Origin: Chitinophagaceae bacterium
Lineage (GTDB): Bacteria; Bacteroidota; Bacteroidia; Chitinophagales; Chitinophagaceae
DNA: 64,000 bases
Assembly (NCBI GenBank): GCA_019638475.1
Contig: JAHBTR010000001.1
Span: 434,001 to 498,000 of the forward strand
Reading direction: 5' to 3'
Shown here: piece by piece, positions 1 to 64,000 of the stretch
How the letters are laid out: the number at the start of each line of letters is the position of its first letter
Numbering within the stretch: the stretch's first letter is position 1
The notes under the pieces: model-generated
What the model was told of the DNA's origin: nothing
Seen by the model: only the letters and a program-made list of their open reading frames with translations
The model's database searches: none
Program-made: the position numbers and the translations under genes

Positions 1-847
1 TCAATGCTTTTTTCAAGTTATCTATATAGCTAATGGTTCTACTTGCCATTTGACTTACTTGCTCTCTTTCCATGCTTAAACTGCCATCTTCCATTGTCAT
101 ATAACGTCCATCTTCATTATCTCCTCCTTCATCTTTTCTTGTAATTACACCTTGAAAATAAGCCAATTCTTTTTGAGCAGATTCTAATTTTTTGTTTATT
201 AACTCTTTAAATTCATTTAATTCTGCATCGCTATATTTTACTAAGGGTGAGCCTGGTTTAGATTTTTCAGTTCTACTTTCTAAAGGTGTATAGCCAGGTT
301 TATAAGGCACACTTGATTTGATAGAAGTTTTTGGTATTTTAACATCTTTTACTGGTTCTTCTTTCTTTTTTAGTGGCTTTTGTTTCATAGGAATAACCGT
401 AGTAGATTTTTCTATACCACTTGCTTTTACTGGTTTTGCTACAGGTTTCTTTAATAATGTTCCAGCTTTAATTATTTTTTTAGTTGTTTTCGGTTCTTTC
501 ACTTTAATTGGCTTTTCTACTTTTTTTACAGGCTTAACCACCTTTTTAGCTATTGGTTTTGCAACTACTTTTTTTGTAGGCTTTTCTGCTTTTTTTACAG
601 GCTTAACCACCTTTTTAGCTGCTGGTTTTGCAACTACTTTTTTTGCAGGTTTTGTAGCCTTTTTTACAGGTTTAACCACTTTTTTAGCTGCTGGTTTTGC
701 AACTACTTTTTTTGTAGGCTTTTCTGCTTTTTTTACAGGTTTAACCACCTTTTTAGCTGCTGGTTTTGCAACTACTTTTTTTGCAGGTTTTGTAGCCTTT
801 TTTACAGGCTTTGTTGCTTTTTTAGATGCAGATTTTTTAGTAGCCAT
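1..847 (-). CDS. TraR/DksA-family protein with Lys/Ala/Pro repeat N-terminus (partial)
   Basis: The reading frame opens with ATG at 845-847 on the minus strand and runs off the left edge, so the 3' end is missing. Residues 1 to about 115 are almost only Lys, Ala, Val, Pro and Thr, arranged as tandem 23-residue units of the type KKVVAKPAAKKVVKPVKKA, like histone H1 or AlgP tails. The C-terminal part (about residue 200 on) has the DksA/TraR signatures KYSDAELNEFKELINKKLES, RYMTMEDG and QMASRTISYI. The zinc-finger cysteines expected next lie beyond the window. DksA-family proteins bind RNA polymerase; the basic tail suggests nucleic-acid binding (inference). Its start lies only 7 bp from the end of ileS, which is upstream on the same strand, so the two are probably cotranscribed. 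A 187-codon plus-strand frame over the repeats is a shadow. Confidence 0.85.
   Translation of the reverse strand, partial: MATKKSASKKATKPVKKATKPAKKVVAKPAAKKVVKPVKKAEKPTKKVVAKPAAKKVVKPVKKATKPAKKVVAKPAAKKVVKPVKKAEKPTKKVVAKPIAKKVVKPVKKVEKPIKVKEPKTTKKIIKAGTLLKKPVAKPVKASGIEKSTTVIPMKQKPLKKKEEPVKDVKIPKTSIKSSVPYKPGYTPLESRTEKSKPGSPLVKYSDAELNEFKELINKKLESAQKELAYFQGVITRKDEGGDNEDGRYMTMEDGSLSMEREQVSQMASRTISYIDNLKKAL
510..835. repeat. 69-bp tandem repeats in the DksA-like gene
   Basis: Units start at 510, 579, 648, 717 and 786, exactly 69 bp (23 codons) apart. Two variants occur, read on the plus strand: one begins GGCTTTTCT (510, 579, 717) and one begins GGTTTTGTA (648, 786), giving the order A-A-B-A-B. 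The last unit decays towards the gene start. Near-identity at DNA level suggests recent amplification or gene conversion. Confidence 0.9.
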
Positions 848-854
848 AAACTTA

Positions 855-3800
855 TTATTTTTTTGTTACTGCAATCTTTAGCAAAATTCCATTTACTTCT
901 ATTTTAACATTTTGCTGTAATGAAGTTGTTGTCCATTCAATAGAATCAGCTAAAATTTCGCCGCAAATATAGGTTTTATGTTCATTCAAAGAGTTTTGAA
1001 TAGTTTCAGAACCCTCATTATTTTCTATTTGTACGAATATACGGTCTGTAAGTTCAAAATTGTTTTCTTTTCTAATATTTTGTACACGATTTACAAACTC
1101 TCTTGCATCGCCTTCACTTTGTAGTTCCGGAGTAATGGTAATATCTAAAGCAACAGTTAGGCTGCCCTTAGAAGCTACACTCCACCCAGGGATGTCTTCT
1201 GCTGTTATTTCTACATCGTTTGCAGATAGTTGAAAGTCTAAAGTTGAAAGTTTAAGGTTTAATGTTCCGTTTTGCTCCAATTCTGCAATTTGTTGCTGAT
1301 TGAAGTTGCTGATAAGATTAGCAGCTTCTTTCATATTTGCCCCTAACTTGCTACCTAAGATTTTGAAATTGGCTTTTACTTTTTTCTTGATAATGCCTTC
1401 TGTTTCGGTAATGTATTGCAGTTCTTTTACATTCACTTCACTTTTAATTAAATCTGCTACTTTTTCTAATTGTTCTTTCATGGTAGCATTTAATACTGGG
1501 ATCATTACTTTTTGTAATGGCTGACGAACTTTAATACTTACTTTTTTACGAATGGATAAAACCAAAGAACAAGCATCTTGTGCTAATTGCATTCTTTCTT
1601 CTAAAGCATTATTGATAATACTTTCATTTGCTTTAGGGTATTGTATATGATGAATTGATGTAGCATTAAAACGATGAGTTATCTTGTTTAAATTTTGAAA
1701 AACAGCATCGCTAAAAAATGGTGAAATGGGAGCTATTAATTTTATAATAGTTTCTAAACATTCATACAAAGTTTGATAAGCACAAATTTTATCATGCTCA
1801 TATTCTCCTTTCCAAAATCTTCTTCTGCATAAGCGTACATACCAATTACTTAAATGCTCATCAATAAATTCTTCAATTAATCTTCCTGCTGTTGTTGGTT
1901 CATAATCATCCATTGCAGCAGTTACTTTTTTTATTAAAGAATTTAAAGAAGATAAAATCCATCTGTCTATTTCTGGTCTTTTATCAATATCAATATATGT
2001 TTCTTTAAATGCAAAGCCATCAACATTTGCATACAATACAAAGAATTGATAAGTATTGTACAGAGTTCCAAAGAATTTTCTTTGTACTTCTTGTATGCCT
2101 GCAATATCAAATTTTAAATTATCCCAAGGGCTTGCATTGGTAATTAAATACCAGCGTGTAGCATCTGCACCATATTTTTCTATTGTTTCAAAAGGATTGA
2201 CAACATTGCCTAAGCGTTTGCTCATTTTGTTGCCATTTTTATCTAATACTAAGCCATTTGAAACAACAGTTTTATAGGCTCTGCCATCCACATTGTTTGT
2301 TGGTAAACCTGCTTTGGTTAATTCCTCTTCAACACTTTCTTTAATTAAAGAGCCAATTGCATGAAGCGTATAAAACCAACCTCTTGTTTGGTCAACGCCT
2401 TCTGCAATAAAATCTGCAGGATAATTTTGAGCAAAAATTTCTTTGTTTTCAAAAGGAAAATGCCATTGGGCATAAGGCATAGCACCACTATCAAACCAAA
2501 CATCTACAAGGTCAGGAACACGTTTCATTGGTTTACCTGATTGACTGATTAAAATAACTTCATCAACAAAAGGTTTGTGTAAATCAATAGCCTCCTTAAA
2601 TTCCTCCAAAGGAGGAACTTTCTCAGAAGCTTTTGTCATTTCTGCGTGAAGTTCTTCAATACTGCCAATACAAATTTGTTCTTCTCCATCTTCTGTTTTC
2701 CATATTGGTAAAGGCGTTCCCCAATATCTGCTTCTGCTCAAATTCCAATCAACCATGTTTTCTAACCAGTTGCCAAAACGTCCTTCACCTGTACTTTTGG
2801 GCTTCCAGTTAATGGTTTTATTCACTTCTACCATTCTGTCTTTTAATGCTGTGGTTTTTATAAACCAAGCATCTAAAGGATAATATAAAATGGGTTTATC
2901 TGTACGCCAACAATGAGGATAATTGTGGTCGTATTTTTCTTTTTTAAAGAGCTTTCCTTCTTCTTGCAATTTCAATACAATTCTATCATCTACGCTTAAA
3001 TATTTTTTTAAGTCTTTTACTTTTCCGTTGGCTTCAAGAATTTGTTTTTGCTTTTGAAATTCTGTTTCTTTTTCTGTATCTGTCAGGTAGGCTTCTTTCA
3101 CATATTCATTACCATATAAAAAAACATCATCTTTTATTCCTTCTAAAAATTTACCTCTTTTATCTACCATTGTTAAAATGCCAATATCATATTTTTTACC
3201 TACTCTAAAATCATCTGCACCAAAAGCTGGAGCAGTATGTACAATGCCTGTTCCATCTTCCGTTGTTACAAAATCTCCTAATAAAATTTTAAATGAATTG
3301 GGGTTATCTGTTTTATTGGCTTCAAAAGGAAGCAGTTGTTCATAAGAAATTCCTTCAAGATCTTTTCCTTTAAATGTTGCAAGAATAGAGAATGGTATAA
3401 CCTCACCCCGACCCTCTCCAATGGAGAGAGAAGCAACATCTTTTTGTTCTCCTTCTGCTTTGAAATACTTATGCAGCAATGCTTTTGCAAGAATTACATT
3501 AATAGGTTGATGATTGATTGGGCTGAATGTTTTTACTAAAACATAATCAATATTTGCACCAACAGTTAAGCCTAAGTTTGATGGAAGTGTCCAAGGGGTT
3601 GTTGTCCATGCAAGGAAAAAAGCCTCCCCATCAAAATGTTGAATGTTGAATGTTGAATGTTGAGTTAGCTTGAACATTACTGTTGCACTGGTATCTTTTA
3701 CATCTTTATAAGTACCAGGTTGATTTAGTTCATGTGAACTTAAACCTGTACCAGCAGCAGGGCTATAAGGCTGAATGCTTATACTTTCATACAGCAAACC

Positions 3801-4316
3801 TCTGTTGTATAATTTTTTCAGTAACCACCAAAGGCTTTCTATATAGTTGTTTTCAAATGTGATGTATGGATTATTCAAATCAACCCAATAACCCATTTTA
3901 GTAGTTATATCATCCCATTCTTTTTTATAACGTAATACAGCTTCTCTACATTTTTTATTATACTCTTCTATTGAAATTTTTTTGCCAATATCTTCTTTCG
4001 TAATACCCAATTCTTTTTCAACACCTAATTCTACAGGTAATCCATGTGTATCCCAACCCCCTTTTCTTTTTACTTGAAATCCTTGCATGGTTTTATAACG
4101 ACAAACCAAATCTTTCAATGTTCTTGAAATAACATGGTGAATGCCAGGCATTCCATTGGCACTTGGAGGACCTTCATAAAATACAAATGGAGTGCTGCCT
4201 TCACGAATAGAAATACTTTTTTCAAAAGCATTGGTTTGTTTCCACTGTTCTAATATTTCTTTTTCTATAGAAGGAAGATGTAACCCTGAAAATTCTTTGT
4301 ACTTGCTCATAATCAT
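855..4316 (-). CDS. ileS: Isoleucyl-tRNA synthetase
   Basis: Class I aminoacyl-tRNA synthetase that charges tRNA-Ile in the cytoplasm. It has 1153 residues, normal for the long eukaryote-like type found in Bacteroidota. The HIGH-type motif is GIHH at residues 58-61 and the KMSKR loop (NKMSKRLGN) lies near 695. The editing domain sits between them and an anticodon-binding domain follows. ATG at 4316 or two codons later (4310) could both start it. The gene carries three in-frame repeat-derived segments: a 7-bp tandem repeat (3635-3664, HSTFNIQHF), a palindrome (3401-3433, SLSIGEGRGEV) and a family-A palindrome (2590-2618, PPLEEFKEA). The DksA-like gene follows at 7 bp, as is usual in this group. 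Confidence 0.97.
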   Translation of the reverse strand: MIMSKYKEFSGLHLPSIEKEILEQWKQTNAFEKSISIREGSTPFVFYEGPPSANGMPGIHHVISRTLKDLVCRYKTMQGFQVKRKGGWDTHGLPVELGVEKELGITKEDIGKKISIEEYNKKCREAVLRYKKEWDDITTKMGYWVDLNNPYITFENNYIESLWWLLKKLYNRGLLYESISIQPYSPAAGTGLSSHELNQPGTYKDVKDTSATVMFKLTQHSTFNIQHFDGEAFFLAWTTTPWTLPSNLGLTVGANIDYVLVKTFSPINHQPINVILAKALLHKYFKAEGEQKDVASLSIGEGRGEVIPFSILATFKGKDLEGISYEQLLPFEANKTDNPNSFKILLGDFVTTEDGTGIVHTAPAFGADDFRVGKKYDIGILTMVDKRGKFLEGIKDDVFLYGNEYVKEAYLTDTEKETEFQKQKQILEANGKVKDLKKYLSVDDRIVLKLQEEGKLFKKEKYDHNYPHCWRTDKPILYYPLDAWFIKTTALKDRMVEVNKTINWKPKSTGEGRFGNWLENMVDWNLSRSRYWGTPLPIWKTEDGEEQICIGSIEELHAEMTKASEKVPPLEEFKEAIDLHKPFVDEVILISQSGKPMKRVPDLVDVWFDSGAMPYAQWHFPFENKEIFAQNYPADFIAEGVDQTRGWFYTLHAIGSLIKESVEEELTKAGLPTNNVDGRAYKTVVSNGLVLDKNGNKMSKRLGNVVNPFETIEKYGADATRWYLITNASPWDNLKFDIAGIQEVQRKFFGTLYNTYQFFVLYANVDGFAFKETYIDIDKRPEIDRWILSSLNSLIKKVTAAMDDYEPTTAGRLIEEFIDEHLSNWYVRLCRRRFWKGEYEHDKICAYQTLYECLETIIKLIAPISPFFSDAVFQNLNKITHRFNATSIHHIQYPKANESIINNALEERMQLAQDACSLVLSIRKKVSIKVRQPLQKVMIPVLNATMKEQLEKVADLIKSEVNVKELQYITETEGIIKKKVKANFKILGSKLGANMKEAANLISNFNQQQIAELEQNGTLNLKLSTLDFQLSANDVEITAEDIPGWSVASKGSLTVALDITITPELQSEGDAREFVNRVQNIRKENNFELTDRIFVQIENNEGSETIQNSLNEHKTYICGEILADSIEWTTTSLQQNVKIEVNGILLKIAVTKK
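2590..2618. repeat. Family-A palindromic repeat inside ileS
   Basis: The plus strand shows GCCTCC, TTAAATT, then CCTCCAAAGGAGG, a perfect local palindrome. The unit matches copies at 50077, 50266 and 62481. In ileS it reads in frame as roughly PPLEEFKEA (residues 566-575), between the catalytic core segments, where other IleS proteins have no such sequence as far as I recall. Confidence 0.75.
3401..3433. repeat. Family-B palindromic repeat inside ileS
   Basis: The plus strand reads CCTCACCCCGA followed by CCCTCTCCAATGGAGAGAG, the second part being a near-perfect palindrome. It is richer in G+C than the surrounding gene. In ileS it is translated as ASLSIGEGRGEV around residues 294-305 in the editing-domain region. 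This is the only copy of this family seen in the window. Confidence 0.7.
3635..3664. repeat. 7-bp tandem repeat (AATGTTG x4) inside ileS
   Basis: Four copies of AATGTTG run from 3635 to 3662. On the coding strand they read CAACATT repeated, giving QHSTFNIQHF in the protein just before the editing-domain motif FLAWTTTPWTLPSN. Three 7-bp units make 21 bp, so expansions in threes keep the frame. Similar GAATGTT words occur in the intergenic repeats near 49155. Confidence 0.8.
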
Positions 4317-4455
4317 TATAGGTTTAAGGTTTAAAGTTCAGGTTAGTATAAATACAAAACATTAAACTTTTAACATCAAACTTTTTTAATTGTAAAACCT
4401 TATAGGTCTTGTTTTTTAAGGCTGCAAAGGTAAGGAAGAACGAAAATAAACAGCA

Positions 4456-5517
4456 TTAAACTACTGGCTTTTTCCACTTTCTTTTTGCTGCTATAAAAGC
4501 CAAAAAAACTGCTATTATAAATGCCCATGCAAAAGGTGCTGTAAGTTTCCCTATTCCTTCAGCAAAATCTTTATTAAAATAGCCCCAAAAACATTCTACA
4601 AAAAGAGAAGTGCTTATAAATAAGCAAAAGTGCAGCAAATTCATTGTAGGATTGTATTTGAAAAAATTATATGCACAAATAAAATAAGTGATACCGAAAA
4701 ATACTGATTCAATAATAATACCATTTGTAAATAACATACGACCAAATAATGCAGCTACAAACTCTGCTCCAAAACCTAACAAAAAACTGTATAAATAATA
4801 GTTGCTTGTAAATACTACACCCCAACCAAATTTTTTATTGACTGACTGTGTAGAAAACAGCAGACCTAACACTACTGTTACAGGTACAGTTCCTCTTAAA
4901 ATTGCCTCTGCAAAGTTGTTGTAGTACAACACATTGATATGTGTATCTAAATAACCTTTAAAAGGAGAGCCTATAAAATTGCCATACATTATTGTAGTTA
5001 TAAATCCCAGAAACGTAACAAATAAAGCCATTGCCCAAACATTGTTATCCAATAATTTGGCTTTTATAAATTTTGTAAAAACCTCTCCTTTTATAAATAA
5101 AAGAATAGCCAAAAAAGCCAACAATAAATAACAAGCAGACAATAAATAAGCTCCTGCACTTATAGTTAGCTTGTTTAAAAAAACTTGGTGTGTTATATAA
5201 TAATCGGCAAACATTAGAAATGTTTTAGCAACAATAGTTAAAGCTATACCGAGAAAAATAAACACCCATTCTTTATTCAACATATTTACACCATTCACTT
5301 TTTTATATTCCTGAGCTAATATTTCGGTATTGCCCATGCGTAATTTAGCCACAACAAAAGCTTCTTCTTCTGTTAATTGTTGTGTAGTTAAGTTTTGTAT
5401 AGTTTCATGCAAATGACTCTTTAACTCTTTTTCATCTAAAGCTGTAACTGTGCCCTTTTCAGCTATATCTTGCACAAAAGCATTTATTGCATATTCAAGT
5501 TGAAATTTGCTGTCCAT
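4456..5517 (-). CDS. Multi-pass membrane protein with permease-prefix-like N-terminus
   Basis: This 353-residue protein has a soluble N-terminal part (about residues 1-75) with the helical pattern DEKELKSHLHETI ... LTEEEAFVVAKLRMGN, as in the permease prefix domains found beside PadR regulators. About eight hydrophobic segments follow, starting near residue 80 and ending in a short basic tail (KRKWKKPVV). Its start overlaps the padR 3' end by 34 bp, so translation is likely coupled and the two form one operon. Such PadR/membrane protein pairs are common in Bacteroidota, often near ABC permeases, but I see no transporter here. The substrate or function is unknown. Confidence 0.8.
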   Translation of the reverse strand: MDSKFQLEYAINAFVQDIAEKGTVTALDEKELKSHLHETIQNLTTQQLTEEEAFVVAKLRMGNTEILAQEYKKVNGVNMLNKEWVFIFLGIALTIVAKTFLMFADYYITHQVFLNKLTISAGAYLLSACYLLLAFLAILLFIKGEVFTKFIKAKLLDNNVWAMALFVTFLGFITTIMYGNFIGSPFKGYLDTHINVLYYNNFAEAILRGTVPVTVVLGLLFSTQSVNKKFGWGVVFTSNYYLYSFLLGFGAEFVAALFGRMLFTNGIIIESVFFGITYFICAYNFFKYNPTMNLLHFCLFISTSLFVECFWGYFNKDFAEGIGKLTAPFAWAFIIAVFLAFIAAKRKWKKPVV

Positions 5518-5834
5518 AAGTTTTGGAGTATTTGGTTAACAGATTGCCAATTATTTTTTTCTGCTTCTAATTGTTTTTTTCCTGTGGCTGTTATTTTATA
5601 ATATTTTCTTTCTCTGCCATTTTCAGCAGTTTTCCATTTGGCATTTATCCAGTTGGATTGTTCCATTTTTTTTAGTATGGGATACAGTGTTCCTTCGGCA
5701 AACTGAAATTTGCCATTGCTTGCTTCTTTTATATTTCTGATAATTTCATAACCATAGCTTTCACCTTTGGATAAGATAGATAGTATTAAAGGAACAGATG
5801 AGGCTGCTACAAGGTCTTTAGATATTTCAGGCAT
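5484..5834 (-). CDS. PadR-family transcriptional regulator
   Basis: A 116-residue winged-helix repressor. The PadR signature is clear: LILSILSKGESYGYEIIR, then FQFAEGTLYPILKKMEQ and ENGRERKYYKITATGKKQL. It likely represses its own operon with the overlapping downstream membrane protein gene. Directly upstream of the start lies an inverted repeat (5840-5872) of the ATGT/ACAT type bound by many PadR proteins, with a possible -7 element inside it. The ligand cannot be inferred. Confidence 0.92.
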   Translation of the reverse strand: MPEISKDLVAASSVPLILSILSKGESYGYEIIRNIKEASNGKFQFAEGTLYPILKKMEQSNWINAKWKTAENGRERKYYKITATGKKQLEAEKNNWQSVNQILQNLWTANFNLNMQ

Positions 5835-5839
5835 AGTAG

Positions 5840-5872
5840 TTCTATGTATTTAATATTCAAATATACATAGAA
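5840..5872 (-). promoter_or_regulatory. Probable PadR operator overlapping the padR promoter
   Basis: A perfect 10-bp inverted repeat, TTCTATGTAT at 5840-5849 and ATACATAGAA at 5863-5872, lies six bases upstream of the padR start. It has the ATGT...ACAT form known for PadR operators. On the minus strand TATATTTG (5858-5865) fits the Bacteroidota -7 consensus TAnnTTTG and sits inside the repeat, so binding would block the promoter. That function is inferred. Confidence 0.6.
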
Positions 5873-6179
5873 GTTCTAAGTATTAAAATATTTTTTGGAG
5901 TGGGTTGGAAAAACTTTTTATTCCTAAAATAGGGTTACACAAAAACGTGTAAAAATGGACAAAAAGAGTAAATTCATTTCAGGACTAAAAAATAAATGTA
6001 AACTAATAGCAGGATTCAATCTTTAACCTGTAATCTTTTTTTAGGATGAGGCTGGTACTGATATATCCACAAACGAAATAAGAAAAGCCCACGCATTGCA
6101 TTAGCGTTTTACTTTAATCCCGTTTGTTAAAAATTACCAGTTTTCAGTTATAGAGAAACAGCTTAATGTTATTTGTTAT
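5873..6179. other. Intergenic region, no gene seen
   Basis: About 300 bp between padR and the PIN toxin gene. A small hairpin (ACAC-AAAAAC-GTGT, near 5937-5950) is the only structure noticed. No open frame with a credible start or family signature was found on either strand. Confidence 0.5.
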
Positions 6180-6596
6180 TTATGTTGTATTTTTTAAAAT
6201 TTCTAAGAATTCATCAGCAGAAACAATATTAATATTGGGGAACTTTATTGTTTTTACTATGTTGAAATGGGTATCGTTTGTTACTAAATAATCAGCTTCT
6301 CCATTAAGGTACGCATCTGTAAATTTATTATCATCCATATCGGAAGTAATGAGTTTCCAACGATAATAAGTATCTGCAACAATTACATTGGGAGATTCAA
6401 AGAAAGCAGCCAAAACAATATTAGCAATAGCTGAATTGGCTTTTTTAGATAGCATTTCTTCGTATTCCAGAAAAATAGGCGTTGTTATAACTAATTGGTA
6501 AACTCTGTTGTTGTTAAACGCCTGAATAATCTTATGATAAGGTGAACGAGTAGGCAGAACTATCAACAAAATATTTGTATCAAGAATGGCTTTCAT
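6180..6596 (-). CDS. PIN-domain toxin of a type II toxin-antitoxin pair
   Basis: A 138-residue PIN-domain ribonuclease of the COG1569-like family. The acidic residues expected of the active site are present: D6 (ILDTN), E44 (IFLEYEEML), the D86-D89 cluster (DMDDNKFTD) and D108 (VTNDTHF). Length is normal and the frame is unbroken, in contrast to the two damaged toxins elsewhere in the window. The start overlaps the end of the antitoxin gene by 4 bp (ATGA), typical of coupled TA operons. The target RNA is unknown. Confidence 0.85.
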   Translation of the reverse strand: MKAILDTNILLIVLPTRSPYHKIIQAFNNNRVYQLVITTPIFLEYEEMLSKKANSAIANIVLAAFFESPNVIVADTYYRWKLITSDMDDNKFTDAYLNGEADYLVTNDTHFNIVKTIKFPNINIVSADEFLEILKNTT

Positions 6597-6841
6597 GTAT
6601 CCTTTTTGTTATAAGGAGTTCGCATGTGTTCATTTATCCACTCAGTTATTTTATCATCGCCCCAACCTTTTTGTTCAAACAAATTATCCATCTCAGCAGA
6701 AGCTTTTTCCATAAAATATTTAGAAACTAAATCTTTCACTTCACTCCATACTTTTTCAGGGTACTGCTTAGAAAACATTCTAAGCAATTCTAATTGCGGT
6801 TGGGTAAACTTTCCTGTTGGTATAATTTCTTCCATTAGCAT
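6593..6841 (-). CDS. Antitoxin partner of the PIN toxin
   Basis: An 82-residue protein beginning MLMEEIIPTGKFTQPQ, followed by a helical region (LLRMFSKQYPEKVWSEVKDL) and an acidic, amphipathic C-terminus. I recognise it mainly by context: it lies directly upstream of a PIN toxin, overlaps it by 4 bp and has the size of the small antitoxins found with COG1569 proteins. No classic DNA-binding motif is obvious. It probably neutralises the toxin with its C-terminal helix (inference). Confidence 0.7.
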   Translation of the reverse strand: MLMEEIIPTGKFTQPQLELLRMFSKQYPEKVWSEVKDLVSKYFMEKASAEMDNLFEQKGWGDDKITEWINEHMRTPYNKKDT

Positions 6842-7010
6842 AACTTATTCTTTTTTCAAACTTACAAAAAAATGTTGTTTATTACAAATGGAGATAAATA
6901 TTTTTAATAGCATGTATTAATCCTAATGATTAACCTTTATTTTATTGTCGTGTAATTTCATTTAGCATAAACTTAAAGTTATTCTTCAACTTTTATCTTA
7001 TTAGTAAAGG

Positions 7011-8039
7011 TTACACTACACCTGTAAACTGTTTTAAAAACCTTATATCGTTTTGACTGTATAGGCGTAAATCATTAACCCTATATTTTAATTGACAAAT
7101 TCTTTCTACACCCATACCAAAAGCAAAGCCAGTATATTTATTGCTATCAATTCCAAAGTTTTCTAATACTGTAGGATGAACCATTCCACTTCCTAAAATT
7201 TCTACCCAACCTGTATGTTTACAAACATTGCAACCACTTCCTTCACATATTAAACAGCTAATATCCATTTCTGCACTTGGTTCAGTAAAAGGGAAATAAC
7301 TTGGGCGAAATCTTACTTTTACATCTTTACCAAACATTTCTTGCACAAAAAAATAAAGTGTTTGTTTAAGGTCGGCAAAACTTACATTTTCATCAATATA
7401 TAAACCTTCTACTTGATGAAAAAAGCAATGTGCTCTTGCACTGATTGTTTCATTTCTATACACTCTGCCAGGGCAAATAACACGAATAGGTGGTTTTTGT
7501 TTTTCCATTATTCTTGCTTGTACGCTACTGGTATGTGTTCTTAAAAGCCATGCAGGATTTTGGTTAATATAAAAAGTATCTTGCATATCACGTGCAGGAT
7601 GATTTTCTGGCAAATTCATTGCACCAAAGTTGTGCCAATCGTCTTCAATTTCTGGTCCTTCTGCAACTGCAAAACCTAATTGTTGAAATATAGAAATAAT
7701 TTGTTTTAGTACTAAGCTTAAAGGATGACGAGAGCCTACCAGTACTGGATTTCCTGGTAAAGAAATATCTATATCAGTATTTGTGTGCTTTGTCTCTGAA
7801 ATTAAATTTTTAAGCGATTCATATTTTGCTTCTACAAATAATTTAAAATCATTTAATTGCTGCCCTGCCTCTTTCTTTTTATCAATAGCTACATCTTTCA
7901 TAAAACCCATTACAGATTTTACAAGCCCTTTTGTTCCAAGATATTTAATACGAAATGCTTCTATATCATCTGCACTTACAGGATTTGCAGCAGTAATTTC
8001 TTTTTTATAATTTTCTAATTGTTGTAGCAGTTTTTCCAT
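7011..8039 (-). CDS. pheS: Phenylalanyl-tRNA synthetase alpha subunit
   Basis: A 342-residue class II synthetase subunit that with PheT forms the alpha2-beta2 enzyme charging tRNA-Phe. The N-terminal helical arm covers residues 1-90. The catalytic domain shows VGSRHPLSLVLKQI, the DTFYIN region, the motif-2-like VYRNETISARAHCFFHQVEG and the motif-3 region GFAFGMGVERICQLKY. A Cys cluster (CLICEGSGCNVCKHTGW) in the catalytic domain is common in this phylum. pheT is not in the window. pgk lies 29 bp upstream on the same strand, so the two may be cotranscribed. Confidence 0.96.
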   Translation of the reverse strand: MEKLLQQLENYKKEITAANPVSADDIEAFRIKYLGTKGLVKSVMGFMKDVAIDKKKEAGQQLNDFKLFVEAKYESLKNLISETKHTNTDIDISLPGNPVLVGSRHPLSLVLKQIISIFQQLGFAVAEGPEIEDDWHNFGAMNLPENHPARDMQDTFYINQNPAWLLRTHTSSVQARIMEKQKPPIRVICPGRVYRNETISARAHCFFHQVEGLYIDENVSFADLKQTLYFFVQEMFGKDVKVRFRPSYFPFTEPSAEMDISCLICEGSGCNVCKHTGWVEILGSGMVHPTVLENFGIDSNKYTGFAFGMGVERICQLKYRVNDLRLYSQNDIRFLKQFTGVV

Positions 8040-8068
8040 TTAGCGAAGATAAGGTTGTATAAAATTTT

Positions 8069-9268
8069 TTACTCATTAACAGCAGCAATACCAGGTAAAG
8101 TTTTTCCTTCAAAATATTCTAACATAGCACCACCACCTGTACTTACATAGCTTACTTTATTGTTAAACCCAAATTGGTTTACAGCAGCTACACTATCTCC
8201 ACCACCTACTAAACTATATGCTCCTGTTTGTGTGCTTTCTGCAACTGCAATAGCTATTGCTTTTGTTCCTGCTTGAAATTTTTCCATTTCAAAAACGCCC
8301 ATAGGACCATTCCATAAAATGGTTTTTGAATTTTTGATAACCTGACTAAAACTGTTTGCTGCTTTTGTACCAATATCTAAACCCATCCAACCATCAGGTA
8401 TTGTATTGCTTTGTACAATTTGTGTATTAGCATCGGCAGCAAATTTATCTGCAATAACAGAGTCTTCGGGTAAGTGAATTTGTACATTTTTAGCTTTGGC
8501 TTTTTCTACAATTTCTATGGCTGTTTGTATTCTATCATCTTCGCAAAGAGAGCTACCAATATTGCCTCCTTGTGCTTTTATAAAAGTATAAGCCATGCCA
8601 CCACCAATAATAATATCTGTAGCTTTTTCTAAAAGATTTTCTATAATTAATATTTTGTCAGACACTTTTGCACCACCAATAATAGCAGTAAATGGTTTTT
8701 GTGCTTTGTGCAATACTTGTTCTGCTGCATTTACTTCTCCTTCCATTAACAGCCCAAAAAATCTTTTTTCTTTAGGATAAAATTTTGCTATAACTGCTGT
8801 TGAAGCATGTGCTCTATGTGCTGTACCAAAAGCATCATTTATCCAAACATCTCCAAATGCTGAAAGTTTTTTGGCAAATGTCTCATCTCCTTTTTCTTCT
8901 TCTTTATAAAAACGCAAGTTTTCTAATAATAATACTTCACCAGCTTTTAACATTGATGCTGTCAATGTAGCTTGTTCTCCTATACAATCGTTTGCAAAGA
9001 ATACAGTTTTACCTCCTAATAGTTCGCTTAAATGTTTGACCAAATGTTTTAGAGAATATTTTTCTTCTGCACCTTCTTTTGGTCTTCCTAAATGGCTCAT
9101 TAAAATTACACTTCCCCCATCATTCAAAATTTTTTGAATGGTTGGTATAGCAGCTTTCATTCTTGTATCATCTGTAATGGCATAAGTTGTTTTATCAAGT
9201 GGCACATTAAAGTCCACACGAATTAATGCTTTTTGATTGGCGAAGTTGTGATTAGAAAATTTGCTCAT
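8069..9268 (-). CDS. pgk: Phosphoglycerate kinase
   Basis: A 399-residue glycolytic kinase that interconverts 1,3-bisphosphoglycerate and 3-phosphoglycerate with ADP/ATP. Signatures are [12 protein letters not shown] near the start, the substrate-binding SHLGRPK and [21 protein letters not shown], and the nucleotide-binding C-terminal lobe ending in [11 protein letters not shown] and [13 protein letters not shown]. Length and domain order are normal. It follows gap on the same strand, with a strong hairpin between them, so it may be expressed partly apart from gap. Confidence 0.98.
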
Positions 9269-9297
9269 AGTTTTTGTTTTGAATGTTTTTCAAAAAT

Positions 9298-9328
9298 AAA
9301 AGTTCTGAGAGATTTTCTCAGAACTTTT
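9298..9328 (-). terminator. Intrinsic terminator after gap
   Basis: A perfect 13-bp stem (9298-9310 with 9316-9328, arm AAAGTTCTGAGA) closes a 5-nt loop. On the minus strand it follows the end of gap and runs into a T-rich stretch. It lies just before the pgk start, so it may also act as an attenuator. Confidence 0.75.
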
Positions 9329-9408
9329 GGTGAATAAAATTTTTGCAGTACAAGTGTGCGACGCAACAAGAGCTTAATAGAGTACTCTTTGCTGACATCA
9401 TAAAAAAA

Positions 9409-10416
9409 TTATTTACTAATTAATCCTGCAAAATATTTTACTGTACGAACTAATTGGCTTACATAACTCATTTCGTTATCGTACCAACTAACTGTTTTTA
9501 CAATTTGTGTATCTCCATTGGTAATAACTTTTGTTTGTGTAGCATCGAATAAACTACCATAGCTCATACCAACAATATCGGAGCTTACAAGTTCATCTTC
9601 TGTATAACCAAAACTTTCATTGCTTGCAGCTTTCATGGCAGCATTTATTTCTTCTGTTGTTACTTTTTTACCAAGTACAGAAACTAACTCTGTTAATGAA
9701 CCTGTGATAACAGGAACACGTTGAGCACCACCATCTAATTTTCCTTTTAATTCTGGCAATACTAAGCCTATTGCTTTTGCAGCACCTGTACTATTTGGTA
9801 CAATGTTTTGTGCAGCAGCTCTTGCTCTTCTTAAATCTCCTTTTGGATGTGGAGCATCTAAAGTATTTTGGTCATTAGTATAAGCATGTATTGTAGTCAT
9901 GCTACCTGTAAGAATACCATAAGTATCGCTTAATACTTTTGCCATTGGTGCTAAACAGTTGGTTGTACAAGATGCACAAGAAATAATGGTTTCTGTTCCA
10001 TCTAAAATTTGATGGTTTACATTAAATACAACTGTTTTTAAATCGCCTGTTGCAGGTGCAGAAATTACTACACGTTTTGCACCAGCTGTTATATGAGCTT
10101 CTGCTTTTGCTTTGTCTGTAAAAAATCCTGTAGCTTCAATAACCACATCTACACCATGAGAACCCCAAGGAATTTGTGATGGGTCTTTTTGTGCATAAAT
10201 TTTTACTGTATCGCCGTTTACAATAATTGAATCTTCTGTTGCAGATACTTCTGCATTAAAACGTCCTTGAGCACTATCATACTTTAATAAATGTGCTAAA
10301 ACTTTTGGAGAAGTTAAATCGTTGATAGCAACAACATCTATTCCTTCCATGTTATAGATTTGACGAAAAACCAAGCGTCCAATTCTGCCAAATCCATTAA
10401 TTGCAACCTTTACCAT
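9409..10416 (-). CDS. gapA: Glyceraldehyde-3-phosphate dehydrogenase, type I
   Basis: A 335-residue NAD(P)-dependent dehydrogenase of glycolysis. The N-terminal Rossmann motif is [18 protein letters not shown] and the catalytic cysteine is in [12 protein letters not shown] near residue 152. The later segments [20 protein letters not shown] and [16 protein letters not shown] are standard. The start ATG is unambiguous. It stands upstream of pgk on the same strand, a common glycolytic pairing. Confidence 0.98.
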
Positions 10417-10499
10417 AATGTTATTTTTTAAATTATTAATAATATAAAATTGGTTGCAAAATTACAGCTTTGTAGTTAATAGCAATGAATGTAATAGTG

Positions 10500-10531
10500 A
10501 AAGAGTAAAAAAGGTGATTTTTTTACTCTTT
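10500..10531 (-). terminator. Intrinsic terminator after the sigma-factor operon
   Basis: A perfect 13-bp stem, AAAGAGTAAAAAA at 10500-10512 and its complement at 10519-10531, with a 6-nt loop. It lies downstream of the last gene of the minus-strand sigma operon and upstream of gap. The A/T tract in the stem supplies the U-rich end. Confidence 0.65.
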
Positions 10532-10572
10532 ACGCTAATGAAATAGTGTTTTATAGAGACTAATTACTTATT

Positions 10573-10983
10573 TTATTGATTTCCCTGCTTTAACCTTTGT
10601 TGTCTTTGTTGCATTCTTTTTTTTATTTCTTTTTGCATTTCAAGCAAAAAATCTGTTTCTGCTTTATATACAAGGTTCACACGGGCATCATCTTTCAATA
10701 TTTTTTTAAACTCGGGTTTGTATTTTTTCTTTATTTCTAAAGATTTTTCCTGATACTGCAACTCATCATCTTTGTATTCTGCTCTTGCTTTTTTACTTTC
10801 TTCAAAATAAGCATTGTATATGGGCCAAAAACTTTGAGCCTCTTCTGGTGTAAGTTTTAAAACTTGTGTAATATAAGCTACTTTAAGTGCTTGTATTCTT
10901 TCGCCACGTTGTTTTGTTGGTTGTGCATTTATATTAAATGCTACAAGTGCAAATGTTGTTAAAAGTAAAATACGTTTTAGCAT
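10573..10983 (-). CDS. Small exported helical protein, Spy/CpxP-like
   Basis: A 136-residue protein with a signal peptide (ILLLTTFALVAFNINAQP) and a Gln/Lys/Arg-rich, mostly helical mature part. LKLTPEEAQSFWPIYNAYF is a pattern seen in many Bacteroidota periplasmic proteins encoded after ECF sigma and anti-sigma genes. By analogy with Spy/CpxP it may act as a chaperone or stress sensor, but no LTxxQ repeat is present, so this is only a loose comparison. It is the last gene of the three-gene operon, 12 bp from the anti-sigma-like gene. Confidence 0.7.
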   Translation of the reverse strand: MLKRILLLTTFALVAFNINAQPTKQRGERIQALKVAYITQVLKLTPEEAQSFWPIYNAYFEESKKARAEYKDDELQYQEKSLEIKKKYKPEFKKILKDDARVNLVYKAETDFLLEMQKEIKKRMQQRQQRLKQGNQ

Positions 10984-10995
10984 ATTTTTTATTTT

Positions 10996-11685
10996 TTATA
11001 GTTCATTAATAAAGTTTATATCTGTTTGTGGCTGTTCTTTATAATAAAAAGATAGTTCTTCTGTTTCTATGCCTACAAATAAGTTAGTAATGTCATCGTT
11101 TTCTGTAGAAGATGTGTAAGAAGTTGTTTTATTGGTGTTTAAAAAATCGTTTAGTTCTTCATCTGCTACATTGGCAAATTCTTTTTGAATATTTATTTTG
11201 TTATTTGGTTGTATAAAATTAATAATTCCTACTACTGAAACACCTATAAATATTGCAGCAGCAGCATATACTATCCATTTTCTAAAGGATGTTTCTTTAC
11301 CTGATATATTGGTATTGAGTTTTGTAATTTTTAATGTGCCAAAATAATTTTCTGGTACAGAATAAACTTGCTTTTTAGAAATAGTATTTAACAATGGAGC
11401 TACTTCTTTTAGTTCCTTTTCTATGGTTGAAAAATCATCTTCTTGTGAAGCTATAATTTTTGTAATTTTTTCTGGGAAGGTAGAAAAATAATTTTCTGGA
11501 ATATTAAATGGAGTATCGGTAGTTGTAGGTAATAAATGTTCATTTTCTTTTAAATAGTGCAATATTTTTTCGGGGAATGTAGAAAAATAGTTTTCGGGAA
11601 CTGTAAACACATTTGTTGTAGCAATATGGGCAACAGAAGGCGAAATTTCTTTTAATTCTTCCAATATGGTATTACTCTTTTTCAT
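10996..11685 (-). CDS. Membrane-anchored anti-sigma-like protein with PENYF repeats
   Basis: A 229-residue protein between the ECF sigma gene and the exported-protein gene. The N-terminal part carries three similar motifs: VPENYFSTFPEKI, IPENYFSTFPEKI and VPENYFGT. One transmembrane segment follows near residues 137-160 (WIVYAAAAIFIGVSVVGIIN), then an Asn/Thr/Glu-rich periplasmic tail. Gene order and topology suggest it controls the sigma factor, but no zinc anti-sigma motif is present, so the role is inferred. Confidence 0.65.
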   Translation of the reverse strand: MKKSNTILEELKEISPSVAHIATTNVFTVPENYFSTFPEKILHYLKENEHLLPTTTDTPFNIPENYFSTFPEKITKIIASQEDDFSTIEKELKEVAPLLNTISKKQVYSVPENYFGTLKITKLNTNISGKETSFRKWIVYAAAAIFIGVSVVGIINFIQPNNKINIQKEFANVADEELNDFLNTNKTTSYTSSTENDDITNLFVGIETEELSFYYKEQPQTDINFINEL

Positions 11686-11723
11686 GAATGGTATTATGTA
11701 CGACTACTTTTTTGCTTTATAGT

Positions 11724-12269
11724 TTAATTGGTTAAAATAAATTCTTCTATTTTTTTTGCAGCATGATGGTAGCTTGCTTTTAAAGCTCCTTCGCTGGTAT
11801 CTAAAACTCTGCTCATTTCTTCATAAGGCATTTCATCATAATAACGAAGTGTAAAAACAGCTCTTTGCTTTTCTGGAAGTTGCTGAATAGCTAATTGCAA
11901 TTTCCACTCAAGTTGGTTTGCATTAAAATTGTTTTCTGCTTTTATTTTATTGCTCAATCCTTCTTCTACTGCACTATAATCTGAAGTGGCTTTTCTTTTT
12001 TGGTTATCTAAAAAAGTAAGACATTCGTTAGTCGCTATTCTATATAACCAAGTATATAATTTACTATCTTCTCTAAAACTTTCTAATCCGTTCCATACTT
12101 TAATAAATATGTTTTGTAACACATCATTAGCATCATCGTGTGTTACTACCAATCTTCTTACATGCCAATATAATTTTTCTTGAAATTTTTTTACAATAGC
12201 AGTAAAGGCTTTTTCTTTTAGTGCTGGTTGTTTAAACTGTTGTAATAAAGTAATATCGTCTAAGTGCAT
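11724..12269 (-). CDS. ECF RNA polymerase sigma factor
   Basis: A 181-residue sigma-70 protein with only regions 2 and 4. Region 2 contains DANDVLQNIFIKVWNGLESF and LYTWLYRIATNECLTFL; region 4 contains LPEKQRAVFTLRYYDEMPYE with the helix-turn-helix SRVLDTSEGALKASYHHA. It heads an operon with the membrane anti-sigma-like and exported helical proteins, which suggests control from the cell envelope. The operon is divergent from the heme uptake genes, so a link is possible but unproven. Confidence 0.93.
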   Translation of the reverse strand: MHLDDITLLQQFKQPALKEKAFTAIVKKFQEKLYWHVRRLVVTHDDANDVLQNIFIKVWNGLESFREDSKLYTWLYRIATNECLTFLDNQKRKATSDYSAVEEGLSNKIKAENNFNANQLEWKLQLAIQQLPEKQRAVFTLRYYDEMPYEEMSRVLDTSEGALKASYHHAAKKIEEFILTN

Positions 12270-12448
12270 GTAATTAAAAATTTATAAAAAGATAATATAG
12301 ACTTGTTTGGTCTTTAAAAGTTTATTATTTACGAAAAAATAAAAATACTTCATATTCTTTAATGTTTTGACAATTCTGTGGCAGTTAATAAAATTTTATG
12401 ATTAAATCTTTGCAAATTAATTTAATAACTGCATTTATATAACCAAGC

Positions 12449-14530
12449 ATGTATCGTAAAATATTTAAAAAAATTTCTTTCTTTTTATTAGTATTTATAA
12501 GCCTTACAAGCAAATTTGTTGCAGCCCAACAAGATACTTTACAAGGCATAGGAGAAGAAGTTGTAGTAACAGGGCAACATACACCTCAACAGTTAAAAAA
12601 TTCTGTTTATAAAGTAAGAACTATTAATGCTGAACGTATAAAAATGCGTTCAGCAACTGATATTATAGGTGTTTTAAATAGTGAAATTGGTATAAGGTTT
12701 TCTTCAGATAATACTTTGGGCGAAACGGATACTAAGATTTTTGGATTAGGAACAAGTCGTGTAAAAATTTTAATTGATGGAGTTCCTATGGCAGACAGAG
12801 ATGCTACCAAGCAAAGCCTTACACAAATAGATATTAACTCTATAGAAAAAATTGAAATTGTAGAAGGACCCATGAGTGTAGTATATGGTACAGATGCTTT
12901 GGCTGGTGTTATTAATATCATTACCAAAAAAGGAGCAAAAAGTGGCAATAATTTATCTGTAACAGCCAAAGTGCATGAAGAAACGATTGCTAATACTTAT
13001 AGTCCATTTAAAGGTAATGGTATTCATAATGAAAATATATCTATTCATTGGAATAATCATTATTGGAGAGCATCTGGCTATGTAACCAGAAATGATTTTG
13101 ATGGTTATTCTGATACTGCTGCATTTCCTGCAAAAGTGTTTAAGCCCAAAAAACAATGGATGAGTGGTGGAGCTTTTGGTTATAGCAATAACAAAATAAA
13201 TGTGTGGTACAGATTGGATTATTTGAATGAAGAATTGTTATCTGCCAATCCAATGAATACTAATACTTATAAAAGTTTTAGGCAATATTATATTACCAAT
13301 AGATTTACACATCAGGTTCAAGCAGATTGGAAAATAAATGAAACTGCGAAACTAAATACTGCTATTTCTTTTCAGGATTATAAACGTAATACAAAATCTT
13401 ATACATTAGATTATCAAAACGAAAGTCTTACACCTAATAACAGTCCACAAGATTTGAATAATGGTTATTGGGATGTTACTCCATTTCAAACATGGTTTTT
13501 TAGGAGTTCTTTTTCATGGACTGCTTCTCCTAAAATATCTATACAACCTGGTATAGATGTTAAATATGATAAAACAAGTGGGCAAAGAATTTCTGGTGTT
13601 CCGTCTATTACAGATTATTCATTCTTTGTATCATCAGAAATAAAACCAACATCAGCTATAAATATTCGTCCTGGTTTTAGAGTAAGTAAAAATTCTGTGT
13701 ATGATGTGCCGCCTTTAGTTCCTTCTTTGAATACAAAATTTGTTCTTAATAAAAAATTAGACCTTCGTTTATCTTATGCAAAAGGATTTAGAGCACCTAT
13801 TTTAAGAGAACTATATTTTAATTTTTTTGATGCCAATCACAGCATTCAAGGTAATCTTAATCTTAAAGCAGAAACTTCTAATAGTTTTATGGCAACACTA
13901 ACAGGCAATTTTATTGCCAAAAAAGAGGCATCTTTCACATCAAGCATTACAGGTTTCTTTAACGATTATAAAAATTTTATAGACTTATATAGCTATACAG
14001 ATGCTAATAGCAATGTTATTTTTTCTTATTTTAATAGAGATAATTTTAAAACAGCAGGAATAACTTTTGAAAATAATATTGTATGGAAAAACTTTTCTGC
14101 TAATATTGGTTTTTCTTACATTGGTTATTATAACAGATATCAGGAAGATGATGTACTAAAAGGCGATAGAACAAAATTTGCATGGTCGCCAGAAATTACA
14201 ACCAATCTTTCTTATAAACTTACCAAGTTGAAAGGAAGTGTTGGATTGTATTACAAATTCACAGGAAAAATACCTACTTATATATTAGATGCTAACAATG
14301 ACATTGTATTATCTCAAAGAGATGCATTTCATTGGGCAGATTTAACTGCTTCTAAACAAATTTTTAAATATTTCACTTTACAGGGTGGTATTAAAAATCT
14401 GTTTGATGTTACAAGATTGAGTAATAATATTAGTAGTAGTGGTAGTGCTCATGTGCAAGGAGGCTCTATGAATTATGCTTATGGGCGTTCTTATTTTTTA
14501 GGTATTATTTTTCAATGGAATAAAAAATAA
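12449..14530 (+). CDS. TonB-dependent outer-membrane receptor, probably for heme
   Basis: A 693-residue receptor. It has a signal peptide (FFLLVFISLTSKFVAAQQ), a plug domain (EEVVVTGQHTPQQLKN; FGLGTSRVKILIDGVPMADR; IEIVEGPMSVVYGTDALAG), and a C-terminal beta-barrel ending in an aromatic residue region (FLGIIFQWNKK). The following gene is a HmuY-type heme-binding lipoprotein, 42 bp away, which points to heme as substrate as in the HmuR-HmuY system. No carboxypeptidase-like domain precedes the plug. TTTG-rich sequence upstream (12367-12412) may hold the promoter, but the spacing is poor. Confidence 0.9.
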   Translation: MYRKIFKKISFFLLVFISLTSKFVAAQQDTLQGIGEEVVVTGQHTPQQLKNSVYKVRTINAERIKMRSATDIIGVLNSEIGIRFSSDNTLGETDTKIFGLGTSRVKILIDGVPMADRDATKQSLTQIDINSIEKIEIVEGPMSVVYGTDALAGVINIITKKGAKSGNNLSVTAKVHEETIANTYSPFKGNGIHNENISIHWNNHYWRASGYVTRNDFDGYSDTAAFPAKVFKPKKQWMSGGAFGYSNNKINVWYRLDYLNEELLSANPMNTNTYKSFRQYYITNRFTHQVQADWKINETAKLNTAISFQDYKRNTKSYTLDYQNESLTPNNSPQDLNNGYWDVTPFQTWFFRSSFSWTASPKISIQPGIDVKYDKTSGQRISGVPSITDYSFFVSSEIKPTSAINIRPGFRVSKNSVYDVPPLVPSLNTKFVLNKKLDLRLSYAKGFRAPILRELYFNFFDANHSIQGNLNLKAETSNSFMATLTGNFIAKKEASFTSSITGFFNDYKNFIDLYSYTDANSNVIFSYFNRDNFKTAGITFENNIVWKNFSANIGFSYIGYYNRYQEDDVLKGDRTKFAWSPEITTNLSYKLTKLKGSVGLYYKFTGKIPTYILDANNDIVLSQRDAFHWADLTASKQIFKYFTLQGGIKNLFDVTRLSNNISSSGSAHVQGGSMNYAYGRSYFLGIIFQWNKK

Positions 14531-14572
14531 AAAAAGTTTTCACATATATTAAATAAATAAAAAAGTAAACAA

Positions 14573-15619
14573 ATGAAAAGCAAATTCTCTATTTTTTGTG
14601 TAGCTGCAAGTATTATAGCAGTTTCATTTACAGCATGTAAAAAAGATGATACAAAACCTTTAATTCTTCCATCATCGGGTAGCGATACCTCTTTTAATTT
14701 AATAGCAGCTTCTGAAAGTGGTGCCAATGCTTCCAACTCTGCCTTTATAGATTTTAGTGCAGATAATATAACGATATCTGGTAGGGCAAGTTGGGATTTA
14801 GCATTTTATTGTGGTAGCGATTTTAGGGTAACATTGAATTATAAAACAGCAGCATTAACAGCAGGGCTAACCAAAAATGACCTTACAACAGTGGCAGCAG
14901 CAGATACCATAGGCTTACCATTGGTATTAACTTACTCTGCTGATGACTTTGCTAAGGTGGATAGTTTTTCAGGAAACTTAGCTTATACCAGAATACCTGT
15001 ACAAGCTACTGCATCTGACAATAAAGTGTTTATTATACAAAGAGGTACAGGTGCAGGTGTTGCAGCAAGACCTTGGTATAAAGTACGTGTGTTGCGTAAT
15101 GCAAGTGGTGGTTATACTTTGCAATATGCAAGAATTACAGAAACAACTTATCAAACTATTGATATAGCAAAAGATGCTGACTATAATTTTAAATTTGTTT
15201 CTTTTGATAATGGAGTAGTTTCGGCAGAGCCTAAAAAAGCAGAATGGGATATTCAATATTCTGCTGCTCTATACAAATATCCTTATGGTGCAACTGATAT
15301 TCCTTATATATTTTCTGATATAGTATTGATAAATTATTTAGGGGGTGTGCAAGCTGCTGAGGTATTAACTACTTCTTATACTTTTGATGGTATTACTTTA
15401 GCTAATGCACAAGCACTTACTTATAGTTCAGACAGATGGGCTATTTCTGATAAATGGCGTACAGCAACATCAGGTTCTTCTCCTGGTGTTTTAACAGACC
15501 GTTTTTATGTAGTAAAAGATGCTGCTGGCAATTATTATAAACTTAAATTTATTAGTTTTCATAATGCAGAAGGTGGCGTTAGAGGAAGACCAGAAATTAA
15601 GTACCAATTAATAAACTAA
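14573..15619 (+). CDS. hmuY: HmuY-family heme-binding lipoprotein
   Basis: A 348-residue lipoprotein. The signal peptide ends in the lipobox SFTAC, followed by KKDD. The central ISGRASWDLAFYCGSDFRVT and the later KKAEWDIQYS are typical of the HmuY beta-rich domain, which captures heme at the surface and passes it to the partner receptor. The length is greater than HmuY of Porphyromonas, but similar long versions are usual in environmental Bacteroidota. It follows the TonB receptor in an operon and is convergent with scpA. Confidence 0.82.
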   Translation: MKSKFSIFCVAASIIAVSFTACKKDDTKPLILPSSGSDTSFNLIAASESGANASNSAFIDFSADNITISGRASWDLAFYCGSDFRVTLNYKTAALTAGLTKNDLTTVAAADTIGLPLVLTYSADDFAKVDSFSGNLAYTRIPVQATASDNKVFIIQRGTGAGVAARPWYKVRVLRNASGGYTLQYARITETTYQTIDIAKDADYNFKFVSFDNGVVSAEPKKAEWDIQYSAALYKYPYGATDIPYIFSDIVLINYLGGVQAAEVLTTSYTFDGITLANAQALTYSSDRWAISDKWRTATSGSSPGVLTDRFYVVKDAAGNYYKLKFISFHNAEGGVRGRPEIKYQLIN

Positions 15620-15632
15620 AATACCTTTTTTC

Positions 15633-15675
15633 AGAAAGCGATAATGGTTAATTCAATAAACTATTATCGCTTTCT
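15633..15675. terminator. Hairpin between hmuY and scpA, overlapping the scpA 3' end
   Basis: A perfect 13-bp inverted repeat, AGAAAGCGATAAT at 15633-15645 and ATTATCGCTTTCT at 15663-15675, spans the gap between two convergent genes. The right arm lies inside scpA and encodes its last residues (ESDN). Neither side has a long T tract, so its strength as a terminator is uncertain. Confidence 0.5.
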
Positions 15676-16502
15676 TCTATATCATTATCAGGAAAAGAGG
15701 TAGGCAAATTGTTTAGCTCATTAATATCTATGCCTTCTTCTTTCAATTCTTCTTCTCTGTTTTCATTCCATTCTATAATAAAATTATTTCTTCCTTCTCC
15801 TATTAATAATTTCATGTAACGCTGTTGTGAAAGTTCAAGCATAGAGAGAAAAAGAAATAAAGCATGAATACGGCTTTCACATATTTCAAATATTTTTTCA
15901 AAAGCTACTGTTTTTTCTTTTTGTATAAAGTGTAGCATATAATCTCTGCTGCCTTCCATAGTATAGTTATAACGTACTACAGTATGAACAGGTTTATTCT
16001 GTTTGTCATGAATACGTTGCATTACTTTTTCAAATGCTTTCATTAGTTTGAATAGAGTAATGGTTTGTATTTCTGTTCCTTCGCCAGATTGTTCTCCTAT
16101 TTCACTTAATTCTTTTTGTAGGTTTCCTCTTTTTACCATTAACATTCTTAGAGCTTCCATATCTGCTAACTGAGCAGAGGCTTCTTTAAATTTCTTGTAT
16201 TCTAATACTTTATCTACTATTTCCTGACGTGGGTCTATTTCATTGCCATCAGCATCTAATTCTTTTCTTGGCAATAGCATTTTTGCTTTTATACGCATTA
16301 AGGTAGAAACAAATAAAATAAACTCACTACTCAATTCTATGTTTAACCTTTCTTGTGTATGTATATACTCTAAAAAGTCGTTAATAATTTTTGTAATAGG
16401 AATATTATAAATATCTAACTCATCTCTTTCAATAAAAAATAATAAAAGGTCAAATGGTCCTTCAAACTGTTCTAATCTTATTTGATATGATGTTTTATTC
16501 AC
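15648..16502 (-). CDS. scpA: Segregation and condensation protein A
   Basis: A 284-residue kleisin that bridges SMC heads with ScpB in chromosome condensation and segregation. The N-terminal signature is YQIRLEQFEGPFDLLLFFIE, followed by DIYNIPITKIINDFLEYI and LSSEFILFVSTLMRIKAKML. The C-terminal winged-helix region is present (KIFEICESRIHALFLFLSML). scpB and smc are not in the window. The last codons overlap a 13-bp hairpin arm shared with the convergent hmuY gene. Confidence 0.94.
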   Translation of the reverse strand: MNKTSYQIRLEQFEGPFDLLLFFIERDELDIYNIPITKIINDFLEYIHTQERLNIELSSEFILFVSTLMRIKAKMLLPRKELDADGNEIDPRQEIVDKVLEYKKFKEASAQLADMEALRMLMVKRGNLQKELSEIGEQSGEGTEIQTITLFKLMKAFEKVMQRIHDKQNKPVHTVVRYNYTMEGSRDYMLHFIQKEKTVAFEKIFEICESRIHALFLFLSMLELSQQRYMKLLIGEGRNNFIIEWNENREEELKEEGIDINELNNLPTSFPDNDIEESDNSLLN

Positions 16503-16688
16503 TGCTTAGTATATTTAATACAAAGAAAATACTCTGCTAAGTATTTTTTATTATTTATGATATTTACTTATCCACTTATTGAAAGTATTGGCTTTATAAT
16601 TTTGGTTTAATGCTGTTTTTGTGTGTGGTTTTAAATAGCCAATTTTCATTAATCAGTTTTAGGGAAGGATATTATTTGTAGTTGTATT

Positions 16689-17732
16689 TTATTTTTCAAC
16701 ACTCAAAAGTTGTTGTATCATTTTTTCTAATTCTTTTACCCGCTTTTCTAATTCAGGAAGTTTTCTTGCAGCAGCTTGACTACGCAAAGCTGATGTATAA
16801 TCATAAGCAGGGCTTCCTGTAACAGCTTTATTAGGCTCTGTCATACTTTTACTTACACCACTTTGGGCATTTATTTTACTACCATCTGCAATGGTTATAT
16901 GACCTACAATACCTGCTTGCCCACCTATCATAGCATTCTTGCCAATTTTTGTGCTACCACTTATTCCTGCTTGTGCTGCTATTACTGTATTGTTTCCTAC
17001 ATCTACATTATGGGCTACTTGTATTAGGTTGTCTAATTTAGCACCTGCTCTTATAATAGTGCTTCCTATGGTTGCTCTATCAATGGTTGTATTAGCTCCT
17101 ATTTCTACAAAATCTTCTACTACTACATTACCTATTTGTGGTATTTTTTTATAAGTGCCATCTTGTTGTGGAGCAAAACCAAAACCATCACTTCCTATAA
17201 TAGTTCCTGCATGTATAATTACATTTTTACCAATTTTACAATCAGCATAAATTTTTACTCCTGCATGTAAAATGGTATTGTCTTGAATGTGTACATTATC
17301 GCCAATAAAAGCACCTGCAAATATTTTTACATTATTACCTATGATTACATTTTCGCCTATATATGCAAAAGCAGCAACAAAAACATTTTCTTCAATAGTA
17401 GCAGTTGTAGCAATATAAGAAGGCTGTTGAATACCTTTTAATTGTTGTGTTTGCATTTCTTGATACTTGCCAAGTAGTGTAGCAAAAGCACTATAAGCAT
17501 CTTCTACTCTTAATAGTGTAGCATCAATAGGCTGTTTTAAAATAAAATTATTGTTGATGATAATGATAGATGCTTTTGTGGTATATAAATAGTCTTCATA
17601 TTTTGGATTGGCAAAAAAGGAAAGCTGACCATTTTGTGCTTCTTCAATTTTTCCAAAAGAAGCAATGGTTATAGAAGCATCTCCTTCAATTTTTGCATTG
17701 ATTAATAAAGCTATTTGTTGTGCTGTAAACAT
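16689..17732 (-). CDS. lpxD: UDP-3-O-acyl-glucosamine N-acyltransferase
   Basis: A 347-residue enzyme of lipid A synthesis that adds the amide-linked acyl chain to UDP-3-O-acyl-glucosamine. Residues 1-100 form the uridine-binding domain ([18 protein letters not shown]). Hexapeptide repeats of the left-handed beta-helix follow ([19 protein letters not shown] on to about residue 300). The catalytic histidine is probably the one in [10 protein letters not shown] near residue 240. A short coiled-coil tail ([18 protein letters not shown]) ends the protein. The HD hydrolase gene lies just upstream. Confidence 0.95.
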
Positions 17733-17766
17733 AAATTAACTGTATGTAGTTTTTTAAGAGTTGTTA

Positions 17767-18978
17767 TTATTCTAATAAACAAATGTAAAATTTTTTAACT
17801 GGCGATGAAATAGTTTGATGAATTAATGGATTATCTATGGTTGAAATGTCTTTTACTGTTCCATCTTTATATAATATATTAATTTTTTCATCTTCTGTTT
17901 TATACAGAGTATTATTTGCAGTTCCAGTATGTACAAAATACTGAATAAGACTTTCATCTACATTAAATCGCTGCATGGCTTTTTGTTGTAATTTATTTAT
18001 ATAAGTAGTTTTGAAAGGCTCATACTGTAATTTTATTTTATACAGATTTCTGTTTAATAATCCTTTACATAGAGTGTTTAAAACAAAATCAGGATGTTTA
18101 CTCCATTGCTTTACTGCAAATGAAAAATCGCTATCATCTAATTCGCAAAATTTGGTTAATACTTTTTCATCTATACCATTTTGGTATTCATATAAAAAAT
18201 AATCTAAAGCTCCGTATGTTTTTAAACTTTCATTTCCTTCTTTGCTTAATTCTTTTACTCGTTTTAAAATATTTACAAGCATTGTTTCTGCTGCTACAAC
18301 AGTTTTGTGTAAGTAAACTTGCCAATACATTTGCCTACGAGCTACTAAAAACTTTTCTATGCTATAAATTCCTTTTTCTTCTACTACCAATTCTTCATTA
18401 TGAACAGTCAGCATTTTTATAATTCTGTCATAACCTATTACACCTTCACTTACACCAGTAAAAAAACTATCTCTTGTTAAGTAGTCCATTCTATCTACAT
18501 CTAATTGACCACTAACTAACTGATGTAAAAATTTTTTAGGATAATGATTGGTAAAAATGGCAATAGCTGTATCAAGTTGTCCATTCAATTCTTTGTTCAT
18601 TTTGTGCATTATTGCCAAGCTCAATGTTTCGTGATGAACATTTTGAAGTATTTGATTTTCTAAAGCATGAGAAAAAGCACCATGACCAACATCGTGCAAC
18701 AAGATAGCTGCTTTTACAGCTATTTCTTCTTCTTCAGTAATTTGTATGCCTTTATCTTTTAATTCATTTACTGCCAAACACATTAAATGATATGCCCCTA
18801 AAGAGTGGTGTAATCTTGTATGTACAGCACCAGGATATACCAAAAAAGCCAATGCCATTTGGTGTATTCTTCTTAATCTTTGATAATAAGGGTGAGCTAT
18901 TATATGAAATAAAAGAGGATGATTGATTGTAATAAATCCATAAACAGGGTCATTAATAATTTTACGTTTATTAGCCAT
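17767..18978 (-). CDS. HD-domain phosphohydrolase
   Basis: A 403-residue metal-dependent phosphohydrolase of the COG1078 type, related to dNTP triphosphohydrolases. The HD residues appear as HTRLHHSLGAYHL and ILLHDVGHGAFSHALE, and a second conserved stretch is QLDVDRMDYLTRDSFFTGV. The substrate (dNTP or another nucleotide) cannot be read from sequence. It is 34 bp upstream of lpxD on the same strand; this order is common in Bacteroidota, and the two are probably cotranscribed. Confidence 0.88.
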   Translation of the reverse strand: MANKRKIINDPVYGFITINHPLLFHIIAHPYYQRLRRIHQMALAFLVYPGAVHTRLHHSLGAYHLMCLAVNELKDKGIQITEEEEIAVKAAILLHDVGHGAFSHALENQILQNVHHETLSLAIMHKMNKELNGQLDTAIAIFTNHYPKKFLHQLVSGQLDVDRMDYLTRDSFFTGVSEGVIGYDRIIKMLTVHNEELVVEEKGIYSIEKFLVARRQMYWQVYLHKTVVAAETMLVNILKRVKELSKEGNESLKTYGALDYFLYEYQNGIDEKVLTKFCELDDSDFSFAVKQWSKHPDFVLNTLCKGLLNRNLYKIKLQYEPFKTTYINKLQQKAMQRFNVDESLIQYFVHTGTANNTLYKTEDEKINILYKDGTVKDISTIDNPLIHQTISSPVKKFYICLLE

Positions 18979-19055
18979 AACTTATTTTAGATGTTGTGAA
19001 GATACAAGCAATTATTTTATATAAAATACCCAGTTAAGTGTATTTTGGAAGTTAT

Positions 19056-19112
19056 ACGAATTTGGTTTCTACAATAGACCACTCTTTTTTCGTATAATAC
19101 CAAAATCTGTAT
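19056..19112. repeat. Dispersed intergenic repeat, copy 1
   Basis: The stretch from ATACGAATTTGG to CTGTATAA closely matches 46487-46545. Shared words include TTTGGTTTCTA, AATAGACC/T, ACTCTTTTT and GTATAAT, with a few mismatches and one single-base gap. It lies between icd and the HD-hydrolase gene, next to the icd terminator. Neither copy contains a credible ORF. Confidence 0.65.
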
Positions 19113-19116
19113 AACA

Positions 19117-19147
19117 AAAACCCTGCTATTTTATGTAGCAGGGTTTT
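19117..19147 (-). terminator. Intrinsic terminator after icd
   Basis: A perfect 12-bp stem, AAAACCCTGCTA at 19117-19128 and its complement at 19136-19147, with a 7-nt loop. On the minus strand it follows icd and ends in a T tract. Confidence 0.75.
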
Positions 19148-19210
19148 ATTCAAATTGTGAGTGAGATTATTATATTTTAATCAATCATCACAAGTAGTAT
19201 TTCTTTTGCT

Positions 19211-20440
19211 TTAAGATAATTTAGCTTGTAATGCTTTGTCTAATTCATCTAAAAACTCTTCAGTATATAAATAATGTTCGCCATGATTTACTTTATTACC
19301 ATGAATACAAACAGCTAAGTCTTTTGTCATTTTACCACTTTCTACAGTTTCTACACACACTTGTTCTAAAGCATTACTAAATTTAATTAGCTCATTATTA
19401 TTATCTAATTTACCTCTAAACTCTAAACCTCTTGTCCATGCAAAAATAGAAGCAATAGGATTGGTAGAAGTTGGATTGCCTTTTTGATGTTCACGATAGT
19501 GTCTTGTAACAGTACCATGTGCAGCTTCTGCTTCCATAGTTTTTCCATCAGGTGTTACCAAAGTAGAAGTCATTAAACCTAAGCTGCCAAAGCCTTGTGC
19601 TACTGTATCACTTTGTACATCACCATCATAATTTTTACAAGCCCAAACAAAATTACCATTCCATTTCAATGCACTTGCTACCATATCATCTATTAAACGA
19701 TGTTCGTAAGTAATACCTGCTGCATCAAATTTTGCTTTAAATTCTTGTTGATAAATTTCTTCAAAAATATCTTTAAACCTACCGTCATATTTTTTAAGAA
19801 TGGTATTTTTTGTAGATAAATAAAGAGGCCATTTTTTTTGCAATGCAGTATTAAAACAACTTCTTGCAAAACCTTTTATACTTTCATCTGTATTATACAT
19901 AGCCAATGCTACACCATCTCCTTTAAAATTATATACTTCATGTTCTATTACATTGCCATCTTCTGCTTCAAACTTAATGGTTAGTTTTCCTTTTCCTTTT
20001 GTTACAAAATCTGTAGCTCTGTATTGGTCGCCAAAAGCATGACGACCTATGCAAATAGGAGCAGTCCAGTTAGGCACTAAACGAGGCACATTTGTACAAA
20101 CGATAGGCTCACGAAAAACAGTACCATCTAAAATATTTCTGATAGTGCCGTTAGGGCTTTTCCACATTTGTTTTAAACTAAACTCTTTAACCCTTGCTTC
20201 ATCTGGTGTTATGGTAGCACATTTAATGCCTACACCATATTGTTTTATAGCATTAGCAGCATCTATTGTTACTTGGTCATTAGTAGCATCTCTGTGTTCT
20301 ATACCTAAGTCATAATATTTAATATCTACATCAAGGTAAGGAAGAATTAATTTGTCTTTAATAAATTTCCAAATAATTCTTGTCATTTCATCGCCATCCA
20401 ATTCTACTACAGGATTGGCTACTTTAATTTTAGCTGCCAT
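19211..20440 (-). CDS. icd: NADP-dependent isocitrate dehydrogenase
   Basis: A 409-residue enzyme of the TCA cycle, oxidising isocitrate to 2-oxoglutarate. It is of the eukaryote-like dimeric type: [20 protein letters not shown] at the start, then [40 protein letters not shown] and the NADP-site region [16 protein letters not shown]. It is full length with a clear ATG. The gene stands alone between a repeat-rich upstream gap and a terminator. Confidence 0.97.
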
Positions 20441-20517
20441 TGTTTTATGAATTAAAATTGATTTAAAATAAGTGAGGCAAATATAGGGTGAATGCTGTGA
20501 ATGATGTTTGCTTATAA

Positions 20518-20700
20518 TGAACTTGTTTAGACTTTTAATTTTTTACGAATTGTGAATAAAAAACGCTGTCAGCCTGAGCCTGTCGAAGGCGAGGGTTAAA
20601 AAATATGCTTCAATTAATCGGTTTCGACAGGCTCAACCTGACAACTTTCACTTTTTTTAGCTTCGTGTATATTAAATTGATAAAAGTCTAAACAAGTTCA
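20518..20700. repeat. MITE-like element with 20-bp terminal inverted repeats and a nested REP-like palindrome
   Basis: TGAACTTGTTTAGACTTTTA at 20518-20537 is matched exactly, inverted, at 20681-20700. Inside, a second imperfect palindrome pairs 20566-20587 (CTGTCAGCCTGAGCCTGTCG...) with 20623-20643 (TTCGACAGGCTCAACCTGAC...). No coding capacity is seen. The inner unit recurs singly at 39578 and 49080. It could be a non-autonomous transposable element or a nested insertion; the transposase family is not identified. Confidence 0.75.
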
Positions 20701-20796
20701 ATAATAGAAAACTTACAATATTTTTTTTGACTTGAAATTAAAAAGGAAAAAAGTAGCAATTCTTTAGAAAGAGGAATATTACTAAGGTTATTCAAC

Positions 20797-20829
20797 AAAA
20801 AAGCCACTTTAATTTAAAGTGGCTTTTTT
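20797..20829 (-). terminator. Intrinsic terminator after an outer-membrane protein gene
   Basis: A 14-bp stem (AAAAAAGCCACTTT at 20797-20810 with 20816-20829) and a T-rich end on the minus strand, 20 bp after the stop of the barrel gene. Confidence 0.75.
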
Positions 20830-20849
20830 GATAATTACTAAATTCTTAA

Positions 20850-21353
20850 TTAGAAATTATAGAATGCTTTTAGACCGAAAAAGCTTAAGCTACCACCACC
20901 TTTTGCAGAAACACCAGAATAGTGTGCTAATACTTGTATATTACCAAAGCTGTAACCAACTTGTGGGCTATACATAAAGCCACTACCACCACCTTTAGTA
21001 AAAGAACCAAAGCCTACTCCAGCACCAACTGTGAAGCCACTAGATACATAACGACCACCCACTAAAACTGGTATAAAGCCTATTGAAGGAACTTTAAAGC
21101 CTGAAATACTTTTTCCTGAAAAGTTATTATAGCCAACTTGTGCAAATCCTTCAAAACTTTCAGAAGCATGGTATGTTGCTTGAAGTTCAGCACCAATGCC
21201 AAAGCTATATGTTTTTCCAAAATTACCCATAGGGAATGAAAGAGATGGACCTACACCAAAGCTAAAACCTTTGCTTGATGATTCTTTTTTGTCTTGTGCG
21301 TTTACTGTAAAAACTATTACAGTAGCTAAAGCAAGTGTGAAAATTTTTTTCAT
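20850..21353 (-). CDS. Small outer-membrane beta-barrel protein
   Basis: A 167-residue protein with a signal peptide (IFTLALATVIVFTVNAQ) and a Gly/Ser/aromatic-rich mature part of alternating strands: FGVGPSLSFPMGNFGK, IGAELQATYHASE, GGRYVSSGFTVGAGVG. It ends in Phe (KAFYNF), as expected for insertion by the BAM complex. It resembles the small eight-stranded porin-like barrels of Bacteroidota. The next upstream gene is of the same type, possibly a diverged duplicate. The function is unknown. Confidence 0.8.
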   Translation of the reverse strand: MKKIFTLALATVIVFTVNAQDKKESSSKGFSFGVGPSLSFPMGNFGKTYSFGIGAELQATYHASESFEGFAQVGYNNFSGKSISGFKVPSIGFIPVLVGGRYVSSGFTVGAGVGFGSFTKGGGSGFMYSPQVGYSFGNIQVLAHYSGVSAKGGGSLSFFGLKAFYNF

Positions 21354-21522
21354 GTTTGTTAATTTTTATTTTTAAATAAGGGTTAAAAAAACTTAGGCAA
21401 AGATAGAGGGTTTTATATTAAAAAAATACCCAATAGTGGGTATTTTTATTTTTGTTAATAATTAACAACCCCTTAATAATTTTATAAACACATAGGCTAA
21501 TAGTACCTACTTATCTATATAA

Positions 21523-22011
21523 TTATTTAGCAAAATGAATTTGGAAACCTGCCCCAAATCCAAATATAGTGGCTCCTTTTACTGTTTGAAAATTACCTGT
21601 AAATTCTGCGGCTATACTTTTATTTAAAAATAAAGCATAACCACCCATTAGTTGAAAGGTAATAGAAGTATTGCCTCCACCAGATGCTCCTCCAAAACCA
21701 ATACCTGCTTGTGCAAATGGTTTTCCTTTAGTATTGTCTGTAAAATATCCTCTAATTAAAGGACCTAAAGACCATGCTGTGTTTCCCCCACCACTATTTA
21801 ATAAAAGTTGCCCACCTATTGCATAATTTTTCATAAAGAAATAACCAACATTGGGATTTAATGTAAATACAGATGTAGAACCACCACCTCCAGTAAATGA
21901 TGTTGATGTGAAACTTAAACCACCACCCAGTAAAAAGGTAGATTTTTCTGTTTGAGCATTAGCTGTAATACTGATTACAGCTATAATAGCAGTTATAAAA
22001 ACTTTTTTCAT
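21523..22011 (-). CDS. Small outer-membrane beta-barrel protein
   Basis: A 162-residue protein with a signal peptide (KVFITAIIAVISITANAQ) and Gly-rich beta strands such as FLLGGGLSFTSTSFTGGGGS and YAIGGQLLLNSGGG. The C-terminus GFGAGFQIHFAK fits a barrel. It is similar in size and style to the neighbour at 20850-21353, from which it is separated by 169 bp, so each may have its own promoter. No specific role can be assigned. Confidence 0.78.
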   Translation of the reverse strand: MKKVFITAIIAVISITANAQTEKSTFLLGGGLSFTSTSFTGGGGSTSVFTLNPNVGYFFMKNYAIGGQLLLNSGGGNTAWSLGPLIRGYFTDNTKGKPFAQAGIGFGGASGGGNTSITFQLMGGYALFLNKSIAAEFTGNFQTVKGATIFGFGAGFQIHFAK

Positions 22012-22183
22012 GTTGTTTAAATTTAAAGGGTTATAAATATTTTATAGCAATTTAAGATTATTTTTTAACCCACAAAAATTTTTTGGCAAGATATTTTAAT
22101 AGAAAAATCTTACTAAGTATGAAGAAAATAAATTTAATCGCCACATTTTTCGTGGTGGGTTATAACTATACTGTACCTATTAT

Positions 22184-22207
22184 ATTCTGTAAAAAATATT
22201 ACAGAAT
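22184..22207 (-). terminator. Possible terminator hairpin after the lipoprotein gene
   Basis: ATTCTGTAA (22184-22192) and TTACAGAAT (22199-22207) form a 9-bp stem with a 6-nt loop just past the minus-strand lipoprotein gene. It is A/T-rich and has only a weak T tail. Confidence 0.4.
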
Positions 22208-22217
22208 GTATGACTGG

Positions 22218-22688
22218 TTATTGAAAGTATTGATAAAATACTTCAAACGATTGCTTTATTTGCGTTGCTATATCATTTGCCTGTTGTTCATTTTCTGCTT
22301 TTTCTAATGCTTTAACTCTTTCTAAATGAGGGTGCAGCCATTTGTGTAGTTCATCATGACTCTTACCTTGCATAGTACAACTTTCAATTAATGCAGTATT
22401 TTTTTCTTTTAATTGAGCAGCTAAAAAAGTATAATTTTTTGACTGCTCTTTCAAATAAGCATCTACTATATTTTCCATAGCAAGTATAAAAGGTTTCATT
22501 TCTTCATTAATTTTCCATTTTTGTCCATTATCTAATACTATTGCTTCAGCATCTTCATTTGTATGTTCTTCTTCTTGCATAGTGGTTACTGTAGTAGTAT
22601 CTTGCACAGAAGTTGGTTCTTCTGTATTATGGTTGTTACAGCTAATGATGATTAATGAACTTAAAGAAAGAAAAATAATTTTTTTCAT
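22218..22688 (-). CDS. Hypothetical lipoprotein
   Basis: A 156-residue protein with a lipoprotein signal (FLSLSSLIIISC, then NNHN). The mature part is acidic and helical: residues 45-70 are rich in Glu/Asp, followed by EMKPFILAMENIVDAYLKEQ and HDELHKWLHPHLERVKALEK. It is probably anchored in the inner or outer membrane. I do not recognise a named family. It lies 32 bp downstream of the DinB-family gene on the same strand and may share its transcript. Confidence 0.7.
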   Translation of the reverse strand: MKKIIFLSLSSLIIISCNNHNTEEPTSVQDTTTVTTMQEEEHTNEDAEAIVLDNGQKWKINEEMKPFILAMENIVDAYLKEQSKNYTFLAAQLKEKNTALIESCTMQGKSHDELHKWLHPHLERVKALEKAENEQQANDIATQIKQSFEVFYQYFQ

Positions 22689-22720
22689 AACGAGTTATAC
22701 ATTTTTTAATAAAAGGAATA

Positions 22721-23227
22721 TTACGATTTGGGCATTTCGTCTGCACTGGGTCCATACATACCTGGTATAGCAACATCTAACATTCTTAAATAAACACTTA
22801 ATTGTGCTCTGTGATGATATAAATGATTCATAGCCATACTACGAATAAACTTAATTTTAGGAAGTTCCATTAATATTTGGTTGCCATTTCGTAAAACCCA
22901 AATTTTATTAATCAACTCTTCTTCTTTAGCAGTTTTTAATGCAGATATAGATTGTTGAGTTCCAGTTTTAAGTTCTTGTATTAAATCTTCTGTATTATTA
23001 ATTTCTGGGCGTTTAAGCGTGCCATCTGCAAAGTCTAAATAGTCAGTATTTACTATAAAACCAGCCCATCCAGATAAATTAGCAGTATGTGTAGCAAGTT
23101 GTTTCAATGTCATAGATTTTGGATGTGGTCTCCAATCAAACTTTTCTGACGGAACACATGCTAACATTTTTTGTGTGCTTACAGATTCATGTTCTATTTC
23201 TGCAATAAGTAATTGTATTAATGACAT
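22721..23227 (-). CDS. DinB-family protein
   Basis: A 168-residue four-helix protein of the DinB/YfiT superfamily. The pattern is clear: IAEIEHESVSTQKMLACVP, KFDWRPHPKSMTLKQLATHT and MAMNHLYHHRAQLSVYLRML. The histidines in HT and HHRAQL are the usual metal-binding residues. Members include bacillithiol- or mycothiol-dependent transferases and many proteins of unknown role; the substrate is not known here. Confidence 0.85.
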   Translation of the reverse strand: MSLIQLLIAEIEHESVSTQKMLACVPSEKFDWRPHPKSMTLKQLATHTANLSGWAGFIVNTDYLDFADGTLKRPEINNTEDLIQELKTGTQQSISALKTAKEEELINKIWVLRNGNQILMELPKIKFIRSMAMNHLYHHRAQLSVYLRMLDVAIPGMYGPSADEMPKS

Positions 23228-23591
23228 AATGTTATTTTAAGTTAAACAAATATTATTTGCAAATATGAAAAAATAAATTGACAAATAACTTTTATTGGTA
23301 TTAAAAGAAAAATAGAATCCCCCATTCATTATTGTATGAGCATTACGCCAATACAAATTATATACAATTAAGGTATTTGCCCCCAACTCCATTTTTACAT
23401 TTTTTTGCAAAAATGGAATTGCTATGATAAAAAGAATAAAACGAGTAAGAGTAGATACTAAAACAAACATTGTGTTATATGCAGGTAATAAAACAGCAAT
23501 AATTAATGAAAAAACAAGTGTTGTAGCATGGAATGAAGTGGGTAATATATAGTGGTTATTTTTTGTGTTGCACTTTTTTTCATTTATTCAA
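23228..23591. other. Intergenic region with one doubtful small ORF
   Basis: A 364-bp gap. It contains an inverted pair TCCATTTTT (about 23391-23399) and AAAAATGGA (about 23409-23417) and a 42-codon plus-strand frame. Nothing else recognisable was seen. Confidence 0.5.
23424..23552 (+). CDS. Possible 42-residue ORF
   Basis: ATG at 23424 opens a short basic peptide (MIKRIKRVRVDTKTNIVLYA ... AWNEVGNI) ending in TAG at 23550-23552. It stands in an otherwise empty gap after a hairpin. There is no family match I can name and no clear ribosome-binding site, so it may be chance. Confidence 0.2.
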   Translation: MIKRIKRVRVDTKTNIVLYAGNKTAIINEKTSVVAWNEVGNI

Positions 23592-24218
23592 TCAATCTAT
23601 ATTTTTCTTTGCCTTCTTCATCCATGTTATTAAACCTGCAACAGCCAATATTAAAAATACAATATACTGCATACTGCTTAGTACCAATGTTTTTACAAAA
23701 TATAATGGTATAGAAGCAATGTTAGTGGCAATCCACCACCACCAGCTTTCTACTTTTTTCTTAGCCATTAACCACATAGCTGTAAAAGCAGTAGCAGTAG
23801 CAAAAGCATCTGCCCAAGGAATTGCTCCTTCAAAAAAATATTTTTTAGCAAGTGTTAAAGCAAAAAAATAACCAGCATACATTACGCCAAAAAATATAAA
23901 TTGTTGTTGCCATTCTTTAGCATTGCTATAAGTTATATGTAAAGTAATTTCATGACTATTGACATCCCTTTTTGTCCATAACCACCAGCCATAAATACTC
24001 ATTACTGTATAATAAAAATTAACTGTTCCTTCCCCAGGTAAATGAAATTTAAAACTGATGTATATATAAATAATGGTATTAATAAGCCCTACAGGATATA
24101 CTAAAATATTTTCTTTTCTGCTATACCAAACACTCAAAATACCTGCTATTACTGCTACATATTCATACCAAGTTGTTTGTTGTATGTTTTCAAAAAGTTG
24201 GGCTAATATTTCATTCAT
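23592..24218 (-). CDS. pnuC: PnuC-family nicotinamide riboside/NMN transporter
   Basis: A 208-residue inner-membrane protein with seven or so hydrophobic segments. Family motifs are AVIAGILSVWYSRKENILVY near the start, then NFYYTVMSIYGWWLW, and WWWWIATNIASIPLYFVKTL near the end. PnuC proteins take up nicotinamide riboside by facilitated diffusion; close relatives move thiamine or riboflavin, and no riboswitch or salvage kinase lies nearby to settle the substrate. nadB, for de novo NAD synthesis, is in the same window but not adjacent. Confidence 0.9.
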   Translation of the reverse strand: MNEILAQLFENIQQTTWYEYVAVIAGILSVWYSRKENILVYPVGLINTIIYIYISFKFHLPGEGTVNFYYTVMSIYGWWLWTKRDVNSHEITLHITYSNAKEWQQQFIFFGVMYAGYFFALTLAKKYFFEGAIPWADAFATATAFTAMWLMAKKKVESWWWWIATNIASIPLYFVKTLVLSSMQYIVFLILAVAGLITWMKKAKKNID

Positions 24219-24489
24219 TTTTTCTATTATAAAATGTGGCTAAAGATAAAACAACCATTAAGTATATACCTATTTTATTCTAATGTAAGCTAAAAATTAA
24301 ATAAACAATACCGATAAAAGCATTGTTATTTGGGCTGCAATAATTGCTTTTGTATGTAAATAATAATACTTTTTCAAGATTTCTACACTTTATAAAAGAT
24401 ATTAAAAGCTACTTTTTGTAAAAAACATTTGGATAAATGCTATTAATTGCTATTATTGCAATACACGCACAACGATTAAAGATGTTACA

Positions 24490-24873
24490 ATGAGTAAAAA
24501 GCAATTATTTACGATGGAGTTTAAGGTAAAAAGTTCTCCATCTATACTGTTTGAATTTTTAAGTACACCTACAGGGCTACAAGAATGGTTTGCAGATAAA
24601 GTAGATGAATGGGAGGGAGAATTAAGTTTTAGCTGGGGCAATGGCACACCAGATAAAGCTGTTATTGTAGATATAGAACATGATAAACTTGTTCGTTATC
24701 GTTGGTTACATGCTCCTAAAGAAGAATATTTTGAATTTAGAATTGCCAGAACAGAAATATCTAATCAAACGATATTAATTGTTTCTGATTTTGCCGAAAA
24801 AAATGAAATTAAAGACCAAACACAACTTTGGGAATCGCAAGTAAAAGATTTATTGTACAGAATTGGAAGTTAA
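24490..24873 (+). CDS. START-like domain protein
   Basis: A 127-residue protein with an SRPBCC/AHSA1-like fold: FTMEFKVKSSPSILFEFLST, LQEWFADKVDEWEGELSFSW and the C-terminal helix QTQLWESQVKDLLYRIGS. Such proteins sit upstream of an LptF/G-type permease gene in many Bacteroidota, as here. Its ligand is not known. A weak hairpin with a T8 tail follows at 24906-24934. Confidence 0.75.
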   Translation: MSKKQLFTMEFKVKSSPSILFEFLSTPTGLQEWFADKVDEWEGELSFSWGNGTPDKAVIVDIEHDKLVRYRWLHAPKEEYFEFRIARTEISNQTILIVSDFAEKNEIKDQTQLWESQVKDLLYRIGS

Positions 24874-24905
24874 AAAAAATAATGACAAAATCATTGAACA
24901 CTACC

Positions 24906-24934
24906 ATCTCACTTACTTATATGAGATTTTTTTG
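24906..24934 (+). terminator. Possible terminator after the START-like gene
   Basis: ATCTCA (24906-24911) pairs with TGAGAT (24922-24927) and is followed by a run of T (24927-24933). The stem is only 6 bp. Confidence 0.4.
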
Positions 24935-25079
24935 TCAAATAATTAAACACTTTCTCTATCTATAACTTTGTCCTTTGTTAAAATAAATGAACTATTGTAT
25001 ATCTGCCTTATTTCTGCTATTGAAAAGGCTACATTTGCTTACTTATTTTATACAATAATCTTTATAAAGAAAAGATAAG

Positions 25080-26540
25080 GTGATAAAAAAATTAGATACA
25101 TTAATACTACGTTCCTTTATAGGACCATTTTTTGCTACATTCTTTATATCATTATTTGTATTGGTAATGCAATTCTTTTGGCTGTATATAGATGATTTAG
25201 TAGGAAAGGGTTTAGATATATTGGTTATTGTAAAATTAATTGTATATGTATCTACTACACTTATTCCTTTAGCACTTCCTTTAGCTATGTTATTATCTTC
25301 TATAATGACATTTGGTAATCTTGGTGAAACTTTTGAATTGGTTGCTATAAAGTCTGCAGGTATTTCTCTTTCTCGATTTATGAGACCATTATTTTTAACA
25401 GCTATATTAATAGGCGGTATTGCATTTGTTTTTTCAAACAATATAATTCCCATAGCACAATTAAAATTAGCATCATTAAAGTATGATATTATTGTAGCCA
25501 AACCTGCATTTGATATAAAGGAAGGAATGTTTTACAATCAGATAAAAGATTTTTCTATTAAAATTGGTAAAAAAGAAAAAAATGATAGCACTATAAGAAA
25601 CATTGTCATTTTTGAAAAAAGGTATAACCAGCAGGATAATGTTTTAATTGCAGATAGTGGCACAATGAGGGTAACGCCAGATAAAAAGTTTTTAGAATTT
25701 ATTTTAAAAGATGGATGGCGTTATGAAGAAAAGGGACAACGATATAGCAGTAATACAGATTATATAAGATTAGGGTTTAAAGAATATAAAAAAGTTTTTG
25801 ACTTATCGGCTTTTCAAATGAATGAAACAAGTGATTCAAGTTTTAAGTACGACCCAAAAATGTTAAGTATTAGGCAATTAAATACTACACTTGACTCTTT
25901 TGATAGAGGAAATAAAAAAATGTTTATTCGTAGCAATCAAGATATTGCCTCTGTTTTATATTTTACAAAATATGCTGATTCTGTTACTACTATACAATCA
26001 TCTACCCAATTTTTGGGCAAAACCAATTCTTTTACAAACATTATTCCAGACAGTTTAAAAGCAATGGTATATGATAATGCCAATGGTCAGCTACATACTG
26101 TAAAAAATATTACTGCATTGCAATCAGATGAATATTTGAACAAACAAAAAACTTTTCGTCAGCACGAAATTGAATGGCACAGAAAATTTACATTAAGCAT
26201 TGCCTGTATTGTATTGTTTTTAATAGGAGCTCCTTTAGGTTCTATTATAAGAAAAGGAGGATTAGGAATGCCGTTGGTTTTTTCTATCATCTTTTTTATT
26301 ATTTTTCATTTGTTCAACACATTTGGCGAAAAAATGACAAAAGAATCTGTTGTACCAGCTTATATAGGTATGTGGTTAAGTACAATTATATTAATTCCAA
26401 TAGGTGTTTTTCTTACTTATAAAGCTATGAGAGACTCTCAATTATTTAATAAAGAGTTTTATTACAGAGCTTTTAAAGCAATAAGAAATTTTTTAGCTAC
26501 CTTTAAAAATTCAAAATATTTACATCATGAAGAACAATAA
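25080..26540 (+). CDS. LptF/LptG-family permease
   Basis: A 486-residue inner-membrane protein of the YjgP/YjgQ family, part of the ABC machine that extracts lipopolysaccharide for transport to the outer membrane. Three N-terminal membrane segments (TLILRSFIGPFFATFFISLF and on) precede a large periplasmic domain, and three segments follow near the C-terminus (FTLSIACIVLFLIGAPLGSI). A GTG start fits the usual family beginning. In Bacteroidota one such gene commonly lies after a START-like gene. The 3' end overlaps the superoxide dismutase gene by 14 bp. Confidence 0.9.
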   Translation: MIKKLDTLILRSFIGPFFATFFISLFVLVMQFFWLYIDDLVGKGLDILVIVKLIVYVSTTLIPLALPLAMLLSSIMTFGNLGETFELVAIKSAGISLSRFMRPLFLTAILIGGIAFVFSNNIIPIAQLKLASLKYDIIVAKPAFDIKEGMFYNQIKDFSIKIGKKEKNDSTIRNIVIFEKRYNQQDNVLIADSGTMRVTPDKKFLEFILKDGWRYEEKGQRYSSNTDYIRLGFKEYKKVFDLSAFQMNETSDSSFKYDPKMLSIRQLNTTLDSFDRGNKKMFIRSNQDIASVLYFTKYADSVTTIQSSTQFLGKTNSFTNIIPDSLKAMVYDNANGQLHTVKNITALQSDEYLNKQKTFRQHEIEWHRKFTLSIACIVLFLIGAPLGSIIRKGGLGMPLVFSIIFFIIFHLFNTFGEKMTKESVVPAYIGMWLSTIILIPIGVFLTYKAMRDSQLFNKEFYYRAFKAIRNFLATFKNSKYLHHEEQ

Positions 26541-27261
26541 AATAAAACGCAGAAAATTTATAACAGATACTACTAAGGCAGGTATTGCTTTAGCGTTTGT
26601 ACCTTCTTTTTTAAAAGCACAACAAGCCAATACGCTAATTAAAGAAATTGATTTTACGCAACAACCATTAGCTTATGGCTATAAAGATTTAGAGCCTTAT
26701 ATAGATGCTGCTACTATGGAAATTCATTATACAAAACATGCAGCAGGATATGCTAAAAACCTGAATGATGCTGTAAAAGAAGAGTACAGAAATGCTAATG
26801 CTCCATTTATAGAAAGTATTCTTAATGAAATTTCAAGATACTCTGCTAAAATGAGAAACAATGCAGGTGGGCATTATAATCATGAATTGTTTTGGCAACT
26901 GCTTACACCAACGTCTACAGGAAAGCCAACAGGAAAATTAGCAGAAGCTATTAACAGCACTTTTGGTTCTGTAGAAAATTGTAAAAAATTATTTTCAGAT
27001 GCTGCATTAAAACGTTTTGGAAGTGGTTGGGCATGGTTAATAAACACCAAAGATGGATTAAAAATTACATCAACACCCAATCAAGATAATCCATTAATGG
27101 ATATAGCAGAAACCAAAGGCTATCCTATATTGGGCTTAGATGTTTGGGAACATGCTTATTACCTAAAATATCAAAACAAACGAGGAGAATATATTAATAA
27201 CTGGTGGAATATTGTAAATTGGAATGTTGTTGAAAAAAGGTTTGATATGGGGTTAAAATAA
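26527..27261 (+). CDS. Superoxide dismutase (Fe/Mn) with probable Tat signal
   Basis: A 244-residue Fe/Mn-type superoxide dismutase. The metal ligands can be assigned: His in EIHYTKHAAGYAKNL, His in GGHYNHELFWQLL, and Asp and His in LDVWEHAYYLKYQN. Unlike cytoplasmic forms it has a 30-residue N-terminal extension with a twin-arginine motif (KRRKFITDTTKAGIALAF) and a likely cleavage after AQQ, so it is probably exported folded with its metal. tatA lies in the same window. The gene overlaps the LptF/G-type gene by 14 bp, so translation may be coupled. Confidence 0.92.
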   Translation: MKNNKIKRRKFITDTTKAGIALAFVPSFLKAQQANTLIKEIDFTQQPLAYGYKDLEPYIDAATMEIHYTKHAAGYAKNLNDAVKEEYRNANAPFIESILNEISRYSAKMRNNAGGHYNHELFWQLLTPTSTGKPTGKLAEAINSTFGSVENCKKLFSDAALKRFGSGWAWLINTKDGLKITSTPNQDNPLMDIAETKGYPILGLDVWEHAYYLKYQNKRGEYINNWWNIVNWNVVEKRFDMGLK

Positions 27262-27306
27262 TTTTTTATAGTGAATATTTCTTAATGCTTTTTCAATATT
27301 TATTAT

Positions 27307-28299
27307 GTGCAACAAGCAAAACAAAATTTTAAAATACAATTTTTTATAACTATTTTAAGCATAATTCTTTTTACTGCTAAAATAGTGGCTTATTATTTTA
27401 CCCATTCATTAGCCATACTTACAGATGCCTTAGAAAGTATTGTAAATGTTGTAGCAGGTTTTATAGGATTATTTTCTTTGTATATAGCAGCCAAGCCTAA
27501 AGATATTGACCATCCTTATGGTCATGGTAAAGCAGAATTTGTATCTGCTGCTATTGAAGGAACTTTAATCTTAACTGCAGGCTTTATTATTATTTATCAA
27601 ACAATAAAAACATTTTTTACTACTACAGAATTGTATCGTTTAGATAAAGGTTTATGGTTAATAGCAGCTACTGCTGTTATCAACTTTGTGGCAGGTAGTA
27701 CTTGTATAAAATTTGGCAAAAAAAATAACTCTTTAGCATTACAGGCTTCTGGCAAACATTTACAAACAGACACTTACTCTACACTTGTTGTAATCATTGG
27801 TTTGGTGTTAATATTATTTACCAAATTATTTTGGTTAGATAAATTATTGGCTTTGGCTATAAGCATGGTTATTTTATATAATGGTTATAAAATTATAAGG
27901 GCTTCATTAGCAGGCATAATGGATGAAGCAGATATGAAATTATTAAGAGAAATTATTCAGAAACTGAATGAAAGCAGAGAAGAAAATTGGATAGATTTAC
28001 ACAACCTTCGTGTAATAAAATATGGCAGCTTAATTCATATAGATTGTCATTTAACCATACCTTGGTATTTTAATGTAAGAGAAGCCCATAAAGAAATAGA
28101 TACATTAACCAAACTTATTAAAGAAAAATTTGGCGATGCTGTTGAGCTTTTTGTGCATACAGATGCGTGCCTTGACACAAGTTGTAGCATTTGCATAAAA
28201 CCAAACTGCGACAAAAGAAAACATCTATTCCAAAAAAAAGTGGGATGGACGCTTGAAAATGTTTTATTAAACAAAAGGCACGATAATGCTACTACTTAA
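27307..28299 (+). CDS. Cation diffusion facilitator family transporter
   Basis: A 330-residue CDF efflux protein. Six membrane segments occupy about residues 10-200 with the typical SLAILTDALESIVNVVAG and HPYGHGKAEFVSAAIEG. The cytoplasmic domain contains LHNLRVIKYGSLIHIDCHL. A Cys-rich tail (CLDTSCSICIKPNCDKRKH) is an addition that could bind metal. The substrate is probably zinc, iron or another divalent ion. The start is GTG at 27307, 45 bp after the dismutase gene. It overlaps the convergent lipoprotein gene by 8 bp. Confidence 0.92.
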   Translation: MQQAKQNFKIQFFITILSIILFTAKIVAYYFTHSLAILTDALESIVNVVAGFIGLFSLYIAAKPKDIDHPYGHGKAEFVSAAIEGTLILTAGFIIIYQTIKTFFTTTELYRLDKGLWLIAATAVINFVAGSTCIKFGKKNNSLALQASGKHLQTDTYSTLVVIIGLVLILFTKLFWLDKLLALAISMVILYNGYKIIRASLAGIMDEADMKLLREIIQKLNESREENWIDLHNLRVIKYGSLIHIDCHLTIPWYFNVREAHKEIDTLTKLIKEKFGDAVELFVHTDACLDTSCSICIKPNCDKRKHLFQKKVGWTLENVLLNKRHDNATT

Positions 28300-28975
28300 T
28301 ATCGTAAGAATCTAATTCATAATTATCGTTTTGGCTTATACCAATAGTTGAATTACTGATGTTAGAAGCCATTTGAATAAGTCCAATATTTTTTGCAAAA
28401 GTAAAATTAGCAGTTCCTATATTTAAAGGAAAAGGAATACCAACAGGAGTTGCTGTTATAGAAGTAATATCTACTTTAATTACATCATTATAAGTAACAC
28501 CATTTACAGCCAAACTGCCACCTTTTTGAGTTATTTTATATGATATATCAATAGTAGCAGAAGTGATACCACCAGGAAGCCCTGATAATCCTGTCAAAGT
28601 TTGAGAAGAAGTCCAAGTGCCATTTACATCTTTATCTGCTTGCAAAATATTTAATTCTAAATCATTACCCATTATGTTTACAGTAGTCCAGTAATTATTA
28701 GTTTCTTGTGCAAAATTTCTATTACTATAAGGAGGATTAGGGCTTGCAGTAGCTACTTTATATGTTCTACCATTTACAGTAGCAGCCAAACTGCCCATAG
28801 TATAAGTAACATCTGGCGAAGCTACACCCCCTTCAGTTACTTTATAAACCCATTTGGTGCCATCATTGCTTGGTAAATAGGTATCTGGAGTAGTATTACC
28901 ACCACCACCACCATTTTTTTTACAGCCACTTAAAAAGAAAGTTGTTGCTGCTAATAGAAAGAATATTTTTTTCAT
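28292..28975 (-). CDS. Hypothetical lipoprotein
   Basis: A 227-residue protein with a lipoprotein signal (LLAATTFFLSGC, then KKNGGGGGN). The mature part is rich in Thr, Asn, Gly and short beta strands (GTKWVYKVTEGG; NGRTYKVATASPNPPYSN). It is probably surface- or periplasm-exposed. I recognise no named domain. It is convergent with the CDF gene and overlaps its 3' end by 8 bp. Confidence 0.7.
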   Translation of the reverse strand: MKKIFFLLAATTFFLSGCKKNGGGGGNTTPDTYLPSNDGTKWVYKVTEGGVASPDVTYTMGSLAATVNGRTYKVATASPNPPYSNRNFAQETNNYWTTVNIMGNDLELNILQADKDVNGTWTSSQTLTGLSGLPGGITSATIDISYKITQKGGSLAVNGVTYNDVIKVDITSITATPVGIPFPLNIGTANFTFAKNIGLIQMASNISNSTIGISQNDNYELDSYDIK

Positions 28976-29264
28976 GTGTGTATGTTTTGAACAAAAGTAA
29001 CAATGTTTTTAATACAATAATTAAAACTTTAGGCTAAAAAACATCAATATATAAAAAACATACTATAGGCTTTTTTAATGCACTTTCATCTTGTTTATAA
29101 AACAGCTTATTTGGCTCTATTTCAAAAACCATTTTTTTATAAAAGAAAAAAATAGTTACATTTAATATAAATTAGCAAAGGCTTAAAGTAAAAAATAACC
29201 TTGTACTGATAACAAAATTTTCTTTTTATTTGTAAAAGCCTTAGCAGAAAAAGAAATATTAACT

Positions 29265-30023
29265 ATGAACTATACACTAAAACAAGAAGATAAATTCAAA
29301 TACTTAGAAGAAGGAGAAGGAGAGCCTTTGGTATTGCTTCATGGCTTATTTGGAGCACTTAGTAATTTTGCAGATTTGGTAGAACACTTTAAACAAACAC
29401 ATAAAGTAATTGTACCAATATTGCCACTATTTGATTTAGATATTTTTCATACATCTGTAGGTGGGTTACAAAAATTTGTACACAAGTTTATAGAGGCAAG
29501 AGGTTATAATAATATTCATTTATTAGGCAATTCTTTAGGGGGTCATGTTGCTTTGGTACACATATTAAAACATCCAGAAAAAATAAAAACATTAACACTT
29601 ACTGGCAGCAGCGGTTTGTTTGAAAATGGTATGGGAGACAGTTATCCTAAACGTGGCGATAAAGAATATATTCGCAAAAAAACAGAACTTACTTTTTATG
29701 ACCCTGCTATGGCTACAGAAGAATTGGTCAATGAAGTTTTTGAAATAACCAGTAATAGACTTAAAGTAATTAAAATAATAGCCTTAGCTAAAAGTGCTAT
29801 TAGAAATAATTTGGGTGAAGAACTTAATCAAATAAAACAACCTACTTTATTAGTATGGGGCAGTAATGATACTATTACACCACCATTTGTAGGGCAAGAA
29901 TTTAATAAACTAATTCCTAATAGTGAATTACATTTTATAGATAAATGTGGTCATGCACCAATGATGGAAGTGCCTAATGAGTTTAATAAAGTTTTAGGAG
30001 CATTTTTACAAAAAAATAAATAA
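29265..30023 (+). CDS. Alpha/beta hydrolase
   Basis: A 252-residue alpha/beta-hydrolase. The oxyanion region is VLLHGLFGALSNF, the nucleophile elbow is LLGNSLGGHVALV (Ser), the acid is in LVWGSNDTITPP and the His is in DKCGHAPMMEVPNEF. The overall style is that of esterases and C-C hydrolases such as the MhpC group, but the substrate is not known. It is followed 43 bp later by a CBS-domain gene and may share its transcript. Confidence 0.88.
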   Translation: MNYTLKQEDKFKYLEEGEGEPLVLLHGLFGALSNFADLVEHFKQTHKVIVPILPLFDLDIFHTSVGGLQKFVHKFIEARGYNNIHLLGNSLGGHVALVHILKHPEKIKTLTLTGSSGLFENGMGDSYPKRGDKEYIRKKTELTFYDPAMATEELVNEVFEITSNRLKVIKIIALAKSAIRNNLGEELNQIKQPTLLVWGSNDTITPPFVGQEFNKLIPNSELHFIDKCGHAPMMEVPNEFNKVLGAFLQKNK

Positions 30024-30066
30024 GTGCTGCAACAGTTTTGGTATAACTTTTGTCTTAAATTTTTAC

Positions 30067-30726
30067 ATGTTAGCAAAGCAATTAATACAATCAAATTATC
30101 CATCAGTACATCTTACAGATAAAGTTTCTTTTGCATTAAGGGTAATGGAAGATTACGACCTTCAACACATTCCTGTAATTAATGATGATAAATATATAGG
30201 CATTGTAAGTAAAGATGATTTATTAGATGTAGAAGAAGCTGCACCAGTAGCTTCTTTACAAAATCAGTTTGCTATTATTGCTATAAAAAGTGAGGAGCAT
30301 TTTATTACTGCTTTAAAAGCTGCTGCACAACATAGAGTATCTATTGTAGCTGTGGTAAATGAACAATTAGAACTACAAGGCGTTATTACTTTACAAGAAT
30401 TGGTTTATGCAACATCTAATTTTTTAAGTTGTAATGAACCAGGAGGCATAATTGTTTTAGAAACAGAAAAGCGTCATTTTTCATTTGGAGAAATAAGCAG
30501 ATTAGTAGAAACCAACGATGCTTATATAACACAATTAAATACATATATAGAGGCAGAAACAGGATTAATTATAGTTACCATAAAAGTAAATACTTCTGAA
30601 ATAAGTGATATTATAGCTACGCTACAACGATTTGATTATGCTATTCGTTATTATTTTGGTGAAGAGCAATATGCCAATGAATTAAAAGACAACTTTAATC
30701 AGTTAATGTTTTATTTAAACATGTAA
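30067..30726 (+). CDS. CBS-domain protein
   Basis: A 219-residue soluble protein. Residues 1-120 hold two CBS motifs (YDLQHIPVINDDKYIGIVSK and HRVSIVAVVNEQLELQGVIT), which usually bind adenosine nucleotides. The C-terminal part (IIVLETEKRHFSFGEISRLV onward) looks like an ACT-type regulatory domain. This pairing is common in Bacteroidota and suggests a nucleotide- or amino-acid-responsive regulator, but no target is evident. Confidence 0.8.
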   Translation: MLAKQLIQSNYPSVHLTDKVSFALRVMEDYDLQHIPVINDDKYIGIVSKDDLLDVEEAAPVASLQNQFAIIAIKSEEHFITALKAAAQHRVSIVAVVNEQLELQGVITLQELVYATSNFLSCNEPGGIIVLETEKRHFSFGEISRLVETNDAYITQLNTYIEAETGLIIVTIKVNTSEISDIIATLQRFDYAIRYYFGEEQYANELKDNFNQLMFYLNM

Positions 30727-30823
30727 TTATACTAATGCAAAAAGTTTCAAATAATCTATTGTTGTCAAACTTTTCATTACCCCACAATCAAGTATTTTTG
30801 TTTTTCTTTTTTAAACAACAATT

Positions 30824-32431
30824 ATGCAAACAGATTTTTTAGTAATTGGTAGTGGTATTGCAGGCTTAACGTATGCACTAAAAGTAGCCAATCATTTTCC
30901 TGATAAAAAAATTACTGTTATTACAAAAACAAATACTGCCGAAGAAACCAATACCAAATATGCTCAAGGTGGTGTAGCAGGTGTTTGGGACGAGGCTAAA
31001 GATAGTTTTGAAAAACACATAGAAGATACTTTGATAGCTGGCGATGGTTTATGTAATAAAAACATTGTAGAAATTGTGGTAAAAGAAGGACCAGAAAGAA
31101 TAAAAGAAATAATACAATATGGTACAAGGTTTGACAAAGATGAAGATGGGCATTATGCTTTAGGCAGAGAAGGAGGACATAGTGAATACAGAATTTTGCA
31201 CCATAAAGACATAACAGGCAATGAAATTGAAAGAGCATTATTACAAACAGTAAGCCAAACAAAAAATATAGAAATCATTAACCATTGTTTTGTTATTGAT
31301 ATTATTACCCAACATCACTTAGGATATTTGGTTACAAAATCTACATTAGATATTACTTGCTATGGTGTATATGTATTAAACTTAAACACTAATGAAATAG
31401 AAAAAATTATTAGTCAACATACTTTATTGGCTACAGGAGGTTGTGGTCAGACTTATAGAACAACTACCAATCCAAAAATTGCTACAGGCGATGGAATAGC
31501 TATGGTATATCGTGCCAAAGGAAGAATAGAAAATATGGAGTTTATTCAATTTCATCCTACTGCATTGTATGAAATAGGTGTATCTCCTTCTTTTTTAATT
31601 ACAGAAGCAGTGCGTGGCGATGGTGGTATTTTAAGAAATAAACATGGTGAAGCTTTTATGGAAAAATATGATAGCCGTAAAGACCTTGCACCAAGAGACA
31701 TTGTAGCAAGAGCTATAGATAGTGAAATGAAACGTACTGGTACAGAGCATGTATATTTAGATTGCAGACATATTGATAAAGAAAAATTTGTTCATCATTT
31801 TCCTACTATTTATGAAAAATGTTTAAGCATAGGTATAGATGTTACACAACATTTAATTCCTGTGGCTCCTGCTGCACATTATAGTTGTGGAGGCATAAAG
31901 ACAGATGAAAATGCTTGTACTTCTATTCAAAATTTATATGCTTGTGGTGAGTGTGCAAGTACAGGTTTGCATGGAGCAAATAGATTAGCCAGCAATAGTT
32001 TGTTAGAAGCTATGGTATTTGCTCATAGGGCATTTTTGCATGTAAGCAATCATTATAATTCTTCACAAAAAAATATGGCTATTACTGCTTTTCCAGATTG
32101 GAATACTTTGGGCACAACAGAACCCAAAGAAATGATCTTAATTACACAAAGTTTTAAAGAACTTCAACAAATAATGAGTGATTATGTAGGTATTGTAAGA
32201 ACCAATGTTCGTTTGGCAAGAGCAATGAAGCGTTTGGATTTATTGTTTGAAGAAACAGAACAACTATATCGTTCTACCAAAGTTTCTCCTCAGCTTTGTG
32301 AGTTAAGAAATTTAATTACTACAGGTTATCTTATTGTAAAAGCAGCAGAGTTTAGAAAAGAAAGTAGAGGCTTACATTATAATACAGACTATCCAAATAA
32401 AAGTAAGTTATTGCAGAATATTGTTTTATAA
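30824..32431 (+). CDS. nadB: L-aspartate oxidase
   Basis: A 535-residue FAD enzyme that oxidises L-aspartate to iminoaspartate, the first step of de novo NAD synthesis. The FAD motif is DFLVIGSGIAGLTYALKVA. Substrate and family signatures are NTKYAQGGVAGVWDEAKDSF, GREGGHSEYRILHHKD and HYSCGGIKTDENACTSIQNL. The C-terminal helical domain distinguishes it, with the aspartate-oxidase gene context, from succinate dehydrogenase flavoprotein. nadA and nadC are not in the window. Confidence 0.95.
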   Translation: MQTDFLVIGSGIAGLTYALKVANHFPDKKITVITKTNTAEETNTKYAQGGVAGVWDEAKDSFEKHIEDTLIAGDGLCNKNIVEIVVKEGPERIKEIIQYGTRFDKDEDGHYALGREGGHSEYRILHHKDITGNEIERALLQTVSQTKNIEIINHCFVIDIITQHHLGYLVTKSTLDITCYGVYVLNLNTNEIEKIISQHTLLATGGCGQTYRTTTNPKIATGDGIAMVYRAKGRIENMEFIQFHPTALYEIGVSPSFLITEAVRGDGGILRNKHGEAFMEKYDSRKDLAPRDIVARAIDSEMKRTGTEHVYLDCRHIDKEKFVHHFPTIYEKCLSIGIDVTQHLIPVAPAAHYSCGGIKTDENACTSIQNLYACGECASTGLHGANRLASNSLLEAMVFAHRAFLHVSNHYNSSQKNMAITAFPDWNTLGTTEPKEMILITQSFKELQQIMSDYVGIVRTNVRLARAMKRLDLLFEETEQLYRSTKVSPQLCELRNLITTGYLIVKAAEFRKESRGLHYNTDYPNKSKLLQNIVL

Positions 32432-32608
32432 AGAAACTAAAAATCTTTGTATGTTGTAGTAATAGTTAAAGCACTTTTGCCCCTATATTAAAGCAAATAT
32501 TATGCGTTTATTTTTTTTCTTACCACAAAATGTGCAAATAAAAATTAGGATAATATATGTATAGATTATTACATTTGATATAATTTTTTAATCTAAAAAT
32601 TTTCACTT

Positions 32609-33010
32609 ATGGGCATGTTAAAAGAATTTAAAGAGTTTGCCATGAAAGGCAACCTGATTGATTTGGCAGTTGGTTTTGTTATGGGTGCTGCTTTTACAAA
32701 ACTTACCAGTGCATTTATAGATGGTATGGTAATGCCATTGGTTGGTATGATACAAGGCAAAGACCTTTCTGACTGGAAGTTTGTATTAAAAGAAGCATCT
32801 ACAGAAAATGGTACAGCCGAAGTAGCCATTAAGTATGGCACTTTTCTTTCTGTAACGATAGAATTTATTATTGTAGCATTTGTAATGTTTATGGTAATAA
32901 AAGCTATTAACAGATTAAAGAAAAAAGAAGAAGCTGCACCTGCTGCACCAGCAGAACCTTCTTCTACAGATAAATTATTAATGGAAATAAGGGATTCTTT
33001 AAAAAAGTAA
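32609..33010 (+). CDS. mscL: Large-conductance mechanosensitive channel
   Basis: A 133-residue inner-membrane channel that opens under hypo-osmotic stress. The N-terminal MLKEFKEFAMKGNLIDLAVG and the first membrane segment with VGFVMGAAFTKLTSAFIDGM are diagnostic. The second segment is IEFIIVAFVMFMVIKAI, followed by a charged C-terminal helix. A bidirectional terminator separates it from the convergent response regulator gene. Confidence 0.97.
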   Translation: MGMLKEFKEFAMKGNLIDLAVGFVMGAAFTKLTSAFIDGMVMPLVGMIQGKDLSDWKFVLKEASTENGTAEVAIKYGTFLSVTIEFIIVAFVMFMVIKAINRLKKKEEAAPAAPAEPSSTDKLLMEIRDSLKK

Positions 33011-33031
33011 TACACCATATTTCACATTACT

Positions 33032-33067
33032 AAAATAGGTTGTCTGATATGTCAGACAACCTATTTT
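33032..33067. terminator. Bidirectional terminator between mscL and the response regulator
   Basis: A perfect 16-bp stem (AAAATAGGTTGTCTGA at 33032-33047, complement at 33052-33067) with a 4-nt loop. It is flanked by A and T tracts that serve both convergent genes. Confidence 0.85.
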
Positions 33068-33086
33068 ATTTTCTCTTAAATTTTTT

Positions 33087-33782
33087 TTAAGGAGCTACTA
33101 ATCTAAATCCATTTCCATGAATATTGACAATTTCTATATGCTCATCTTCTTTTAAATATTTACGAAGTTTGGCAATATACACATCCATACTTCTACCATT
33201 AAAATAAGTATCGCTACCCCAAATTTTCTTTAAAGCACGTTCTCTTGGTAGCAAATCATTTTTATGTTCTGAAAGCATTTTCAATAAATCATTTTCTTTA
33301 GGAGATAAAGTTTGGGTTTTACCATTGTGTATTAACTCTCTCAACTTTGGATTAAAATGATAAGAGCCTAAATCAAACTCAATATTTTCACTAATTTTTA
33401 TTTCTTCTTCGTTGCGTTTCAATATTGCTTTAATTTTCATTAGCAATACTTCACTGTCAAAAGGTTTGGTTATGTAATCATCTGCCCCCAATTTATATCC
33501 TTGAATAATATCTTCTTTCATGGTTTTAGCACTTAAAAAGAATAAAGGAATGTCTGGGTCTATATCTCTTATTTCTTCTGCTGCTGTAAATCCATCCATA
33601 TTAGGCATCATTACATCTAACAAACAAATGTCAAATTTTTCTCTTTGAAATGCAGCTAAACCAAGCCTTCCATCTCTTTCTAAAACTACTTCATAGTCGT
33701 TTAGTTCTAAATAATTTTTCAATACCATACCAAGATTGGTGTCATCTTCGCAAAGTAGAATTCTGTATTTTCTTTCTTCCAT
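33087..33782 (-). CDS. OmpR-family response regulator
   Basis: A 231-residue two-component regulator. The receiver domain has acidic residues in LCEDDTNLG, the phospho-acceptor Asp in CLLDVMMPNMDGF, and Lys in DDYITKPFDS. The C-terminal winged helix (KTQTLSPKENDLLKMLSEHK; GRSMDVYIAKLRKYLKED) binds DNA. It resembles RprY of Bacteroides. No kinase gene is adjacent; the sensor kinase at 45436 has no regulator of its own and is one candidate partner. Confidence 0.93.
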   Translation of the reverse strand: MEERKYRILLCEDDTNLGMVLKNYLELNDYEVVLERDGRLGLAAFQREKFDICLLDVMMPNMDGFTAAEEIRDIDPDIPLFFLSAKTMKEDIIQGYKLGADDYITKPFDSEVLLMKIKAILKRNEEEIKISENIEFDLGSYHFNPKLRELIHNGKTQTLSPKENDLLKMLSEHKNDLLPRERALKKIWGSDTYFNGRSMDVYIAKLRKYLKEDEHIEIVNIHGNGFRLVAP

Positions 33783-33931
33783 AATGTTAATGATTTGTAT
33801 TAAAGATATAAATGAAATGTAAAAATCATACCTAAGTGTCTAAACTTTTTGTTAAAGAAAGTTTATTTGCTATAAAAGTAATAATAATCTGTAAACATAG
33901 GGGTTTTTTCTGATAATAAGTCTGTTGTATA

Positions 33932-34198
33932 TTATCTCCAATTTTCATTAGTCAGTTCTATTATTAATGTTGCAAGTAAAATATGGGTTAATAGGACTAT
34001 TAATAGTGATAACCTTAATTGTCTAGATGAGTTTGCTTTGTCAACAATAAAGCCATACATAGGATATTGCAAAATTGCAATTATAATAAATGGCAGACTA
34101 ATTTTGTCTTGTAAAAGAACTCCGAGCATACCAAAAGGAAACAGTCCCATTGCAGGAATGTAAGTTCCATGCCCTGCTCCCATTGCAAAAATTGCCAC
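33932..34198 (-). CDS. Small membrane protein, start uncertain
   Basis: The frame from GTG at 34196-34198 gives 88 residues with two or three membrane segments (LPFIIIAILQYPMYGFIV; LSLLIVLLTHILLATLII). The same frame is open further upstream to about 34297, encoding a plausible hydrophobic start (KWTVRLCLLTPLLLIV), but this part has no ATG, GTG or TTG. The gene may have lost its start by a small indel or begin at a rare codon. No family is recognised. Confidence 0.5.
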   Translation of the reverse strand: MAIFAMGAGHGTYIPAMGLFPFGMLGVLLQDKISLPFIIIAILQYPMYGFIVDKANSSRQLRLSLLIVLLTHILLATLIIELTNENWR

Positions 34199-34380
34199 AA
34201 TTAATAATAAGGGTGTCAGTAAACAAAGCCTGACTGTCCATTTATATTGCTTTGCGATTAATGAATTTGTTTGAGTAATTTGTTTCTCTTCCTACTTGTA
34301 GGTAACATTTTTTTTGTTACTAATTCAATCAAAAGTTAGTAGTAATGAAAAAATATTAAAGGCATCTAAATAATATGCCA

Positions 34381-35415
34381 TTAATTTTCTGCAATTTCCC
34401 AAACTTCATTTCCTCTTAATAATTTGTCTAAATTGCCTTTTCCTTTGGTGTTAATAATTTCTTCTATTTGTGCAGTCATTAAATCTTCATAACAAGGTCT
34501 TTGTGTTTCATACAATACGCCAAATGGTCTTGGTAAATGTTCTTCAATAGTTGGGTCATCAAACATTCGGGTAAGTATTTGTGCTTTGTATAAATCTGTT
34601 TCATCGTGTATCCATAAATCATCAGCACTTGCACCTTGTTCTAAATGTACCATTACTGGTTTATAGCCATCTAACTTAATGCCTTTATTTTGCGTAGCAC
34701 CAAATATCATTGGTTTACCATGTTCTACAAATAAAACATTATCGGCTTTGGTTGTTTTTTCTGTAAATATTTCAAAAGCACCATCATTAAAAATATTGCA
34801 GTTCTGATAAATTTCTACAAAAGAACTTCCTTTGTGTTGATGACTTCTTGAAAGCGTTGTTTGCAAATGTTTTGGGTCTCTATCCATACTTCTTGCTACA
34901 AAAGAAGCATCTGCACCTAAAGCTAAAGCAGAAGGATTAAATGGATGGTCTATACTACCTACAGGAGTACTTTTGGTAATCTTTTTTTGTTCAGATGTTG
35001 GCGAATATTGCCCTTTGGTTAAACCATAAATTTGGTTGTTGAATAAGAGTAAGTTTACATCAAAGTTTCTTCTTAGCAAATGAATTAAGTGATTGCCGCC
35101 AATGCTTAAACTATCTCCATCGCCACTAATTATCCAAACACTCAATTCTGGTCTTGCTGCTTTTAAACCACTTGCTATAGCTGCTGCTCTTCCATGTATA
35201 GAGTGCATACCATAAGTATTTACATAGTAAGGAAACCTTGAAGAGCAACCAATACCACTAATAAAAACTATATTTTCTCTTGGAACACCAATATTGGGCA
35301 ATGTTTTTTGCACTTGTGCTAAAATGGAATAATCTCCACAGCCAGGGCACCATCTTACTTCTTGGTCTGTAGCAAAATCTTTGGCTGTAAGAGTAGAAGT
35401 TGTTTCTGTACTCAT
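34381..35415 (-). CDS. korB: 2-oxoacid:ferredoxin oxidoreductase, beta subunit
   Basis: A 344-residue thiamine-diphosphate subunit of a 2-oxoacid (probably 2-oxoglutarate) ferredoxin oxidoreductase. CPGCGDYSI at residues 23-31 and the GDGD...NN thiamine-binding motif (WIISGDGDSLSIGGN; LLLFNNQIYGLTKGQY) are present. The partner alpha subunit, normally adjacent, is not on either side: asnS lies upstream at 124 bp and the small membrane gene downstream. The enzyme links the TCA cycle to reduced ferredoxin. Confidence 0.93.
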   Translation of the reverse strand: MSTETTSTLTAKDFATDQEVRWCPGCGDYSILAQVQKTLPNIGVPRENIVFISGIGCSSRFPYYVNTYGMHSIHGRAAAIASGLKAARPELSVWIISGDGDSLSIGGNHLIHLLRRNFDVNLLLFNNQIYGLTKGQYSPTSEQKKITKSTPVGSIDHPFNPSALALGADASFVARSMDRDPKHLQTTLSRSHQHKGSSFVEIYQNCNIFNDGAFEIFTEKTTKADNVLFVEHGKPMIFGATQNKGIKLDGYKPVMVHLEQGASADDLWIHDETDLYKAQILTRMFDDPTIEEHLPRPFGVLYETQRPCYEDLMTAQIEEIINTKGKGNLDKLLRGNEVWEIAEN

Positions 35416-35539
35416 ACTTCAATAGTTTAGAATAAGTATATAATTTATACTTAATAACGTAAAGGTAAGTAAAAACAAATAGTGATTATGGTTATAACCA
35501 CTTAAAAGAGAAATATATTTTTTCTACAAAAATGAATGG

Positions 35540-36991
35540 CTAAAATTCACAGTTTTTAGGCGTTCTTGCAAAAGGTATTACATCTCTAATATTGGTCATA
35601 CCTGTTACAAATTGTACTATGCGTTCAAACCCTAAACCAAAACCTGCATGTGGTACAGAACCAAAACGTCTGGTGTCTAAATACCAATTCATTTCTTCTA
35701 CAGGAATATTAAATTTTTCCATTCTGTTTAATAATACATCATACCTTTCTTCTCTTTGGCTTCCTCCTACAATTTCTCCAATACCAGGTGCCAAAATATC
35801 CATTGCTGCAACAGTTTCTTTACCTTCTTCACAACCTTCATTCATTCTCATATAAAATGCTTTGATAGCAGCAGGATAATTTCTTACAATAACAGGTTTT
35901 TTAAAATGCTTTTCTACCAAATATCTTTCATGCTCACTTTGCATATCTATACCCCATTGTACATCATACTTAAATTTCTTCTTTTTGTATGCAGGACTGT
36001 TTAATAAAATATTGATAGCTTCTGTATAAGTTATACGTTCAAAATTATTTTCTACCACAAATTGTAGTTTTTCTAATAATCCAAATTCTTGTCTTTCATT
36101 TTGTGGTTTTTGTTTTTCTTCTTCTGCAAGGCGTGCATCTAAAAGCTCTATATCTTCTCTATTATGTTCTATTACATAACGAATAATGTATTGAATAAAC
36201 TCTTCTGCCAAATTCATATTATCTTCTATATCATAAAATGCCATTTCAGGTTCTATCATCCAAAACTCAGCTAAGTGTCTTGCAGTGTTGCTATTTTCAG
36301 CTCTAAAGGTTGGACCAAAAGTGTAAATATCTGCAAATGCAGTAGCAGCCAATTCTCCTTCTAATTGTCCACTAACAGTAAGGTTGGTGCTTTTGCCAAA
36401 AAAATCTTCATTAAAATCTATACTACCATCATCTTTTCTTTTAGCAGTACCATCTAAAGGAAGTGTAGTTACCCTAAAAGTTTCTCCTGCACCTTCTGCA
36501 TCACTTGCAGTAATAATAGGTGTATGAATATATAAAAATCCTTTATTGTTAAAGAATTGATGAATAGCAAATGCTAAAGCATGTCTTACACGAAAAACAG
36601 CACCAAAAGTATTTGTTCTAAAACGCAAGTGTGCTATTTCTCTCAAAAATTCAAGACTATGTTTTTTAGGTTGTAAAGGATATTTTTCTGCATCACAATC
36701 TCCTAAAACTTCAATGGTAGTTGCTTTAATTTCTATTTTTTGCCCTTTGCCTAAACTTGGTATTACTTTACCTACAACTTTTAAAGCTGCACCTGTAGTG
36801 ATGCGTTTTAAAGTAGCATCATCTAATAAGCCTAATTCAACCACAATTTGTATATTATGATTAGTGCTACCATCATTCAATGCAATAAACTGATTGTTAC
36901 GAAAAGTTCGCACCCAACCCATTACAATCACTTTTTGTCCAGTTGCTTCGCACTGTAATAATTCTTTTATTTTAATACGCTTATTAAACAT
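35540..36991 (-). CDS. asnS: Asparaginyl-tRNA synthetase
   Basis: A 483-residue class IIb synthetase charging tRNA-Asn. The N-terminal OB-fold ([20 protein letters not shown]) is followed by catalytic motifs: [20 protein letters not shown] (motif 2) and the motif 3 region [20 protein letters not shown]. The end [11 protein letters not shown] is typical. It is divergent from rho across a 357-bp gap. Confidence 0.97.
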
Positions 36992-37348
36992 AGCTTTCTC
37001 CTAATTTATGTACTATATAAAAATGTATGCTATTTGTATAAACAATACCTTTAAAAATTATCTATTGTAGGCAAATAACAGTTGGCAAATATAAGATTGA
37101 CTATGGTTTTTATACAGCTACTAAATGAAAGCCATAAAAAAAAATATTTTTTTTCAGAAACCTTCCTTAATATTGCAATAGGAAACAAGCTGATAGGTTC
37201 TCAGAAATTATCTCCAAACACATCAGTTTTTATTTTTCCCAAAACATTCAGCACAATCAACATTTATTTTAATTGTTCATTTTATTTATTGAAACATAAT
37301 ATTTTTTTCAAAGAAAATCTCAATTTTTTTCTCACCTAATACTAATGT
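36992..37348. other. Divergent promoter region between asnS and rho
   Basis: A 357-bp very AT-rich gap. On the minus strand TTGTTTATACAAATAGCATA followed by a TACATTTT stretch (about 37013-37050) could be the asnS promoter. On the plus side I see no convincing promoter for rho. An 85-codon frame at 37082-37339 has no family features and is probably chance. Confidence 0.45.
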
Positions 37349-38971
37349 ATGTACGACATTTTGCAACTAAATGATATGCTGCTACCCGAATTGTTAGATA
37401 TAGCAGAAGAATTAAAAATAAGCAATGCAAAAAAATTAGCTAAACAAGAGCTTATTTACAAAATTTTAGATAGCCAAGCAGTAAAAGCCAGCGAAACTAA
37501 AGAACCAAATAATAAAAAAGTAAGAACACGAAAAGCTGTAAAAGCCTCAACAGCCAATATTACAGAAGAGGCAGAAGTAATGCAAGAAGCTCCTAAAGCA
37601 GCAGAAAGAAAAACTACTACTAAGGCTAAAAAAGCCAAAACAGAAGTGCCAGAAAAAAAAGAAGATAAAAATGCATCTGTAGAAGCAGTAGAAAATAATG
37701 ACAACATTGAAAAATTGGCTGAACAAATTTTAATGGCAACCAATACAGGTGAAGACACTATTCAAGAGGAAGTTGAACAAGCAGAATATCCTCAAACCTC
37801 ACACCAGCCAAGACATTTTCAACAACCCAAAAAAGAACCAGTATTTAATATAGAGTTTGATGGTGTTATAACCAGTGAAGGGGTTTTAGAAATGATGCCA
37901 GATGGTTATGGTTTTTTGCGTAGCAGCGATTATAATTATCTTTCTTCTCCAGACGATATTTATGTTTCTCCATCTCAAATAAAATTATTTGGTTTAAAAA
38001 CAGGGGATACTGTAACAGGTTCTATTCGTCCACCTAAAGAAGGTGAAAAATATTTTGCATTATTAAAAGTAGATGCTATTAATAATAAAAAACCTGATGA
38101 GGTAAGAGATAGAGTGCCTTTTGATTATTTAACACCTTTATTTCCTTACGAAAAATTAAACCTTTTTACCAATCCATCAAACTATAGCACTCGTGTAATG
38201 GATTTATTTACACCAATTGGTAAAGGACAACGTGGTTTAATTGTAGCACAACCAAAAGTGGGTAAAACCATGTTGTTAAAAGAAGTAGCCAATGCTATTG
38301 CAGCCAATCATCCTGAATGTTATTTAATGGTTGTACTAATAGATGAAAGACCAGAAGAAGTAACAGATATGGAACGTAGTGTAAAAGCAGAAGTGATTGC
38401 TTCTACATTTGATGAGCCTGCTGAAAAACATGTAAAAGTTTCAAACATTGCCTTGCAAAAAGCAAAACGTTTAGTAGAAAGCGGACATGATGTAATTATT
38501 TTGTTAGACAGTATTACTCGTTTGGCACGTGCACATAATACAGTAGCTCCAAGTAGTGGTAAAGTATTGAGTGGTGGCGTAGAAGCTAATGCTATGCAAA
38601 AGCCAAAACAATTTTTTGGAGCAGCTCGTAAAATAGAAAATGGTGGTTCATTAACCATACTTGCTACTGCACTAATAGAAACTGGTAGTAAAATGGATGA
38701 AGTAATTTTTGAAGAATTTAAAGGAACAGGTAATATGGAATTGCAACTTGATAGAAGGTTGGCTAACAAACGTATTTACCCAGCAATAGATTTAGTGGCT
38801 TCTTCTACTCGTAGAGATGATTTATTATTAACTGCCGATGTATTGCAACGTATGAATATTTTACGCCTTTATATTAATGATATGAATACTGAAGAAGCTA
38901 TGAATGAATTATTGAAGAGAATGAGAGGAACTAAAGATAATGAAGAATTTTTGGCAAGTATGAATAGATAA
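37349..38971 (+). CDS. rho: Transcription termination factor Rho
   Basis: A 540-residue hexameric RNA helicase. The N-terminal Rho_N helical domain ([20 protein letters not shown]) is followed by a charged Lys/Glu/Ala-rich insert at about residues 50-160, common in Bacteroidota. The RNA-binding cold-shock-like domain is [20 protein letters not shown]. The ATPase core has Walker A ([13 protein letters not shown], near 297) and Walker B/Q-loop regions ([19 protein letters not shown]). It ends with NEELLKRM-like segments as usual. ATG at 37349 is chosen over an out-of-frame ATG at 37345. Confidence 0.97.
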
Positions 38972-39162
38972 TACATATAAGGTTAATCGGTATTTCTTTA
39001 GTAGAATTTTTACATTAAATAATGTATCATTTTTTGTAGCAGTAACAAACTAATAGCTTGTGCTATAACTACCCATTTTTCAATTCATAGAATCTTACTC
39101 TTAATAAATATTTGCATAAGTTAATTAAACAAAAATTATCTTAGCCTTTTAACAATTACAAC

Positions 39163-41199
39163 ATGTTGTTCAATAGAAATAATTTATCCAATCAAGACCT
39201 TCGTTCTATTTATAAAGCATTGCTTTTACCAAGAATGATAGAAGAAAAAATGCTTGTTCTTTTACGTCAGGGAAAAATAAGTAAATGGTTTAGTGGTATA
39301 GGACAAGAAGCAATAGCAGTAGGCTCTACATTGGCATTGAAAAAAGATGAATGGATAATGCCTTTGCATAGAAACTTAGGTGTTTTTACCACCAGACAAA
39401 TGCCTTTGCAAAAATTATTTATGCAATGGCAGGGCAATAAAGATGGTTATAGCAATGGACGAGAAAGAAGTTTTCACTTTGGTACAAAAGAGCATTTTAT
39501 CTGTGGTATGATTTCTCATCTTGGACCACAATTAGCTCTTGCAGATGGAGTTGCTTTAGCTTATAAACTAAAACATAGTTCGACAGGCTCACCACTAAAA
39601 GTTTCTTTAGCATTTACAGGAGATGGTGGCACCAGTGAAGGAGATTTTCATGAAGCACTTAATGTAGCAGCAGTGTGGAGTTTACCAGTAATTTTTATTA
39701 TAGAAAATAATGGTTATGGATTAAGTACTCCTGTTAATGAACAATATTGTTGCGAAAGTTTAGTAACAAAAGCAAAAGGCTATGGAATAGAAGGAGTGCA
39801 AATAGATGGCAATAATATTTTGACAGTATATGATACCATAAAAGGAGTAAGAGATTATTGTATAAGAGAGCAAAAGCCTTATTTAATAGAGTGTATGACT
39901 TTTAGAATGAGAGGACATGAAGAAGCCAGTGGTGTAAAATATGTACCCAAACATTTATTTGAAGAATGGATAAAAAAAGACCCAATACAGAATTATGAAA
40001 ATTATTTATTATCAGAAAATGTTTTGACTCAAGAAATAATTGATATTATTAAAAATGAAATAAAAGAATACATAGAAACAGATTTGCAAGAAGCCTATAA
40101 AGCTGCTCATCTTATACCTGATAGTAAAGAAGAATTGAATGATGTATTTGCGAAGCAGACAACAGACGACAGACGACAGACGACAGAAAAAAAATTGGAT
40201 GAAAATGGACTATGGGTTGAAGATGATGGACTATCGTCTGAACTGCGTTTTATAGATGCTATTAAACAAGGGCTGCAACAAAGTATGCAACAACATAGCA
40301 ACCTTGTTTTAATGGGTCAAGACATTGCAGAATATGGTGGAGCATTTAAAATAACAGAAGGATTTGTTCAAGAGTTTGGCAAAGAAAGAGTTCGTAATAC
40401 ACCACTTTGTGAAAGTGCTATTATAGGTACTGCTTTAGGATTAAGTTTAGAAGGTTTTAAAAGCATGGTAGAAATGCAGTTTGCAGATTTTGTTAGTGTG
40501 GGTTTTAATCAAATAGTCAATAACCTTGCTAAAATTCATTATCGTTGGGGACAAAATGCAGATGTAGTAGTAAGAATGCCTTGTGGTGGTGGTGTAGGTG
40601 CAGGACCTTTTCATAGTCAAACAAATGAAGCATGGTTTACCAAAGTAGCTGGGCTAAAAGTTGTTTATCCTGCTACTCCCAAAGATGCAAAAGGATTATT
40701 AATTGCAGCCATTAATGACCCTAATCCTGTATTATTTTTTGAACACAAAGCTTTGTATAGAAGTGTGCATGGTTTAGTACCAGAAAATTATTATGAAATA
40801 GAAATAGGCAAAGCCAATGTAGTAAAACAAGGTAATGAAATAACTGTTATTACTTATGGTGCAGGTGTGCATTGGGTATTGGAATATATAGAAAATAATT
40901 CTGCTGTAAGTTGTGAGTTATTAGATTTAAGAACATTGCAACCATTGGATTATGATGCTATACAAAAAGCAGTAGCAAAAACAGGAAAAGTATTAATAGT
41001 ACATGAAGATTCTTTAACAGGAGGTTTTGGAGGAGAAATTAGTGCTTGGATTAGTGAACATTGTTTTGAACAATTAGATGCACCAGTATTGCGTTGTGCA
41101 AGTTTAGATACACCAATACCTTTTAATATAGATTTAGAAAAAAATTATTTAGCCAAAAGCAGGTTAGCAACATACTTTGAAAAATTATTAAACTATTAA
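39163..41199 (+). CDS. Fused E1 alpha-beta subunit of a 2-oxoacid dehydrogenase
   Basis: A 678-residue thiamine-diphosphate protein. Residues 1-325 match E1 alpha (GIGQEAIAVGSTLALKKDEW; FTGDGGTSEGDFHEALNVAA; NNGYGLSTP) and residues 355-678 match E1 beta (LVLMGQDIAEYGGAF; RMPCGGGVGAGPFHSQTNEA). Such fusions act with E2 and E3 on pyruvate or branched-chain 2-oxoacids; the substrate is not certain. Two repeat-derived insertions are seen: a REP-like unit (39578-39593) that yields HSSTGSPLK near residue 140, and a 7-bp tandem repeat (40155-40186) in the linker between the two halves. Confidence 0.93.
   Translation: MLFNRNNLSNQDLRSIYKALLLPRMIEEKMLVLLRQGKISKWFSGIGQEAIAVGSTLALKKDEWIMPLHRNLGVFTTRQMPLQKLFMQWQGNKDGYSNGRERSFHFGTKEHFICGMISHLGPQLALADGVALAYKLKHSSTGSPLKVSLAFTGDGGTSEGDFHEALNVAAVWSLPVIFIIENNGYGLSTPVNEQYCCESLVTKAKGYGIEGVQIDGNNILTVYDTIKGVRDYCIREQKPYLIECMTFRMRGHEEASGVKYVPKHLFEEWIKKDPIQNYENYLLSENVLTQEIIDIIKNEIKEYIETDLQEAYKAAHLIPDSKEELNDVFAKQTTDDRRQTTEKKLDENGLWVEDDGLSSELRFIDAIKQGLQQSMQQHSNLVLMGQDIAEYGGAFKITEGFVQEFGKERVRNTPLCESAIIGTALGLSLEGFKSMVEMQFADFVSVGFNQIVNNLAKIHYRWGQNADVVVRMPCGGGVGAGPFHSQTNEAWFTKVAGLKVVYPATPKDAKGLLIAAINDPNPVLFFEHKALYRSVHGLVPENYYEIEIGKANVVKQGNEITVITYGAGVHWVLEYIENNSAVSCELLDLRTLQPLDYDAIQKAVAKTGKVLIVHEDSLTGGFGGEISAWISEHCFEQLDAPVLRCASLDTPIPFNIDLEKNYLAKSRLATYFEKLLNY
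39578..39593. repeat. REP-like unit inside the fused E1 gene
   Basis: GTTCGACAGGCTCACC matches the core TTCGACAGGCTCA found in the intergenic element at 20623 and at 49083. In the gene it is in frame and yields HSSTGSPLK just before the conserved VSLAFTGDGG motif. Confidence 0.7.
40155..40186. repeat. 7-bp tandem repeat (GACGACA) in the E1 alpha-beta linker
   Basis: A run of CAGACAA followed by about three GACGACA units encodes KQTTDDRRQTTEKK, residues 331-344, exactly at the junction of the E1 alpha and E1 beta halves. The 7-bp unit length equals that of the repeat in ileS at 3635. Confidence 0.8.
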
Positions 41200-41234
41200 A
41201 GATTATTTTTTAAAAGTGTAGAAACTATTATTGC

Positions 41235-41630
41235 TTAATTAATTTTTTCTGCAAAAGCTATAATATGTCCATCAATATCTGAAAAGTAACAAACTTTATC
41301 GCCCCAATCTCTATCTATAATTGGGCTAATAAGTTTTGCTCCTATGTTCATTGCATGGTCAAATTCAAATTCTATATCTTCAACATATAAGTATAGTTCA
41401 CATCTTGGTATTCCATTTCCTTTATCAGGGTGAGGTGTTGTATCTAACAGTATTGTAGCAATTCCACTATTAGGCATCAATCCTAATTTACAATTTTCTG
41501 ATAGATTAAATTCTGTCATTCCAGAAACATATACATTCGCTTTTTGACGAAATAATTTTTCGTAAAATACTGTACTATCTTGCTGATTATTTACATACAA
41601 TATTGTTTCTACAAGAAGAATATGTTTCAT
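41235..41630 (-). CDS. VOC-family protein (glyoxalase-like)
   Basis: A 131-residue vicinal oxygen chelate protein: LVETILYVNNQQDSTVFYEK at the start, a central ELYLYVEDIEFEFDHAMNIG, and KVCYFSDIDGHIIAFAEKIN at the end. Glu, His and the paired beta-alpha-beta modules fit the fold, but the substrate could be a metal-bound metabolite, an antibiotic or another small molecule. A second VOC gene lies 48 bp upstream, and both precede nothing else in a probable operon after the cysteine desulfurase. Confidence 0.82.
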   Translation of the reverse strand: MKHILLVETILYVNNQQDSTVFYEKLFRQKANVYVSGMTEFNLSENCKLGLMPNSGIATILLDTTPHPDKGNGIPRCELYLYVEDIEFEFDHAMNIGAKLISPIIDRDWGDKVCYFSDIDGHIIAFAEKIN

Positions 41631-41678
41631 TTATTTTAACAATTTTTGAATAATAATATTATAACAACAGTTTAATAA

Positions 41679-42041
41679 TTAAAGTTTAAAATGAGGATTG
41701 TAAATTAACCCAATAATATTTCCAAAAGGGTCTTTAACTGTTGCTGTCATTATATTTTCACCTACATTATAAGGTTTTTCATTGTCGGTTGCTCCTAAAG
41801 TTATTAGCTTTTCATAGGTTGTATTAATATCATCTACACCCCAATAAGCTACTACATTATCTCCTTTATTAATAGCATTATCTTCTTCTTTTGGCTGAAG
41901 ACCCAACTCAAAGCCACCAATATTAAAACCAACATAAAAAGGCTCATTAAAATATGGATTGGTTTCAAATGCTTTTGAATACCATGCTGTTGCTTCTTTA
42001 ATATTATTTACTTTATAAATGGTAGTTCTAAGCCCTAACAT
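41679..42041 (-). CDS. VOC-family protein (glyoxalase-like)
   Basis: A 120-residue vicinal oxygen chelate protein with LRTTIYKVNNIKEATAWYSK, NIGGFELGLQPKEED, VAYWGVDDINTTYEKLITLG and VKDPFGNIIGLIYNP. This is a standard single-domain member of the PhnB/glyoxalase-like group. It lies 19 bp after the cysteine desulfurase gene on the same strand, so the three genes may be one transcript, although no functional link is evident. Confidence 0.85.
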   Translation of the reverse strand: MLGLRTTIYKVNNIKEATAWYSKAFETNPYFNEPFYVGFNIGGFELGLQPKEEDNAINKGDNVVAYWGVDDINTTYEKLITLGATDNEKPYNVGENIMTATVKDPFGNIIGLIYNPHFKL

Positions 42042-42060
42042 AATTTTTAATATTAAAGTT

Positions 42061-43188
42061 TTATATCAATGTTTTCAATGTTTGTACAACTGCTTCTATT
42101 TCTTGTTTTGTATTATATTTTGAAAAACTAAAACGAACAGTAGCTATATCTGTATTATTATTTATAGCATGTATTACATGACTGCCAACATCTGCACCAC
42201 TTGAACAAGCACTTCCTCCACTGGCACAAATATTATGAATGTCTAAGTTAAACAAAATCATATCGCTTTTTTCTGTTTTAGGGAAGTTTACACTCAGTAC
42301 AGTGTATAAACTATTTTCAGAAATATCGCCATTAAAGCTAACTCCTTCTATTTCACTTTTCAATAATTGCATCATATAATTTTTCAATCCTTGAATGTGC
42401 TGTCTATCTTTTTCATAATGCTCAGTAGCCAATGACAATGCTTTTGCAAAGCCTACAATACCATATAAATTTTCTGTTCCAGCCCTCATATTTCTTTCTT
42501 GACTACCCCCATGTACCAATGGATTTATTCTTACACTTTCATTTATGTATAATAAACCAACACCTTTTGGACCATGAAATTTATGTCCTGCACCACTAAT
42601 AAAATGAACAGTAGTATTTTTTAAATCAAATGGAATATGACCAACAGTTTGTACAGTATCGCTATGAAAAATAGCATTGTATTTTTCACATAAATTACCA
42701 ACAGTTTGTATATCTAATAAATTACCTATTTCGTTATTAGCGTGCATTAATGTTACCAACGTTTTTTCTTTGGTAGATGCTAAAAGATTTTCTAAATCTT
42801 CTAAATCAATATGCCCAGTAGGCAATAATTTTACATAGCTCAATGTAGCTTTCCCTGTTTTATGTAAATATTCTACTGTATGTAAAGTTGCATGATGTTC
42901 TATAGGCGATGTAATAATGTGTTTACATCCTAAATCTTTTATAGATGCTGTTATAGCAGTATTGCTACTTTCTGTTCCTCCACTAGTAAAAAATATTTCT
43001 GATGGTAAAGCATTCAAAATTTTAGCTACTGTTTTTCTGGCATTTTCAATGCCTAATCTGCTTTCTCTTCCATAGCTGTATATAGATGAGGGATTGCCAA
43101 AGTGAGTGGTTAAATAAGGCATCATGCTATCTAATACTTCTTTATCTAAAGCAGTAGTGGCAGCATTGTCTAAATATATTCTATCCAT
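42061..43188 (-). CDS. Cysteine desulfurase
   Basis: A 375-residue PLP enzyme of the NifS/IscS group. It has MDRIYLDNAATTALDKEVLD at the start, the PLP-binding Lys in SGAGHKFHGPKGVG near residue 200, and the active-site Cys in ASGGSACSSGADVGSHV near 327. It releases sulfur from cysteine for Fe-S clusters and thio-modifications. No IscU, IscR or MnmA gene is adjacent, so its specific partner is not known. Confidence 0.93.
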   Translation of the reverse strand: MDRIYLDNAATTALDKEVLDSMMPYLTTHFGNPSSIYSYGRESRLGIENARKTVAKILNALPSEIFFTSGGTESSNTAITASIKDLGCKHIITSPIEHHATLHTVEYLHKTGKATLSYVKLLPTGHIDLEDLENLLASTKEKTLVTLMHANNEIGNLLDIQTVGNLCEKYNAIFHSDTVQTVGHIPFDLKNTTVHFISGAGHKFHGPKGVGLLYINESVRINPLVHGGSQERNMRAGTENLYGIVGFAKALSLATEHYEKDRQHIQGLKNYMMQLLKSEIEGVSFNGDISENSLYTVLSVNFPKTEKSDMILFNLDIHNICASGGSACSSGADVGSHVIHAINNNTDIATVRFSFSKYNTKQEIEAVVQTLKTLI

Positions 43189-43724
43189 GTATCTAAAAAA
43201 ATTACTTTATATATTAACTCAACTGAGTTAATGTAAGAAGCAAAAGTAATTATTCTGTATATTAATTTTCTATATTTTAATGAATTGCTTAAATACTTAC
43301 AGTAAATCAATCTATTATGCCAATCTTTTTCTTTGCATAGTTCTTTACCTATTTGAATCAATCAACTGCTCAAAATTTATGTCTTTTTCAAGCACTTCTT
43401 TGCCTCATTGAGCTAATAGGTTACAATATCAGGTTATATTTTTGTTTTGTATTTAAGTAATTGTTTTTGAATTTAAAAAGACCTTGTTTACAATCCAATC
43501 CAAAAGAAAAACTTTAAAAGCCTAATGAAAACTTTTGTAGTGTGAGGGTTACAAAAATGGCTAAACAATCCTGCTGAAAAGCGGGATTGTTTTTTTATGC
43601 CCTTAAATCAATAAAATAATGCTATTTGCAAAAGGAATTATTTTAATGGTTATACTTCATATTTTTAAAAAAATTTGTACAAAAAATTAACTTTCAGAAA
43701 AAAAAGAAGTCAATAAGATAAGTT
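43189..43724. other. Long intergenic region with an orphan terminator
   Basis: A 536-bp gap between the divergent cysteine desulfurase and serine hydrolase genes. No protein-coding frame with a credible signature is seen. It holds a strong plus-strand terminator at 43563-43596 with no gene before it, which suggests a small RNA transcribed from within the gap. Confidence 0.6.
43563..43596 (+). terminator. Strong intrinsic terminator without an upstream gene
   Basis: A 13-bp stem with one G-U pair (AAACAATCCTGCT at 43563-43575 with 43580-43592), capped by a GAAA tetraloop and followed by seven T (43590-43596). It points along the plus strand, but the only gene before it runs the other way. Confidence 0.85.
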
Positions 43725-44795
43725 ATGAAAAATATAAGCCTATTATTATTTGTGTTGCTATCATTAGTAAGTTGTACTAAAAATAACACTTCTACACCAA
43801 CCAGTTCAGATACATCTATGTACTTTCCTCCAAATGTTGGCTCAGATTGGGAAACTGCATCTGCCTCTCAATTAGGTTGGAACATTGGTGCTATTGATAA
43901 TTTAAAAACTTTTCTTAGCCAAAAAAATACAAAATCTTTTATGATACTTGTCAATGGAAGAATTGTGATGGAAGAATATTTTAATGGACACAACGCCTCT
44001 GCTCAATGGGAATGGAATAGTGCTGGTAAAACATTAATATCTGTAACAACAGGTATTGCCCAACAAGAAAATTTGTTAAACATAAACAATAAAGTATCAG
44101 ATTATGTAGGAATAGGATGGACAAATATGTTGGCAGAAAAAGAAGACTTGATAAAAGTAAAAAATTTACTTAGCATGACATCTGGTATTGATGATACAAA
44201 ACAATTAATCATTCAGCCAAACCTTACTTATGTTGCAGATGCTGGCACAAGATGGGCATATAGCAATGTATTTCAAAAACTAACCAATGTAGTAGCTAAT
44301 ACAAGTAGCACTCCTTTTGAAGCCTACTTTAACAATAAGTTGAAAAACAAAATAGGCATGGAAGGCTTTTGGAATTTTGGAGCAATTTATACCATCTATC
44401 ATAGCAATACAAGAAGCATGGCAAGATTTGGGCTATTGGCATTAAACAAAGGAAATTGGAAAAATGAACAAATCATCAACGAAGCATATTTTGCCACAAG
44501 TACCAATTCTTCGCAAAATATAAATCCATCTTATGGTTATTTGTGGTGGCTAAATGGCAAAATTAAATATATGATACCAGGCAGTCAGATTGTTTTTTCT
44601 GGCACATTAGTACCCAATGCTCCTACAGATATGTTTGCTGCAATGGGAGCAAATGACCAGAGAATTTATATTATACCAAGCAAAAAAATGGTTATAGTAA
44701 GAATGGGAGAAGCATCAAACCCTGCCAATCCAAGTTTTGCTGTTTCAGGATTTGATAGTGATTTATGGGAAAAAATAAATGCTGTAATTAATTAA
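43725..44795 (+). CDS. Serine hydrolase of the beta-lactamase / class C family, lipoprotein
   Basis: A 356-residue lipoprotein (signal ending in LLSLVSC, then TKNN). The fold is that of class C beta-lactamases and penicillin-recognising esterases: the SxxK motif is SAGK in WEWNSAGKTLISVTTG near residue 101, and YSN is in RWAYSNVFQKL. KYMIPGSQIVFS is a likely region for the third motif. It may be an esterase or peptidase rather than an antibiotic-hydrolysing enzyme. It is the first gene after the orphan terminator. Confidence 0.88.
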   Translation: MKNISLLLFVLLSLVSCTKNNTSTPTSSDTSMYFPPNVGSDWETASASQLGWNIGAIDNLKTFLSQKNTKSFMILVNGRIVMEEYFNGHNASAQWEWNSAGKTLISVTTGIAQQENLLNINNKVSDYVGIGWTNMLAEKEDLIKVKNLLSMTSGIDDTKQLIIQPNLTYVADAGTRWAYSNVFQKLTNVVANTSSTPFEAYFNNKLKNKIGMEGFWNFGAIYTIYHSNTRSMARFGLLALNKGNWKNEQIINEAYFATSTNSSQNINPSYGYLWWLNGKIKYMIPGSQIVFSGTLVPNAPTDMFAAMGANDQRIYIIPSKKMVIVRMGEASNPANPSFAVSGFDSDLWEKINAVIN

Positions 44796-44940
44796 TACCA
44801 AAAAAGATAGGTTTATTTAAAAATTAAATTTTTGGAAAAGAAAAAGTATAGAATAAATCGTATTTGTTAAATATGAAGATTATTTTGCTCTATGTTATCA
44901 ACTTTTTAAAAAGGGTTGTACTTTTAATCTTATAAACCAT

Positions 44941-45297
44941 TTGTCAAATGTTCTGTTTAATATACATTTTAATCATTTTACAAATACTATCAAAATAAAA
45001 AAGTCAATCTTTCTTTCTACAATCATCTTTTTGTTATCAGCAACAATGATAAGTTGCAAAAAGAATAGCAATCAAAAGGTAACACTAATACGTGATTGCA
45101 CAGGTACATATTTAAGATGCAATGGAAAAGATTATAAAGTTTGTAATCCTGAAAAAGTTGCTTCTTTCTCAAGCAATGCAACAATACCAGTAACTTTTAG
45201 AAAAATATCTGAATGTAAAGGTTCAGGAAATTATCCTATAGTTTGCTATATGTATCATGAATATGATAGTTGGGTAGAAATAGAAGGAATAAGATAG
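44941..45297 (+). CDS. Hypothetical lipoprotein, start uncertain
   Basis: The frame from TTG at 44941 gives 118 residues. The lipoprotein signal lies at about residues 20-40 (KKSIFLSTIIFLLSATMISC), so the first 18 residues are unusual; no ATG precedes the signal, and the real start may be a rare codon. The short mature part is cysteine-rich (RDCTGTYLRCNGKDYKVCNP; CKGSGNYPIVCYM), which suggests disulfides. No family is recognised. Confidence 0.55.
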   Translation: MSNVLFNIHFNHFTNTIKIKKSIFLSTIIFLLSATMISCKKNSNQKVTLIRDCTGTYLRCNGKDYKVCNPEKVASFSSNATIPVTFRKISECKGSGNYPIVCYMYHEYDSWVEIEGIR

Positions 45298-45435
45298 TAA
45301 TAAAACTAAATGACTACTATTGAACAGCTAATAACAGATATAAAAACCCTAATACTTCAATAAGCCCCTGACAAAAGAAATTTATTGCATTGTTTATTTT
45401 ATTATTGACTTAAAACTTAATAGATTTGTAGCATT

Positions 45436-46488
45436 ATGTTTAGCGATAAAAATCCCTCTCCTAAACAATTATCTGCATATACTGCATTAATTGTATCTAT
45501 ACCTGTAGCATTGGCATTTTTAATTGTAGAAAAACAATTATGGGTAGGTATTGTTGCACTTATATTAATGTTTATTAGTAGCTATCTTCTTATAAATTTT
45601 GTTTTAGAAACATTTATTTTTAGAAAAATAAAACTGATTTATAAATTTATTCATCAAACAAAAGTTAGTAAAAGAGAAGAAACGTATTATAAATATATTT
45701 TACCCCCAAAAACAATTAATGAAGTAAAAGAAGATGTAGAAAAATGGGCTGAACAACGTAGTGCCGAAATTGAGTTACTTAAAAAAACAGAATCTTATCG
45801 TAAAGAGTTTTTACAAAATTTATCACACGAATTTAAAACACCTGTTTTTGCTATTCAAGGCTATGTAGATACGTTATTAAATGGAGCAATTAATGATACT
45901 AATATTAATACTAAATTTTTAGAAAATACTTCAAAAAATGTAGATAGATTAGTAGCCTTGTTAGAAGATTTGGACGAGATTTCTAAATTAGAAACCAATG
46001 AACAAACCTTGCATAAAAACTATTTTATTATTCAAGATTTAATTAAAGATGTATATGATTCTCTTTCTTTAAAATTAAGTAGTAAAAATATTAATGTCTC
46101 AATAAAAAAAGGCTGCGAATCGCCAATTACTGTATTTGCAGATAAAGAAAAAATTAGACAAGTTGTTTCTAATATTGTTTCTAATGCTACTAAATATGGT
46201 AAGCAAAATGGTTTTGTTTTAGCAAGTGTTTATACTACAGATGATAATTCTGTATTGGTTGAATTTAGTGATAATGGTATTGGCATTGCAGAAGAACATT
46301 TACAAAGAATTTTTGAAAGATTTTATAGAACAGATTTTGGACGAAGTAGAAATAAAGGAGGCACAGGTTTAGGCTTAGCTATTTGTAAACATATTATTGA
46401 AGCACACAACCAAACTATTCATGTAAGAAGTACATTAAACGTAGGTACCACTATAGGATTTACTTTAAGCAGAAAAGAAGATGTGTAA
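45436..46488 (+). CDS. Sensor histidine kinase (PhoR-like)
   Basis: A 350-residue membrane kinase. Two membrane segments lie at about residues 13-62, with almost no periplasmic domain. HisKA is LQNLSHEFKTPVFAIQGYVD (phospho-His in SHEFKTP), followed by the ATP-binding N box (IVSNATKYGK), G1 box (VEFSDNGIGIAEEHLQRIF) and GGTGLGLAICKHIIEAH. No response regulator is adjacent. The stop codon is followed at once by the dispersed repeat at 46487. Confidence 0.92.
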   Translation: MFSDKNPSPKQLSAYTALIVSIPVALAFLIVEKQLWVGIVALILMFISSYLLINFVLETFIFRKIKLIYKFIHQTKVSKREETYYKYILPPKTINEVKEDVEKWAEQRSAEIELLKKTESYRKEFLQNLSHEFKTPVFAIQGYVDTLLNGAINDTNINTKFLENTSKNVDRLVALLEDLDEISKLETNEQTLHKNYFIIQDLIKDVYDSLSLKLSSKNINVSIKKGCESPITVFADKEKIRQVVSNIVSNATKYGKQNGFVLASVYTTDDNSVLVEFSDNGIGIAEEHLQRIFERFYRTDFGRSRNKGGTGLGLAICKHIIEAHNQTIHVRSTLNVGTTIGFTLSRKEDV

Positions 46489-46545
46489 TACGAGTTTGAT
46501 TTCTAAAATAGACTACTCTTTTTCTGTATAATGTTTTCGGTATAA
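46487..46545. repeat. Dispersed intergenic repeat, copy 2
   Basis: AATACGAGTTTGATTTCTA onward matches 19056-19112 over about 45 bp with few differences. It begins at the last bases of the kinase stop codon and fills the space to the convergent transglycosylase gene. Confidence 0.65.
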
Positions 46546-46553
46546 AATACTTT

Positions 46554-47660
46554 TTATTTAGCAGAAGATAAAACAACACTTTCGTTCAACAATATTTTCA
46601 TACTCTCCATTAATATTTCTCTTTTCTTAGCTTCAAATATTGTTGCTTTATCATTAGACAAACGCATAGAATATTTTTTACCTTCGGCTAAAGTTTTATC
46701 AAACCCAGGATTCCATTTATTAAACTGGTCTATATCCATCAATAAATTATTAGATACTACAACAGATAAATATCTGCCTCCTACTTCTATAACAACAGTA
46801 TTATCTAATTCTTCTTGTGTTAATGCTGGTTTAGCATTAATAGCCAAAGATGCCAAATATTCATTTGTTTCATGTAATGTCATGGTAGTCCATCCTCCTG
46901 TTCCTTCAAAAATATAATGTGTAGCAATATATTTTTTTACATGATTACGGGTTTCTAAGGGTAAAAAATATTGTAGTTCCCAAAAGTTTCTACTATTGCT
47001 TTTTCTAATAGCTTGTTTTAATCTACCAACTCCTCCATTATAAGCAGCAATTACTAAAAGCCAATCTCCAAAAGTGTCGTATAGTTCATTTATTAATTTG
47101 CAAGCAGCATGTGTACTTTTGTAAAAATCCATTCTTTCATCTCCATATTTGGTCATTCTTAAACCATAACGTTTTCCTTCATCTTTCATTAATTGCCAAG
47201 GTCCTACTGCTCCTGCTGTTGATATTGTTCCTGGCCTAAGATTACTTTCTATAACACTTAAATATTTTAATTCTTTAGGAATACCATATTGTGGTAAAAT
47301 TTGGTCGTACAAATCAAAATATCTTTTGCCCCAAACCTTCATTTTTTCAAATCCTTTTCCTTGTTTAGCTTTATATTGATTGGTAAAACCAATAGCTAAA
47401 GGATTTAAAGCAGTTTGAATAGGTGATTGTTGTAATAACTGCACATTATTTTGAGGCGACAATTCATCTATTAAAGAATTATTTGCCTTTAGAGTAGTAT
47501 CATTAAAATTGTAAAAGGCACTTAGTGTAAGGTCTTCTTTTTTTATTTGAGTAAAAGAAGCTACACCAACGCCCAATACCAATAAGCCTATTGCTACAAT
47601 AACAGTTTTCTGTGTTTTTTTAGGATAACCGATGGTATTAATAAACCACTTCATAAACAA
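46554..47660 (-). CDS. Lytic transglycosylase (SLT / MltD-like)
   Basis: A 368-residue peptidoglycan-cleaving protein. An N-terminal membrane anchor (TVIVAIGLLVLGVGVASFTQ) precedes the SLT domain: the catalytic Glu is in KYLSVIESNLRPG, then STAGAVGPWQLMKDEGKRYG and VIAAYNGGVGRLKQAIRK. This matches MltD-type membrane-bound murein transglycosylases, though the C-terminal region lacks an obvious LysM repeat. It acts in the periplasm in wall remodelling. Confidence 0.9.
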   Translation of the reverse strand: MFMKWFINTIGYPKKTQKTVIVAIGLLVLGVGVASFTQIKKEDLTLSAFYNFNDTTLKANNSLIDELSPQNNVQLLQQSPIQTALNPLAIGFTNQYKAKQGKGFEKMKVWGKRYFDLYDQILPQYGIPKELKYLSVIESNLRPGTISTAGAVGPWQLMKDEGKRYGLRMTKYGDERMDFYKSTHAACKLINELYDTFGDWLLVIAAYNGGVGRLKQAIRKSNSRNFWELQYFLPLETRNHVKKYIATHYIFEGTGGWTTMTLHETNEYLASLAINAKPALTQEELDNTVVIEVGGRYLSVVVSNNLLMDIDQFNKWNPGFDKTLAEGKKYSMRLSNDKATIFEAKKREILMESMKILLNESVVLSSAK

Positions 47661-47979
47661 CTCCTTCTTTTTTAAATTATCAAAAAAATCGGTTAGTAAT
47701 ATCTTCTTAAAAGCAAAATTAGTTGTCGTTCTATCAGTATATATTCGTTCTAAAGAAGGTGCAAAGGTACTTAAATTAGCCTATAATGATGAATTTATAG
47801 CCATTTTCTGTCGTCAAAACAATAAACATACACTATTATTATATATTTAGTGTGCTTGTTTTCAATAAAGAGTAATTAGTAAAACGGCGAATGTTAAACT
47901 TTTGGCAGAAGGGCTTGTTTTTCTATTTTACAGTAAAGGGAGGAAATTTGTAGGCAGATAATATTTTGCTGTATTGTGG
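47661..47979. other. Intergenic region, no gene seen
   Basis: A 319-bp gap between the transglycosylase start and the vapC pseudogene end. I see no family-related ORF and no strong hairpin. Confidence 0.5.
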
Positions 47980-48381
47980 TTATTTGCTTGTCCAGTCCTC
48001 AATAATAATTCCTTCAAGACGGTCGAAGTCGCTTACGTTTTTTGTTATCAAAGTCAGGTTATTGAAAATAGCTGTTGTACCTATAAGCAAATCAAAATCG
48101 TCCAACATTCTGCCCTTAGTTTTCAGTCAGGCTTTTTCTTTTGCGTAGATATCTAGAACAGGGAAAATAGGAAGAATGTCAAAATTGGTAATAAATGCTT
48201 CTATATTTTTTCTATTCTTTTCTTTCTGAATACTGTTTTCAATACCGTATTTTAGCTCAGCTATTGTTACCTCTGACAAAAAGCAATTTTCTTCTCCAAC
48301 TGCTTTAATTTTTTGGTGCAAGTCAAACAGTCCTTTGATGAAGTATATGCAAATGCTGGTGTCAAGCAAGTATTTTTTCAC
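47980..48381 (-). pseudogene. VapC-like PIN toxin interrupted by one in-frame TGA
   Basis: The minus-strand frame opens with GTG at 48379-48381 and encodes a PIN domain start (KKYLLDTSICIYFIKG; acidic residue near 43 in VTIAELKYG). At codon 85 (48127-48129) a TGA stops it. The same frame continues without further stops for 48 codons to TAA at 47980-47982 and contains the missing half: GRMLDDFDLLIGTTAIFNNL and LITKNVSDFDRL. Relatives have Arg here (KARL...), so a CGA-to-TGA change is likely. Truncation removes two of the acidic residues, so the toxin is probably inactive. Confidence 0.88.
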
Positions 48382-48626
48382 AATTCTTCTCGTTTACGGG
48401 TAAAGTTTCTTGCTGCTTTAAGTTCTGCTACTAATTCATCTGCAGTTTGGTCAGATTGCCAAGAGCCATATAAAGAATCAAGAGAAATTTCTTTTTCTTT
48501 CTTTTTAGTTGTTTTCATTGACTTTGACAGTCTGGCAATTAATTCCAATTTATTATTTGGACTAAGGCTTTTTAGTAGAGTATAGTAGCTGTCTATCAAA
48601 GTTGTATCTAAGTCTGCAGTTTTCAT
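48378..48626 (-). CDS. VapB-like antitoxin
   Basis: An 82-residue protein directly upstream of the vapC-like gene and overlapping it by 4 bp (GTGA). The N-terminal half is helical (LIDSYYTLLKSLSPNNKLEL) and the C-terminal half is charged (SLDSLYGSWQSDQTADELVA, then ELKAARNFTRKREEL), typical of antitoxins that wrap a PIN toxin. Its frame is intact although the toxin is broken, as expected if the antitoxin persists for a time after toxin loss. Confidence 0.75.
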   Translation of the reverse strand: MKTADLDTTLIDSYYTLLKSLSPNNKLELIARLSKSMKTTKKKEKEISLDSLYGSWQSDQTADELVAELKAARNFTRKREEL

Positions 48627-48721
48627 CTTTTCCTCCTTTTTAGCTAAAACAAATATAGTTAAAAATAATTTGTTGAGGTTAGCAGTGTAATGATTAATTT
48701 GAAATGCAGAATAGCTATCAA

Positions 48722-48949
48722 CTAACTTTTATCTGTATTTGAAGAGGCGTTTTTATCCTTGTCATTCATGCCTTCTTCAATTTCTTTTTTTACATTGTTT
48801 TTAGCATCGTTAAATTCACGTATGCCTTTTCCTAAGCCACGCATAAATTCAGGTATTTTTCTGCCGCCAAAAAGAATTAATACAGCTAAAATAATAAAAA
48901 TCCATTCGCTACCACCTGGCATTGAAATAAGAAATTTAGGTATATACAT
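48722..48949 (-). CDS. tatA: Sec-independent protein translocase TatA/E
   Basis: A 75-residue protein with one membrane helix (WIFIILAVLILFGG) followed by the amphipathic helix RKIPEFMRGLGKGIREF and a charged tail, all as in TatA. It forms the pore of the twin-arginine pathway for folded proteins with TatC, which is not in the window. The exported superoxide dismutase at 26527 is a probable substrate. Confidence 0.93.
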   Translation of the reverse strand: MYIPKFLISMPGGSEWIFIILAVLILFGGRKIPEFMRGLGKGIREFNDAKNNVKKEIEEGMNDKDKNASSNTDKS

Positions 48950-49331
48950 TGTTTACTTTTAAGAAAGACAAAGGTATATAATACTAACTTAAAAGAAACA
49001 AAAACCTTAGTTTATTTAAATTATTTTATCAAATATTAAAAATAGGGGTAATTATGAAAACATAATCAACTAAAACAGTCTTCGACAGGCTCAGATTGAC
49101 AGCATTATTTTTTGTCATATTGAGTTTGTGGAAATGTGATTTTTAAAAAGTTTAAAGTTGAATGTTTAAGGTTTAAAATTCATCATTCAAAATTTTTTAT
49201 CAACTTAATTACCTCATTTAACTCAATTACCTTAATCAACTTAATTAGGTTTGTACGTTTAAGGTTTTAAAATTCATAACTCATCATTCAAAATTTTTTA
49301 TTAACTCAATTACCCTAATCAACTAAAACAC
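48950..49331. repeat. Repeat-rich intergenic region before tatA and after purH
   Basis: A 382-bp gap. It contains a REP-like unit (CTTCGACAGGCTCAGATTGA at 49081) and two related direct repeats of the form TTTAAGGTTT(T)AAAATTCAT ... ATCATTCAAAATTTTTTAT, starting near 49166 and 49258. Each is followed by runs of AACTTAATTACC/AACTCAATTACC words. Words such as TTTAAGGTTTAAA also occur at 4321-4335 upstream of ileS. No gene is seen. Confidence 0.75.
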
Positions 49332-50894
49332 TTAATGTTTAAAATGCCTCATAGCTGTTAATACCATTGCAAGATTATGTTGTACAGTATAATCAATACT
49401 ATCTTTATCTCTAATACTACCACCTGGTTGTATAAATGCTTCAATACCTTCTGCATGAGCAATGCTTACACAATCATTAAAAGGAAAAAAAGCATCACTT
49501 GCCAAAACAGCACTTTGCAAATTAAAATTAAATTGCTTAGCTTTTTCTATGGCATGACGCAAAGCATCAACTCTTGAAGTTTGTCCACAACCTTTACCAA
49601 TAAGTTGTTTGTTTTTTACCAAAGCAATAGCATTACTTTTTAAATGTTTGCAAACAATATTGGCAAATAATAAATCTGCTTTTTCTGCTTCTGTTGTATT
49701 TCTTCCACCTACTTCTTTCCATTCTGTATAAATACCTTCATCTGCTTGTTGTGTTAAAGTTCCATTCAACAAAGTTTTTTCCTGAAAAATAATTTCTGCT
49801 GAATTTGATTGAGTATTATGTAGCTGAAGTAATATTCTATTTTTTTTGCTCTTTAAAATTTGTAAAGCATCTTCATCAAAAGTTGGAGCAATTAATACTT
49901 CAAAAAATAATTCATTAATGGCAGAAGCTGTTGTTATATCAATGTTTCCATTGGTTATTAAAATGCCACCAAAAGCACTTTCTGGGTCTCCTGCAAGTGC
50001 AGCACCCCAACTTTCTTTTACTGAATGTCTTGATGCAATACCACAAACATTGGTATGTTTTATGATAGCAAATACAGCCTCCCTAAAAACCCCTTCTAAT
50101 TTCCCCAAAGGGGGAAGGATAGAAAATTCTTTAATTAATTGAATAGCTGCATCTACATCTACTAAATTATTGTAAGAAAGTTCTTTACCATTTAGTTGAG
50201 TGAATAGTTTAGACAAATCTCCATAAAAAGCTGCTTGTTGATGTGGGTTTTCGCCATAACGTAAAGCCTCCCTAAATCCCTCCAAAGGATGGACTTGACA
50301 TTGTTTAGTAGGATTAAAATAATTATTGATAGCTATATCATAATTCATTACTACCTGAAATGCTTTTGCTGCAAAGGTTTTACGTTGCTCTAAAGTTATT
50401 TCTCCTTGTTGTGTATGTAAAATTTTTTCTAACAAAGTATAATCTTCTTTAGCTGCAATAACTGTTACATCTTTAAAATTTTTTGCAGCAGCACGTATCA
50501 TACTTGGTCCACCAATATCTATTTTTTCAATGATAAGAGCCTCCTCATTTGTTGATGCTAAAGTTTCTTCAAAAGGATATAAATCTACAATTACTAAATC
50601 AATGTTAGGTATAGCATATTGTTTCATTTCTGCTATATGCTGCTCATCATTTCTTTTACCAAGAATGCCTCCAAAAACGACAGGATGCAAGGTTTTTACC
50701 CTTCCTCCCAAAATAGAAGGATAACTTGTTAAACTTTCTACAGAAACACAAGGAATATGTAAATCTTCCAAAAATTTTTGTGTGCCTCCTGTACTATAAA
50801 TGGTTATTCCTAATTCTTGCAATTTTTTTGCAATAGGCTCTAATCCATCTTTATAAAAAACAGAAATTAGTGCTGATGTTATTTTTTTGTTCAT
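49332..50894 (-). CDS. purH: Bifunctional AICAR transformylase / IMP cyclohydrolase
   Basis: A 520-residue enzyme for the last two steps of IMP synthesis. The N-terminal IMP cyclohydrolase domain has TSALISVFYKDGLEPIAKKL, IYSTGGTQKFL and VDLYPFEETL. The C-terminal transformylase domain has LRYGENPHQQAAFYG, FAIIKHTNVCGIASRHS and the terminal region DFFPF-like ASDAFFPFNDCVSIAHAEGI. Two family-A repeat insertions are in frame: 50266-50297 (HPLEGFREA, near residue 205) just before the conserved RYGENPHQ and 50077-50120 (LPPLGKLEGVFREA, near 265) just before FAIIKHTN. Confidence 0.96.
   Translation of the reverse strand: MNKKITSALISVFYKDGLEPIAKKLQELGITIYSTGGTQKFLEDLHIPCVSVESLTSYPSILGGRVKTLHPVVFGGILGKRNDEQHIAEMKQYAIPNIDLVIVDLYPFEETLASTNEEALIIEKIDIGGPSMIRAAAKNFKDVTVIAAKEDYTLLEKILHTQQGEITLEQRKTFAAKAFQVVMNYDIAINNYFNPTKQCQVHPLEGFREALRYGENPHQQAAFYGDLSKLFTQLNGKELSYNNLVDVDAAIQLIKEFSILPPLGKLEGVFREAVFAIIKHTNVCGIASRHSVKESWGAALAGDPESAFGGILITNGNIDITTASAINELFFEVLIAPTFDEDALQILKSKKNRILLQLHNTQSNSAEIIFQEKTLLNGTLTQQADEGIYTEWKEVGGRNTTEAEKADLLFANIVCKHLKSNAIALVKNKQLIGKGCGQTSRVDALRHAIEKAKQFNFNLQSAVLASDAFFPFNDCVSIAHAEGIEAFIQPGGSIRDKDSIDYTVQHNLAMVLTAMRHFKH
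50077..50120. repeat. Family-A palindromic repeat inside purH, copy 1
   Basis: GCCTCCCTAAAAACCCCTTC, then TAATTTCCCCAAAGGGGGAA, a longer variant of the family with a palindrome (TTTCCCCAAAGGGGGAA). In purH it reads as ILPPLGKLEGVFREA and replaces what I would expect to be a short loop. Confidence 0.75.
50266..50297. repeat. Family-A palindromic repeat inside purH, copy 2
   Basis: GCCTCCCTAAATCCCTCCAA followed by AGGATGGACTTG matches the copies at 2590 and 62481 nearly base for base. In purH it is in frame and yields VHPLEGFREA. Confidence 0.8.
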
Positions 50895-50925
50895 GGTTGA
50901 TAGCTTATTGTTAATAGTTCATAGG

Positions 50926-51276
50926 TTATAGTGTTGCTCTAAATTTAGTTATCATTTTGCACAAGACTTCATATTTTTCATAATAACTTTTGAATACATT
51001 TTCTTCAATATAATTTCTTGCTTTTGCCATAAATAAGCAAGAAACTACTTCTATTGCAGAACGTAAAGAAAATCCTAAGAATCTTTTAAATTCAAGGGTT
51101 GATTGTCCTATGCATCCTTCTGCAATATTTAAAGCTACCGAATCTGCTGCTCTTTTTATTTGAGAAGAAAGGCTAAATAATTCACGTTTAGGAAAAGTTT
51201 GAGAAAGCAAATCAATTTCATTTGATAATTCAAATGCTTGTTGCCAAATTTTCAACTCCTCAAACCTAAATGCCAT
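50926..51276 (-). CDS. Four-helix-bundle protein (23S rRNA intervening-sequence type)
   Basis: A 116-residue protein with the family pattern FEELKIWQQAFELSNEIDLL, LSSQIKRAADSVALNIAEG and KRFLGFSLRSAIEVVSCLFM. This family was first seen in intervening sequences of 23S rRNA genes but is widespread as stand-alone genes and in diversity-generating contexts. It stands 31 bp upstream of purH on the same strand. No rRNA is near. Its function is unknown. Confidence 0.88.
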   Translation of the reverse strand: MAFRFEELKIWQQAFELSNEIDLLSQTFPKRELFSLSSQIKRAADSVALNIAEGCIGQSTLEFKRFLGFSLRSAIEVVSCLFMAKARNYIEENVFKSYYEKYEVLCKMITKFRATL

Positions 51277-51280
51277 TCCT

Positions 51281-53377
51281 CTAAAAATTCATCACAAATG
51301 CCCCATCTGTAGCAGTAGCATGATATTGCAAATGTAGGCTGTCAGCATCTTTTTTCCAGTAAGCAACTTTCCAAAATGGGTTGGAAGAATCAAAAACGTA
51401 TTGCTTACAACTGAAAGTGTTGGATAATTTGTTTAAATAAATTTTTGGATTTTTTGTAAGTACAATTACATCTACATCTATTTTTTTAGAAAGTTCTGGT
51501 GTTTCAAAAGTATTGTCATCAATAATTAAAATATTTTTTCTATTACAGCTAATCAAGTTTTGATGAATAGAAAAACTTTTTGGCTGATTTTCTGGAGTAA
51601 TTCTGTGTAATATTCTTGATGGCTTTAAATGAAAGTTTCTTAAAAAACCATCTTTGGTTAAAATGCTATCGCCTATAAAATAATATTTACGTCCTTCTAT
51701 AATATCAATAGCTGTATGGTTTGACACATTATATACAACTAATTTTTGTTGCTTATTTCTTTGTATAAAATTAATACTTCGCAACAAAATAAAGCCACTA
51801 AAAAAACCAAGAGCTATAACAAAAATGGATGGCTTTTTATAGTAAATCCACATCCAAAAACCAATAATAGCAGCATATAAAATAATTGCTTGTAAAATAT
51901 TTATTTGAATAGAGGGCCACACAGAAAAAGGAATACTATCTGCGTATAAAATAAAATGGTTCATTAGCTCAATACTCCATTCTATTAGTTTGCCTACATA
52001 TATACCTATAAAAGAAAAAGAAGCAACAACAAGCAATAAAAGTTCTATATATAAAATAAAACCAGAAAAAGGAACAGCCAATAAATTAGTAAATAAAAAT
52101 AATGTAGGAAACTGATGAAAATGATATAATACAATAGGTAGTGTAAGTATTTGAGCAGAAAGTGTAACTGCATTTAAGCTCCAAAAATCTCTTAAAAATT
52201 TGTGTTTAAAATAAAACCAGTTATTAATGTATTTTTGAAAAACAACAATACTTAGTACAGCAGAATAGGAAAGTTGAAAACCTACATCCCATAAATTAAA
52301 AGGATTGATGAGTAATAATAAAAATGCTGATGCTGCTAAACTATTATAAATATTTGTTTTCTTGCTAATGGTTTCTCCTAATACAATAAAAGAAAACATA
52401 ACAGCACTTCTTAAAATAGAAGGTGCAGCACCTGCAATAAAACTAAACCCCCATAACACTATTAATATTACTAAAGGCTTTACTACTTTGCTCCACTTAT
52501 ATTTAATAAAAGGTTTGAATAAAAAAATAAGCAATCCGTAAATCATGCCTAAGTGTAGCCCACTTATAGCTATAATATGTACTACACCTGTATTGCTATA
52601 ACTCTGCACCAAATCTCTATCTAAATTATCTCTATAACCTATTAATAATGCTTCTGCTATGCTTAATTCATTGTTTCCTTTTATATAGGTTTTTAAAATG
52701 GTCAAAACTTTTGTTCTTGCTTGTATTATTAATTTATCAAACCAATTTGTTTCGGTTGTAGAGAGTGTTATAAAATCTTCATCATTTAAAAAAGCCTGAT
52801 AGTGTATATTTTGAAATGAACAATATCTGGCATAATTAAACCCACCAGGGTTGCCTGCATTTATTATAGGCATTAATTTTTTGGCTACTACTATTTGATA
52901 TCCATATTGCAAATTTGGTTTACTACTATCTTTTTTAAAATACAACAAAACATCTCCTTTTACAGGCTGCCATTGATTGTTGATGAGTACAGTTTCGGCT
53001 TGTGCAAGTGCTTTAAAAGAATTTTGTTTTTGCACAATGGGTTCTTTTAGTGTAAGTTTTACAGCTATACTATTTTGAGCATATTTTCCTATCCATTGTG
53101 GTTGATGTTCTATATTTTTTATATAACTAATGCTTCCTCCTACAGCTATCAGAAAAAGCACAATAGCTATACCCGAAGTCCAATTATATGAATACTTTTT
53201 AGCCGAAGGCAAAATTTCATAACCAATAAATAATAGTAATGCAACAACGGCTATATAAATAAATATTGATAACGATAATTGAAAATGATATTGTACCAAT
53301 ATGCCTACTATTAAAGGAAGCAGTAAACGAAAAGCTGGCGTTTGTTTATAAAAAAGTTTATTAAACTGGCGAAGCAT
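51281..53377 (-). CDS. comEC: ComEC/Rec2-family DNA-uptake channel
   Basis: About 698 residues from ATG at 53375-53377; a TTG 13 codons earlier (53416) is also possible. The N-terminal region has a hydrophobic segment followed by a ComEC OB-like domain (KGDVLLYFKKDSSKPNLQYG). The core contains SNTGVVHIIAISGLHLGMIY and repeated membrane helices. The beta-lactamase-like C-terminal region is short (VSNHTAIDIIEG; LIIDDNTFETPELSK), as is common in Bacteroidota. It lets single-stranded DNA through the inner membrane in transformation. The IVP-like gene follows after 4 bp. Confidence 0.9.
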   Translation of the reverse strand: MLRQFNKLFYKQTPAFRLLLPLIVGILVQYHFQLSLSIFIYIAVVALLLFIGYEILPSAKKYSYNWTSGIAIVLFLIAVGGSISYIKNIEHQPQWIGKYAQNSIAVKLTLKEPIVQKQNSFKALAQAETVLINNQWQPVKGDVLLYFKKDSSKPNLQYGYQIVVAKKLMPIINAGNPGGFNYARYCSFQNIHYQAFLNDEDFITLSTTETNWFDKLIIQARTKVLTILKTYIKGNNELSIAEALLIGYRDNLDRDLVQSYSNTGVVHIIAISGLHLGMIYGLLIFLFKPFIKYKWSKVVKPLVILIVLWGFSFIAGAAPSILRSAVMFSFIVLGETISKKTNIYNSLAASAFLLLLINPFNLWDVGFQLSYSAVLSIVVFQKYINNWFYFKHKFLRDFWSLNAVTLSAQILTLPIVLYHFHQFPTLFLFTNLLAVPFSGFILYIELLLLVVASFSFIGIYVGKLIEWSIELMNHFILYADSIPFSVWPSIQINILQAIILYAAIIGFWMWIYYKKPSIFVIALGFFSGFILLRSINFIQRNKQQKLVVYNVSNHTAIDIIEGRKYYFIGDSILTKDGFLRNFHLKPSRILHRITPENQPKSFSIHQNLISCNRKNILIIDDNTFETPELSKKIDVDVIVLTKNPKIYLNKLSNTFSCKQYVFDSSNPFWKVAYWKKDADSLHLQYHATATDGAFVMNF

Positions 53378-53503
53378 ATTGTACGAATGTTTGACAAGCA
53401 AATTAGGTATATACAATGGTATATATCATTTTTTGCTACAAAATTTTCTTTATACAGTCAATAAAGCACCCCCATATTTTTCTTTTTCCCAGAAAGCAAA
53501 ATA

Positions 53504-54091
53504 TTACCAACTAATAGGTGTACTGGCTTTTAGATTATCCCACATTATAACAATATTGGCTCCTGCACTGGTACTTTCAAAGTAAATAGTAAGAGCTTCT
53601 GTAATAGCTTGTGTTTTTTCGGTAGTGCAACTTGCTCGTAAAACATCTTTCTTGCTATCATAATTAAAACTACCCCAAGCGTAATTGTCTTTATTTATAA
53701 TTAATATCCAATCATTTTCTGTTGGAATACAGAATAAAGTATAACGTCCTTTAGGAATAGCTTTTCCATCAATTTTTACATTTTTGAAAAACTCTATTTC
53801 TGTTGCTTCATTTGCTCCTAATCGCCAAATTGAATTGTATGGAATTAAATTACCAAAAATTTCACGACCACTTTTTTGAGGTCTGCTATAAATTATTCTT
53901 GCTATGGGTTGGTCTTTGCTTTTACCATTCATTTTTAGTAAAGGATAATCTTTGGGCAAGTAACTAATATCCATAGGGCTTTTATCTAACTCTGTTGGTT
54001 TTGATTGAGCCAATACAACATTTGATGAAAGCAATAAGATAGTAACACTTACAGTAGTTATTAATAATAATTTAAAATTTTGTATAATCAT
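53504..54091 (-). CDS. DUF2911-domain exported protein
   Basis: A 195-residue protein with a signal peptide (LLLITTVSVTILLLSSNVVL, then AQS) and the family core: ARIIYSRPQKSGREIFGNLI, SIWRLGANEATEIEFFKNVK and IPKGRYTLFCIPTENDWILI. Families of this kind are abundant in Bacteroidota and of unknown function. It is probably periplasmic. It has no close partner gene. Confidence 0.88.
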   Translation of the reverse strand: MIIQNFKLLLITTVSVTILLLSSNVVLAQSKPTELDKSPMDISYLPKDYPLLKMNGKSKDQPIARIIYSRPQKSGREIFGNLIPYNSIWRLGANEATEIEFFKNVKIDGKAIPKGRYTLFCIPTENDWILIINKDNYAWGSFNYDSKKDVLRASCTTEKTQAITEALTIYFESTSAGANIVIMWDNLKASTPISW

Positions 54092-54231
54092 AATTTACCA
54101 ATTTATATTTAGTATAGCAGTATATATCAAAAGTAAGGAATTGAAAGAGAATTTTAAAAGAAAACTAAATAGCCACGAATGTATAATTACAGTACAATGT
54201 TTCCAACATTGAAAACTTTAAGATAAAAACA

Positions 54232-54574
54232 TTAATTGTTACCTAAAATTGTTTTACTAAGCCGTTCAAGCTCCTTATCTGTAATAGATGATTGGGTGCT
54301 TTTATCGTATATAGCACTTAAATATATTTTTTGTTGTACCACTTTTACAAAAGTAATAATTCTTGCTCCGCCACTTTTTCCTTTTCCTTTGCTGTTTGCT
54401 GCTAATGCTCATTCTTATTTTATAGAAATTATTGCCCAATGCTTTCCCTTGTATTGGTTTTTTTTCTAAAGAAGATATAAGTAAAGATAAGTCTGTTTTT
54501 AATGAAGGATATTTCTTTAAAAGTTTTTTAAATTCTTTTTCAAAGGGCGGTATAGTTTGTATATTAAAGCTCAT
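54232..54574 (-). pseudogene. RelE/ParE-like toxin disrupted by a 7-bp duplication
   Basis: The frame from ATG at 54572-54574 encodes a RelE-like start (NIQTIPPFEKEFKKLLKKYP; KPIQGKALGNNFYKIRMSIS) but shifts after SSKQQ. The next frame continues correctly with GKGKSGGARIITFVKVVQQ and IYLSAIYDKSTQSSITDKEL to TAA at 54232-54234. At the break the plus strand has CTTTGCT (54387-54393) followed by GTTTGCT (54394-54400), a 7-bp tandem duplication; removing one copy restores SISSKGKGKSGGARIIT. The duplicate therefore inactivates the toxin. Confidence 0.88.
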
Positions 54575-54774
54575 TTAAAAAACTTTTTGCACTACGGGAT
54601 TTAATTTTTCCTTGTGAAGCAAGAACAGCACTTTGCATTCCCTCTGCAATATGTTTTAACTGTTGTTTTTTTACAGTATTTTCAGGTTGAATAGTTATAA
54701 AGTCAAGATTTTTCACCAATTCCATGAAAAAACGATATTTTTTTTTCTTCAACTTTTAAGGTTATTTGTTTCAT
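54564..54774 (-). pseudogene. RelB-like antitoxin with a one-base shift in an A9 tract
   Basis: An ATG at 54772-54774 starts MKQITLKVEEKK and then meets a run of nine A (complement of T9 at 54738-54746). With eight A the frame continues as KYRFFMELVKNLDFITIQ through SFLNEL, a typical small antitoxin that overlaps the toxin gene by 11 bp. With nine A the reading fails. A TTG at 54752 could start a shortened 62-residue product. The tract could also allow slippage. Confidence 0.7.
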
Positions 54775-54981
54775 AACAGTATGAAAAAGTTTTTATTAAA
54801 AGAGAAACCCTAACAAAGGTAAAAAATAATAATTTCTATAGCAAATTAATTAAAAAATTCACTATTGACAGAGTAAAATCTATTACATCATTCAAAGTTT
54901 TCATAGATTTATTTAAGACTAATTATGAATTATAAATAGTATTATTTCATAAAAACCATTTGTGTTTTCAATATATTTTCA

Positions 54982-56310
54982 CTAATCAAATAGTTTTTCT
55001 TGTCCTACTTTTTTGATTTTTGCTTCTTCAAATTTTATGTTGTCAAATTCATTGTTTGGTTTTCCTTTTTCATTAAGTTCTTTTACAATTATTGTTCTCT
55101 TAAATTTATATTTATTATTTATAACTGGTCTGTAACTACATTGAAGCAATTTGTAACCACTGTTAAGTATGCCATTTTTTATTGGACTAACCGAAATTGC
55201 AAATGGTTTATAGTAATCACTTGGGACAAAATTATCCACTACAAGCATTCCTTTTTCATCATAAAATTTACTTGGAATTTCGCTTAAAAGTTTTATTTTA
55301 TTTGTTGTATGAAGTTGTTGCTTGTTTGTATAAACATAAGTCTTTGCTCTTTTCTTTTTGAAAGTAGGCGTTAAGAACCAATTAAATTCAAATGGAATTA
55401 CTGATATTTTTTTGTTTTGCCACAAGTCTTTTGTCCATTGATATTGAACTGCTGCTCCATTTCCAAAGCAAATAATATCTTTTCTTGTTGATTGCATACA
55501 TTTAAAAAAATGTTCAAATTTTGAAAAGGGTGGATTTGTAATAATTATGTCTGCTTCGTTGTTAGCAATACTCATACATTCTTTGTCTGAATATGAGCGG
55601 GGAAAATTTGATTTACTACCAACTGGTGGTATTCTTAAAGTTTTTTTCCCATCATATTTTACTATAAAGCCATCATATTCGTTCCATTGATTACTGAAAA
55701 GAGAACCCGAAAAATCTAACTTTGAGCCGTCAAATCGAGTTGAAATAATTTGTTTTAATTTTAGTCGTTTGAAATTATTGAAAAAATAAATCCAAAAAGC
55801 CGATTGTCCTGCGTCATCACAGTTCATATAAACTACTTTGTTTTTCCAATAATCAATTCCAAAATGCTTTACTATTGTTTCTACATCATCATAAAAAGTG
55901 TAACATTCATCACTTTCAATAGAAATCATATCATCATCATCATTGTACCTGCCTTTGGTTCTTGTCTTGTTTAGTCTTTCTAAATCTGACATACTTCCAT
56001 TTTCATTAACTTGCGGTAAGTCAGAAATTGAAATTAAAGGAAATATTTTTTTCCAAATTGCAGAGCGTAGCTCTTTGCTGTCAAGACTACATTCTTTGCC
56101 TTTTCCAACACTGTTCCACTCTGGTAAATTGTAAATAATCTTTAAAATTTCGTCTGCGTTGTCTTGAACTTTTATAGGCAAAATCCATTCAAGTTTTTTT
56201 CCTTTTTGTCCTTTCCAAGCATAACCGCCTCTTCCTCTGTGCAATTCAAGTTGCCCATTACAACTTTCTAAAATAACATAATCAATTTTGCTCTTTGCCG
56301 TTTTTGCCAT
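54982..56310 (-). CDS. EcoRI-type adenine-specific DNA methyltransferase, orphan
   Basis: A 442-residue DNA adenine methyltransferase. The catalytic motif is DIIITNPPFSKFEHFFKCMQ near residue 258, and the region KVVYMNCDDAGQSAFWIYFF, FGIDYWKNKVVYMN and RPPV-like segments match the M.EcoRI family. Compared with M.EcoRI it has an N-terminal extension of over 100 residues (ESCNGQLELHRGRGGYAWKG). No restriction enzyme gene is adjacent, so it may act in regulation or protection rather than restriction. The recognition site cannot be read from the sequence. Confidence 0.85.
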   Translation of the reverse strand: MAKTAKSKIDYVILESCNGQLELHRGRGGYAWKGQKGKKLEWILPIKVQDNADEILKIIYNLPEWNSVGKGKECSLDSKELRSAIWKKIFPLISISDLPQVNENGSMSDLERLNKTRTKGRYNDDDDMISIESDECYTFYDDVETIVKHFGIDYWKNKVVYMNCDDAGQSAFWIYFFNNFKRLKLKQIISTRFDGSKLDFSGSLFSNQWNEYDGFIVKYDGKKTLRIPPVGSKSNFPRSYSDKECMSIANNEADIIITNPPFSKFEHFFKCMQSTRKDIICFGNGAAVQYQWTKDLWQNKKISVIPFEFNWFLTPTFKKKRAKTYVYTNKQQLHTTNKIKLLSEIPSKFYDEKGMLVVDNFVPSDYYKPFAISVSPIKNGILNSGYKLLQCSYRPVINNKYKFKRTIIVKELNEKGKPNNEFDNIKFEEAKIKKVGQEKLFD

Positions 56311-56551
56311 TTGTTGCTAGATTTACAGCAACAAGTCAAAACGGATTTATTTTGTCGGACTGTTGATTTTAGCACCGAGTTTCGTTAGCCTTGCTACCAA
56401 CTCAAAAATACATTTTATTGCTTGAAATATTGTAAAAGATATTAACGTTGATAATTAATTGTTTAGCGTTATACTTTTTGTATTCTTATTACCTCAACCT
56501 CTTTTTCCTTTTTTTTATTTTCATACCATTAATTAGAGCTATTTTTACCCC

Positions 56552-59416
56552 ATGTCAGAAAAAAAATTGTTTTTATTAGATGCTTATGCTTTAATATTTA
56601 GGGCATATTATGCACTCATGCGTAACCCTCGTATTACCAGCAAAGGAAAAAATACCAATGCACAATTTGGTTTTACCAATACATTAATAGAATTAATTAA
56701 TAAACAAAAACCCACACATATAGCTGTTTGTTTTGATGTTGGCGGCTCTGTTGCAAGAGAAGCGGACTTTGCAGACTATAAAGCCAACCGACAAGAAACC
56801 CCCGAAGATTTATTGGCTGCCGTGCCTGATATAAAAAAAATTATTGAAGGTTTTAATATTCCTGTAATTGGCGTTGAAGGTTTTGAAGCCGATGATGTAA
56901 TTGGCACTTTGGCTTGGGAAGCTCACGACGCAGGTTATGATGTTTTTATGGTAACGCCCGATAAAGATTATGGTCAATTGGTTCGTGAAGGCATCAGTAT
57001 TTACAAACCTGCATATCAAGGCAATGATGTTGAAATAATGGGACCAAAAGAAGTGTGTGAAAAATGGGATATAGAAAGAGTAAATCAGGTAATTGATATT
57101 TTAGGATTAATGGGCGATGCCGTTGATAATATTCCGGGCATTAAAGGCGTTGGCGAAAAAACTGCTGCAAAATTGTTGAAAGAATATGATACGCTTGAAA
57201 ATGTTTTAGCCAATGCAGAAAACATAAAAGGAGCATTGGGCGAAAAAGTAAGAGCAGGAAAAGATGATGCCGTTCTCAGTAAAAAATTGGCAACAATTAT
57301 TACCAATGTTCCTGTAGAATTTCATGAAGAAAATTTTAAGTTGAAAGATTGGAATAAAGAAGCATTGAAAGAAGTATTTACAGAGTTAGAATTTAAAACA
57401 TTAGGCAAAAGAATTTTGGGCGAAGAAATAAATATTACAAACGCTAATGTTCAAACAGATTTATTTGGCAATGTTGTATCTACAACTACTGCAAAGAAAA
57501 CAGCAAAGCCTTCAACGCCTGTTGTTGCTAAAGAATTACAATTATCTGAAAACGCCGAAACTATTAATGAAGAAAAGATTGTTGTAAGTGCTGCAAAAAA
57601 TATTAACAACACACCTCACACTTATCATTTAGTTCAAACAGAAAATGAAATAAAAAATCTTGTTACGCAACTTCAATCACAACAAGAAATTTGTTTTGAT
57701 ACAGAAACAACAGGACTTGATGCCAATCAAACAGAATTAGTAGGAATGAGTTTTGCTTTCAATGCACACGAAGCATATTATGTTCCTTGTTCTGCCAATC
57801 AAACCGAAACAAAAAATATTCTTGCTCAATTCCAAACAATATTTAATGATGAAAAAATAATTTGGATTGGACAAAATATAAAATACGATTTATTAGTATT
57901 AAAATGGTATGGTGTAGAATTGAAAGGAAATATTTATGATACCATGTTGGCTCATTATGTTGTAGAGCCTGAAGGCAAGCGTAGTATGGATTTGCTGAGT
58001 GCCCAATACTTGCAATACGAACCTGTACATATTGAAGAACTAATTGGCAAAAAAGGCAAAACACAAGGCACAATGAGAGATGTTGAAATTGAAAAAATAA
58101 AAGATTATGCCGCCGAAGATGCCGATATTACTTTACAATTAAAATATGTTTTACACCCACTTTTAAAAGAAAGAGAAGTAGAAAAAGTTTTTTACGAAGT
58201 AGAAAATCCGTTGGTAAAAGTTTTAACCAATATGGAATTTGAAGGTGTAAAAATTGATGAACATTTTTTAAGAGAGTACAGTAAAGAATTAGAACGTGAT
58301 GCAAAAGCCGCGGAAGAAAGAGTGTATAAACAAGCCGAAGTTCGTTTCAACTTAGCATCGCCAAAACAGTTGGGTGATGTGTTGTTTGAAAAATTAAAAT
58401 TAGACAGTTCCGCAAAAAAAACCAAGACAGGACAATACCAAACAGGCGAAGATGTTTTGCTGAAACTTGCTACACGAGGGCATTCTATTGCAGATGATAT
58501 TTTAATTTTCAGAGAATTATCTAAACTAAAATCAACTTATGTAGATGCTTTGCCCGAAATGATTAATCCAAAAACAGGTCGTGTACACACAACTTACGGG
58601 CAAGCTGTTGCCGTTACAGGCAGATTGGCAAGCAACAATCCCAACCTACAAAATATTCCTATAAGAACAGACAAGGGAAGAGAAATACGCAAAGCATTTG
58701 TTCCAAGAAGCGAAGAAAGAATTTTACTAAGTGCCGATTATTCTCAAATTGAGTTGAGAATTGTAGCAGCTATCAGTGGTGATGAAAATATGTGTCATGC
58801 TTTTCGTGAAGGAAAAGATATTCATACAGCTACGGCAGCAAAAGTGTATAATGTAGATGAAAAAGATGTAACCAAAGAAATGCGTTACAAAGCCAAGAGT
58901 GTAAACTTTGGTATCATATACGGACAAGGAGCTTTTGGCTTAGCCGATAATTTGGGTATATCAAGAACAGAGGCAAAAGAAATTATTGATAGTTATAAAA
59001 AAGAATTTTCTGGTATTCAAAAATATATGGACGATACTATTGCTTTTGCAAGGCAACATGGTTTTGTACAAACTATTATTGGTCGTAAAAGATGGTTAAG
59101 AGATATTAATTCTTCTAATTATACTGTACGTGGTTTTGCAGAAAGAAATGCTATTAACTCTCCCATACAAGGAAGTGCTGCAGATATGATAAAATTAGCT
59201 ATGATAAAAATTCATGCAGCCATAAAAAAAGAAAATTTACAAAGCAAAATGATTTTACAGGTGCATGATGAATTGGTTTTTGATGTAGTAGAAAATGAAA
59301 TAGATATTTTAAAACCCTTGATTTTAGAAAATATGCGTACTGCATTATTGCTGCCAAATAATGTACCTGTGGAAGCAGAAGTTGGTATAGGAAAAAATTG
59401 GTTGGAAGCACATTAA
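56552..59416 (+). CDS. polA: DNA polymerase I
   Basis: A 954-residue polymerase with all three domains. The 5' nuclease domain has LLDAYALIFRAYYAL at the start, EADDVIGTLAWEA and VTPDKDYGQLV. The 3'-5' exonuclease appears active: CFDTETTGLDANQTELVGMS near residue 382 keeps the acidic residues. The polymerase domain has LSADYSQIELRIVAAISGDE near 728 and VHDELVFDVVE near the end. It acts in Okazaki-fragment maturation and repair. The first 2.3 kb use more C/G at third positions than most of the window. Confidence 0.97.
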   Translation: MSEKKLFLLDAYALIFRAYYALMRNPRITSKGKNTNAQFGFTNTLIELINKQKPTHIAVCFDVGGSVAREADFADYKANRQETPEDLLAAVPDIKKIIEGFNIPVIGVEGFEADDVIGTLAWEAHDAGYDVFMVTPDKDYGQLVREGISIYKPAYQGNDVEIMGPKEVCEKWDIERVNQVIDILGLMGDAVDNIPGIKGVGEKTAAKLLKEYDTLENVLANAENIKGALGEKVRAGKDDAVLSKKLATIITNVPVEFHEENFKLKDWNKEALKEVFTELEFKTLGKRILGEEINITNANVQTDLFGNVVSTTTAKKTAKPSTPVVAKELQLSENAETINEEKIVVSAAKNINNTPHTYHLVQTENEIKNLVTQLQSQQEICFDTETTGLDANQTELVGMSFAFNAHEAYYVPCSANQTETKNILAQFQTIFNDEKIIWIGQNIKYDLLVLKWYGVELKGNIYDTMLAHYVVEPEGKRSMDLLSAQYLQYEPVHIEELIGKKGKTQGTMRDVEIEKIKDYAAEDADITLQLKYVLHPLLKEREVEKVFYEVENPLVKVLTNMEFEGVKIDEHFLREYSKELERDAKAAEERVYKQAEVRFNLASPKQLGDVLFEKLKLDSSAKKTKTGQYQTGEDVLLKLATRGHSIADDILIFRELSKLKSTYVDALPEMINPKTGRVHTTYGQAVAVTGRLASNNPNLQNIPIRTDKGREIRKAFVPRSEERILLSADYSQIELRIVAAISGDENMCHAFREGKDIHTATAAKVYNVDEKDVTKEMRYKAKSVNFGIIYGQGAFGLADNLGISRTEAKEIIDSYKKEFSGIQKYMDDTIAFARQHGFVQTIIGRKRWLRDINSSNYTVRGFAERNAINSPIQGSAADMIKLAMIKIHAAIKKENLQSKMILQVHDELVFDVVENEIDILKPLILENMRTALLLPNNVPVEAEVGIGKNWLEAH

Positions 59417-59464
59417 TATAAACCCTGAGCGTTTTTAAAATACTCGGAGTTTATAGGGTTTATA
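59417..59464 (+). terminator. Possible terminator after polA
   Basis: TATAAACCCT (59417-59426) and AGGGTTTATA (59455-59464) form a 10-bp inverted repeat with a 28-nt loop that can fold further (CTGAG with CTCGG). There is no T tract, so strength is uncertain. Confidence 0.35.
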
Positions 59465-59477
59465 ATTATTATAATCA

Positions 59478-62400
59478 TTGAAGTATTTTTTCAAACATAT
59501 TATCCTGCTTGTATCCCTTTGTGTTTGCAGTTGTGCCATATCGCAAACGAATTTGAATATAAAAACATTTTCTACCGATAACGGTTTATCTATAAATACT
59601 GTTAATGCCTTGCAGTTTGATAAAAACGGTTATTTATGGATTGCTACCTCCGATGGGCTGCAACGTTATGATGGCTATGGTTTTAAAACATTTAAGCATA
59701 ATGAGAATGATAGTAGTTCTCTTGCAAGCAATGAGGTGTATGATTTGTATCTTGACGATGACGAAAATCTTTGGATAACCGGACGAGAATATATCTCTGT
59801 AAAAAGAAAACACCGCTTTGATTTTATCAATTTAAATAAACGTATTCCTTATTTATCAAACAAGAATTTATTTGTTGTATCGGAAGATGAAACAACGGTT
59901 GCTTTGTTACAAGTGGATTATGGCATTTTTTATATTAACAAGAAAACACTAAAAACAGACAGTATTTATAAAAAACAATTGCCTTCTTTAAGTGCATTGA
60001 TGAAAGAACAAAACAGAGTTGCTTATTTCTCATGGTTAAACAAAAAGTTTAAAACTTCATGGATACAATCCAAAGACAGCCTGTTTTATTTTCACAACAA
60101 ACAAATTGATGTCTTTAGTGTTCCGAAGGCATATAAAAAACAAAACTGCCACGTATTTAGTATTTCCAAAGACAGCTTATTGGTTATTGGAAAATCCTCT
60201 TATATAAGCCTTGTATCAAATCCTTTTGTTCCTGTAAAAGCATTAAAGACTAATGGAGTAACCCCCAACCTATGGACAGTATATATACATACTTTTTTAG
60301 GTAATAACGAAATACTGCTTTTAGGCAAAGACGGTGCAGATATTCTTGTAAATACAGCTACGGCAAGCATTACAAAATTTTCTTTTGCGAAAGATATTCA
60401 TAAAGTAGCAGGTAATGCTATTGCTTCTGCTGCCGTAAAAGATGATTTTGGAAATCTGTGGTTAGGATTTAACGGTCGTGGCGGAATGGTAATGGTTAAA
60501 AAAAATAAAGGTAAGCTGAAAAATATTTATGTAAACAAAGAACTGATGCCTTATTCGGTTTATAAACATACCAACGGAAATATTTATTGTTCGGGGTTTA
60601 GGAATAATATATTTGTGTTTAATGAGGAAGGAATTTTAACAGAGAAAATTTTTTTACCAAAAGAAACGGAAAGCAGAAGCGTAAGAGGTATTTCAAAATT
60701 AGACAGCAATAATTTGGTATTAAAATTTTGTGAGTCTAATATTTATGTTTATAATCTTCTTTCTAAAAAATTTATCTCTTTACACAATCAATTGCCTTTA
60801 CTATATAATACAGAGATTGGTGTATTTAATTTTAATATATGCACACAAGAGGTAAATATTGGCGAAGTATTATTTAATTATGACAGGCTTATTTATTCCG
60901 TAAAAAAAACAGATACCCGTTTTTATATACAAAAGCTGTATGAAGTACCCGATAATGTTCATTGGTTTTGTATAAATGATAAGCACAGTTGGATTGCTAC
61001 AAAAAATGTTATTTACGACTACAAAAACGGAACAAAAAAGATTGTTCAATTTCCCGACTATGTTTATATAAAATGTATTACAGAAGATAAAAACGGAAGA
61101 CTTTGGGTTGCTACCACAACAGGCATTTACATTGTATCTAATAACAAAATAATGCACAAAATTGACGAAAGCACCGGCTTGAAAAATAATTTTGTATATG
61201 GTATTTTGTTTGATAAAAACAATAACGCATGGATAAGCACTAACAAAGGATTGGCAGTAATTTTTCCTGATTATTCTGTAAGAACTTTTTCAAAGGAACA
61301 AGGTGTATTGGGCGATGAATTTAATACAGGCTGCTTTTATAAAGCACCTGATGATATGATGTATTTTGCAGGCATTAACGGCATTACATTTTTTAATCCC
61401 GAAAAAGTTTTGCAACCCACAAAAGATGTAAGTGTTGTTTTAAATTCCATAGAAGTAAAAAATACAGTTTGGAAACCTGATGTTGCTCCGGAAAGTTTAT
61501 CTGAAATAAATTTACGGCATAATGAAAATGTAATAAACCTGTCTTTTGGCATAAACGATTTTACTTCGCCGCAATACAATACATTTAAAATTCAGCTTAC
61601 TTATCCCAATGGAAAAACAAGCCTCGCTGCTAATAATAATGTGGCACAATTTATACTTGCTCCGGGCAAGTATTTGGTTACTGTTTGGGGAATGGGGCAT
61701 GAAGGCTTGTGGAGCAAAAAACCATTAATACTGCATCTCAACATTCAGCCTACATGGTATCAAACATGGTGGTTTAAAGTATTGGCAGCCGTATGTGTTA
61801 TATTGCTTGCATTATGGTTGTTGTATTTTATTCTCACAAGAAAACAACGCAAACAAATACAACAATTAATATTACAACAACAAGTGCAGCAGGAAAAAGA
61901 AAAACTAAGCAGAGATTTGCACGATAATCTTGGCTCACAACTTACCTTACTCATTAATAACGTTAACTTATTGAAACCACAACAACCCGATATTAATAAT
62001 GCCGTAAAAGAAGTAAAGCAAAACGCATCTTCCATGTTACAATCATTAAGGCAAATAATATGGATTATGAATCACGAAAGCATTTCACTATCCGCTTTTA
62101 CAGATAAAATAATAGAATATGCTTTTAAATATGTAAAAGCATTTTCCGAAATTGAGTTAAATATTGAAAGAGAACAGCACGAAAAAGAGCAGCAACTTGT
62201 TTCATCGGATATTGTAATGCAATTGTTTCCTGTAATGCAGGAAGCATTAACCAACGCTTGCAAACATTCTAAAGCAACAATAATTACTTTGGGCTTTACG
62301 TGCAAACAAGATTGTTTTGAATTTTATGTAACAGATAACGGAAAAGGATTTGTAGTAAACAACGCAGGTTCTGACGAATCTTTCGGCTTGAAAAACATGA

Positions 62401-62513
62401 AAAACAGAGCTGCCGCTATCAACAGCAATTTTATAATTGAAAGTATTGTTGGAAAAGGAACAAGAGTTCTTGTTCAAGTAGCCTCCCTAAATCCCTCCAA
62501 AGGAGAAAGGTAA
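59478..62513 (+). CDS. Membrane histidine kinase with two-component-regulator propeller
   Basis: A 1011-residue sensor. A signal peptide (ILLVSLCVCSCAISQ) is followed by beta-propeller repeats of the reg_prop type from about residue 25 (INTVNALQFDKNGYLWIATS; TEDKNGRLWVATTTGIYIVS; VYGILFDKNNNAWISTNKGL) and a Y_Y_Y domain up to about 755. One membrane helix lies near 763-785. The cytoplasmic part has HisKA_3 (LSRDLHDNLGSQLTLLINNV, His near 814) and HATPase (VTDNGKGFVV; NMKNRAAAINSNFIIES). The start is TTG. The 3' end is a family-A repeat (62481-62510) followed directly by TAA. Confidence 0.92.
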   Translation: MKYFFKHIILLVSLCVCSCAISQTNLNIKTFSTDNGLSINTVNALQFDKNGYLWIATSDGLQRYDGYGFKTFKHNENDSSSLASNEVYDLYLDDDENLWITGREYISVKRKHRFDFINLNKRIPYLSNKNLFVVSEDETTVALLQVDYGIFYINKKTLKTDSIYKKQLPSLSALMKEQNRVAYFSWLNKKFKTSWIQSKDSLFYFHNKQIDVFSVPKAYKKQNCHVFSISKDSLLVIGKSSYISLVSNPFVPVKALKTNGVTPNLWTVYIHTFLGNNEILLLGKDGADILVNTATASITKFSFAKDIHKVAGNAIASAAVKDDFGNLWLGFNGRGGMVMVKKNKGKLKNIYVNKELMPYSVYKHTNGNIYCSGFRNNIFVFNEEGILTEKIFLPKETESRSVRGISKLDSNNLVLKFCESNIYVYNLLSKKFISLHNQLPLLYNTEIGVFNFNICTQEVNIGEVLFNYDRLIYSVKKTDTRFYIQKLYEVPDNVHWFCINDKHSWIATKNVIYDYKNGTKKIVQFPDYVYIKCITEDKNGRLWVATTTGIYIVSNNKIMHKIDESTGLKNNFVYGILFDKNNNAWISTNKGLAVIFPDYSVRTFSKEQGVLGDEFNTGCFYKAPDDMMYFAGINGITFFNPEKVLQPTKDVSVVLNSIEVKNTVWKPDVAPESLSEINLRHNENVINLSFGINDFTSPQYNTFKIQLTYPNGKTSLAANNNVAQFILAPGKYLVTVWGMGHEGLWSKKPLILHLNIQPTWYQTWWFKVLAAVCVILLALWLLYFILTRKQRKQIQQLILQQQVQQEKEKLSRDLHDNLGSQLTLLINNVNLLKPQQPDINNAVKEVKQNASSMLQSLRQIIWIMNHESISLSAFTDKIIEYAFKYVKAFSEIELNIEREQHEKEQQLVSSDIVMQLFPVMQEALTNACKHSKATIITLGFTCKQDCFEFYVTDNGKGFVVNNAGSDESFGLKNMKNRAAAINSNFIIESIVGKGTRVLVQVASLNPSKGER
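62481..62510. repeat. Family-A repeat at the end of the histidine kinase gene
   Basis: GCCTCCCTAAATCCCTCCAA followed by AGGAGAAAGG, in the opposite reading sense to the ileS and purH copies. It encodes the last residues ASLNPSKGER before the stop codon, so it may have replaced the original end of the protein. Confidence 0.8.
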
Positions 62514-62579
62514 TAGAGTGAGGTTTTATACCTCAAATGTGTTATTGCAAAGATTTAAAAATTGCTTCATTTTTATAGT

Positions 62580-63260
62580 ATGATACAATTAGGTATAGTA
62601 GATGATAAAGCATATTTAAGAGAAAGCCTTAAACGAAAACTGTATAGTAATACTATACATATTGCCATCGAAGCAGCAAGCGGTGAAGATTTTATTACAG
62701 CATTAAAAAATGCAACCATTATTCCTGATATTGTTTTAATGGATATAGAAATGAAAGGAATGGACGGTATAAAAACTGTTGCAATTGCATCGGCATTGTA
62801 TCCAACCATTAAATTTATTATGCTCACTGTAATTGACGATGACGACAAAATTTTTGCAGCCATAAAAGCCGGAGCCTGCGGTTACTTATTGAAAGATGAA
62901 GATGGGTTTGAATTATTGAAAACATTATCTTATGTAATGGAAAATGACAGCACTCCCATGTCGCCGTCTATTGCAAGAAAAACATGGCAATGGCTAAGTG
63001 CCATACAGCAAATACCCGTCCCTGCTACAACAAAACACACAACAACACTTCCCATACAATCTTATGAAGTATTAACAGAAAAGGAAACCACCGTATTGCA
63101 GTTGTGCATGGAAGGAAAGAATTATAAAAAAATTGCCGATGCTATGTATTTAAGCCCACACACCATAAGGCAGCACATGAAAAATATTTATAAGAAACTT
63201 CATGTAAATAATAAAGTAGAAGCAATAAGAATTGGATTGAACAATAAATGGATTGGATAA
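62580..63260 (+). CDS. LuxR/NarL-family response regulator
   Basis: A 226-residue regulator from ATG at 62580 (a TTG six codons upstream is also in frame). The receiver has acidic LGIVDDKAYLRESL, phospho-Asp in DIVLMDIEMKGMDGIKTV and Lys in GACGYLLKDEDG. The LuxR-type HTH is LTEKETTVLQLCMEGKNYKK and YLSPHTIRQHMKNIYKKLHV. It forms a cognate pair with the propeller kinase just upstream, 66 bp away. Confidence 0.95.
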   Translation: MIQLGIVDDKAYLRESLKRKLYSNTIHIAIEAASGEDFITALKNATIIPDIVLMDIEMKGMDGIKTVAIASALYPTIKFIMLTVIDDDDKIFAAIKAGACGYLLKDEDGFELLKTLSYVMENDSTPMSPSIARKTWQWLSAIQQIPVPATTKHTTTLPIQSYEVLTEKETTVLQLCMEGKNYKKIADAMYLSPHTIRQHMKNIYKKLHVNNKVEAIRIGLNNKWIG

Positions 63261-63302
63261 TAATTCTTTAAGCCCCTGTTTGAATTAATAAAATAAAAAA
63301 TC

Positions 63303-63375
63303 TCTCACAGAAACCACAGATAACATAGAAGTTTTTAAAAAGATATTTACGGTGTATTCCGTGTTTTCTGTGAGA
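63303..63375. repeat. Inverted repeat between convergent genes
   Basis: TCTCACAGAAA (63303-63313) and TTTCTGTGAGA (63365-63375) flank a partly palindromic centre (AGATAACATAGAAG / GGTGTATTCCGTG). It could act as a terminator for both neighbouring genes, or be an interspersed repeat of the ACAGA...TCTGT kind. Confidence 0.6.
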
Positions 63376-63399
63376 AAAATAAAAAGCCTTATTTGCTTA

Positions 63400-64000
63400 T
63401 CAAAAGGTTTTTTTATGCAACCAAAATTCTTTGTTGTCTTCGGTATTGCCAAAGTATATAAGCTCTTTTCCGTTTGGCGATATATACATTTGAAACACAT
63501 CGTTTACCACATATTTTTTATCACCGGGAAAAACCACTGTACCTAAATTACCATTGCTTATTGTAGTATATTTAGGATACATATTGCCCTTTTTAGTGTA
63601 CTCGTAGGCACTCCACAGCAAACTGCCATCGTTCAATTTGGTAAGCGAAACAGGTGATGCCCCTTGTTGAGATTTTTTTTCTATTTGAGGCAGAACAAAA
63701 TGTTTGGCTATGCTGCCATCGGCAGTAATGTTAAAGGCATAAATATCACCCCATTTTTCGGGGTCGTTGCCTTTTTTCTCATAAGCCTGCCCGGTTATCC
63801 ATACTTGGTTGTCGGCAGTTTTTATAGCATCGTTAAATACTAAATAGCTTATGTCCAACCCCAAACTTTTCATTGGCGTTGCTTTTACAACAGGCTCCTG
63901 TCCGTTTTTTAGCCTTATGGATACCAAATGGTCGTCATTGCCTTTAAAAGCAATAAAATCGGCATACTTGCTTTCCTTTCCTTCCTTGCTTGTACCTATA
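63400..64000 (-). CDS. Hypothetical protein, 5' end beyond the window
   Basis: The minus-strand frame ends at 63400 and is open to the right edge, so at least 200 residues are present and the N-terminus is missing; a TTG at 63927 is unlikely to be the real start. The sequence has repeated beta-like strands with Asn-Gly and Trp (NQVWITGQAYEKKGNDPEKW; LTKLNDGSLLWSAYEYTKKG; MYISPNGKELIYFGNTEDNK), resembling a beta-propeller. No specific family is named with confidence. It is convergent with the response regulator. Confidence 0.7.
   Translation of the reverse strand, partial: IGTSKEGKESKYADFIAFKGNDDHLVSIRLKNGQEPVVKATPMKSLGLDISYLVFNDAIKTADNQVWITGQAYEKKGNDPEKWGDIYAFNITADGSIAKHFVLPQIEKKSQQGASPVSLTKLNDGSLLWSAYEYTKKGNMYPKYTTISNGNLGTVVFPGDKKYVVNDVFQMYISPNGKELIYFGNTEDNKEFWLHKKTF

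Follow-up and report, generated by a model that had tools for sequence, protein, structure and literature searches.

A probable non-autonomous IS5-family MITE with an inner REP pair upstream of icd in a Chitinophagaceae bacterium

The non-coding unit that lies upstream of icd in this Chitinophagaceae bacterium is very probably a non-autonomous transposon of the IS5 family (MITE), one of a set of copies of 181-220 bp that carry a pair of REP-type repeats and whose transposase has since been lost. The terms REP and MITE are used here as defined previously (PMC3733652). The family is of a known kind, the bacterial MITE; only its composite nature and its subfamilies of REP length are unusual.

Ends, layout and folding

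The element is 181 bp long (positions 20519-20699 of the window, the whole 64,000-nucleotide stretch of DNA that was analysed), with perfect 19-bp terminal inverted repeats, GAACTTGTTTAGACTTTTA (Table 1). The preliminary description had reported exact inverted ends of 20 bp, and the window scan did find TGAACTTGTTTAGACTTTTA exact where it had placed them, at 20518-20537 (+) and 20681-20700 (-); allowing up to three mismatches, no match besides these two occurred in the rest of the window, with a chance expectation of 0.04 matches. As for the twentieth pair, it did not hold: in the other copies the outermost pair changes with the flanking sequence, which leaves 19 bp as the true terminal repeat, and the T...A pair counted as part of it is the inner edge of an AAT duplication.

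The inner inverted repeat (20562-20592 and 20618-20648, 81% complementary) consists of two REP-type repeats in opposite orientation. Single-strand folding was far stronger than that of shuffles, with z of -9.0 as DNA and -10.9 as RNA; because the two REP repeats pair with each other, the whole element is predicted to be able to form one long hairpin. The distance from the element is 78 bp to icd and 150 bp to the gene on the other side. Past the element, a 24-bp near-perfect inverted repeat with a T run (20789-20837) lies 3' of a gene for a membrane-protein-like product of 167 aa (20850-21353, - strand), and it is likely an intrinsic terminator.

Table 1. Features of the element and of its surroundings (positions in the window)
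Feature	Position	Strand	Remarks
icd, isocitrate dehydrogenase	19211..20440	-	Pfam Iso_dh; downstream gene, context only
TATATTTG, TAnnTTTG box of icd, outside the element	20478..20485	-	TAYATTTGC conserved in 10/10 icd upstream regions of the genus
Left 3-bp target site duplication AAT	20516..20518	.	same triplet on both sides in 17/20 copies
Left 19-bp terminal inverted repeat GAACTTGTTTAGACTTTTA	20519..20537	+	
Left REP-type repeat, short form	20566..20592	-	core 20575-20587, - strand
Spacer between the REP repeats	20593..20617	.	
Right REP-type repeat, short form	20618..20645	+	core 20623-20635
Right 19-bp terminal inverted repeat	20681..20699	-	
Right 3-bp target site duplication AAT	20700..20702	.	

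Copies in the genome and unfilled sites

Twenty full copies with both ends, from 181 to 220 bp, are dispersed on eight contigs of the genome from which the window derives (2.59 Mb, 12 contigs), with a mean pairwise identity of 0.949 over ungapped columns. Their alignment with the flanks showed that all share the 19-bp end; a 21st relative, L021, is a degenerate, partial element only. The flanking triplets are identical in 17 of the 20 copies and do not match in the other three, against a mean of 2.0 and a maximum of 8 when the flanks were shuffled 5000 times; the triplets duplicated are AAT, AAA, ATA, ATT, GAT, TTA, ACC, TAT, TCT, GCT, TAA and AAC. Judged against ORF-based gene calls, every copy is intergenic or touches a gene end, and none is spanned by, or lies inside, a predicted gene; the neighbouring genes are divergent in eight cases, tandem in eight and convergent in four, a placement consistent with insertion into intergenic DNA in general and not with a role as terminator.

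Regarding the unfilled sites, the flanks of three copies (L003, L008 and L012) were joined and their counterparts sought in the congeners. G008 has an uninterrupted counterpart of each of the three sites and G001 of two, L003 and L008, and no terminal repeat occurs within the stretch read in either genome; the insert is missing from these sites, whose match is not base-perfect because the intergenic regions of the congeners have diverged. At the L008 site, the copy separates the stop codon from a terminator-like hairpin, which in the relatives comes directly after the stop. Two congeners hold copies of the same architecture, namely L059 in G001 (220 bp, target duplication AAA) and L060 in G009 (181 bp, AAT). 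The element upstream of icd is absent in all nine congeners; this locus was rejected as an empty site of its own, because the readable congeners have a different gene order upstream, and in one congener the contig or stretch ends 109 bases upstream of icd. The earlier label of MITE-like is thus borne out by the 20 copies, their 3-bp duplications and the three unfilled sites, as well as by the autonomous elements with near-identical ends presented below.

Partner insertion sequences

The ends were searched, with up to two mismatches, in 195 genomes of the family. G167 returned 12 matches, many of them near contig ends, as would be expected of a multi-copy IS, and further matches were found in G055 and G120. 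Elements bounded by GAA[CG]TTGTTTAAACTTTTA-type ends are L095 of G055 (902 bp, target duplication AAT), L087 of G120 (911 bp, with differing flanking triplets and an interrupted reading frame) and L160 of G097 (929 bp). For the transposase of L095, the matches to Pfam DUF4096 and DDE_Tnp_1 passed the curated cut-offs and that to NCBIfam transpos_IS5_3 stayed below its own, so that autonomous elements with an IS5-type transposase exist whose ends are near-identical, not identical, to those of the MITE. G055 also contains L103, a stretch of 246 bp having both ends of L095 and no middle, which is a deletion derivative of an L095-type IS and shows how such MITEs arise. Closer to the present genome, G009 retains the remains of an IS5-type transposase gene, with internal stops and two pieces that are 33% and 26% identical to P0001; next to it comes TAAAAGTCTAAACTAGTTC, the better-preserved end of this decayed element, one mismatch from the end of the present one. 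These searches turned up no intact IS whose two ends are both exactly GAACTTGTTTAGACTTTTA, and the MITE and the IS that were found share no clear sequence beyond the terminal repeat.

In its own genome, searches with P0001 and DUF4096 gave no match, in a 12-contig assembly where a gap could hide a transposase. The only DDE_Tnp_1 match there, L204 (G000:C6, ~84613-84837), was rejected as the partner, being fragmentary and without these ends; it is a fragmented relic adjoining another truncated transposase-like reading frame. The preliminary description had proposed to look for a transposase gene between the same ends; related genera have one, the genus itself has a decayed one, and this genome has none. 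The missing partner does not exclude an IS5 origin, since orphan MITEs are known; with neither a matching transposase nor a Y1 transposase in the genome, the family looks orphaned.

The inner REP pair

The REP core TTCGACARGCTCA is present in each of the two inverted repeats of every copy, in some with base changes. The genome has 81 of these cores, 43 of them outside the MITEs and several of those as inverted pairs; hence the palindromic repeat also exists free and paired, as REP/BIME sequences do. The inner palindrome had been credited with a separate existence in the window, and indeed the 13-nt core occurs there twice more, once between genes (49081) and once within a gene (39579). The former (49081-49093) belongs to a free, apparently intergenic REP-type repeat, after which comes a second half that has diverged, TGTCATATTGAGTTTGTGGAAATGTG. 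The latter (39579-39591) is an exact core, TTCGACAGGCTCA, read in frame in a 2-oxoacid dehydrogenase E1 subunit-like gene (...KHSSTGSPLK...), and is possibly a REP fragment tolerated within the protein.

The REP pair occupies the same place in all 20 copies and in both congener copies (L059 and L060). Because all copies and a distant congener copy carry it there, the composite of MITE and REP is ancestral and is not the result of an insertion into this copy; of the two options advanced earlier, a composite hairpin element or one repeat inserted in another, the latter does not apply to this copy.

Each REP repeat exists in a short and a long form; in the long form of the left repeat, TGTCACATT precedes and ATGTGTCGAA follows the short-form core, and the right repeat behaves likewise. 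The copies are short-short (4 copies, 181-182 bp), short-long (8 copies, 200-201 bp), long-long (6 copies, 219-220 bp), or combine a long repeat with a one-sided intermediate (L013 and L014, 210 bp); in these last two, ~10 bp are missing on one side only, as expected from a deletion between the short direct repeats TTCGACA. The G001 copy is long-long and the G009 copy is short-short, which is compatible with either direction of length change. These changes presumably happened while the MITE was still moving, because every class is represented by several copies at separate sites.

As for the origin of the REP repeats, no Y1_Tnp, the REP-type transposase, was found in this genome, and among eight Y1_Tnp loci of the congeners only one has a REP core within 1.5 kb; therefore, an origin from RAYT is not established. 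On contig C75 of G055, three REP pairs of ~80 bp stand at a spacing of 168 bp (14666-15081), without the MITE ends. A composite of two systems, in which an IS5 DDE transposase moved the element by its ends, a separate RAYT-like activity lengthened or shortened the REP hairpins and the resulting subfamilies spread as a MITE, is regarded as improbable.

The element and icd

The sequence TAYATTTGC is conserved in 10 of the 10 icd upstream regions of the genus, and it contains a TAnnTTTG box, which we take to be the -7 type promoter element of Bacteroidetes. At 20485-20478, the box is 33 bp from the edge of the element, between the element and icd, and no TAnnTTTG box occurs inside the element on either strand; therefore, the core box is not split by the element, which supplies no evident box of its own. 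The element might act on the sequence upstream of icd, or on transcripts that read in from the adjacent gene, but nothing supports such an effect, and the element is most likely neutral for icd.

Proposed origin and alternatives

In the origin that is proposed, an IS5-type DDE transposase encoded elsewhere would have recognised the 19-bp ends, and the copies would have inserted between genes at 3-bp, mostly A+T-rich targets, duplicating them. Early on, the element would have acquired, or been built around, an inverted pair of REP type, and this pair would have spread along with it, with no role beyond hitch-hiking. The transposase would later have been lost in the lineage, which would probably leave all 20 copies without mobility today. 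The presumed agent of their earlier mobilisation in trans is the IS5 lineage described above.

The same copies might be read as a family of RNA or DNA hairpins that serves the host, as bidirectional terminators, mRNA stabilisers or small RNAs, and is kept for that function without being a transposon. Both strands are predicted to fold very strongly (z -9.0 as DNA, -10.9 as RNA) and the copies are intergenic, which speaks for it, but the 3-bp target duplications and the unfilled sites show insertion, convergent gene pairs are not preferred (4/20), and the copy at L008 separates a gene from its terminator-like hairpin; moreover, IS5 elements have matching terminal repeats, and the region 19800-21500 has no Rfam match. 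A role of this kind is, in our judgement, very unlikely.

Less credit still is given to a REP/BIME-type unit that was moved by a Y1 transposase and whose outer inverted repeats are merely a long stem. REP cores are indeed found in every copy, besides the 43 outside the elements, and related REP pairs of 77-80 bp without these ends occur in G055 and G009; nonetheless, the genome has no Y1_Tnp, and the part that stays constant across the copies has the terminal repeats, and not the REPs, as its borders. Target duplications and IS5-transposon ends, both observed here, are not expected of RAYT mobility. Finally, free REPs exist in the genome and in the window, and one of them could have entered this copy of a MITE later and by chance; with the REP pair at the same place in 20/20 copies and in both congener copies, such nesting is refuted for this copy, it could hold for the ancestor of the family only, and it is the least probable of the readings. 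The IS5-family MITE with an ancestral REP pair is thus the origin retained here.

Comparison with known systems and wider searches

The family falls within the general class of the IS-derived bacterial MITEs, such as NEMIS, Nezha and RUP (PMC3852290, PMC3733652). Like these, it is non-coding, within their range of 70-300 bp, and has terminal inverted repeats (15-30 bp in the class), target duplications and many intergenic copies, and its similarity to the partner IS is largely at the ends, a restriction also described elsewhere (PMC3852290); unlike them, it has a conserved REP pair and no partner IS was found in its own genome. With the IS5-family elements L095, L087 and L160 it shares near-identical ends (1-4 mismatches per end) and, where clear, the 3-bp target duplication (AAT of L095), whereas these elements are ~0.9 kb, have a transposase gene, and do not share its interior. 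As in REP/BIME, the short imperfect palindromes form inverted pairs and are also free between genes, but here they are enclosed in the ends of a DDE-type transposon, in a genome with no RAYT gene.

Outside the family, PLSDB plasmids gave no match, nor did IMG/VR viral contigs when searched with the ends GAACTTGTTTARACTTTTA. A scan of GTDB genome contigs with the exact end returned three records. In the UW2SPNA023 MAG the matching stretch equals the G001 copy exactly, in Chryseobacterium a stretch has one end in good shape and a poor second end, and the match in Thermohalobacter stands by itself. The Chryseobacterium defluvii stretch (L158, 241-461) measures 221 bp, with one exact and one diverged end, and is possibly another IS5-type MITE, outside the order. 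The literature search returned nothing on the REP core, or on a REP-bearing IS5 MITE in Bacteroidetes.

In conclusion, the family offers a clear example of an orphaned bacterial MITE, for which the ends, the target size, the unfilled sites, a decayed IS in a congener and intact partners in related genera are all at hand. It also presents a DDE-type MITE as the carrier of REP repeats, with step-wise length variants visible among its copies, a point of interest for the spread of REP pairs in genomes that lack a RAYT gene.
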